From NCBI GenBank assembly GCA_030016635.1, contig JASEJQ010000021.1:1-34277 (forward strand): 34,277 nt of DNA. The letters run 5' to 3'. The number at the start of each line of letters is the position of its first letter. Position 1 is the first letter of the stretch. The position numbers and the translations under genes were made by a program. Shown piece by piece: positions 1-34,277 of this stretch. Origin of the DNA: Thermoanaerobacteraceae bacterium. GTDB taxonomy: Bacteria; Bacillota; Thermoanaerobacteria; Thermoanaerobacterales; UBA4877. The notes below the pieces were generated by a model. It had not been told where the DNA came from, did not search any database, and saw only the letters and a program-made list of their open reading frames with translations.

Positions 1-188
1 TCAGGACAACAGACGTTACCGGAGAGATAAAGCTTCCAGATGGAGTAGAGATGGTAATGCCAGGTGACAACATAAACATGGAGGTAACCCTGATAACACC
101 TATAGCCATAGAAGAAGGATTAAGGTTTGCTATAAGGGAAGGTGGCAGGACAGTAGGAGCAGGTGTTGTCGGTACTGTAATTGAATAA
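1..188 (+). CDS. tuf: Elongation factor Tu, C-terminal end (partial)
   Basis: The window opens inside this gene; reading starts at base 3 and gives 61 residues before the TAA at 186-188. The product delivers aminoacyl-tRNA to the ribosomal A site as a GTP complex. The visible part is the C-terminal beta-barrel, recognisable from the segments [25 protein letters not shown] and the ending [10 protein letters not shown], which is nearly invariant in bacterial EF-Tu. Its position just upstream of rpsJ is the usual junction of the str and S10 operons in Clostridia. The N-terminal GTPase domain lies outside the window. Confidence 0.97.
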
Positions 189-234
189 ATAAACACCAGG
201 CCGCGTGTATATGTAGTATAAAGGAGGGACTATG

Positions 235-543
235 ATGCCTAAGCAGAAAATAAGGATACGTCTAAAGGCATATGATCATGTTGTGCTGGATCAGTCTGCT
301 GAAAAGATAGTAGACACAGCCAGGAGGACAGGCGCTGAGGTTTCAGGACCAATACCCCTACCGACAGAGAAGAGTATAATAACTATCCTGAGAGCTCCGC
401 ACAAGTATAAAGATTCCAGAGAGCAGTTTGAGATAAGGACACATAAACGCCTTATTGATATATTAAATCCTACATCTAAGACAGTTGATGCCTTAATGAG
501 GCTTGATTTGCCAGCGGGTGTAGATATAGAAATAAAACTATAG
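235..543 (+). CDS. rpsJ: 30S ribosomal protein S10
   Basis: S10 is a head protein of the small subunit and, as NusE, pairs with NusB in antitermination. The 102-residue product has the family features [10 protein letters not shown] near the N-terminus, the PIPLPTEK segment, HKRLIDI, and an ending typical of S10 ([12 protein letters not shown]). Two ATG codons stand in tandem at 232 and 235. The second is preferred because the GGAGG at 223-227 lies 7 bases before it and S10 proteins normally begin MxKQKIRI. It is the first gene of the S10 operon, 46 bases after tuf. Confidence 0.97.
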
Positions 544-577
544 GGCTAATAATTGCAATTAGCTAGGAGGTGGAGAC

Positions 578-1213
578 ATGAATAAGGGCATACTGGGGAA
601 AAAACTTGGGATGACTCAGATATTTGATAAAGATGGAAGAGCAGTTCCAGTTACTGTAGTTGAAGCAGGCCCCTGTGTAGTAGTTCAGAAGAAGACTGTT
701 GAAACTGATGGGTATAATGCCATACAGTTGGGCTTTGGGGATGTCAAGCCAAGAAGAATCAATAAGCCAATGATGGGGCACTTCAAGAAAGCAGGTTTGG
801 AGCCCAAAAAGTATCTCAGGGAATTTAGATTGGACGATATTACAAATTATGAAATTGGAAACATTATTGGCGTTGATATATTTAAGTCAGGTGATAAGGT
901 AGATGTAATAGCTACCTCAAAGGGTAAGGGTTTTGCTGGTGTTATCAAGAGATGGAATGCAAAGAGAGGTCCTATGGCCCATGGCTCTAAGTATCATAGG
1001 AGAGTAGGTTCCATGGGAGGAAGCACCTACCCGGCGAGAGTATTCAAAGGCAAGCACATGCCTGGACATATGGGAAATGAGAGGGTAACTGTTCAAAATT
1101 TAGAAGTGGTTAAAACTTATCCTGAAAAGAATTTGCTGCTTATAAAGGGGTCAGTACCTGGTATAAAAGGGTCTTTGCTTTATATAAGGGACTCAATTAA
1201 AGTGAGCAGGTAA
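578..1213 (+). CDS. rplC: 50S ribosomal protein L3
   Basis: L3 is an early-assembly protein of the large subunit whose extended loop reaches the peptidyl transferase centre. The 211-residue product begins [16 protein letters not shown] and has the diagnostic central loop [20 protein letters not shown], near residues 142-161, which holds the glutamine/methionine-type loop residues that approach 23S rRNA. The ATG follows GGAGGTGG by a normal distance. Full length with no anomaly; second gene of the S10 operon. Confidence 0.97.
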
Positions 1214-1231
1214 GTGAAGGGAGGAACTAAG

Positions 1232-1855
1232 ATGGCATTGGCCAAAGTTTACAATACTAATGGTGAACAGGTTGGAGAAATAGAACTTAATGAAGAACTT
1301 TTCAATGCGCCTGTTAATAAAGAGGTCCTCCATGAGGTGGTTTTAAATTATCTTGCAAATCAAAGGCAAGGTACCCATGCTACCAGAACCCGCGGTATGG
1401 TAAGAGGCGGTGGCAGAAAGCCCTGGAGACAGAAGGGAACAGGTAGGGCCAGGCAGGGGAGTATAAGGGCACCTCAATGGATAAAAGGTGGAGTTGTGTT
1501 TGGACCACATCCGAGAAGTTACAGATATACCCTACCAAAGAGCTTAAAGAAGGTCGCAATGAGATCAGCTCTTAGTTCTAAATACATTGAAAACAAGATA
1601 ATTGTACTTGATAGTCTGGATTTAAGTCAGCCAAAAACTAAAGAAATTGTTAAAATACTTAACAATCTCAAGGCGGATAATAAGACTCTCATTGTACTTT
1701 CTGATAAAAATGAAAATGTCTATAAATCATCAAGAAATATACCAGGTGTTAAAACCACATATATTGGCCTGATGAATGTATATGACATTATGACTCACGA
1801 CACCTTCATTATTACAAAAGATGCTGTCAATAAGGTGGAGGAGGTGTACGCCTGA
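1232..1855 (+). CDS. rplD: 50S ribosomal protein L4
   Basis: L4 lines the peptide exit tunnel and in many bacteria represses its own operon. The 207-residue product begins [16 protein letters not shown] and carries the extended tunnel loop [17 protein letters not shown], a strong family signature. An upstream in-frame GTG at 1214 would overlie the AGGGAGG ribosome-binding site, so the ATG at 1232, seven bases after that site, is taken as the start. The TGA stop overlaps the ATG of rplW by one base (TGATG), suggesting translational coupling. Confidence 0.96.
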
Positions 1856-2145
1856 TGGATCTCCATGATGTTTTGATACGACCGATTGTTACAGAGAAAA
1901 CCATGGAAATGATGGCTGATAAGAAATATGCTTTTGCTGTTAACAGAAGTGCTACAAAGACCCAGATTAAAAATGCAGTAGAGAAAATATTTAATGTAAA
2001 GGTTGAAAAAGTTTATACGGCAAATCGTTCAGGAAAAGTAAAAAGGGTAGGCCGATTTGAAGGCAAGAGGCCAGATTGGAAAAGAGCCATAGTTAAACTT
2101 ACAGAAGATAGTAAAGGAATTGAGTTCTTTGAAGGACTAATGTAA
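1855..2145 (+). CDS. rplW: 50S ribosomal protein L23
   Basis: L23 sits at the tunnel exit, where it docks trigger factor and the signal recognition particle. The 96-residue product begins with the family pattern [12 protein letters not shown] and contains the loop [19 protein letters not shown], which matches bacterial L23. It starts on the base where rplD ends and has a GGAGGAGG site inside the rplD 3' end. The length is normal. Confidence 0.96.
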
Positions 2146-2167
2146 TTTCCTAAAGGAGGTTAAAAAA

Positions 2168-2998
2168 ATGGCTATAAAAAAATATAAGCCTACCTCGCCT
2201 GGAAGAAGGTTCATGTCTGTCAACACTTTCAGTGAGATTACAAAGACTGAGCCTGAAAAGTCACTGGTAGTAAGTCTAACCAATAAAGCTGGAAGAAACG
2301 TATATGGAAGGATTACAGTCAGGCATAGAGGCGGTGGGCACAAGAGGCTCTACAGAATTGTTGATTTTAAAAGAAATAAATTTGGCGTCCCAGCTAGGGT
2401 CGCTGCTATCGAATACGACCCTAACAGGACAGCATATATAGCACTGCTGTATTATGCTGACGGTGAGAAAAGATATATACTGGCACCCGAGGGATTGAAG
2501 GTAGGAGATATAGTTCAGTCGGGTGAAGGCGCAGATATAAAAGTAGGAAATGCTTTAAAACTGAAAAATATCCCTGTTGGTACAGTAATTCACAATATAG
2601 AGCTTGTACCGGGAAAAGGTGGGCAGCTTGTAAGGGCAGCAGGTTCTTCGGCTCAATTGCTTGCCAAAGAAGGTACTTATGCCCAGGTCCGCTTACCTTC
2701 TTCGGAGGTTCGTTTGGTCAGGACGGAATGTATGGCAACAATAGGTCAGGTATCTAATATAGATCATGAAAATGTGACAATAGGAAAGGCCGGCAGGACC
2801 AGATGGATGGGTATAAGACCAACAGTAAGAGGGTCAGTTATGAACCCGATAGACCATCCTCATGGTGGTGGTGAAGGTAAAGCACCTGTAGGACACCCAG
2901 GTCCGCTTACACCGTGGGGCAAACCAGCTCTGGGCTATAAGACCAGGAAGAAACATAAAACTTCTGACAAACTTATTGTCAAAAGACGCAGTAAGTAA
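2168..2998 (+). CDS. rplB: 50S ribosomal protein L2
   Basis: L2 is one of the oldest ribosomal proteins and is needed for subunit association and peptidyl transferase assembly. The 276-residue product starts [16 protein letters not shown], has the RNA-binding segment [17 protein letters not shown] near residues 49-65, and contains the near-universal [12 protein letters not shown] at about 224-235, including the histidine region at the catalytic centre. AAAGGAGG precedes the ATG. Length and order are normal. Confidence 0.98.
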
Positions 2999-3010
2999 GG
3001 GAGGGGTAAG

Positions 3011-3295
3011 ATGAGCAGGTCAGTAAAAAAAGGACCTTTTGTAAATGAAAGATTGTTGGCTCGAATAATTGAGATGAACAAGACTGGCGACAAGAAAGTC
3101 TTAAGAACCTGGTCCAGAAGTTCTACTATAGTTCCTGAGATGGTAGGCCATACTATAGCTGTACATGATGGTAGAAAGCATGTGCCGGTTTATATAACCG
3201 AGGATATGGTTGGACATAAATTGGGTGAATTTGCTCCCACCAGGACTTTCAGAGGTCATGCAGGTTCAGAGAAGACAACAAAAATCAAAAAGTAG
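3011..3295 (+). CDS. rpsS: 30S ribosomal protein S19
   Basis: S19 forms a complex with S13 in the head of the small subunit near the A and P sites. The 94-residue product begins [16 protein letters not shown] and shows [17 protein letters not shown] and [14 protein letters not shown], all classical S19 blocks. A GGGAGGGG site lies just upstream. Nothing unusual. Confidence 0.97.
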
Positions 3296-3319
3296 CCAAA
3301 GGTGAGGAGGTATATAAAG

Positions 3320-3652
3320 GTGGAAGCTAAGGCAACATTAAAATACGCCAGGATTTCTCCAAGAAAGGTTATGATTGTACTGGACCTTATAAGAGGAAAA
3401 CAAATTGATGAGGCAACGGCAATCCTCAAATATACGCCTAAAAGAGCTTCATATATAGTTGGAAAACTATTAAATTCCGCTATAGCCAATGCTGAAAATA
3501 ATTTCAATATGAACAGGGATAAACTTTTTATTTCCAAAGCTTATGCCGACCAGGGACCAACTTTAAAAAGATACCTGCCAAGAGCCCATGGAAGAGCAGA
3601 CGTTATAAGAAAGAGGACCAGCCACATAACTCTGGTTCTTGAAGAAAAGTGA
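3320..3652 (+). CDS. rplV: 50S ribosomal protein L22
   Basis: L22 contributes a hairpin to the nascent peptide tunnel, where macrolide-resistance changes are known in other species. The 110-residue product reads [18 protein letters not shown] at the N-terminus and ends with the tunnel hairpin [20 protein letters not shown]. The start is taken as GTG at 3320, nine bases after AGGAGG (3305-3310). An in-frame GTG at 3302 overlies that site and would add six basic residues not typical of L22. Confidence 0.95.
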
Positions 3653-3667
3653 GAAGGAGGTATAAGT

Positions 3668-4330
3668 ATGGGTCAAAAGGTTAATCCCAATGGATTCAGG
3701 GTAGGTATCATCAGGGATTGGAATGCAAGATGGTATGCAAAAGGCAATAACTTTGGTGATACACTGGTTGAGGATATAAAACTTAGAGATTTTATAAAAA
3801 ATGCAGCTTCTGAAGCTGGTATTTCGAACATTGAGATTGAAAGGGATATCCATCGTATAAGAATAAATATTCATACTGCTAAACCAGGGATATTGATTGG
3901 TAAGGGCGGTACAGGAATTGACGATTTAAAGAAAACATTAGAACAAATAACTGGTAAAACTGTTCTTTTAAATGTTATTGAGATAAAGAGACCTGAACTG
4001 GATGCACAGCTTGTTGCTGAAAATATAGCGCTTCAACTTGAAAGAAGAATATCATTTAGAAGAGCAATGAAACAGGCTATGTCAAGGGCAATGAAGGCCG
4101 GAGCAAAGGGAATTAAGGCATCAGTTGCTGGAAGGCTCGGGGGTGCTGAAATAGCAAGGACTGAAACCTATCATGAAGGGGTTGTGCCTTTGCAGACGCT
4201 TCGTGCTGATATAGATTATGGTTTTGCAGAGGCCAAAACAACCTATGGAAGAATAGGTGTAAAGGTCTGGATTAATAAGGGTGAAGTTTTACCTGTGCTG
4301 AAGAAGGAAGCAGCAGAAGGAGGAATGTAA
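3668..4330 (+). CDS. rpsC: 30S ribosomal protein S3
   Basis: S3 lines the mRNA entry channel. The 220-residue product begins [18 protein letters not shown], has an N-terminal KH RNA-binding domain with the loop [12 protein letters not shown] near residues 76-87, and the C-terminal domain with [12 protein letters not shown]. It is preceded by AAGGAGG. The length is usual for Firmicutes S3 and the stop lies two bases before the rplP start. Confidence 0.97.
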
Positions 4331-4332
4331 TC

Positions 4333-4779
4333 ATGTTGATGCCCAAAAGGGTTAAATATAGAAAACCTCATAGAGGGTCTGTACCAGATCCAGATTCTAA
4401 AGCTGCAAGGGGTAATACACTGACATATGGTGAATTTGGTCTGCAGGCTTTGGAACCTGCATGGATAACATCTGCGCAGATTGAGGCGGCCCGTATTGCG
4501 ATGACCAGGTATATAAAAAGAGGAGGAAAGGTCTGGATTAAGATTTTTCCAGACAAACCAATAACAAAAAAGCCTGCTGAAACAAGAATGGGTTCCGGCA
4601 AAGGTGCCCCTGAATACTGGGTAGCAGTTGTAAAACCCGGCAGGGTACTTTTTGAGATTGGTGGTGTAAGTGAGGAGACTGCGAAGGAGGCTTTAAGACT
4701 GGCGAAGTATAAGCTTCCCATCAAGACCAGATTTATAAAACGTGAAGATTTGGGTGGTGAAAACAATGAAAGCCAGTGA
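4333..4779 (+). CDS. rplP: 50S ribosomal protein L16
   Basis: L16 helps form the A-site region of the large subunit. The 148-residue product has [37 protein letters not shown] and [19 protein letters not shown], all diagnostic. ATG at 4333 is chosen because AAGGAGG at 4317-4323 is 9 bases away and the family begins MLxPKRVKYR; the ATG at 4339 is too far. The stretch at residues 15-26 ([12 protein letters not shown]) is odd: relatives usually have a shorter, more basic run here (of the type GRMKGNAKRG), so this copy appears to carry about three extra residues with two aspartates. Confidence 0.97.
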
Positions 4780-4963
4780 TATAAAAGATATGACAAATGG
4801 TGAATTAAATCAAAAACTTTCCGAGTTGAAAGAGGAATTGTTTAATCTGAGGTTTCAGCTGGCTACCGGCCAACTTGAAAATACAAGCAGGATCAAGCTG
4901 GTAAGAAAAGATATTGCGCGGATCAAGACGATTTTAAGGGAACGCCAGATCAAAGCGGTTTAA
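4766..4963 (+). CDS. rpmC: 50S ribosomal protein L29
   Basis: L29 is a small two-helix protein at the tunnel exit beside L23. The 65-residue product [14 protein letters not shown]… has the family core [18 protein letters not shown] followed by [15 protein letters not shown]. The start is the ATG at 4766, inside the last 14 bases of rplP, giving a coupled overlap. An in-frame GTG at 4742 would add eight residues absent from the family. The ribosome-binding site (GGTGGTGA) is weak, in line with coupling to rplP. Confidence 0.93.
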
Positions 4964-4976
4964 AGGAGGTTAGTAT

Positions 4977-5237
4977 ATGGAGACAGTAAGGGCTAAGCGC
5001 AAGGAAAGAATTGGTTTAGTAGTGAGCGACAAGATGGATAAGACAATAGTGGTTGCAGTGGAAGACAGGGTAAAGCATCCCCTTTATGGGAAAATAGTCA
5101 AGAGGACTAAGAAATATAAAGCCCATGATGAAAACAATGAGGCACATATAGGAGATAGAGTCCTTATTATGGAAACCAGGCCGCTTAGTAAGGAAAAAAG
5201 GTGGAGGCTGGTTAATATAATCGAAAGGGCAAAATAA
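4977..5237 (+). CDS. rpsQ: 30S ribosomal protein S17
   Basis: S17 is a primary 16S rRNA-binding protein with an OB fold. The 86-residue product has the signature [20 protein letters not shown] and later [19 protein letters not shown] and [20 protein letters not shown], matching bacterial S17 throughout. AAAGGAGG lies upstream. Ordinary. Confidence 0.97.
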
Positions 5238-5255
5238 TGAAAGGAGGTCTATCCC

Positions 5256-5624
5256 ATGATTCAACCGCAAACGAGGCTAAAGGTTGCTGATAACACAGGT
5301 GCGAAGGAGATCATGTGTATAAGGGTTCTCGGTGGTCCTAATAGGAAATTTGGGAATATAGGTGATATAATAGTTGCTTCTGTTAAAAGTGCAACACCTG
5401 GAGGTGTTGTAAAAAAAGGAGATGTAGTTAAGGCAGTTGTTGTAAGGTCCGTAAGCGGTCTTGGGCGAAAGGATGGTACGTATATCAGGTTTGATGAGAA
5501 TGCAGCGGTTATAATCAAAGATGATTTACAACCGAGAGGTACGCGTATTTTTGGACCTGTTGCCAGAGAACTGCGCGATAAGAACTTTATGAAGATAATT
5601 TCTCTTGCACCAGAAGTGCTTTGA
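5256..5624 (+). CDS. rplN: 50S ribosomal protein L14
   Basis: L14 sits at the subunit interface and contacts 16S rRNA. The 122-residue product starts [19 protein letters not shown] and includes [29 protein letters not shown] and [14 protein letters not shown], the most conserved L14 blocks; it ends [10 protein letters not shown]. Length is exactly that of typical bacterial L14. Confidence 0.98.
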
Positions 5625-5638
5625 TTGGAGGTGGCAAA

Positions 5639-5959
5639 ATGCCTAAGGTGCATGTTAAAAAAGGAGATACGGTTGTTATTATATCAGGTGAAGATAGGGG
5701 TAAAAAGGGAAAGGTTCTTAAGGTAATTCCAGATGAGGGAAAAATTCTTGTTGAGGGAATAAATGTGGTAACCAAGCATAAGAAGCCGAGTGGCCAGGCC
5801 CAACAGGCTGGAATTATTCATGAGGAAGCGCCAATATATAGCTCCAAGGCTTTATTATATTGCAATAACTGCGGAAAAGGTGTCAGATTTGGCAGAAAAA
5901 TTCTTGAAAGCGGACAAAAAGTGAGATATTGCAAAGTCTGTGGGGAGAATTTAGACTGA
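5639..5959 (+). CDS. rplX: 50S ribosomal protein L24, zinc-binding form
   Basis: L24 is an assembly-initiating protein with a KOW motif, seen here as [20 protein letters not shown] at residues 7-26. The 106-residue product has four cysteines (C75, C78, C98, C101) as two CxxC pairs near the C-terminus, the metal-binding version found in many Clostridia. The ATG at 5639 is used because GGAGGTGG at 5626-5633 is correctly placed before it; a TTG at 5621 overlaps the rplN stop and lies upstream of the site. Confidence 0.95.
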
Positions 5960-5972
5960 AAGGAGGTTTAAT

Positions 5973-6521
5973 ATGCCGATAATACCGAGACTAAAAGAGA
6001 AATACTTAAATGAGGTAGTGCCTCAATTAATAGATAAATTCCATTATGAAAATCCGATGCAGGTGCCGAAATTAGAGAAAATAGTAATTAATTCGGGCAT
6101 AGGCGAGGGGAAGGAAAACCCAAAGGCTCTTGATGAAATGGCAGACGAGATAAAGATGATTACAGGACAGAAACCTGTAATCACGAAAGCAAAAAAATCC
6201 ATTGCTAACTTTAAAATAAGGAAGGGTATGCCAATCGGTGTTATGGTAACACTTAGAGGCAACAGGATGTATGAATTTGCAGATAAACTCTTGAGTGTTG
6301 CGCTTCCAAGAGTTAGAGATTTTAGAGGGGTCTCTTCAAAATCCTTTGATGGACGTGGTAATTATACTCTGGGCATAAAAGAACAGTTGATTTTCCCCGA
6401 GATTGATTACGATAAAGTGGAAAGAATCAGAGGTATGGAGATTGTGTTTGTTACCACTGCAAAGAATGATGAGGAAGGTTACGAGCTTTTAAGATTATTA
6501 GGAATGCCTTTTTCAAAGTAA
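5973..6521 (+). CDS. rplE: 50S ribosomal protein L5
   Basis: L5 binds 5S rRNA and contacts the P-site tRNA. The 182-residue product shows [14 protein letters not shown], the block [40 protein letters not shown], and the C-terminal [16 protein letters not shown], all diagnostic of bacterial L5. The length is near the usual 179. Preceded by AAAGGAGG. Confidence 0.97.
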
Positions 6522-6533
6522 GGGAGGGATAAA

Positions 6534-6719
6534 ATGGCACGCAAAGCGTTGAAAATAAAGCAGCAGAGGCCACAAAAGTATTCCACAAGAGAATACAACA
6601 GGTGCAAAATCTGCGGCAGGCCGCATGCCTATCTAAGAAAGTTTGGTATGTGCCGTCTTTGCTTCAGGAAATATGCCCATGAGGGTATAATACCCGGCGT
6701 TAAAAAGGCAAGCTGGTAA
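6534..6719 (+). CDS. rpsN: 30S ribosomal protein S14, type Z (zinc)
   Basis: A 61-residue S14 of the short zinc-binding class, with cysteines C24, C27, C40 and C43 forming two CxxC pairs in [20 protein letters not shown]. The protein supports the head of the small subunit. The short type lacks the insertion of E. coli S14 and is the standard Firmicutes form at this position in the spc operon. ATG follows GGGAGGG. Confidence 0.97.
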
Positions 6720-6738
6720 TAGGGAGGAGGTATATCTA

Positions 6739-7134
6739 ATGGTTACAGATCCAATAGCTGATATGTTAACCCGAATCAGGAATGCCAACATAGTTAAAAT
6801 GGATACAGTTGACATTCCAGCTTCTAATGTAAAAAAGAGTATTGCTGAAATTTTGTATAATGAGGGTTTTATCGAATCCTATGAGATAATAGATGATGGT
6901 AAGCAAGGTATAATCAGAGTGAAAATGAAATATGGCGCGGATAAAGAAAGGGTAATTAGCGGACTTAAAAGAATAAGTAAACCAGGTCTTAGAGTATATG
7001 CTACAAAGGATCAAGTTCCGAAAGTTTTAGGAGGACTTGGAATTGCCATATTATCCACGCCGAAAGGTGTAATTACTGACAAAAAAGCCAGGCAGGAGGG
7101 CATTGGAGGGGAAGTCCTCTGCTATATCTGGTAA
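6739..7134 (+). CDS. rpsH: 30S ribosomal protein S8
   Basis: S8 is a central-domain 16S rRNA-binding protein and spc operon autoregulator in E. coli. The 131-residue product begins [17 protein letters not shown] and ends with the family block [22 protein letters not shown]. The ATG is preceded by GGGAGGAGG. No irregularities. Confidence 0.97.
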
Positions 7135-7151
7135 AAAAGGGAGGTGCTAAA

Positions 7152-7694
7152 ATGTCGAGAATAGGGAAAAAGCCTATTGCCATACCTCAAGGGGTTCAGG
7201 TTGATATCTCCGAAGACAATGAGGTAAGTGTTAAAGGTCCTAAAGGCGAATTAAAACAAACATTTAATAAAAATATGATTATTGAGAAGGTTGACAATGC
7301 TATAATCGTCAAACGGCCAAATGACAATAAGTTTAATCATTCTCTGCATGGTCTCACCAGGACACTCATTGCTAATATGGTTGAGGGTGTGACCAAAGGT
7401 TATGAAAAGTCTTTGGAAATTGTCGGAGTTGGATATAGAGCTTCTAAACAAGGGAAAAAGCTTATTTTAAACCTTGGTTATTCTCATCCAATAGAGATCG
7501 AAGAAGAACCGGGAATAGAGATTGCTGTAGAAGGAAATAACAAGATAATTGTAAAAGGTATTGATAAGCAGAGAGTAGGCCAGGTAGCCGCTATAATAAG
7601 GGACAAGAGAAGACCAGATGCATATAAAGGAAAGGGTATCAGGTATTCAGGCGAGGTTATCAGGTTAAAAGAAGGTAAGACAGGCAAGAAGTAG
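7152..7694 (+). CDS. rplF: 50S ribosomal protein L6
   Basis: L6 lies near the GTPase centre of the large subunit. The 180-residue product begins [19 protein letters not shown] and contains two repeated L6 domains; the C-terminal signature [19 protein letters not shown] with [11 protein letters not shown] is clear. The length is typical and GGGAGG is upstream. Confidence 0.97.
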
Positions 7695-7710
7695 GAAGGA
7701 GTGATTTGCT

Positions 7711-8079
7711 TTGATTAATAAACCAGGTAAAAATATTGGGAGACAGTTACGCCATGAAAGGTTGCGTAAAAAAGTTGTTGGCACAGCTGAGCGTCCCCGT
7801 CTCTCGGTTTACAGAAGTCTTAACAATTTCTATGTACAGGTAATCAATGATGAAATTGGTCATACTTTGGTTTCAGCATCGAGTTTGGAACCGGAGATGA
7901 GAGTGCGTCTTTCAAATGGTTCCAACAAGGAGAGTGCAGAATTGGTGGGGAGGCTTATAGCAGAAAGAGCTCTTGCTAAGGGTATTACGAAGGTAGTATT
8001 TGATAGAGGCGGCTATAAATATCACGGTACGATAAAAGCTTTAGCGGATGCTGCCAGAGAAGGTGGATTAGAATTTTAA
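7711..8079 (+). CDS. rplR: 50S ribosomal protein L18
   Basis: L18 joins 5S rRNA to the large subunit with L5. The 122-residue product has [20 protein letters not shown] and [20 protein letters not shown], both diagnostic. The start is a TTG at 7711, nine bases after the GGAG at 7698-7701; no ATG is available upstream in frame with a site. Near-usual length for Firmicutes L18. Confidence 0.95.
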
Positions 8080-8091
8080 AGGAGGGAAATT

Positions 8092-8586
8092 ATGCGGATC
8101 AATCCTAACGGTTTAGATTTAAAAGAAACCGTAATAACTATGAATCGTGTAGCAAAAGTCGTCAAGGGCGGTAAAAATTTCAGGTTTAGTGTTCTTGTGG
8201 TTGTTGGAGATGGAAACGGTCATGTTGGTGTTGGTACAGGAAAAGCTGCCGAAATACCAGAGGCAATACGTAAAGCCGTTGAGGATGCAAAAAAATCACT
8301 TATAATAGTCCCAATTGTAGGTACAACTATACCTCATGAGATTGTTGGTGAGTTTGGGGCTGGAAAAGTTCTGTTAAAGCCTGCAAGAGAAGGCACCGGT
8401 GTTATCGCGGGTGGTCCTGTAAGGGCGCTTTTAGAGGCAGCTGGTATAAAAGACGTAAGGGCGAAATCACTGGGCAGCGATAATGCGAGGAATGTTGTAA
8501 ATGCAGCCTTTGAAGGACTTAAAAATTTAAAGACGGTACAGGATGTAGCAAGACTTAGAGGCAAGAATGTGGCTGAAGTAATATAA
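8092..8586 (+). CDS. rpsE: 30S ribosomal protein S5
   Basis: S5 shapes the mRNA channel and influences decoding accuracy. The 164-residue product has the N-terminal RNA-binding part [20 protein letters not shown], the loop [16 protein letters not shown], and the C-terminal block [28 protein letters not shown] precedes the ATG. The next gene is rplO after only 27 bases, so the L30 gene that normally sits here is missing. Confidence 0.97.
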
Positions 8587-8613
8587 CTCCATGATTTCAA
8601 GGGAGGTGTCTAA

Positions 8614-9054
8614 ATGAATATACAGGAATTAAAACCTGCTGAGGGTTCCAGAAAAGATAAAAAGCGTGTAGGAAGAGGTATTGGGTCTGGACATGGTAAA
8701 ACTTCCACAAGAGGTCACAAAGGCCAATATGCCAGGAGCGGCACAGGAATAAAACCGGGATTTGAAGGTGGCCAGATGCCTTTGCAGAGGAGACTTCCTA
8801 AAAGAGGTTTTACAAATATATTTAAGAAAGAGTATGCTATCGTCAATATTAAAGAACTCAATGAATTTGATAACGACACAGTGATTACACAAGAGTTGCT
8901 TATGGAGCATGGCAGAATAAAGGATGTTAAGGATGGCCTGAAAGTCCTTGGTGATGGTGAATTAAACAAAAGATTGACAGTCAGAGCAAATATTTTCAGT
9001 AAATCTGCCATAGAGAAGATTGAAAGGGCTGGCGGAAAGGCAGAGGTGATTTAA
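8614..9054 (+). CDS. rplO: 50S ribosomal protein L15
   Basis: L15 is a late-assembly protein with a long glycine-rich extension. The 146-residue product begins [20 protein letters not shown] and continues with [19 protein letters not shown] and [18 protein letters not shown], all family marks. GGGAGGTG is upstream. Its TAA lies one base before the secY start, consistent with coupling. Confidence 0.97.
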
Positions 9055-9055
9055 A

Positions 9056-10312
9056 TTGTTTTCAACTCTGGTCAACGCCTGGCACGTTAAGGATATAAGA
9101 AGCAGAATTCTGTTTACTCTTGGTATGATATTTGTCTTTAGAGCTGGTTCACACATACCGGTTCCCGGAATAGACGCATCTATTATTAGACAAATGGTCA
9201 ATAGCGGGCAGCTTCTGGGCTTTTTTGATGTTATTTCGGGTGGTTCATTCAGTAACTTCACTGTATTTGCTTTGAGCATTACACCTTACGTGACATCGTC
9301 AATTATAGTACAGCTCCTTACGATAGCAATTCCATCGTGGGAAGAAATGGCCAAGTCCGGTGAGGATGGCAGGAAGAAGTTAGCTCAATATACCAGATAT
9401 GGCACTGTGATATTGGCTTTTATTCAAGCCATAAGTATGACATATGGGTTAAGAAACGCAGTTACTGAGGCAACCACATTTAATTTGATATTAATTGCAT
9501 TTACCCTTACAGCAGGTACTGCTTTTTTGATGTGGCTTGGGGAACAAATTAACGACAAGGGGATAGGCAACGGTATATCAATGATAATTTTTGCTGGTAT
9601 AATTTCGAGAATTCCTAGCATGCTAGTGACTACCTATCAATACGTTAAGGCTGGTACGTCAAGCATAATAGGAGCTCTGATATTTTGGTTAGTAACATTG
9701 CTCATGATAGTTGCTATTGTTTACATTACAGAGGGACAGAGACGTATACCTATACAATACGCGAGAAGGCAGGTTGGCAGAAGGATGTATGGTGGACAAA
9801 GTACACATCTTCCACTGAGAGTAAATCCAACCGGTATGATACCAATTATATTTGCTGTTTCAATATTGCAGTTTCCATTGCAGATAGCTGCATTTTTTCC
9901 AAACAGTGGGTATGCAAACTTTATGAATACCTGGTTTAATACCGGTGGTGTACTTTATAATGTACTTGATGTGATTTTAATAATCTTCTTTACGTATTTC
10001 TATGCTGCTGTTGTGTTCAATCCTGAAGATGTAGCCGAAAATCTAAAAAAGTATGGTGGGTTTATACCAGGTATAAGACCAGGCAAACCAACAGCTGATT
10101 ATATAACAAAAATAATGAATAGGTTAGTAATGATTGGTGGTGTTTTCCTGGCCATCGTTACTATCATACCAGTAATAATAATGAAGATTACTGGCTTAAA
10201 CCTTTATTTCAGTGGCGCAGCTATACTAATAGCTGTTGGTGTGGCTCTTGATACAGTAAAACAGCTGGAATCACAGCTGGTTATGAGAAATTACCAGGGT
10301 TTTTTAAAGTAA
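9056..10312 (+). CDS. secY: Preprotein translocase subunit SecY
   Basis: SecY is the protein-conducting channel of the inner membrane. The 418-residue product has about ten hydrophobic segments, the N-terminal RAGSHIPVPGID plug-region motif, the signature GGSFSNFTVFALSITPYVTS, and the cytoplasmic loop QRRIPIQYARR that contacts ribosome and SecA. The start is TTG at 9056, with AGAGGTGA inside the rplO 3' end; no better start lies nearby. Normal length and position in the spc operon. Confidence 0.96.
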   Translation: MFSTLVNAWHVKDIRSRILFTLGMIFVFRAGSHIPVPGIDASIIRQMVNSGQLLGFFDVISGGSFSNFTVFALSITPYVTSSIIVQLLTIAIPSWEEMAKSGEDGRKKLAQYTRYGTVILAFIQAISMTYGLRNAVTEATTFNLILIAFTLTAGTAFLMWLGEQINDKGIGNGISMIIFAGIISRIPSMLVTTYQYVKAGTSSIIGALIFWLVTLLMIVAIVYITEGQRRIPIQYARRQVGRRMYGGQSTHLPLRVNPTGMIPIIFAVSILQFPLQIAAFFPNSGYANFMNTWFNTGGVLYNVLDVILIIFFTYFYAAVVFNPEDVAENLKKYGGFIPGIRPGKPTADYITKIMNRLVMIGGVFLAIVTIIPVIIMKITGLNLYFSGAAILIAVGVALDTVKQLESQLVMRNYQGFLK

Positions 10313-10325
10313 GAGGTGTAAGACC

Positions 10326-10979
10326 GTGAGATTAGTTATAATCGGCCCGCCAGGTGCAGGCAAGGGGACGCAAGCAAAATTAATTTCCCACCACTTTGAT
10401 ATTCCGCATATATCTACAGGAGATATGCTTAGAGAAAATATAGCAGCAGGTAATGAAATTGGAACATTGGCCAAAAGATATACTGAACAAGGGCTTTTGG
10501 TTCCTGATGATATAGTAAATTGCATGGTAGAAGAAAGACTGTCCCATCCAGATGCTACCAAAGGCTTTTTGCTTGATGGTTATCCAAGGACTGTAGACCA
10601 GGCTGATGCGTTAAAATTAATTTTGGCAAAAAAGGGTAATAATTTAAACGCAGTGATTAATCTTGAAATTTCCAGGGAAAAATTAATAAGTAGGATAGCA
10701 GGGCGAAGAATATGCGAAAATTGCGGAGCTTCTTTCAATATTATTACGAATCCTCCCAGAGTGAGCTGTATATGTGATAACTGTGGCGGTAGATTGATAC
10801 AGAGGCACGATGACAATGTTGACATTGCAGCTACGAGGGTGGATGTGTATATGAAAGAAACAAAACCGCTGATTGATTACTATAAATCATTATCTTTACT
10901 TTATGTAATTGATGCTGACAGATCTATAGAGCAGGTATTTGAAGACATATGTAACAAATTGGAGTGCGACATTGAATGA
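10326..10979 (+). CDS. adk: Adenylate kinase, zinc-LID form
   Basis: Adenylate kinase interconverts ATP + AMP and 2 ADP in the cytosol. The 217-residue protein has the P-loop GPPGAGKGT at residues 7-15, the NMP-binding part STGDMLRE, and FLLDGYPRT at about 81-89. The LID contains C130, C133, C150 and C153 in the spacing CxxC-16-CxxC, the structural zinc site of Gram-positive and thermophilic enzymes. The start is GTG at 10326 after AAGAGGTG. Its TGA overlaps the map ATG by four bases (ATGA). Confidence 0.97.
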   Translation: MRLVIIGPPGAGKGTQAKLISHHFDIPHISTGDMLRENIAAGNEIGTLAKRYTEQGLLVPDDIVNCMVEERLSHPDATKGFLLDGYPRTVDQADALKLILAKKGNNLNAVINLEISREKLISRIAGRRICENCGASFNIITNPPRVSCICDNCGGRLIQRHDDNVDIAATRVDVYMKETKPLIDYYKSLSLLYVIDADRSIEQVFEDICNKLECDIE

Positions 10980-11722
10980 TAATTATTAAATCAGAAAATG
11001 AAATTTCTGTAATGAGAAAAGCAGGTATAATAGTCAAAAATACACTTGAGTTTATTGAAGAGCATATAAGACCTGGTGTATCTACTGGATACTTAGATTC
11101 AACTGCTGAGGAATTTATTTTAAAGCAGAATGCCTATCCGGGTTTCAAAGGATACGAGGGCTTCCCTGCCAGTATATGTACATCAATAAATGAAGAGGTA
11201 GTGCATGGAATTCCCAGTGCAGACAGGATTTTAAAAACTGGTGATATAATAAGCATTGATGTTGGTGCAATATATCAAGGGTTTTATGGTGATGCGGCAA
11301 GAACATTTCCTGTTGGTGAGATTGATGAAACAGCGAAAAGATTGATAGAGGTGACAAGGGAAAGTTTCTTCGAGGGCATAAAGTTTGCACGGTTTGGCTA
11401 TAGGTTATATGATATTTCTAATGCCATCCAGACGCATGTGGAAACTAATGGCTTTTCAGTGGTCAGAGATTACGTTGGCCATGGTATCGGCCGTGACATG
11501 CATGAGGATCCACAAATACCAAATTATGGACCCAAAGGGAAAGGGCCACGCCTGCTTCCTGGAATGGCTCTGGCTATTGAACCCATGGTAAATGCAGGCA
11601 GTTATAGGGTCAAGACATTACCTAATAAATGGACCGTTATTACTGCTGATAAAAGCTTATCTGCCCACTACGAGAACACGATAGTAATAACGGAGAATGA
11701 ACCTGAAATTCTTACATTATGA
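10976..11722 (+). CDS. map: Methionine aminopeptidase, type I
   Basis: Removes the initiator methionine from new proteins. The 248-residue product shows the full dinuclear metal site expected from E. coli MetAP: D95 and D106 (IDVGAIYQGFYGD), H169 (GHGIG), E202 (ALAIEP) and E233 (HYENT). It lacks the N-terminal zinc-finger extension, so it is the short type Ia form. The start overlaps the adk stop by four bases. The adk-map-infA order is typical of Firmicutes. Confidence 0.97.
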   Translation: MIIIKSENEISVMRKAGIIVKNTLEFIEEHIRPGVSTGYLDSTAEEFILKQNAYPGFKGYEGFPASICTSINEEVVHGIPSADRILKTGDIISIDVGAIYQGFYGDAARTFPVGEIDETAKRLIEVTRESFFEGIKFARFGYRLYDISNAIQTHVETNGFSVVRDYVGHGIGRDMHEDPQIPNYGPKGKGPRLLPGMALAIEPMVNAGSYRVKTLPNKWTVITADKSLSAHYENTIVITENEPEILTL

Positions 11723-11738
11723 TGATTGGGGGACTTCC

Positions 11739-12026
11739 ATGGATGGTGTAGATTTAAAAGTGGGTCAGGTTGTTAAATCGAAGGCTGGTAGGGATAAAGG
11801 CAGACTGTTTATTGTGCTGAATGTGGAAGACCCTTATGCTTATATTGCAGATGGCTTGTTGAGAAAAATTGAAAAGCCAAAGAAAAAGAAGATAAAACAC
11901 CTGATGAAGTATAATGTAATAGATGAAAGCATAAGAAACAAGATTGTAAATGGGAAAAAATTTACAAATGCAGAGCTTCGTAAAATTCTCCTTAACATTA
12001 GCCTCAATGAATTAAATGAGGAATAA
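11739..12026 (+). CDS. KOW-domain RNA-binding protein, L14e-like
   Basis: A 95-residue basic protein beginning [20 protein letters not shown]; the KOW-type motif spans about residues 6-30 and a lysine-rich patch (KPKKKKIKH) follows. Members of this family resemble eukaryotic/archaeal ribosomal protein L14e and are often found between map and infA in Clostridia; their function is not well established, and a ribosome-associated role is inferred from fold and place. ATG at 11739 is chosen because GGGGG at 11728-11732 lies about six bases before it; an in-frame ATG at 11697 is inside map and has no site. Confidence 0.85.
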
Positions 12027-12042
12027 AGGAGGTTTTGATAAT

Positions 12043-12261
12043 TTGTCCAAGGATGATGTAATTGAAGTGGAAGGGACAGTGCTTGAGGCATTGCCAAATG
12101 CTATGTTTCAGGTAAAACTGGAGAACGGTCATGTTATATTGGCTCATATATCAGGGAAATTACGAATGAATTTTATAAAGATACTGCCTGGAGACAAAGT
12201 AAAGGTTGAATTATCACCATATGATTTGACAAGAGGTAGAATTACGTGGCGTGCCAAATAA
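12043..12261 (+). CDS. infA: Translation initiation factor IF-1
   Basis: IF-1 binds the A site of the small subunit during initiation. The 72-residue S1-type OB-fold protein reads [20 protein letters not shown] at its N-terminus, and [20 protein letters not shown] and [11 protein letters not shown] later, which are diagnostic. The start is a TTG at 12043, ten bases after AAAGGAGG at 12025-12032, giving the exact family length; an in-frame ATG at 12016 would add nine foreign residues and sits before the site. Confidence 0.95.
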
Positions 12262-12275
12262 AGGAGGTAAACAAT

Positions 12276-12389
12276 ATGAAGGTTCGACCATCTGTAAAAC
12301 CTATGTGTGAAAAGTGTCGAATAATCAAAAGAAAGGGCAGAGTTATGATAATCTGTGAAAATCCAAAACATAAACAAAAGCAGGGTTAA
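12276..12389 (+). CDS. rpmJ: 50S ribosomal protein L36, zinc form
   Basis: A short gene of 37 codons plus stop, easily missed by length cut-offs. The product [20 protein letters not shown]… has the zinc ligands C11, C14, C27 and H32, the classical L36 pattern, and ends KHKQKQG. The ATG follows AAAGGAGG at 12261-12268 by seven bases. It lies between infA and rpsM, the standard Firmicutes place. L36 is a tiny rRNA-binding protein of the large subunit near the GTPase region. Confidence 0.97.
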
Positions 12390-12401
12390 GGAGGTGCTAA
12401 A

Positions 12402-12770
12402 ATGGCAAGAATAGCTGGAGTGGATTTGCCAAGAGAAAAAAGAGCAGAAATAGGCCTCACATATATATTCGGAGTTGGACGTTCCAGAGCTAAACAAATA
12501 TTGGAAAAGGCTGGTGTAAGTCCTGACACCAAAATTAAGGATTTAACTGATGAAGAGGTAAATAGACTAAGAGACATTATTGAAAAAGAATACAAGGTGG
12601 AAGGTGAGTTAAGACGTGAAGTAGCACAAAATATCAAACGCCTTGTAGACATTGGTTGTTATAGAGGTATAAGACATAGAAGAGGACTTCCTGTAAGAGG
12701 ACAGAGAACGAGAACAAATGCCAGAACCAGGAAAGGTCCTAAGAAGACAGTAGCTAAGAAGAAAAAATAA
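12402..12770 (+). CDS. rpsM: 30S ribosomal protein S13
   Basis: S13 in the head contacts P-site tRNA and bridges to the large subunit. The 122-residue product begins [20 protein letters not shown] and has the helix-two-turn-helix region [17 protein letters not shown] and the C-terminal [20 protein letters not shown] with a basic tail. AAGGAGGTG lies upstream. Typical. Confidence 0.97.
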
Positions 12771-12782
12771 GGAGGGAATTTG

Positions 12783-13175
12783 ATGCCGACTAAGACAAAG
12801 AGAACACGTAAAAAACGTGAGCACAAACATGTTGAAAGCGGTATAGCTCATATACATTCCACTTTTAATAATACAATAGTCACCATTACAGACTTAGCAG
12901 GAAACGCCCTTTCTTGGGCCAGTGCAGGAGGGGTTGGTTTTAAAGGATCAAGGAAGTCCACTCCTTTTGCTGCGCAGATAGCTGCAGAAAATGCTGCAAA
13001 AGCGGCTCAAGAGTTTGGCTTGAAATCTGTAGAGGTATATGTTAAAGGACCTGGAGCCGGGAGAGAAGCTGCTATAAGAGCTTTGCAGGCTGCAGGCATA
13101 GAAGTCAATGCAATAAAAGATGTTACACCAATTCCTCATAATGGCTGCAGACCACCAAAGCGTAGAAGGGTTTAA
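12783..13175 (+). CDS. rpsK: 30S ribosomal protein S11
   Basis: S11 lies in the platform near the E site and mRNA exit. The 130-residue product has [34 protein letters not shown] and the ending [18 protein letters not shown], which is strongly conserved. TTG at 12780 and ATG at 12783 are adjacent in frame; the ATG is preferred, six bases from GGAGGG. Confidence 0.97.
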
Positions 13176-13192
13176 GGAGGTGAAATCAATTT

Positions 13193-13813
13193 ATGTCAAA
13201 ATATATTGGACCATCATGTAAGTTGTGCCGCAGGGAAGGCCAGAAACTTTTCCTGAAAGGTGATAAATGCTATACCGATAAATGTCCTGTGGCAAGGCGT
13301 CCTTATGCCCCTGGACAGCATGGTCAGAGCAGGAAAAAGATGAGCTATTATGGAACTCAGTTAAGAGAAAAGCAGAAGGCCAAAAGGGTATATGGAATAA
13401 TGGAAAGGCAGTTCAGGAGATATTTTGAGGAAGCTGAGCGCATGAAGGGTATGACTGGCGATAATTTGTTCCAGCTATTGGAAAGAAGACTGGATAATGT
13501 GGTATACAGAATGGGATTTGCTTCATCCAGGCCACAGGCAAAGGAGATGGTAAGTCACGGTTTCTTCAAAGTAAATGGTAAAAAGATTGATGCACCGGCT
13601 TATAATATAAAGTTAAATGATGTAATTACAGTAAGCGATAGGCATAAAGATAATGAAATGATTAAAGGTAACCTTGATATTCAGAGAACCATTCCAGCCT
13701 GGTTATCCGTAGATAGGGATAAAATGGAGGGTGTTGTTGTTGGAATGCCTAAGAAGGAAGATATGGATATACAGTTTGAGGATCACCTTATAATCGAGCT
13801 TTATTCGAAATAA
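13193..13813 (+). CDS. rpsD: 30S ribosomal protein S4, zinc form
   Basis: S4 starts assembly of the 5' domain of 16S rRNA and can act as an antitermination factor. The 206-residue product is the cysteine-containing type, with C9, C12, C26 and C31 near the N-terminus, and an S4 RNA-binding domain from about residue 97 ([20 protein letters not shown]). Ends HLIIELYSK. It lies in the alpha operon between rpsK and rpoA, as in many Clostridia (elsewhere in Bacillus). Confidence 0.97.
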
Positions 13814-13857
13814 TAATGCCCTCAAATCCTGCCAGTTATTAAGGAGGGTTATAATTA

Positions 13858-14805
13858 ATGTTAGAAATAGAAAAGCCTAAAATTGACAGGGCAGAGGTTT
13901 CAGATGACGAAACCTATGGTAAATTTATAATTGAGCCACTGGAAAGAGGTTATGGCATTACCCTGGGCAATGCAATGAGAAGAATAATGCTTTCTTCATT
14001 GCCTGGGGCAGCTGTTTCCTCTGTAAAAATAGATGGGGTGCTGCATGAGTTTTCAACTATACCTGGTGTGAAAGAAGATGTAGTTGAGATTATTTTAAAT
14101 CTTAAAGAGCTATCAGTTAAATTGTATAGCCCTGAAACAAAGATAGCAAGAATCGAAGCAGTTGGACCTGGAGTTGTAAAGGGTGGGGATATAAAAACCG
14201 ATGGTGATGTGGAAATAGTTAATCCTGACCTTCATATAGCAACCCTGGAACAAAATGCAAAGCTGAATATGGAGCTTACCATTACACCCGGACGTGGTTA
14301 TGTCACAGCTGAAAAGAATAAAAAGCAGGATCAGCCTATCGGGATCATACCTATAGATTCAATTTATACTCCAGTAAAGAGGGTAAACTTCAGTGTGGAT
14401 AATACAAGGGTTGGTCAGATAACAGATTATGATAGACTTACCCTTGAGGTATGGACCAACGGAACATTAAAGCCCGATGAGGCTATCAGTCTCGCTGCTA
14501 AAATTATGATTGAGCATTTGAATCTATTTGTAGGCCTTACAGAAAAAATTGATGATATAGAAATTGTTGAAGAAAAGGAAGAAGATAAAAGGGATAAGGT
14601 CCTGGATATGACCATAGAGGAGTTGGATCTGTCCGTAAGATCATATAACTGTCTGAAAAGAGCCGGCATAAATACTGTAGAAGACCTTATTCAACGTACA
14701 GAGGAAGATATGATGAAGGTCCGAAATCTTGGCAAAAAATCTCTGGAAGAGGTACAACAAAAGCTGGCACTCCTGGGCCTTAGTCTGAAGAAAAGCGAGG
14801 AATAG
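13858..14805 (+). CDS. rpoA: RNA polymerase subunit alpha
   Basis: Alpha nucleates polymerase assembly and its C-terminal domain touches UP elements and activators. The 315-residue product has an N-terminal assembly domain ([20 protein letters not shown] at about 29-48) up to about residue 230, an acidic linker near 236-250, and a C-terminal helix-hairpin-helix domain ([25 protein letters not shown]). Length is typical for Firmicutes. The ATG follows AAGGAGGG. Confidence 0.98.
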
Positions 14806-14819
14806 AGAGGAGGTAAATC

Positions 14820-15158
14820 ATGGGCTACAGAAAATTAGGAAGGCCTTCTGCTCATAGAAGAGCTATGCTTAGAAATCTTGTTACCTCACTGCTCAAGCAT
14901 GATAAGATTATAACTACTGAGACAAGAGCAAAAGAGGTCAGGTCTCTGGCAGAACATATGATAACCTTAGGGAAAAGAGGAGATCTACATTCAAGAAGAC
15001 AGGCTCTATCCTTCATGCTTGATGAATCCACTGTAAAGAAATTATTTGATGAGATAGCCCCGAAGTATGCAGATAGAAATGGTGGATATACCAGGATTAT
15101 AAAGCTTGGCAATAGGAGGGGCGATGGTGCACCAGAGGTAATAATAGAGCTTGTATAG
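14820..15158 (+). CDS. rplQ: 50S ribosomal protein L17
   Basis: L17 lies near the tunnel exit. The 112-residue product starts [20 protein letters not shown] and has [20 protein letters not shown], the standard family opening, and ends [12 protein letters not shown]. It is the last gene of the alpha operon; a strong terminator hairpin begins seven bases after the stop. Confidence 0.97.
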
Positions 15159-15164
15159 ATTATG

Positions 15165-15196
15165 TAGGGATTAAGTTTTCTTAATCCCTATTTTAG
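15165..15196 (+). terminator. Intrinsic terminator after rplQ
   Basis: A perfect 11-bp stem (TAGGGATTAAG, 15165-15175, with CTTAATCCCTA, 15180-15190) closes a TTTT loop and is followed by TTTT and, after a short AG/AATA interruption, a second run of six T (15201-15206). It closes the superoperon. Because ecfA1 begins only 16 bases after the second T run without a clear promoter in between, partial read-through into the ECF genes is likely. Confidence 0.85.
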
Positions 15197-15221
15197 AATA
15201 TTTTTTAGAAGGTGTACCGAT

Positions 15222-16061
15222 ATGGATAATTTTTTTATAAAGACAAAGAATTTGACATATATATATGGGAAAGAAAAGAACAGCAAACCTGCTTTAAAGA
15301 ACATTGATGTAGGTATAAAAAAGGGAGAGTTTGTTGCAATCCTTGGTGAAAATGGTTCTGGTAAATCGACGTTTGCACGGCTTTTAAATGCCCTGATTAT
15401 TCCCACAGATGGAGAGGTATTTATAAAGGGCATAAATACTAAAGATAGTACAAAAGTCTGGGATATCCGTCAGACTGTAGGCATGGTTTTTCAAAATCCA
15501 GATAATCAGCTTGTTGCCACAATAGTAGAGGATGATGTTGCTTTTGGCCCTGAGAATCTTGGGATTAAGCCAGATGAGATAAGAAAACGGGTAGATATGG
15601 CTTTAAAAGCTGTAGACATGTATGAATACAGGTTTAAAGAGCCACACCGTCTTTCGGGGGGGCAAAAACAGAGGGTTGCTATTGCAGGTATTATAGCAAT
15701 GAAACCAGAATGTATAGTCCTGGATGAACCTACAGCTATGTTGGACCCTTTGGGAAGGTCCGAAGTTATGGAAACAATCGTTAGACTGAATAAAGAAGAA
15801 GGAATTACCATAATACTTATTACGCATTTTATGGAAGAAGCTGTTCTGGCGGACAGGGTAATAGTTATGAGCAAGGGGGAAATAAAAATGGACGGAACAC
15901 CTAAGAGCGTTTTTAGCGATGTTGAAAAGATTAGGAGCTACGGCCTGGATGTTCCACAGGTTACTGAATTATCATATTTGCTTAGACAGGATGGAATTAA
16001 TATTCCACCTGATATCCTTACAGTAGATGAAATGGTGGACGGTCTATGCCAATTAAAGTAG
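15222..16061 (+). CDS. ecfA1: ECF transporter ATPase EcfA1
   Basis: One of two ATPases that power energy-coupling factor vitamin and metal importers. The 279-residue product has Walker [10 protein letters not shown] at 42-50, the Q-loop at Q91, the ABC signature LSGGQ at 144-148 and Walker B CIVLDEP at 164-170. The post-signature part resembles CbiO proteins. The ATG at 15222 follows AAGGTG. It overlaps ecfA2 by 16 bases. No substrate-binding S component is next to it, so this is the shared module used by S components coded elsewhere. Confidence 0.95.
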
Positions 16062-16903
16062 AAGATGTAAGCTATATATATGGGAAAAATACCCCCTTTG
16101 AAACGAAAGCCCTGAATAATGTGAGTTTAGAAATAGATGATGGTGAATTCATTGGACTTATTGGACATACAGGTTCGGGTAAGTCCACATTAATTCAGCA
16201 TCTGAACGGCCTTTTAAAGCCTACCAGCGGAAAGATATTTGTTGATGGGATTGATATAACCGAACATGGTGTAAGTCTTAAAGAGGTTAGGAAAAAAATC
16301 GGACTTGTTTTTCAATATCCTGAACATCAGCTTTTCGAGGAGACTGTATATAAAGATGTAGCTTTTGGCCCAATAAATTTAGGAATAAATTCCGAAGAAA
16401 TTGACGAAAGAGTGAGATGGGCACTGACCGAGGTTGGCCTTGACTATGAATCTATAAAGGATATGTCTCCATTTGAGTTATCTGGTGGCCAGAGAAGAAG
16501 GGTGGCTATAGCCGGAGTGCTTTCAATGCTTCCCAAGGTTTTAATCCTTGATGAGCCTACTGCCGGTCTTGACCCAGGTGGAAGAGACGATATACTCAGG
16601 GAGATGAAAAAATTAAACAGTGAAAATGGCATTACTGTTATTCTGGTTTCTCATAGCATGGAAGATGTAGCTAGACTGGCTGATAGACTTATTGTTATGA
16701 ACAAGGGTGAAATAGTGCTAACAGATACACCACGAGAGGTTTTTAAAGAGTCGAAGTTATTGATGTCAATCGGGCTGGGCGTACCACAGATTACTCTTTT
16801 ATTTGAAAAGCTTAGAGAGAAAGGCTGGAATGTAAGAAGTGATGTTTTAACTGTGGAAGAGGCAAGAGATGACATATTGAAGAGGGTGAGGATAGATGCT
16901 TAG
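16046..16903 (+). CDS. ecfA2: ECF transporter ATPase EcfA2
   Basis: The partner ATPase, 285 residues, with Walker [10 protein letters not shown] at 40-48, LSGGQ at 145-149 and Walker B VLILDEP at 165-171. EcfA1 and EcfA2 form a heterodimer under the membrane protein EcfT. The start ATG lies inside the end of ecfA1 and the stop overlaps ecfT by eight bases, so the three genes are translationally linked. The order ecfA1-ecfA2-ecfT-truA after rplQ is the Firmicutes standard. Confidence 0.95.
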
Positions 16904-17699
16904 AGACATAACAATTGGTCAATATGTACCGGGAGAATCTGTTATACATCGTCTTGATCCGAGGACCAAGATACTGCTTACCTTGATATTTATAATTTCC
17001 TTATTTATCATTGTTAAGTTTTCCGGTTATATAATAGCAGCAGCTTTCCTGTTTGGAGTTATTTATCTTTCCCGAATACCTATAAAATATACGGTTAAAG
17101 GGCTCAGGGGAATACTTATAATACTTTTGATTACGATTTTGATTAATATGTTTATGACTCCAGGAAGGGTATTATGGTCATTTCTTTTTTTGAGAATAAC
17201 TTATGAAGGACTCACCCAGGCTGTTTTTATGGGATTAAGACTTGTTTTTTTGATTGTTGGAACATCACTTCTGACACTTACCACCCCCCCTATTATTATG
17301 ACCGATGGCATTGAGTATCTTCTAAAACCATTTAGACCTATAGGAGTACCTGCCCATGAGCTGGCGATGATGATGACTATAGCTTTAAGGTTTATTCCTA
17401 CTTTGATGGAGGAGACAGACAAGATAATGAAGGCTCAAATGGCAAGGGGAGCAGATTTTGAGAGTGGAAATGTGCTTAACAGGGCAAGGAGCATGGTGCC
17501 ACTTCTTGTGCCTTTATTTATAAATGCTTTTCGTAGAGCAGATGAACTGGCAATAGCTATGGAGGCAAGATGTTATAAGGGTGGAGAAGGAAGGACAAGA
17601 CTTCATGAATTGAAATACAGCCCAAAAGATTATATTGCATTTTTTATGACTTTTGTAATGGTAGGACTATTTATCTGGAACAGGTATTGGGTCTGGTAG
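16896..17699 (+). CDS. ecfT: ECF transporter transmembrane subunit EcfT
   Basis: A 267-residue membrane protein that couples the two ATPases to exchangeable S components. It has hydrophobic segments from about residue 25 and a final one at the C-terminus. The two coupling-helix motifs are visible: ARG in [11 protein letters not shown] and a variant ARC in [14 protein letters not shown]. The second reads ARC instead of the textbook ARG, a form I believe also occurs in other Clostridia. Two bases separate its TAG from truA. Confidence 0.94.
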
Positions 17700-17701
17700 A
17701 T

Positions 17702-18436
17702 ATGAGAAATATAAAGATAAAGGTTAGATATAAAGGGACTAATTATTGTGGTTGGCAGTCACAGATAAATGGTATTGCTGTTCAGGATGTTATAGAAGGG
17801 TCTATTAAAAAAGTTACTGGTGAAGAAGTAAAATTAATTGGTGCAGGCAGGACAGATGCTGGTGTACATGCCCTGGGTCAGGTGGCTAACTTTATGACTG
17901 CTTCTTCAATATCGGATAAAAGGTTTCCATTAGCATTAAATGCTAATTTGCCTGATGACATTGTAATTTACGATGCTGAAGAGGTGAATATTGATTTTAA
18001 TGCAAGATACGACGCTAAAGGGAAGCATTATAGATACTGCATCTGGAATTCCAGATACAGGCCTGGCCTTTTTGATGAATACTGTTACTGGCTCCCACAT
18101 GAGGTGGATATGGAAATAATGCAAGAGGCTTCAAAAATTTTTATTGGTACTCATGACTTTAAAAATTTTATGTCCTCAGGCAGCAGTATAAAAAATACAG
18201 TAAGGACTGTATGGGATATTGATGTATGCAAAAGAAAAGAAATCATCTACGTAGATGTTAAAGGAGAAGGGTTTTTATATAATATGGTAAGGCGGATTGC
18301 AGGTTGTCTTATAGAGATTGGAAAAGGGAAAAGGGATATTTCGGATGTTGCGAATTTAATTGACAATGAGGGATATTTTTTTAGCTATATGACACTGCCG
18401 GCTAAAGGACTATTTCTTGTGGAAGTATACTATTGA
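17702..18436 (+). CDS. truA: tRNA pseudouridine(38-40) synthase TruA
   Basis: Makes pseudouridine at positions 38-40 of the tRNA anticodon stem. The 244-residue product has the catalytic aspartate D52 in GAGRTDAGVHALGQ, the family's active-site block, and the C-terminal block GEGFLYNMVRRIAG. The ATG at 17702 is two bases after the ecfT stop; an in-frame TTG at 17687 lies inside ecfT and would add five residues not found in the family. The stop TGA is part of the -35 box of the next operon's promoter. Confidence 0.95.
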   Translation: MRNIKIKVRYKGTNYCGWQSQINGIAVQDVIEGSIKKVTGEEVKLIGAGRTDAGVHALGQVANFMTASSISDKRFPLALNANLPDDIVIYDAEEVNIDFNARYDAKGKHYRYCIWNSRYRPGLFDEYCYWLPHEVDMEIMQEASKIFIGTHDFKNFMSSGSSIKNTVRTVWDIDVCKRKEIIYVDVKGEGFLYNMVRRIAGCLIEIGKGKRDISDVANLIDNEGYFFSYMTLPAKGLFLVEVYY

Positions 18437-18461
18437 CATGATGAGCAAACTTTATTATACT
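18433..18461 (+). promoter_or_regulatory. Sigma-A promoter for rplM-rpsI
   Basis: TTGACA at 18433-18438 and TATACT at 18456-18461 are separated by exactly 17 bases, close to the ideal vegetative promoter. The -35 box overlaps the truA stop codon TGA (18434-18436). Transcription is expected to begin near 18467, giving a leader of about 60 bases before rplM. Confidence 0.85.
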
Positions 18462-18467
18462 GGAAAT

Positions 18468-18525
18468 AGTGTCTTGGAAGCCCCGCTAATTCTGGATACT
18501 AAACTCATATTCAGGAGGGAAAAGA
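18468..18525 (+). ncRNA. rplM 5' leader, probable L13 leader RNA
   Basis: The short untranslated leader can fold with AGTGTC (18468-18473) paired to GATACT (18495-18500), enclosing a C-rich loop segment GAAGCCCCGCTAAT. Firmicutes rplM genes are known to carry a structured autoregulatory leader (Rfam L13_leader) at this place, and this one has the right position and size. I cannot run the covariance model, so the assignment rests on place and the stem. The AGGAGGG ribosome-binding site at 18513-18519 lies outside the stem. Confidence 0.5.
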
Positions 18526-18963
18526 ATGCAGAGCACATATATGGCAAAGCCACAGGGAATAGAGAGGAACTGGTATGTAATTGATGCTACAGGCAAACCG
18601 CTCGGAAGACTGGCCAGTGAAGTGGCAAAAATATTGACAGGCAAAAATAAGCCAATTTATACGCCTCATGTTGATACAGGAGATTATTGCATAATAATCA
18701 ATGCTGATAAGGTTGTCCTTACAGGAAAAAAAATTAATCAAAAGCTATATAGACATTATTCCGGTTATCCGGGAGGAATGAAAGAGACACCATATAAGGA
18801 AATGCTTGTAAAGAAGCCGGAATTTGTTATATTTGAAGCGGTTAGAGGTATGCTACCGAAGAATAGACTTGGCAGGAAGATGATAAAGAAGTTAAAGATA
18901 TACAGGGGCTCGGAGCATAAGCATGAGGCTCAGAAGCCGCAGCCTTTAGAGCTACACCTATAA
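18526..18963 (+). CDS. rplM: 50S ribosomal protein L13
   Basis: L13 is an early large-subunit assembly protein. The 145-residue product begins [20 protein letters not shown] and has [30 protein letters not shown] and [13 protein letters not shown], all diagnostic. It has its own promoter and leader, so its expression is separate from the ECF-truA transcript. Confidence 0.97.
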
Positions 18964-18977
18964 GAGGAGGTATGTAA

Positions 18978-19367
18978 ATGGCAGCTTATTATTATGGCAC
19001 TGGGAGAAGAAAGAATGCTGTAGCCAAGGTTAGATTATATCCGGGTACGGGTTCTATTACTGTGAATGGGCGAACACTTGATGATTATTTTGGACTTGAG
19101 ACATTAAAGCAGATAATAAGGCAACCTTTAGATCTTACAAATTCATTGAACAGATTTGATATAGTTGTGGATGTGATGGGTGGAGGCTTATCAGGCCAGG
19201 CCGGTGCGATAAGACATGGCATAGCAAGGGCATTGGTTGAGGCCGAACCCGATTTGAGGCCCGCCCTCAAGAAGGCAGGTTTTCTCACCAGGGACCCAAG
19301 GATGAAGGAAAGGCGCAAATATGGCTTAAAGAAAGCAAGGAAAGCACCACAGTTCTCAAAGAGATAG
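18978..19367 (+). CDS. rpsI: 30S ribosomal protein S9
   Basis: S9 reaches the P-site tRNA with its C-terminal tail. The 129-residue product starts [20 protein letters not shown] and ends with the basic tail [18 protein letters not shown], the functional tRNA-contacting element. [14 protein letters not shown]-like block ([18 protein letters not shown]) is present. It is cotranscribed with rplM and closed by a strong terminator. Confidence 0.97.
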
Positions 19368-19376
19368 TTCCCATGG

Positions 19377-19405
19377 AAGGGACGAGCAAAGGCTCGTCCT
19401 TTTTT
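19377..19405 (+). terminator. Intrinsic terminator after rpsI
   Basis: An 8-bp perfect stem GGACGAGC (19380-19387) / GCTCGTCC (19392-19399) with the loop AAAG is followed by six T (19400-19405); A residues before the stem extend pairing into the T run. It marks the end of the ribosomal part and the start of the accessory region. Confidence 0.92.
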
Positions 19406-19510
19406 GTTATATGAAATTTTTAATTCACACCAAGATGATATGAATTATTTAATTATTATTGTCAAAAAAATATTTAATAAAATTTTCAAAAATACTGGAG
19501 GAATTTTCGG

Positions 19511-19538
19511 TTGTTTGTAGAAATATATATGTTATAAG
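19511..19538 (+). promoter_or_regulatory. Candidate promoter for the first gntR gene
   Basis: The 163 bases between the rpsI terminator and the gntR start are very AT-rich. The best vegetative promoter is TTGTTT (19511-19516), a 16-base spacer and TATAAG (19533-19538). Just downstream, GGGTAGTCCAG (19540-19550) lies where a repressor would block transcription, but its symmetry is weak (TGG…CCA only). No other gene or RNA is seen in this gap. Confidence 0.35.
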
Positions 19539-19568
19539 TGGGTAGTCCAGTTAAAAGGAGTGCTTTAA

Positions 19569-20279
19569 ATGGGGCTTTATCCTGTAAAAAACACAAGACT
19601 TTATGAAGTTGTGGTTAATAGAATAGAGGATATGATAAAGACAGAAAAATTAAAACCGGGAGATAAGCTGCCATCAGAAAGAGATATGATGGAATTATAT
19701 AATGTTAGCAGAAGCGTCATTAGGGAAGCATTCCGTGTCTTAGAGTCTAAAGGGGTTGTAAAAAGCAGACCTGGCGGAGGAAGGTATCTGGCTACTACAA
19801 CTGACCATCCTATGGAAATGGTCTCCCTGTACAATATAGAGTATGGCACTATATCTGATTTTATAGAGGCACGTGAACTTATAGAGGCAGATGTGGCAAG
19901 GTTAGCTTGCATAAGGGCGGAAAGAAAGGATATAAACAGGCTCAAGAGTATTGTAAATGACCTTATTTATCGGGATAATTTGAAGCTAAAGGAATACAGA
20001 GAAAAAGATAAAGACCTTGAGTTTCACATTGCCCTTGCAGAGGCTACTCACAATTTCATGCTGAAAGAGATTATGACAATTCAAATACAGTTTGCTAAAA
20101 ACTTAAACATTAAAAATTATATAAATGAGAAAGAATGGCTGGGCCTTTGTGAAGATCATATGGATATCTTAAGGGCTGTTGAGGATAAAAATATAGATAA
20201 AGCTCAGGCTCTTATAAAAAAACACATTGAATCACTAAAAAGCATAATACTTTCAGAAGATATTAGTTCAAGGAATTGA
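19569..20279 (+). CDS. GntR-family regulator, FadR/FCD type (first copy)
   Basis: A 236-residue DNA-binding regulator. Residues about 8-75 form the winged helix of GntR proteins (PGDKLPSERDMMELYNVSRS, REAFRVLESKGVV). Residues about 95-225 are an FCD ligand domain with the metal-site pattern D149-x3-H153, H197 and H219, which in this family binds a metal and a carboxylate-type effector. It precedes the sodium symporter gene by 67 bases and is probably its local regulator. It is clearly related to the second regulator at 22021; both begin MxxxPVKxTxLYE. The ATG follows AAAGGAG. Confidence 0.92.
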   Translation: MGLYPVKNTRLYEVVVNRIEDMIKTEKLKPGDKLPSERDMMELYNVSRSVIREAFRVLESKGVVKSRPGGGRYLATTTDHPMEMVSLYNIEYGTISDFIEARELIEADVARLACIRAERKDINRLKSIVNDLIYRDNLKLKEYREKDKDLEFHIALAEATHNFMLKEIMTIQIQFAKNLNIKNYINEKEWLGLCEDHMDILRAVEDKNIDKAQALIKKHIESLKSIILSEDISSRN

Positions 20280-20346
20280 AGGGGGTGATGCAAGGGAGAC
20301 ATAAACTGCAAGAGTTCATATTTTATTAGAAAGAGGGGGAAAGTTT

Positions 20347-21819
20347 ATGGAGAAAAGAGACTCCTTTGCAACCCGGTTCGGCTTTATTGCCGCGGCAATG
20401 GGCCAGGCCATAGGCACAGGGAATATATGGAGGTTCCCCAGGGTTGCAACAGCTAATGGCGGTGGCCCGTTCATGGTGGCCTACATTGTGGCACTTCTTG
20501 TATGGTCAGTGCCTCTACTTATTGCAGAGGTTGTCATGGGGAGGCATACCAGAGAGGGCACAGTAGGTGCTTTCAGGGATTTCATGGGGAAAAAGTATAC
20601 ATGGATGGGTGGCTGGATGGTATTTGTCTGTCTTGCTTTAGGGGCTTATTATTCAGTTACCATGGGCTGGACTCTTAAATATTTCACACTGGGCATTTCT
20701 GGTGCATTAAAGCCCGGGGTTGATACAGAACTGTTATGGAACAATTTTGTAGCATCACCATGGCAGGGCATCTTATTCCATACAATATCTGTGGCTCTTG
20801 CTGCATATGTTGTATTCAGAGGAGTAAACAAGGGGATAGAGACAGCGTCAAAGTTTATGATACCTACCCTTTTTGCACTTCTGATTATTGGTATGATAAG
20901 AGCGCTGACACTACCCGGTGCAGTAGGTGGTTTGAATTATCTATTCAATCCAGACTTTAGCCAACTTTTAAGCGGCAAGGTATGGCTGGAGGCATTTACA
21001 CAGTCAGCCTGGTCTACTGGTGCTGGGTGGGGCTTTATGATTACCTATGCAGTATACACCAGGGAAAAGGAAGACGTGGCATGCAACGGTTTTATTACAG
21101 GATTTGCTGATACATCAGCAGCACTAATCGCAGCCATGACAGTTATACCAACAATATTTGCGCTGGCACCTGAAAGCTTAAATGAGGCTATTGGTGCAGG
21201 AAATACCGGGCTCACATTTATATGGCTTGCAAAACTATTTCCTGAGATGCCAGGTGGTTCTATTATAGCCACTGTTTTCTTCCTGGCAATGGGTTTTGCT
21301 GCACTTACTTCTTTATATGCAATGTATGAAGTTGGCATAAGAAATTTCATGGATGCAGGCTGGAGCAGGAATAAAGCTGCAACCTTTGTGGTAGCATTAT
21401 GCTTCTTGGGTGGATTGCCATCTGCCATAAATATAGAGTTTTTAAACAACCAGGACCAGGTTTGGGGTGTTGGACTATTGGTTAGTGGCTTATTGGTTTC
21501 ACTGGCAATGATGAAGTATGGTCTTGAAAAGGCCAGGCTGGAGGATATCAACCCTGTATCTGATATCAAGATAGGCAGATGGTGGAACTACTGTGTAATG
21601 CTCTTCCCTGTTATGTTTATAGTCATTTGTGGCTGGTGGATATATCAGGAATTTACATGGTATCCTGACACATGGTGGAATCCATTGGAGACTTACAGCC
21701 CGGCTACAATGTTCTTGCAATGGGCATTAGTGATAATAGTATTTGTATTATTCAATAATACATTAGCAAAAGCAATAAAGGCAAAGAGCCCTGAACTCCT
21801 TCAGAAGGAGGGGAAATAA
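20347..21819 (+). CDS. Sodium:amino acid symporter, NSS (SNF) family
   Basis: A 490-residue polytopic membrane protein of the neurotransmitter:sodium symporter family (LeuT/MhsT/MetP relatives), expected to import an amino acid with Na+. The family mark GTGNIWRFPR lies at residues 23-32 in the unwound first helix, preceded by RFGFIAAAMGQAIG; conserved N26 would serve the sodium site. About eleven to twelve hydrophobic segments follow. A tiny membrane protein gene abuts it directly, as in MetPS systems. Substrate cannot be read from sequence; the neighbouring epimerase makes proline or hydroxyproline one candidate, methionine/alanine or others are possible. Confidence 0.93.
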   Translation: MEKRDSFATRFGFIAAAMGQAIGTGNIWRFPRVATANGGGPFMVAYIVALLVWSVPLLIAEVVMGRHTREGTVGAFRDFMGKKYTWMGGWMVFVCLALGAYYSVTMGWTLKYFTLGISGALKPGVDTELLWNNFVASPWQGILFHTISVALAAYVVFRGVNKGIETASKFMIPTLFALLIIGMIRALTLPGAVGGLNYLFNPDFSQLLSGKVWLEAFTQSAWSTGAGWGFMITYAVYTREKEDVACNGFITGFADTSAALIAAMTVIPTIFALAPESLNEAIGAGNTGLTFIWLAKLFPEMPGGSIIATVFFLAMGFAALTSLYAMYEVGIRNFMDAGWSRNKAATFVVALCFLGGLPSAINIEFLNNQDQVWGVGLLVSGLLVSLAMMKYGLEKARLEDINPVSDIKIGRWWNYCVMLFPVMFIVICGWWIYQEFTWYPDTWWNPLETYSPATMFLQWALVIIVFVLFNNTLAKAIKAKSPELLQKEGK

Positions 21820-21930
21820 ATGAATATAGGCAGTTTAATTACAATGATTATAGTCCTGTGCTTAATTTTTGGTGGACTGCTTTACTTTCTCAATATTGCA
21901 TTTACCAGTGAGGGCAAAAGAAAGGAATAG
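21820..21930 (+). CDS. Small membrane subunit of the NSS symporter (MetS-like)
   Basis: A 36-residue ORF that starts on the base right after the symporter stop (TAAATG) and has an excellent ribosome-binding site, AAGGAGGGG at 21806-21813. The product MNIGSLITMIIVLCLIFGGL… has one transmembrane helix from about residue 5 to 28 and a charged cytoplasmic tail (EGKRKE). Size, topology and place match the small subunits described for NSS transporters (MetS of the MetPS methionine/alanine importer, also in many Firmicutes). It is below usual gene-calling length. Confidence 0.85.
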   Translation: MNIGSLITMIIVLCLIFGGLLYFLNIAFTSEGKRKE

Positions 21931-21936
21931 AAGTTC

Positions 21937-21956
21937 TGCGGGCCTTTTGGCCCGCA
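21937..21956 (+). terminator. Strong hairpin after the symporter genes, no T run
   Basis: TGCGGGCC (21937-21944), loop TTTT, GGCCCGCA (21949-21956): an 8-bp GC-rich perfect stem seven bases after the small subunit stop. There is no T run on either strand, so it is not a textbook intrinsic terminator. It could protect the 3' end of the symporter mRNA, act as a weak terminator, or separate expression of the two blocks. Confidence 0.5.
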
Positions 21957-21972
21957 CTATAAAATCTCTCAA

Positions 21973-22006
21973 CTGGTCTGCTGAGTATACTTGGTTTACT
22001 GAGGAT
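21973..22006 (+). promoter_or_regulatory. Direct repeats before the second gntR, possible operator
   Basis: CTGGTCTGCTGAGTAT (21973-21988) and TTGGTTTACTGAGGAT (21991-22006) agree in 12 of 16 positions and are offset by 18 bases. A possible -10 box, TATACT (21986-21991), lies at the junction, although no good -35 is seen. Placed 15 bases before the regulator start, they are candidates for binding sites of one of the GntR proteins. Confidence 0.4.
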
Positions 22007-22020
22007 AGGGAGTGAGTATT

Positions 22021-22719
22021 ATGGATGTAAAGCCAGTGAAAACCACGAAACTATACGAGGGTGTCATTGACTACATAATAGAGATGATAAATAGTGGTGT
22101 AATAAGGCCTGGACAGCAGCTCCCTACTGAAAATGAATTTATTGATATGCTTAAGGTAAGCAAAGGGGTGCTTAGAGAGGCCTTCAGGGTACTGGAATAT
22201 AGAGGGATCATTGAGACCCGCCCTGGTGAAGGAAGATATATGCGTTCAATAATTGGAGAATTGGGCAGGGATATAGATTACTATCAGAAATATCGAAGAG
22301 CGTCTCTCCTTGATATCTGCGAGTGCAGACAGATGATTGAGGTAGGACTTGTGAGATTAGCAGTAAGGAGGGCTACACCTAAGGACATTGATGAACTGGG
22401 TGAAATTAATCAGAGGATGAGAGACATGGTCTTAGATGACAAGGAAACTGACCTGGATATGGAATTTCATCTGGCAATTTCCAGGGCTGCACATAATATC
22501 GTGCTCCTGGAATCCATGCAAAATATTATTAACACTTTGAAGAATATTAATGAAAAATCAGCATTAACATATCAAGCCTGGAGGACATTATGCTTTGAAC
22601 ATCAGGATATTTTTGAGGCGGTTGCATCAAGAGACGAGAACAGGGCAGTATATGCTATGCGTACACACCTTATGAATCTCCGAAATGCTATTATGGAATC
22701 AAGGGAGGGGATGATATGA
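22021..22719 (+). CDS. GntR-family regulator, FadR/FCD type (second copy)
   Basis: A 232-residue regulator, with the winged-helix domain at about 8-75 (PGQQLPTENEFIDMLKVSKG, REAFRVLEYRGIIE) and an FCD domain with D146-x3-H150, H194 and H216 as probable metal ligands. ATG at 22021 is chosen over GTG at 22012 since AGGGAG is 8 bases upstream and the N-terminus then aligns exactly with the first regulator. Its stop overlaps the epimerase ATG by four bases, so regulator and catabolic genes form one operon, which suggests autoregulation by the pathway substrate. Confidence 0.92.
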   Translation: MDVKPVKTTKLYEGVIDYIIEMINSGVIRPGQQLPTENEFIDMLKVSKGVLREAFRVLEYRGIIETRPGEGRYMRSIIGELGRDIDYYQKYRRASLLDICECRQMIEVGLVRLAVRRATPKDIDELGEINQRMRDMVLDDKETDLDMEFHLAISRAAHNIVLLESMQNIINTLKNINEKSALTYQAWRTLCFEHQDIFEAVASRDENRAVYAMRTHLMNLRNAIMESREGMI

Positions 22720-23741
22720 GAACAATAAGAAATGTGTTTGCTGTAGATTCTCATACAATGGGAGAGCCGACCAGGGTTGCAATAGGAGGAATAACGGATA
22801 TACCAGGTAATACAATAGCAGCAAAAAAGACTTATATGGAAAGTAATATGGACAATTTGAGGAGTTTTTTACTCAATGAACCCCGTGGGCATGGTGATAT
22901 GGTGGGCTCAGTAATATTACCACCTGTTTCAAGAGAGGCATCTATAGGAGTCATTTTTATGGACTGCGGTGGCTATCTCAATATGTGCGGGCATGGTACC
23001 ATAGGTACGGTAAAGGTAGCACTGGAGATGGGCCTGGTTCCTAAAACAAGCCCTATTACCAGATTTAAGATTGAGACACCAGCTGGCTTGGTGGAGGTTT
23101 CTGCGGTAGTTGATGGAGATGAAGTAGGAGATATAAGTTTTATTAATGTTCCTTCATTTATATATAAGGAAAACGTTGGCATAAACCTTAATGGGTATAC
23201 AGATGTAGCATTAGATATATGCTTTGGAGGAAGTTTTTTCGGGATTCTACCAGCCGAAACCCTTGGGCTTAAGATTGAAAAAGAAAATATACCCAAATTC
23301 ATAGAGCTTGGACTTTTAATAAGAGATAAGATAAACAAAGAGTACGAAGTAATACATCCATCTATGCCTCATATAAAAAAGGTAGATCTGATAGAGTTTT
23401 ACGGGCCTGCTGATGTCGAAGGGGCAGAATATAAAAACATAGTCATATTTGGCAATGGCCAGTTTGATAGGTCTCCCTGTGGTACGGGTACGTCGGCTAA
23501 ACTGGCACTGATGTACGGACGAGGCGAGATTGGAATAGGCGATACGGTTGTATCAGAGAGCATACTTGGTACCTGCTTCAAAGGCAAAATTTTAAAAGAA
23601 GTGGCTGTAGGCAACCTGAATGGGATTGTCCCTGAGATAAGTGGCAGGGCTTATATTACAGGGTACAACCATCTTCTAATTGAGTCAGAAGATATTTTTA
23701 AAGAGGGTTTTGCATTTAATGAAAGGGGGTCATTGATTTGA
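22716..23741 (+). CDS. Proline racemase family, probable 4-hydroxyproline 2-epimerase
   Basis: A 341-residue cofactor-independent racemase/epimerase that uses two cysteines as acid and base. Both are present: C91 in NMCGHGTIG and C255 in DRSPCGTGTSAKL, which argues against the dehydratase branch, where one cysteine is replaced. The first motif reads CGHG, as in 4-hydroxyproline 2-epimerases such as the Pseudomonas aeruginosa enzyme; clostridial proline racemase has CGHN. The likely reaction is trans-4-hydroxy-L-proline to cis-4-hydroxy-D-proline, with proline racemisation as the alternative. It overlaps the regulator by ATGA and the next gene by TTGA. Confidence 0.85.
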   Translation: MRTIRNVFAVDSHTMGEPTRVAIGGITDIPGNTIAAKKTYMESNMDNLRSFLLNEPRGHGDMVGSVILPPVSREASIGVIFMDCGGYLNMCGHGTIGTVKVALEMGLVPKTSPITRFKIETPAGLVEVSAVVDGDEVGDISFINVPSFIYKENVGINLNGYTDVALDICFGGSFFGILPAETLGLKIEKENIPKFIELGLLIRDKINKEYEVIHPSMPHIKKVDLIEFYGPADVEGAEYKNIVIFGNGQFDRSPCGTGTSAKLALMYGRGEIGIGDTVVSESILGTCFKGKILKEVAVGNLNGIVPEISGRAYITGYNHLLIESEDIFKEGFAFNERGSLI

Positions 23742-24043
23742 GGATAGAAAGTCATCCAATCTTGGAGTTTAAAAGAGGCAATGCATTAAAGTTTATATTT
23801 GATGGACAGGAAATGGTAGGTTATGAAGGAGAAACCATAGCAGCAGCTCTTCATGCAAATGGTGTAAAAATTCTTTCGCATAGTCTTAAAGAAGGACGTC
23901 CAAGGGGTTTTTATTGTGCCATAGGCAACTGTTCTTCATGCCTCATGAAGGTAAACGGCACTCCCAATGTAAGGGTATGCACTGAGCCTTTAAAGGATGG
24001 CATGGTAGTAGAAACCCAACATGGAAAGGGAGTTATAAAATGA
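23738..24043 (+). CDS. [2Fe-2S] subunit of D-amino/imino acid dehydrogenase (HcnA-like)
   Basis: A 101-residue protein of the Fer2_4 type, with C60, C65, C68 and C81 in the plant-ferredoxin-like spacing (CAIGNCSSC then C). It matches the N-terminal segment of sarcosine oxidase alpha and HcnA, the electron-transfer subunit of hydrogen cyanide synthase and D-hydroxyproline dehydrogenases. The start is TTG at 23738 in a four-base TTGA overlap with the epimerase; translation is probably coupled. It overlaps the following flavoprotein by ATGA. Confidence 0.88.
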   Translation: MRIESHPILEFKRGNALKFIFDGQEMVGYEGETIAAALHANGVKILSHSLKEGRPRGFYCAIGNCSSCLMKVNGTPNVRVCTEPLKDGMVVETQHGKGVIK

Positions 24044-25128
24044 TAAAAACTGATGTTGCAATTATAGGAGGCGGCCCTGCCGGGCTTTCAGCGGCGATTG
24101 CAGCGGCAGACATGGGTGCGCACGTAACCCTTGTAGATAGGAATCAAGAACTCGGAGGGCAGCTTTTAAAGCAGACGCATATGTTTTTTGGTTCACGGGA
24201 GGAATATGCATCTACGAGGGGCTTTGACATTGCAAATATATTAAAAGAAGAACTTAAAAAAAGAAATGTAGATGTGCTTTTAAACACCACGGTGGTTGGA
24301 TATTACAAAGACGACGGCGTGTGGGGAATGGAACATGGCGAAGATAAATTTGTGAAACTGAAAGCAAAGAAGACCGTTGTTGCCACGGGAGCAATGGAAA
24401 GGCATTTGCTGTTTCCGAATAATGACCTCCCGGGTATATATGGTGCCGGTGCTGTACAGACCTTGATGAACCAATATGGAGTAGTACCAGGGAAGAGGGT
24501 CTTAATGGTTGGTGCGGGAAATATCGGACTTATTGTCAGCTACCAGCTTTTGCAGGCAGGCGTGGAGGTGGCTGCAATAATTGATGCTGCACCGACTATA
24601 GGTGGTTACCTTGTGCATGCATCAAAGGTAAGGAGGCAGGGAGTGCCTATAATGACCTCCTATACTGTTAAGAAGGCTTATGGTAACGGCGTACTGGAAG
24701 GCGCTACTATAGTAAAGGTAGATAATAGGTTTCAGCCTATACCAGGTACAGAGATGGACATGGATATTGACACTATGTGCATAGCAGTTGGTTTAAATCC
24801 ATTAGTGGAACTGCTCTGGCAGGCAGGTTGTGAGATGAGGTATATACCGCAACTGGGCGGCCATGTCCCAGTAAAGGATGAAAACTATGAGACAACTGTC
24901 GAAGGTATATATGTAGCTGGTGATGCTGCTGAAATAGAGGAGGCTACATCTGCAATGGTAGAGGGCAGGATAGCCGGCCTTAATGCTGCGTATACCATGG
25001 GATTTGACAATGGACATTATTGTGATGAAAGAGAAAAGGCGATAAAGAGGTTGCAGGACCTGAGGTCAGGTCCGGTTGGTGTAAAGATTAGTAATGGTTT
25101 ATTAAAACTTGCTGAGGAGGCAGTTTGA
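24040..25128 (+). CDS. FAD/NAD-type flavoprotein subunit of the dehydrogenase (HcnB-like)
   Basis: A 362-residue pyridine nucleotide-disulfide oxidoreductase-like protein. It has an FAD Rossmann motif GGGPAG at 10-15 with the acidic strand end LVDRNQELGGQ, a second nucleotide-binding motif GAGNIG at 158-163, and the late FAD block YVAGDAAEIEEATSAMVEGR. HcnB/OoxA-type proteins usually carry a C-terminal BFD-like iron-sulfur domain and are about 100 residues longer; here that domain is a separate gene at 25632. In the archaeal dye-linked proline dehydrogenase the matching alpha subunit passes electrons onward. Role: electron exit from the complex. Confidence 0.88.
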   Translation: MIKTDVAIIGGGPAGLSAAIAAADMGAHVTLVDRNQELGGQLLKQTHMFFGSREEYASTRGFDIANILKEELKKRNVDVLLNTTVVGYYKDDGVWGMEHGEDKFVKLKAKKTVVATGAMERHLLFPNNDLPGIYGAGAVQTLMNQYGVVPGKRVLMVGAGNIGLIVSYQLLQAGVEVAAIIDAAPTIGGYLVHASKVRRQGVPIMTSYTVKKAYGNGVLEGATIVKVDNRFQPIPGTEMDMDIDTMCIAVGLNPLVELLWQAGCEMRYIPQLGGHVPVKDENYETTVEGIYVAGDAAEIEEATSAMVEGRIAGLNAAYTMGFDNGHYCDEREKAIKRLQDLRSGPVGVKISNGLLKLAEEAV

Positions 25129-25129
25129 T

Positions 25130-25627
25130 ATGATATCGGAGAAGCTTTTAAGAGAAGGAGTGGCAGATGAGAGCGACCTGAAAGAGGTTATACCTCCCGA
25201 CTGGGCATTGGAGAAGGGGCCAGTTGCTGTGGCAGAGTGCTTTCAGGAGATTCCCTGTAATCCCTGTTCTACCTATTGTAATAGGGGAGCAATAGTTTTT
25301 GAAAATATCAATGACAGGCCGATAATAGATTATGAGAAATGTAACGGATGCACTCTGTGCGTCAGCAAATGCCCCGGCCTGGCCATATTTATAATAGACA
25401 AAAACTTTTCAGAGGACGAGGCTACTGTTATGCTTCCCTATGAATTTTTACCGCTACCCAAAAAAGGAGATGTAGTGACGACTCTGGATAGATATGGTCG
25501 GCCTGTAGGAAAGGGAAAAGTAATAAGAGTGCAGAACACCAGATATAATGATAAGACCCCTCTCATATCTGTAACAGTTCCTAAGGATATGGCTATGGTG
25601 GTCAGGAACATAAGGGTGGAGGTGTAA
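25130..25627 (+). CDS. [4Fe-4S] ferredoxin-like subunit of the dehydrogenase
   Basis: A 165-residue protein with eight cysteines: C71, C74, C77 and C81 form a classical CxxCxxCxxxCP motif, and C37, C43, C46 and C50 could bind a second cluster. A beta-rich C-terminal region follows (about 110-165). Size and place match the 19-kDa gamma subunit of the archaeal four-subunit L-proline dehydrogenase. The ATG at 25130 follows GAGGAGG by nine bases; an in-frame TTG at 25109 is within the preceding gene and upstream of the site. Confidence 0.85.
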   Translation: MISEKLLREGVADESDLKEVIPPDWALEKGPVAVAECFQEIPCNPCSTYCNRGAIVFENINDRPIIDYEKCNGCTLCVSKCPGLAIFIIDKNFSEDEATVMLPYEFLPLPKKGDVVTTLDRYGRPVGKGKVIRVQNTRYNDKTPLISVTVPKDMAMVVRNIRVEV

Positions 25628-25631
25628 AAAA

Positions 25632-25910
25632 ATGGAAGAAAAAACAGTGGTATGCAGATGTGAAGACATTACGGTTGAAGAAATTGAGGAACTGATAGAC
25701 TTAGGGTATGATGAGATAGAAGAAATTAAGAGGATCACCCGATGCTCTATGGGCCCGTGTCAGGGCAGGACATGCAGAAACCTGCTTATTCAGGTTGTAG
25801 CTTCGAAAACAGGGAAAAAGATAGATGAGCTTCATATACCCACATACAGGCCGCCGGCGAAGAATATAAAGATGACTGCTCTGGCAGGGGGTGATGAAGA
25901 TGAAAAGTAG
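25632..25910 (+). CDS. BFD-like [2Fe-2S] subunit of the dehydrogenase
   Basis: A 92-residue protein with the BFD signature: C8 and C10 (VCRCEDIT) then C38 and C43 in TRCSMGPCQGRTC, the pattern seen at the C-terminus of HcnB-type subunits. Here it stands alone, as the roughly 10-kDa subunit does in the archaeal proline dehydrogenase. It lies four bases after the ferredoxin gene and overlaps the next flavoprotein gene by 11 bases. Its likely role is transferring electrons between the two flavoproteins. Confidence 0.87.
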   Translation: MEEKTVVCRCEDITVEEIEELIDLGYDEIEEIKRITRCSMGPCQGRTCRNLLIQVVASKTGKKIDELHIPTYRPPAKNIKMTALAGGDEDEK

Positions 25911-27048
25911 TGCTGAGATAGTTATAATCGGGGCAGGGATATCTGGCCTGGCCACAGCATACAATCTTGCAGTCAGAGGGATGAAGGACATAGTAGTAAT
26001 TGAAAAAGGATATATAACCAGCGGCTCTACTGGACGATGCGGAGCAGGTGTAAGGCAACAGTGGGGTACAGAGATGAACTGCAGACTTTCAAAGGCAAGT
26101 TGCGAGATACTGGAAAACTTGGAGGAAATATTGGATTACAAGCGCAGTATAGAATTTAAACAGGGGGGATACCTGCTGTTTGCAACTACAGAGAAAGAAG
26201 TAGAACAGTTTGAAAAGAATGTGACACTGCAGAATAGCCTTGGTATAAATTCCAGTATGCTCTCCATCGATGAAGCACTGGAGATTGTACCGGATATGAA
26301 CACTGAAGGTGTAATGGCCTTTGCCTTCCATCAGAAAGATGGTCATGCAAACCCGTTTCATACCACCTTTGCCTATGCAGAAGCAGCAAGAAGATTGGGT
26401 GTAGAAATAAATACCTATACAACGGTCACGGGCATAAAAGTGGAAAATGGCAGGATAGAATCGGTTATAACAGATAAAGGTGAAATCAAAACGCACAGGA
26501 TATTAAACGCTGCCGGTGGTTTTGCAAAGGATATAGGCAGAATGGTTGGTGTAGAGCTACCACTAAAACCTGAAAGGCATGAAATATTAGTGACGGAACC
26601 AGTAGAACCGATACTTGGCCCCATGCTTATGTCATTTTCATGGAATTTTTACATTCAGCAAGAACCCAACGGCACATTTATAATGGGTTATGGTGAACCC
26701 AATAACCCTGAAAGCCAGAAAATTGATTCATCATGGCATTTTGCCCAGGAAATGGCCAGGAAAGCCATCGGTGTATATCCTCCTCTTTCAAGGGTAAGGG
26801 TGGTAAGGCAGTGGGCAGGTCTATATATGATGACCCCTGATTCTCAGCCCATATACGGCAGTATTCCTGGTGTGGATGGTTTCTATATAGCTGCTGGCTT
26901 TAGCGGCCATGGATTTATGTTTGGGCCGATCACAGGGGTATTGATGGCAGAATATATACTGGGTGAAGAACCTGAAATTCCCATAAATATGCTGGATGTC
27001 GGCAGATTTGAAAGAGGGGAGCTTATTTACGAGCCTTCCGTTGTTTAA
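25900..27048 (+). CDS. DadA-like FAD subunit, catalytic D-hydroxyproline/proline dehydrogenase
   Basis: A 382-residue DAO-superfamily flavoprotein with FAD motif GAGISG at 11-16, the second FAD block SGSTGRCGAGVRQQW at 41-55, and C-terminal IYGSIPGVDGFYIAAGFSGH. It matches HcnC, sarcosine oxidase beta and the beta subunit of archaeal L-proline dehydrogenase, and should perform the actual substrate oxidation at the C-alpha to nitrogen bond. ATG at 25900 is preferred, eight bases after AGGGGG; ATG at 25894 and GTG at 25891 overlap that site. With the epimerase upstream, cis-4-hydroxy-D-proline is the favoured substrate; proline, sarcosine or another D-amino acid are alternatives. Confidence 0.87.
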   Translation: MKSSAEIVIIGAGISGLATAYNLAVRGMKDIVVIEKGYITSGSTGRCGAGVRQQWGTEMNCRLSKASCEILENLEEILDYKRSIEFKQGGYLLFATTEKEVEQFEKNVTLQNSLGINSSMLSIDEALEIVPDMNTEGVMAFAFHQKDGHANPFHTTFAYAEAARRLGVEINTYTTVTGIKVENGRIESVITDKGEIKTHRILNAAGGFAKDIGRMVGVELPLKPERHEILVTEPVEPILGPMLMSFSWNFYIQQEPNGTFIMGYGEPNNPESQKIDSSWHFAQEMARKAIGVYPPLSRVRVVRQWAGLYMMTPDSQPIYGSIPGVDGFYIAAGFSGHGFMFGPITGVLMAEYILGEEPEIPINMLDVGRFERGELIYEPSVV

Positions 27049-27093
27049 GGTTTTATGTTAATATAAAGGTATAAAAAAGTTGGGGGGAAAAGT

Positions 27094-27501
27094 ATGAAAC
27101 TAGCTGTAAAAAATGAACTCTGTTCAGGATGCAGGGCCTGTGAGCTCATATGTTCCTTGTCTCAGCGGGGCGAAAATAATCCACATCTGGCTGCTTTAAA
27201 TATTGTGCCACATTTTCCGGTACCGGGAATATATGAAATTAAGATTTGCGACCAATGCGGCGACTGTGCTGAGGTCTGTCCATTTGAGGCAATACATGAG
27301 GAAAATGGCGTATATACAATAAATGAAGATGAGTGCACAGGGTGCGGCATATGCCTTGATGCCTGCCCCAATGATGTCCTTACCATGCCTGATGATTATA
27401 CTATACCGATAAAGTGTACCAATTGTGGCGACTGTGTTCTTATCTGCCCGAGAGAGGCAATCTATGATGCAGATGCTGCATCCAGAGAGGAGGCTGTATG
27501 A
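27094..27501 (+). CDS. Four-cluster ferredoxin partner of the aldehyde oxidoreductase
   Basis: A 135-residue polyferredoxin with sixteen cysteines in four CxxCxxCxxxC groups: 10/13/16/20, 52/55/58/62, 81/84/87/91 and 108/111/114/118, so four [4Fe-4S] clusters. It resembles AorA of the Aromatoleum aldehyde oxidoreductase and HycB/DmsB-type electron carriers. It lies 45 bases after the flavoprotein gene, with GGGGGG as a ribosome-binding site, and runs into the oxidoreductase gene. Its job is probably to take electrons from the tungsten enzyme. Confidence 0.9.
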   Translation: MKLAVKNELCSGCRACELICSLSQRGENNPHLAALNIVPHFPVPGIYEIKICDQCGDCAEVCPFEAIHEENGVYTINEDECTGCGICLDACPNDVLTMPDDYTIPIKCTNCGDCVLICPREAIYDADAASREEAV

Positions 27502-29345
27502 TGCTATATGGATATGCTGGGAAAATATTAAGAGTTAACCTGACCGAGAAGACCCATCATATAGAGCCACTGCCCGAATACATGGCCAGAGAATACATAG
27601 GGGGCAGAGGATTTGTTGCTAAAATATTATATGATGAAATTGAAATAGGCATAGACCCGCTGGGTCCAAAGAATAAGCTGATTATAGCACCAGGGCCCCT
27701 TACAGGCGTATTTCTCACTGCAGGTGGTAAGACAGAGCTCGGCACATTATCTCCTGAGACTGGTGGTTATGGAGATTCCAATATAGGTGGTCATATAGGA
27801 CCAGAAATAAAGTATGCAGGATATGATATGATTATACTGGAAGGAAAAGCACCTGAAAAAACTTATTTATATATTGAAGATAATAAGATAGAGTTCAGGG
27901 ATGCGTCAAAATATTGGGGCATGGAGTGCATGGAAGCTGAAAAAGCCTTGAAGAGTGACCTTGGGGAGGATTTTCAGATATTACTTATTGGCCCCGCTGG
28001 AGAAAATATGGTCAAGTTTGCATGTATTTCCCATGACTACGGCAGACAGGCAGGACGTACTGGCGTAGGAGCTGTAATGGGTTCTAAAAACCTTAAGGCA
28101 ATAGCAGTAAAAGGTACACACTCTATACCACTGTATGATAAGGATGAGGTAATAAATATAGGGAAGCAGATGTTCAAAGCATGCAAAGAAAAGGATGCAG
28201 AGGCACAGTGGAGCATATATGGCACCATAGGTGTTACAGATTGGTGCAATGAGGTTGGCGCATTTCCAACAAAGAATTTTTACGACGGATGGAATCCTAA
28301 CTACAAAAACCTGAATGGGCCTACGGCTAGAGAAGAGATAATAGTGAGGGACAAAGGGTGTTTCTGCTGTCCCATACCATGCGGCAAGTATTCCCATGTC
28401 AAAAAAGAAGGCTATGACGTATATGTGGAAGGGCCTGAGTATGAGTCTAATGCCTTAATAGGCGGAAGCTGCTATTTTGATGATATAAAAGATGTAGCCT
28501 ATGGCAATGCCATACTGGATGAGCTGGGCATGGACTCTATTTCCGGCGGCAATGTCATTGCCTTTGCCATGGAATGCTTTGAGAGAGGGGTCATTACGAA
28601 GGAAGATACGGATGGCAGGGAGATTAAGTTTGGTGATATAGACTCCTTTAAATATCTGGCCGAAAAGATTGCAAAGAGGGATGGCATAGGTGACCTCCTG
28701 GCAGAAGGTGTAAAGAGGGCGTCAAAGATTTTGGGCAGGGGTTCAGAGGACTATGCTATACAGATAAAGGGCCTGGAATGGAGCGGATATGAATCCAGGT
28801 ATGCCCCTGCCAATATGCTGGCATACATGACATGCGATGTAGGTGCTCATCACAACAGGGCATGGGCCATTACCTATGATGTGGCTACAGGAAGGGATAA
28901 GCTGGAGGGCAAGGCCGACAGAGTGATTGAACTGCAGCACATAAGACCGCTATTTGACATGCTGGGCTGCTGTAGGTTGCAATGGGTGGAGATATCCTTA
29001 GAGCTGGACTATTATCCAAGGATATTAAAGGCAGTTACCGGTTTTGATTATGATATGGATGACCTCTTAAAACTCTCTGAAAAGGTCTGGAACCTCACCA
29101 GGGCATTCTGGAAAAAGCATAATCCTGACTTTGGCAGAAGCTGGGATTATCCGCCAGCCAGAATAATGAACGAGCCTATACCATCTGGACCTGCTCAGGG
29201 CAAGTATATACCAAAGAAGGATTTAGACTGGCTCTTGGATGACTATTATAAAAAGAGGGGCTGGACTGAAGACGGAATACCTACAAGAGAAAAGCTTGAA
29301 GAGCTTGGTCTGAATTTTGCAGTAAAAGACCTATATGGGGTGTGA
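27501..29345 (+). CDS. aor: Tungsten aldehyde:ferredoxin oxidoreductase
   Basis: Oxidises an aldehyde to a carboxylate with a tungsten bis-pterin cofactor and a [4Fe-4S] cluster. The 614-residue product starts MLYGYAGKILRVNL, the family opening, and has cluster ligands C287, C290 and C294 (CFCCPIPC) and C490/C491 near the C-terminal third (DMLGCCRLQW). E313 in GPEYES and H450/H451 in GAHHNRAW match the acid-base residues of the Pyrococcus enzyme. ATG at 27501 is chosen because GAGGAGG is seven bases upstream; the ATG at 27498 is possible. Substrate unknown; a semialdehyde from the upstream pathway is attractive. Confidence 0.93.
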   Translation: MLYGYAGKILRVNLTEKTHHIEPLPEYMAREYIGGRGFVAKILYDEIEIGIDPLGPKNKLIIAPGPLTGVFLTAGGKTELGTLSPETGGYGDSNIGGHIGPEIKYAGYDMIILEGKAPEKTYLYIEDNKIEFRDASKYWGMECMEAEKALKSDLGEDFQILLIGPAGENMVKFACISHDYGRQAGRTGVGAVMGSKNLKAIAVKGTHSIPLYDKDEVINIGKQMFKACKEKDAEAQWSIYGTIGVTDWCNEVGAFPTKNFYDGWNPNYKNLNGPTAREEIIVRDKGCFCCPIPCGKYSHVKKEGYDVYVEGPEYESNALIGGSCYFDDIKDVAYGNAILDELGMDSISGGNVIAFAMECFERGVITKEDTDGREIKFGDIDSFKYLAEKIAKRDGIGDLLAEGVKRASKILGRGSEDYAIQIKGLEWSGYESRYAPANMLAYMTCDVGAHHNRAWAITYDVATGRDKLEGKADRVIELQHIRPLFDMLGCCRLQWVEISLELDYYPRILKAVTGFDYDMDDLLKLSEKVWNLTRAFWKKHNPDFGRSWDYPPARIMNEPIPSGPAQGKYIPKKDLDWLLDDYYKKRGWTEDGIPTREKLEELGLNFAVKDLYGV

Positions 29346-29347
29346 AT

Positions 29348-29581
29348 ATGAAAATAACATTAAAGGCATTGGGCGGAATGAAGGAATTCTTCCCTGATAA
29401 AAAAGAAATTCTTGAGGTAGAAACGGAGAATGGCAAAAATATATCTGACATATTAAAAGATAACGGAATAAACCCTGACATAGTAATGCTAGTGATGCTT
29501 GGCGGTAAAAATGTTGGTAAAGACTATATTCCTAAGGATAATGAAGAGGTGGGACTCCTCCCACCTCTTGCCGGAGGCTGA
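29348..29581 (+). CDS. MoaD/ThiS-family sulfur carrier next to AOR
   Basis: A 77-residue ubiquitin-fold protein ending LLPPLAGG, with the C-terminal diglycine needed for thiocarboxylation. MoaD-like proteins supply the dithiolene sulfur of molybdo/tungstopterin; a dedicated copy is common beside AOR genes (AorD in Aromatoleum). ATG at 29348 follows GGGGTG at the end of aor; an in-frame GTG at 29342 overlaps that site. The GGA GGC codons of the diglycine form the 5' arm of the terminator, so gene end and transcript end are fused. Confidence 0.88.
   Translation: MKITLKALGGMKEFFPDKKEILEVETENGKNISDILKDNGINPDIVMLVMLGGKNVGKDYIPKDNEEVGLLPPLAGG
29544..29569. other. 11-bp hairpin inside the MoaD gene end
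   Basis: AAGAGGTGGGA (29544-29554) and TCCCACCTCTT (29559-29569) form a perfect 11-bp stem with a CTCC loop, inside the last codons of the MoaD-like gene and four bases before the terminator stem. Read on the - strand it is followed by CATT and a mixed AT stretch and could help end transcripts arriving from the convergent OPT gene, which otherwise has no terminator of its own. Confidence 0.55.
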
Positions 29582-29593
29582 TGCCTCCTTTTT
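29573..29593 (+). terminator. Intrinsic terminator of the aor block
   Basis: GGAGGC (29573-29578), loop TGAT, GCCTCC (29583-29588), then TTTTT (29589-29593). The loop holds the TGA stop of the MoaD-like gene, and the final bases overlap the stop codon of the convergent OPT gene on the other strand. It is a clear terminator for the + strand block. Confidence 0.88.
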
Positions 29594-31205
29594 ACGTTCC
29601 AGAAAGTACATGTACTATCGCAATGATAACTCCTGCGACACCCTCCCCACCAAGTGCTCCGGATGCCATAAGTTCACCTTTCTCTGTAGTTTTTGGATAG
29701 TACTTGTTTGTTATAAACCTTATAAGCCCACCCAGAGCGGCTGTTGTAGAAATGGACATGGGGAGATATACTCCTATGCCAATAGTGGTGGCAGGGAGGT
29801 TGAGCCAATAGAGTATTATTCCTACAACCAGGCCTATTATGAATGCTGGGGGATTTGGAAGGCCACTTACCATGGTTGATACCGCATATGCCTGCGGTGC
29901 TACCAGCTGTGTACCAGGGCCCATAGCACCATAAGCCTGATGCATTATGAATATGACAGCAGTAGAGACTACTGCACCTACTATTCCACCTATGGCCTCA
30001 GCATAAACCTGTGCTTTTGGGGAGGAATGGAGAATATAACCTGATTTGAAATCCTGTAAATTATCACCGGCCAGGCCACATGCTACTGCTACTACGCAGG
30101 CGATAAAGAATGACTCCATAAAGCCGGGATTTACAACTGCTTTTGTTACCAGTAAAACGATTATGCCAAAAATCTCCATTGGATCTATCCCAGTTTGTCC
30201 GTCTATCATGGCAGCCATAGCTGTGGTTATCCATACGCCAAGTATGACTATAATACTTGGTATTAAAGACATCTGTGTAAACACAGTGAGCAGAAAAGCA
30301 ATTATTATGAAAGCCCATGGAGCCCATTTGAGGTTTACATCGGTATCCTGGCTCCTAAACATAGGTCCAAATATCTTTTTTGCCTGAGGGATAATTGATT
30401 TAAAAAGCAGACCAAGTCCACCACCAACAATTATTCCTATACCTAAGCTATTGGTAAATGCCGTGGCTCCTGCTACATCAAAAATACCCATAGCAACAGT
30501 GATTGGCATTATTATAAAGTAGCTCAATACTGCTCCTGCAAACCAGCTTAATGTGTATAGTGGACCAATAATATAACCTATGCCAAGAGCCATAGGTGAT
30601 ATCCAGGCACCAAACTGTATATTCCTTTTCCATAAAAATTGAGGAAGCCATGCACCAGGGATTAATCCCCACTGATCCCTTAATGCAGTAAATATGGCAA
30701 CTATTCCGAGTGATGAGAAAAGATACCTGGCTTTGGTACCACCCTCATCTCCGGCCAATAATGTATCAGCTGAGGCTTTACCCATAGGATATGGAAGTTG
30801 CATTTCCTCCACAAACTGTCTCCGGTATAATGCACAAAATATTACGCCCAATACTGTACCTGCTAAAACTACAATAAAGAGTTCCCACGGATTTACAACT
30901 GCATCCTTTTGTATCATCCATATGCCGGGAATTGTAAAGGCAACACCACCTGCCACCATTCCGCCTGCAGACATGGCAGTATGTGTAACATTTATCTCAT
31001 TTAGATTGGTGTGCCCCAAAAGTCTTAATATTGTCAGAGATAAGATAGCCACAAATATTGTTGGCCATGGGAGTGCACCCATGCGTAGGGCAACGTAGGT
31101 TGAGCTGGTTGTGATAAGGACGGAACCCAATGCGCCAATTATCATGCCTCTCAGGGTAAACTGCTCATGGAAATTTGTGGCAAATTTAATTGAACCAGAT
31201 TCCAT
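29592..31205 (-). CDS. OPT-family oligopeptide (or metal-chelate) transporter
   Basis: A 537-residue polytopic membrane protein of the OPT/YSL superfamily, with the N-terminal block TLRGMIIGALGSVLITTSST, the conserved LPYPMGKASADTLLAG near residues 135-150, and many hydrophobic helices. Bacterial members are thought to import short peptides or metal chelates; the substrate here is unknown. The gene starts right after the stop of the peptidase gene (TAA then ATG) with AAGGAGGAC inside that gene's end, so the pair is cotranscribed and probably coupled. Confidence 0.9.
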   Translation of the reverse strand: MESGSIKFATNFHEQFTLRGMIIGALGSVLITTSSTYVALRMGALPWPTIFVAILSLTILRLLGHTNLNEINVTHTAMSAGGMVAGGVAFTIPGIWMIQKDAVVNPWELFIVVLAGTVLGVIFCALYRRQFVEEMQLPYPMGKASADTLLAGDEGGTKARYLFSSLGIVAIFTALRDQWGLIPGAWLPQFLWKRNIQFGAWISPMALGIGYIIGPLYTLSWFAGAVLSYFIIMPITVAMGIFDVAGATAFTNSLGIGIIVGGGLGLLFKSIIPQAKKIFGPMFRSQDTDVNLKWAPWAFIIIAFLLTVFTQMSLIPSIIVILGVWITTAMAAMIDGQTGIDPMEIFGIIVLLVTKAVVNPGFMESFFIACVVAVACGLAGDNLQDFKSGYILHSSPKAQVYAEAIGGIVGAVVSTAVIFIMHQAYGAMGPGTQLVAPQAYAVSTMVSGLPNPPAFIIGLVVGIILYWLNLPATTIGIGVYLPMSISTTAALGGLIRFITNKYYPKTTEKGELMASGALGGEGVAGVIIAIVHVLSGT

Positions 31206-32183
31206 TTAAATGTCCTCCTTTCTAAAAATAAGGTCTCTGTATGATGGATAACCACCCATACTCTTAGCCATTTTCACCCCCTTGATTATTGCTTTTGCCA
31301 TTACATCAGCTGCTAAAATGCCAACAGTGGTGACATCAGCCTCGACCATACCTGTGGCCAGGCTGAAAATTGTATCCCCATCAAACATGGTATGGACAGG
31401 TCTTATAACTCTGGCATAACCATCATGAGCCATCTGTGCTACTTTATTTATCTCTGCCTTATTTAATTTTGCATTGGTTGCTATGACGCCAATTGTCGTA
31501 TTTTGTGCAAATGGATTTGTGCCCATGGAAATTCCTTCCTTATACAATTTTATAGTATCTGCAAAACCACTTCTATCGGGTTTAAGAGCACCTGCTACTA
31601 TCTCTCCTGTTGTATCATCGTATACATCTCCAAATGCATTTACAGCTACTATAGCGCCTACGATAAGATTATTAACCTTGATACTGGCAGTACCCAGCCC
31701 AGATTTCATGCAGTTTTCCATTCCAAGTACCTTGCCCACTGTGGCTCCAACACCTGCGCCTACGCATCCTTCTTCGACTATTCCACCTTTTGCATTTTTA
31801 CAGGCATCGTAGCCCATTGACTTGTTAGGTCTTGATTTGAAATTGCCAACGGGTAGATCAAATAACACAGCAGATGGTATTATAGGCACTTTTGTTATGC
31901 CCACATCAAAGCCTATCCCGTGCTCTTCTAAAAAGTCCATAGCTCCACATGCTGCCTCTAAGCCAAAAGCACTTCCTCCAGCCAGCATTATGCCATTTAC
32001 CTTATCCATCATTGCCACGGGATTTAATAGGGCGATCTCTCTTGTGCCTGGAGCACCACCCCTTACATCCACGCCGCCTACACACCCTTCTTCAAAAAGC
32101 ACAACAGTGCATCCTTTTAATGCGATAAAGTCAGTAGAGTGCCCTACCTTTATATCCTCTACATCTGTTATTGCATCATACAT
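31206..32183 (-). CDS. P1-family peptidase (DmpA-type, S58), self-cleaving aminopeptidase
   Basis: A 325-residue N-terminal nucleophile hydrolase related to DmpA and BapA, which cleave N-terminal residues from short peptides and some D-amino acid derivatives. The autocleavage site aligns as N228-T229 in QNTTIGVIATNAKL, making T229 the nucleophile, in the place of Ser250 of DmpA. Glycine-rich motifs VDVRGGAPGTRE and LAGGSAFGLEAACG are typical. No signal peptide, so cytoplasmic. Start chosen at 32183, eight bases after GGAGG. With the downstream OPT transporter it suggests peptide uptake and hydrolysis. Confidence 0.92.
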   Translation of the reverse strand: MYDAITDVEDIKVGHSTDFIALKGCTVVLFEEGCVGGVDVRGGAPGTREIALLNPVAMMDKVNGIMLAGGSAFGLEAACGAMDFLEEHGIGFDVGITKVPIIPSAVLFDLPVGNFKSRPNKSMGYDACKNAKGGIVEEGCVGAGVGATVGKVLGMENCMKSGLGTASIKVNNLIVGAIVAVNAFGDVYDDTTGEIVAGALKPDRSGFADTIKLYKEGISMGTNPFAQNTTIGVIATNAKLNKAEINKVAQMAHDGYARVIRPVHTMFDGDTIFSLATGMVEADVTTVGILAADVMAKAIIKGVKMAKSMGGYPSYRDLIFRKEDI

Positions 32184-32235
32184 ATGGCATGCCTCCTTCG
32201 TTTCTATATTAGAAACATAAGTGCTAATTTTGTTT

Positions 32236-32262
32236 ATTATATTAATTCTACATAAAATGTAA
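32236..32262 (-). promoter_or_regulatory. Possible promoter and small palindrome for the peptidase-OPT pair
   Basis: On the - strand TATAAT (32241-32236) has TTACAT upstream (32262-32257), but the spacer is only 15 bases, so the -35 is doubtful. The -35 overlaps a perfect inverted repeat TACAT-AAA-ATGTA (32249-32261), which may be an operator. The remaining 245-base gap between dctM and the peptidase gene is AT-rich and shows only this and the dctM terminator. Confidence 0.35.
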
Positions 32263-32379
32263 TTTTCCTGCTTAAGGTATAAATTAAATTATTTCCATTT
32301 TTATGACTTAGGTAGGTAAAATCTTATAAGCCGCATAAAATAGGCAAATTTATTTTCAAAAGGTAGTTTACGACATTAT

Positions 32380-32406
32380 AAAAGAGGTGGAATTTCTTCC
32401 ACCCCC
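32380..32406 (-). terminator. Terminator after dctM
   Basis: Read on the - strand, GGTGGAA, the GNRA-type loop GAAA, and TTCCACC (32103-type stem located at 32397-32403 and 32386-32392) form a 7-bp stem extended by G-T pairs, followed by TCTTTTAT. It lies about 22 bases after the dctM stop and separates the TRAP operon from the peptidase-OPT pair. Confidence 0.75.
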
Positions 32407-32428
32407 TTGCTGTGTGATTACTTTTTTC

Positions 32429-33706
32429 CTATTTTACTAAAAGAAGGCTAATACCTGGTATATATGTGTATATCAGTACAAGAATTATTGCAAGCCCAAG
32501 ATAAGGTAAAATTTGCTTTGTAAGTTTTTCAAGAGAAATTCCAGATATACCTGATGACACAAAAAGGCAAACACCAAACGGCGGGGTTATTTGCCCCACT
32601 GCCAGATTAAATACAGTAATCATGCCAAAATGGACAAGATTAATACCAAGCTGAGAAGCGATTGGAAAGAATATTGGTACCAGTAATAGGATGATTGCAG
32701 TAGTATCAAGGAACATACCGGCTACCAAATAGACGATATTAACGAGGAGTAAAAACATCCATTTATTGTCTGCTATAGAAAGTATGGCAGATGCAGTTGT
32801 CTGTGGTATATTTTCTATGGTCATTACCCATCCAAAAAGTGAAGCCATAGTAATAAGTGTCATAACCATAGCACTGGTGAGACCGGCATTTAAAAACATT
32901 TTTTGCATATTTTTTATATTTAATTCTCTATAAATAAAAATTCCAACGAATAAAGAATAAACAACAGCAACAACAGCAGCCTCTGTTGGTGTAAATATAC
33001 CGCCATATATGCCTCCCAGTATAATGGCAGGCATTAAGAGCCCCCATATGGCCTTGACAAAGGAACTTAGCAGCTTATACAGGCTGGTCTTGTGTGTAGT
33101 AGACGTAATGCCATGTCTTTTTACATAAAGATAAGATAAACCCATATAAGCTAAAGCAGCTATAAGCCCTGGTATAATGCCAGAGAGGAAGAGGTCTCCC
33201 ACGGACGCTCCTGTGATAGTCCCATATATCACAAAGGGAATACTTGGTGGTATAACAACACCTAATGTGCCTCCTATGGCCTGTATTGCAGCAGCAAAGT
33301 CCTCTGGATATCCCCGCTTTTTCATTTCAGGATACATAATACCACCTATGGCTGCGGTTGTAGCAGCTGATGAACCAGAAATGGCAGCAAAGAATGCACA
33401 GGCCGCTATACTTACATGGGCAAGGCTCCCTGTGATCCACCCCAAAAGTTCATTAGCAAAGTCTACAAGACGCTTTGATATCCCGCCATATTGCATTAAC
33501 TCACCAGCTAAAATAAAAAACGGTACCGCAAGCAAGGGGAATGAATCGGCCGATGTAAACAGTCTTTGAGGCATAACCAGGAGTGGAATAGCACCCTTAT
33601 ATAAAATGGCTATAAGCGTGGAAAGTCCGAGGGAATAAGCGATCGGTACACCTATGAAAATGAATATCAGCAATGAAGAAAATAATATGATTGCGACCGA
33701 ACTCAT
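32429..33706 (-). CDS. dctM: TRAP transporter large membrane subunit DctM
   Basis: A 425-residue membrane protein of the DctM family, the ion-driven translocation channel of TRAP transporters for carboxylates and related solutes. It shows the conserved segments LLAVPFFILAGELMQYGGIS at about 57-76, AISGSSAATTAAIGGIMYPE near 108-127 and GGTLGVVIPPSIPFVIYG near 144-161. About a dozen hydrophobic helices. The start ATG overlaps the dctQ stop by four bases (ATGA). Substrate cannot be inferred from the membrane subunits. Confidence 0.95.
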   Translation of the reverse strand: MSSVAIILFSSLLIFIFIGVPIAYSLGLSTLIAILYKGAIPLLVMPQRLFTSADSFPLLAVPFFILAGELMQYGGISKRLVDFANELLGWITGSLAHVSIAACAFFAAISGSSAATTAAIGGIMYPEMKKRGYPEDFAAAIQAIGGTLGVVIPPSIPFVIYGTITGASVGDLFLSGIIPGLIAALAYMGLSYLYVKRHGITSTTHKTSLYKLLSSFVKAIWGLLMPAIILGGIYGGIFTPTEAAVVAVVYSLFVGIFIYRELNIKNMQKMFLNAGLTSAMVMTLITMASLFGWVMTIENIPQTTASAILSIADNKWMFLLLVNIVYLVAGMFLDTTAIILLLVPIFFPIASQLGINLVHFGMITVFNLAVGQITPPFGVCLFVSSGISGISLEKLTKQILPYLGLAIILVLIYTYIPGISLLLVK

Positions 33707-34179
33707 TTTATTTCACCTTCTTTCGTTAAAAGCATACTTAAAAGGTGTATGATAGCGAATAAACTGCCTATGGGTATAGCGAGATAAATAATTCCTATTG
33801 GTATGTGCATGGAAGGTGACAGTTGAGGCATATTGCTGTTTGACAGGTTGATACCATATACAACCAAAAAAAACGATAGGATTATCAAAAGGATATAACT
33901 GATTTTTTTAAATATTTCTTTTATCCTATAAGGTAAATTTATTACTAATGCCTCTACGGCAACATGTACACCTTTTTTTAATCCTAAACTGCCTCCTATG
34001 TATGTTAGCCATATAAGGCAGTATCTGGAAAATTCTTCCGACCATGGTAATGAGTAAAAAAACACATATCTGAATATAACCTGAATGAAGGTTACAGCAG
34101 TCATTGCCACTAAGGACAGGACTATAAACAAAACAGAAAATTTCTCTATTATATTACTGATATTTTTTATTACTGTCAT
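33703..34179 (-). CDS. dctQ: TRAP transporter small membrane subunit DctQ
   Basis: A 158-residue protein with four predicted membrane helices, typical of DctQ. The conserved region QVIFRYVFFYSLPWSEEFSR at about residues 33-52 and LGLKKGVHVAVEAL are family marks. It partners with DctM. GAGGTGG lies upstream of the ATG at 34179. The hairpin at 34201-34221 separates it from the binding-protein gene. Confidence 0.93.
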   Translation of the reverse strand: MTVIKNISNIIEKFSVLFIVLSLVAMTAVTFIQVIFRYVFFYSLPWSEEFSRYCLIWLTYIGGSLGLKKGVHVAVEALVINLPYRIKEIFKKISYILLIILSFFLVVYGINLSNSNMPQLSPSMHIPIGIIYLAIPIGSLFAIIHLLSMLLTKEGEIK

Positions 34180-34200
34180 ATAACCACCTCTTTTTTTATA

Positions 34201-34221
34201 GGCCGGTGATTTACACCGGCC
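34201..34221. other. Hairpin between dctP and dctQ
   Basis: GGCCGGTG (34201-34208), loop ATTTA, CACCGGCC (34214-34221): an 8-bp GC-rich stem in the gap between the binding-protein stop and dctQ. On the + strand it is followed by TTTTT like a terminator; on the - strand, the coding strand here, no T run follows. It is likely a processing or mRNA-stability element allowing more binding protein than membrane subunits. Confidence 0.6.
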
Positions 34222-34234
34222 TTTTTATAGATAA

Positions 34235-34277
34235 TTATTTTGTATTAATTATATTGTTAATCAAATCGGCACCATAT
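34235..34277 (-). CDS. C-terminal end of probable TRAP solute-binding protein DctP (partial)
   Basis: The last 13 codons of a gene running in from beyond the window edge, reading YGADLINNIINTK then TAA (34237-34235). Identity is inferred from place: in TRAP operons the periplasmic solute-binding protein commonly precedes dctQ and dctM. The short sequence itself fits but does not prove it. Confidence 0.55.
   Translation of the reverse strand, partial: YGADLINNIINTK

Follow-up and report, generated by a model that had tools for sequence, protein, structure and literature searches.

Two predicted intrinsic terminators, one per strand, at the convergent ends of a MoaD-like gene and an oligopeptide transporter gene

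At one locus of a Thermoanaerobacteraceae genome, the gene for a MoaD/ThiS-like sulfur carrier meets the convergent gene for an OPT family oligopeptide transporter at a junction that is probably made up of two ordinary intrinsic terminators, one per strand, in an interlocked arrangement. Both hairpins are predicted to terminate transcription in the cell. The junction is situated in a window of 34,277 nucleotides, this being the whole stretch of DNA that was analysed (assembly GCA_030016635.1, contig JASEJQ010000021.1), and constitutes a compact case of stop-overlapping terminators between convergent genes, of which the second hairpin, for the other strand, is the somewhat unusual part. Since terminators overlapping stop codons are common in the sampled part of this genome, a special ribosome-controlled switch is not needed to explain the junction. 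A single locus is of little weight; as such, it illustrates the compactness that convergent gene ends can reach in this lineage.

The features of the junction are compiled in Table 1. The MoaD-like protein is recognised by the ThiS family profile with an E-value of 9.6e-05 and 23.3 bits, the cut-off being 22.5. A possible GTG start at 29342 would yield an ORF of 79 aa and overlaps the stop codon of the aldehyde ferredoxin oxidoreductase (AOR) gene (29343-29345); of the two, the ATG at 29348 more likely serves as the start codon.

Table 1. Predicted genes and hairpin elements at the junction, in window positions
Feature	Position	Strand	Basis
Aldehyde ferredoxin oxidoreductase (AOR; AFOR_N, AFOR_C)	27498..29345	+	Pfam PF02730, PF01314
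MoaD/ThiS-like sulfur carrier, C-terminal ...LLPPLAGG, 77 aa from ATG	29348..29581	+	Pfam ThiS PF02597, ORF
Hairpin 1: 11 perfect pairs, loop of 4, within MoaD coding sequence; probable OPT terminator	29544..29569	-	
Hairpin 2: 6 pairs, loop TGAT with MoaD stop codon; AOR-MoaD terminator stem (predicted)	29573..29588	+	
T run (U tract) of hairpin 2	29589..29593	+	
OPT family oligopeptide transporter, convergent with the MoaD-like gene	29592..31205	-	Pfam PF03169, ORF

Hairpin 2 is composed of GGAGGC (29573-29578), the loop TGAT (29579-29582) and GCCTCC (29583-29588), directly followed by TTTTT (29589-29593), with the moaD stop codon TGA (29579-29581) contained in the loop. The stop codon of the OPT gene, TTA on the plus strand, occupies 29592-29594 and shares bases with this T run. 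Hairpin 1 is formed by AAGAGGTGGGA (29544-29554) and TCCCACCTCTT (29559-29569), enclosing the loop CTCC. The first-pass annotation, made from the letters of this DNA, had described a terminator-like hairpin whose 5' arm consists of the GGA GGC codons of the C-terminal diglycine and whose loop contains the stop codon; this is borne out letter by letter, as is the overlap of the T run with the stop of the convergent gene. A second perfect 11-bp hairpin upstream in the coding sequence is likewise present, while the spacer between the two, given there as four bases, comprises three (29570-29572); the claim that two proteins and, probably, two transcripts all end within about 50 bases is supported. 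The predicted RNA fold of 29530-29610 contains both hairpins and reaches -32.7 kcal/mol, compared to a mean of -20.4 (sd 3.2) for shuffled sequences (z -3.87), none of the 200 shuffles being equal or better.

The assignment of each hairpin to a strand follows from the surrounding bases. A scan for the terminator consensus listed hairpin 2 on the plus strand and hairpin 1 on the minus strand; given its yield of 11 terminator-like sites in 7 kb versus 6.3 (sd 2.9) in shuffles, the scan alone lends weak support to both. On the plus strand, hairpin 2 exhibits the sequence hallmarks of an intrinsic (Rho-independent) terminator, namely a GC-rich stem-loop with a U run immediately 3' of it, with a stability of -11.0 kcal/mol that falls in the weakest quarter of 81 terminators sampled from the same genome. 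Hairpin 1, on that strand, has no U-rich tail, GCCGGAGG coming next, and is absent from the plus-strand list; the minus strand is the only one on which the consensus scan finds it terminator-like. There, its stem-loop is stable (-19.1 kcal/mol), begins 22 nt past the OPT stop and is followed by the tail CATTATCCTT, a poor one that with 5 T in its best 8 positions just reaches the minimum of the scan; 43 of the 81 sampled terminators likewise have only 5 T in the tail. As hairpin 1 lacks a T run on the plus strand but, on the minus strand, has a strong stem, 22 nt downstream of the OPT stop codon, and a T-rich though poor tail, we assign one terminator to each strand, hairpin 1 probably serving the OPT gene. 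A single two-way terminator was not found at the junction, the best hairpins on the plus and minus strands being different ones.

For judging how ordinary such a layout is, a sample of the same genome is available, consisting of 40 stretches plus the window (645,077 bases, 27% of 2,351,550). Every ORF of at least 70 aa was taken as a gene, so that some gene ends and gene pairs are false. From -60 to +120 of each stop codon, a terminator was called where 5 or more uninterrupted pairs formed a stem with a loop of 3-8 and a stability of -8 kcal/mol or lower, followed by at least 5 T in 8 positions. By this definition, terminators are present at 81 of 608 usable gene ends, versus 4 of 543 interior control stretches. 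Of the 81, 32 have a stem that starts before the stop codon is complete, and in 16 the start lies nine or more bases ahead of the end of that codon, the median stem start being +3. Nine terminators carry the stop codon unpaired in the loop, like hairpin 2; 13 have it wholly or partly in the stem or on the border of the stem, and 10 have a stem whose first base falls within the stop codon. When outer A-T and G-T pairs are trimmed, which keeps A and T tracts from inflating the stems, overlap is seen in 18 of 72. In this sample, overlap of terminator and stop codon is routine, and hairpin 2, with a stop codon as part of the loop, is no outlier; with 32 overlapping cases among 81, the view that the junction is exceptional is not supported. 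Many terminators at or across the stop codon is the layout associated with runaway transcription. The nine stop codons placed in terminator loops raise the question of how ribosomes finish where a hairpin wraps the stop.

The same scan applied to 250 kb of Escherichia coli K-12 yielded no overlap (0/35 untrimmed, 0/31 trimmed), which differs from the own genome with Fisher p-values of 1.7e-6 and 0.0012, respectively; the G+C content, 0.52 in E. coli versus 0.40 here, differs too. Relatives vary. Overlap amounts to 16/55 untrimmed and 7/44 trimmed in a genome of the same family (G001), to 6/17 and 1/15 in one of the same order (G004), to 2/26 and 2/22 in a further one of that order (G005), and to 2/11 and 2/8 in one of the same class (G024). 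G005 is lower than the own genome, with p 0.003 untrimmed and p 0.14 trimmed, and the median stem start of G024 is 27 (n=11), near the 19 of E. coli, versus 3 in the own genome. Hits wholly upstream of the stop codon, of which there were three in E. coli, two in G001 and one in G024, were left out of these counts. The samples of the relatives are small, and G005, G024 and the differing G+C content of E. coli count against the reading drawn from the own genome. The contrast with E. coli agrees with the published idea that the spacing from stop codon to terminator marks bacteria in which the polymerase outruns the ribosome.

Convergent gene ends were assessed in the own-genome sample as well. 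It contains 59 convergent ORF pairs, 44 of them with a gap of 100 or less; among the latter, a terminator is found on at least one strand in 18 and on both strands in 8. In seven of these eight two-strand pairs, one two-way hairpin is common to both strands, and only the window has two separate hairpins; it is also the only one of the eight in which the minus-strand hairpin lies wholly within the coding sequence of the partner gene. The two-hairpin form is, hence, the less usual one at close convergent pairs. Published two-way terminators of convergent genes (PMC1852404 and PMC4824070, both from partial text) resemble the present case in the short junction and in the terminator-like hairpins on both strands, but differ in that a single hairpin is shared, whereas here there is one for each strand. 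A convergent pair listed at 4977-5653, in the ribosomal gene region of the window, is probably false. At another locus (L056), a plus ORF at 1202-1447 and a minus ORF at 1444-2274 overlap by 4 bases, with a terminator hairpin across the stop of the minus ORF; this pair is tighter than that of the window, provided that the plus ORF, some 81 codons long, is genuine.

With one terminator per strand, a polymerase arriving from the AOR-MoaD side would form hairpin 2 by pairing of the diglycine codons with the first bases after the stop, and the plus-strand transcript would be released in or just past the U run from 29589. A polymerase arriving from the OPT side would pass the stop codon of its own gene and, 22 nt later, form hairpin 1, antisense to the last moaD codons, whereupon the minus-strand transcript may be released in the T-rich stretch at about 29534-29543. 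A hairpin overlapping a stop codon could still form, because transcription in this lineage is probably ahead of the ribosome; we infer an uncoupling of translation from transcription in this species. The self-complementarity of the region is helped by the protein motif itself, because PPxxGG is encoded as CCN CCN ... GGN GGN.

Homologues of the MoaD-like gene offer a view on conservation. Among 23 other genomes of the order, the MoaD-like protein had no match at E 0.001; there being no close relatives for covariation, homologues from the whole phylum were used instead, where 77 of 398 genomes, the own one included, match the protein. Of the 101 places listed, 91 were read, including the window (left out: G380, G038:C124, G132, G280, G375, G087, G285, G169, G208, G122). 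Together with the loci L002-L004 these make 94 gene ends, of which 92 have Gly-Gly plus a stop codon; L040 and L082, without it at the expected place, were dropped. Two of the 92 (L002 and L019) are identical in sequence, and only the best hairpin per end was considered. That hairpin is terminator-like and ends past the stop codon in 13 of the 92, and the window alone (1/92) has one that also starts before the end of the stop codon. The stems are, hence, not conserved in relatives, an outcome that the first-pass annotation had itself named as refuting its reading. There is also no sign of a conserved regulatory RNA element of MoaD genes, the arrangement being present at one of 92 ends and a scan of the whole window with Rfam at gathering thresholds giving zero matches. 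Viral contigs yielded no relative.

Searching by pattern for relatives linked to AOR retrieved three loci, from Desulforamulus aeronauticus (L002), D. putei and a Bacillota MAG; Desulforamulus is a genus of the Bacillota. As L019, which shares the sequence of the D. aeronauticus locus, comes from a genome listed in the phylum of the window, the organism of the window probably belongs to the Bacillota as well. At these three AOR-linked MoaD ends, no terminator-like hairpin ending past the stop was found within 120 bases. Published AOR-linked MoaD pairs (PMC1779556, partial text) likewise have a MoaD-like gene adjoining AOR, plus a ferredoxin gene, and no difference from the window was noticed. 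At two further homologues (L072 and L076), a terminator-like hairpin lies wholly inside the last MoaD codons and was not counted as overlapping; at the gene end of L072 (from G154), TAA TTTTTT comes after the hairpin, and the predicted fold does not favour the hairpin.

Hairpin 1 calls for separate consideration as to whether it is more than chance. With the 15 C-terminal residues fixed and codons resampled according to the usage of the ORFs in the first sample of this genome, a stem of at least 11 bp arose in 1 of 20,000 draws, and GGA GGC appeared as the last two codons in 6.3%. Its 11-bp stem is the longest when the final 45 coding bases are compared across 626 gene ends, followed by one of 8, and interior coding windows with a stem of 11 or more number 2 in 11,858, from which about 0.1 would be expected in 626. 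At the 91 other MoaD-like ends, stems reach 9 bp once and 7 or less elsewhere, with a mean of 4.57 versus 4.18 expected. Hairpin 1 is an outlier, and selection on it is probable, though not certain, with a role as OPT terminator as the simplest reason. A repeated hairpin family was considered and rejected, given that the hairpin 1 core plus four-base loop occurs in the own genome only here, with up to two mismatches allowed; the combination of GGAGGC, a loop of 3-8 and GCCTCCTTTT is found at two places.

The alternative that hairpin 1 is a functionless chance product of codon choice on the C-terminal motif of MoaD, with hairpin 2 alone terminating, is unlikely. PPxxGG is self-complementary by itself, and therefore GC-rich hairpins are easy to find at MoaD gene ends: most of them fold on themselves, the Pro-Pro codons having the Gly-Gly codons as their main partners at 54 of 90 distinct ends and codons upstream at 22, as raw counts not set against shuffles. 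Such a reading can also draw on the 0.1 hairpins expected among 626 ends, which is not a vanishingly rare event. However, a stem of 11 bp needs a rare combination of codons for this peptide, and it falls where a terminator of the OPT gene is needed.

A more elaborate scheme, which we regard as quite unlikely, would have the last moaD codons carry three overlapping messages, namely the conserved Pro-Pro/Gly-Gly tail of the protein, a terminator for the plus strand looping around the stop codon and, in antisense, one for the neighbouring gene. Ribosomes finishing translation would then have to open the hairpin that protects the 3' end of the mRNA, so that translation might act back on the stability of the message or on how far transcription continues into RNA antisense to OPT.

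Termination dependent on ribosome position, as proposed in the first-pass annotation, is very doubtful. According to this explanation, a ribosome following closely would cover hairpin 2 and allow read-through into OPT antisense sequence, whereas lagging translation would permit the transcript to end; by the geometry of the site, a ribosome with TGA in its A site should indeed cover hairpin 2. A precedent is known from E. coli, in which a terminator with the stop codon shifted from 28 bp to 5 bp upstream of it dropped in efficiency from about 90% to under 10% (PMC4824070, partial text), and the ribosome argument fits E. coli also with respect to the 0/35 overlap in our scan. Even there, however, a terminator that lay 38 bp deep in the coding region retained 40% of the efficiency of its partner construct, and some terminators overlap upstream genes (same partial text). 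Ribosome gating is not the default reading at this junction, because Bacillota are classed as bacteria with runaway transcription (PMC13323073, partial text). In Bacillus subtilis, terminators are located few nucleotides past stop codons and the polymerase outpaces the ribosomes (Johnson et al. 2020, via PMC7858274, partial text). The 32 stop-overlapping terminators among the 81 sampled would come at a price if ribosomes blocked them as a rule, and the arrangement was not seen at the 91 other MoaD-like gene ends. Two ordinary intrinsic terminators, in turn, find their closest counterparts in those Bacillota terminators near or across stop codons (Johnson et al. 2020 via PMC7858274; PMC13323073; both partial text), which belong to the same phylum and have the stem within few nucleotides of the stop or across it, a layout found at many sampled ends. 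Hairpin 2 differs in that its stem begins six coding bases before the stop, and the lead of the polymerase is one that we infer here. The validation search of TransTermHP began 25 nt upstream of the stop codon (PMC1852404, partial text). Our literature search found no account of stop-overlapping stems in Firmicutes, which does not by itself establish that the exact arrangement is absent from print.

A plus-strand function of hairpin 1 in the moaD mRNA, whether by delaying the ribosome or by shielding the 3' end, in place of terminating OPT transcription would agree with the stability of this stem, greater than chance codon choice provides (1/20,000), its rank as the longest coding-end stem of 626 and its weak T tail on the minus strand. 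Such a function is highly improbable, given that the stem is not seen at the 91 other MoaD-like ends and that its location, 22 nt downstream of the stop of the convergent gene, suits a terminator.

Beyond the junction, the window encodes the ribosomal proteins S10, L4 and L2 at 232-2998 according to Pfam, and the sizes and order of the ORFs beyond 2998 suggest the long ribosomal operon of the S10-spc-alpha type. Upstream of AOR, at 20347-27048, Pfam matches indicate genes for an SNF-type symporter, a GntR regulator, a protein of the proline racemase family, a pyridine-nucleotide oxidoreductase, a ferredoxin-like protein and an FAD-dependent oxidoreductase, which together look like a proline or hydroxyproline catabolic cluster. 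Three more AOR paralogues are present in the own genome (L010, L011 and L012), with 37-39% identity; those at L011 and L012 have one TAG each within the matched stretch.
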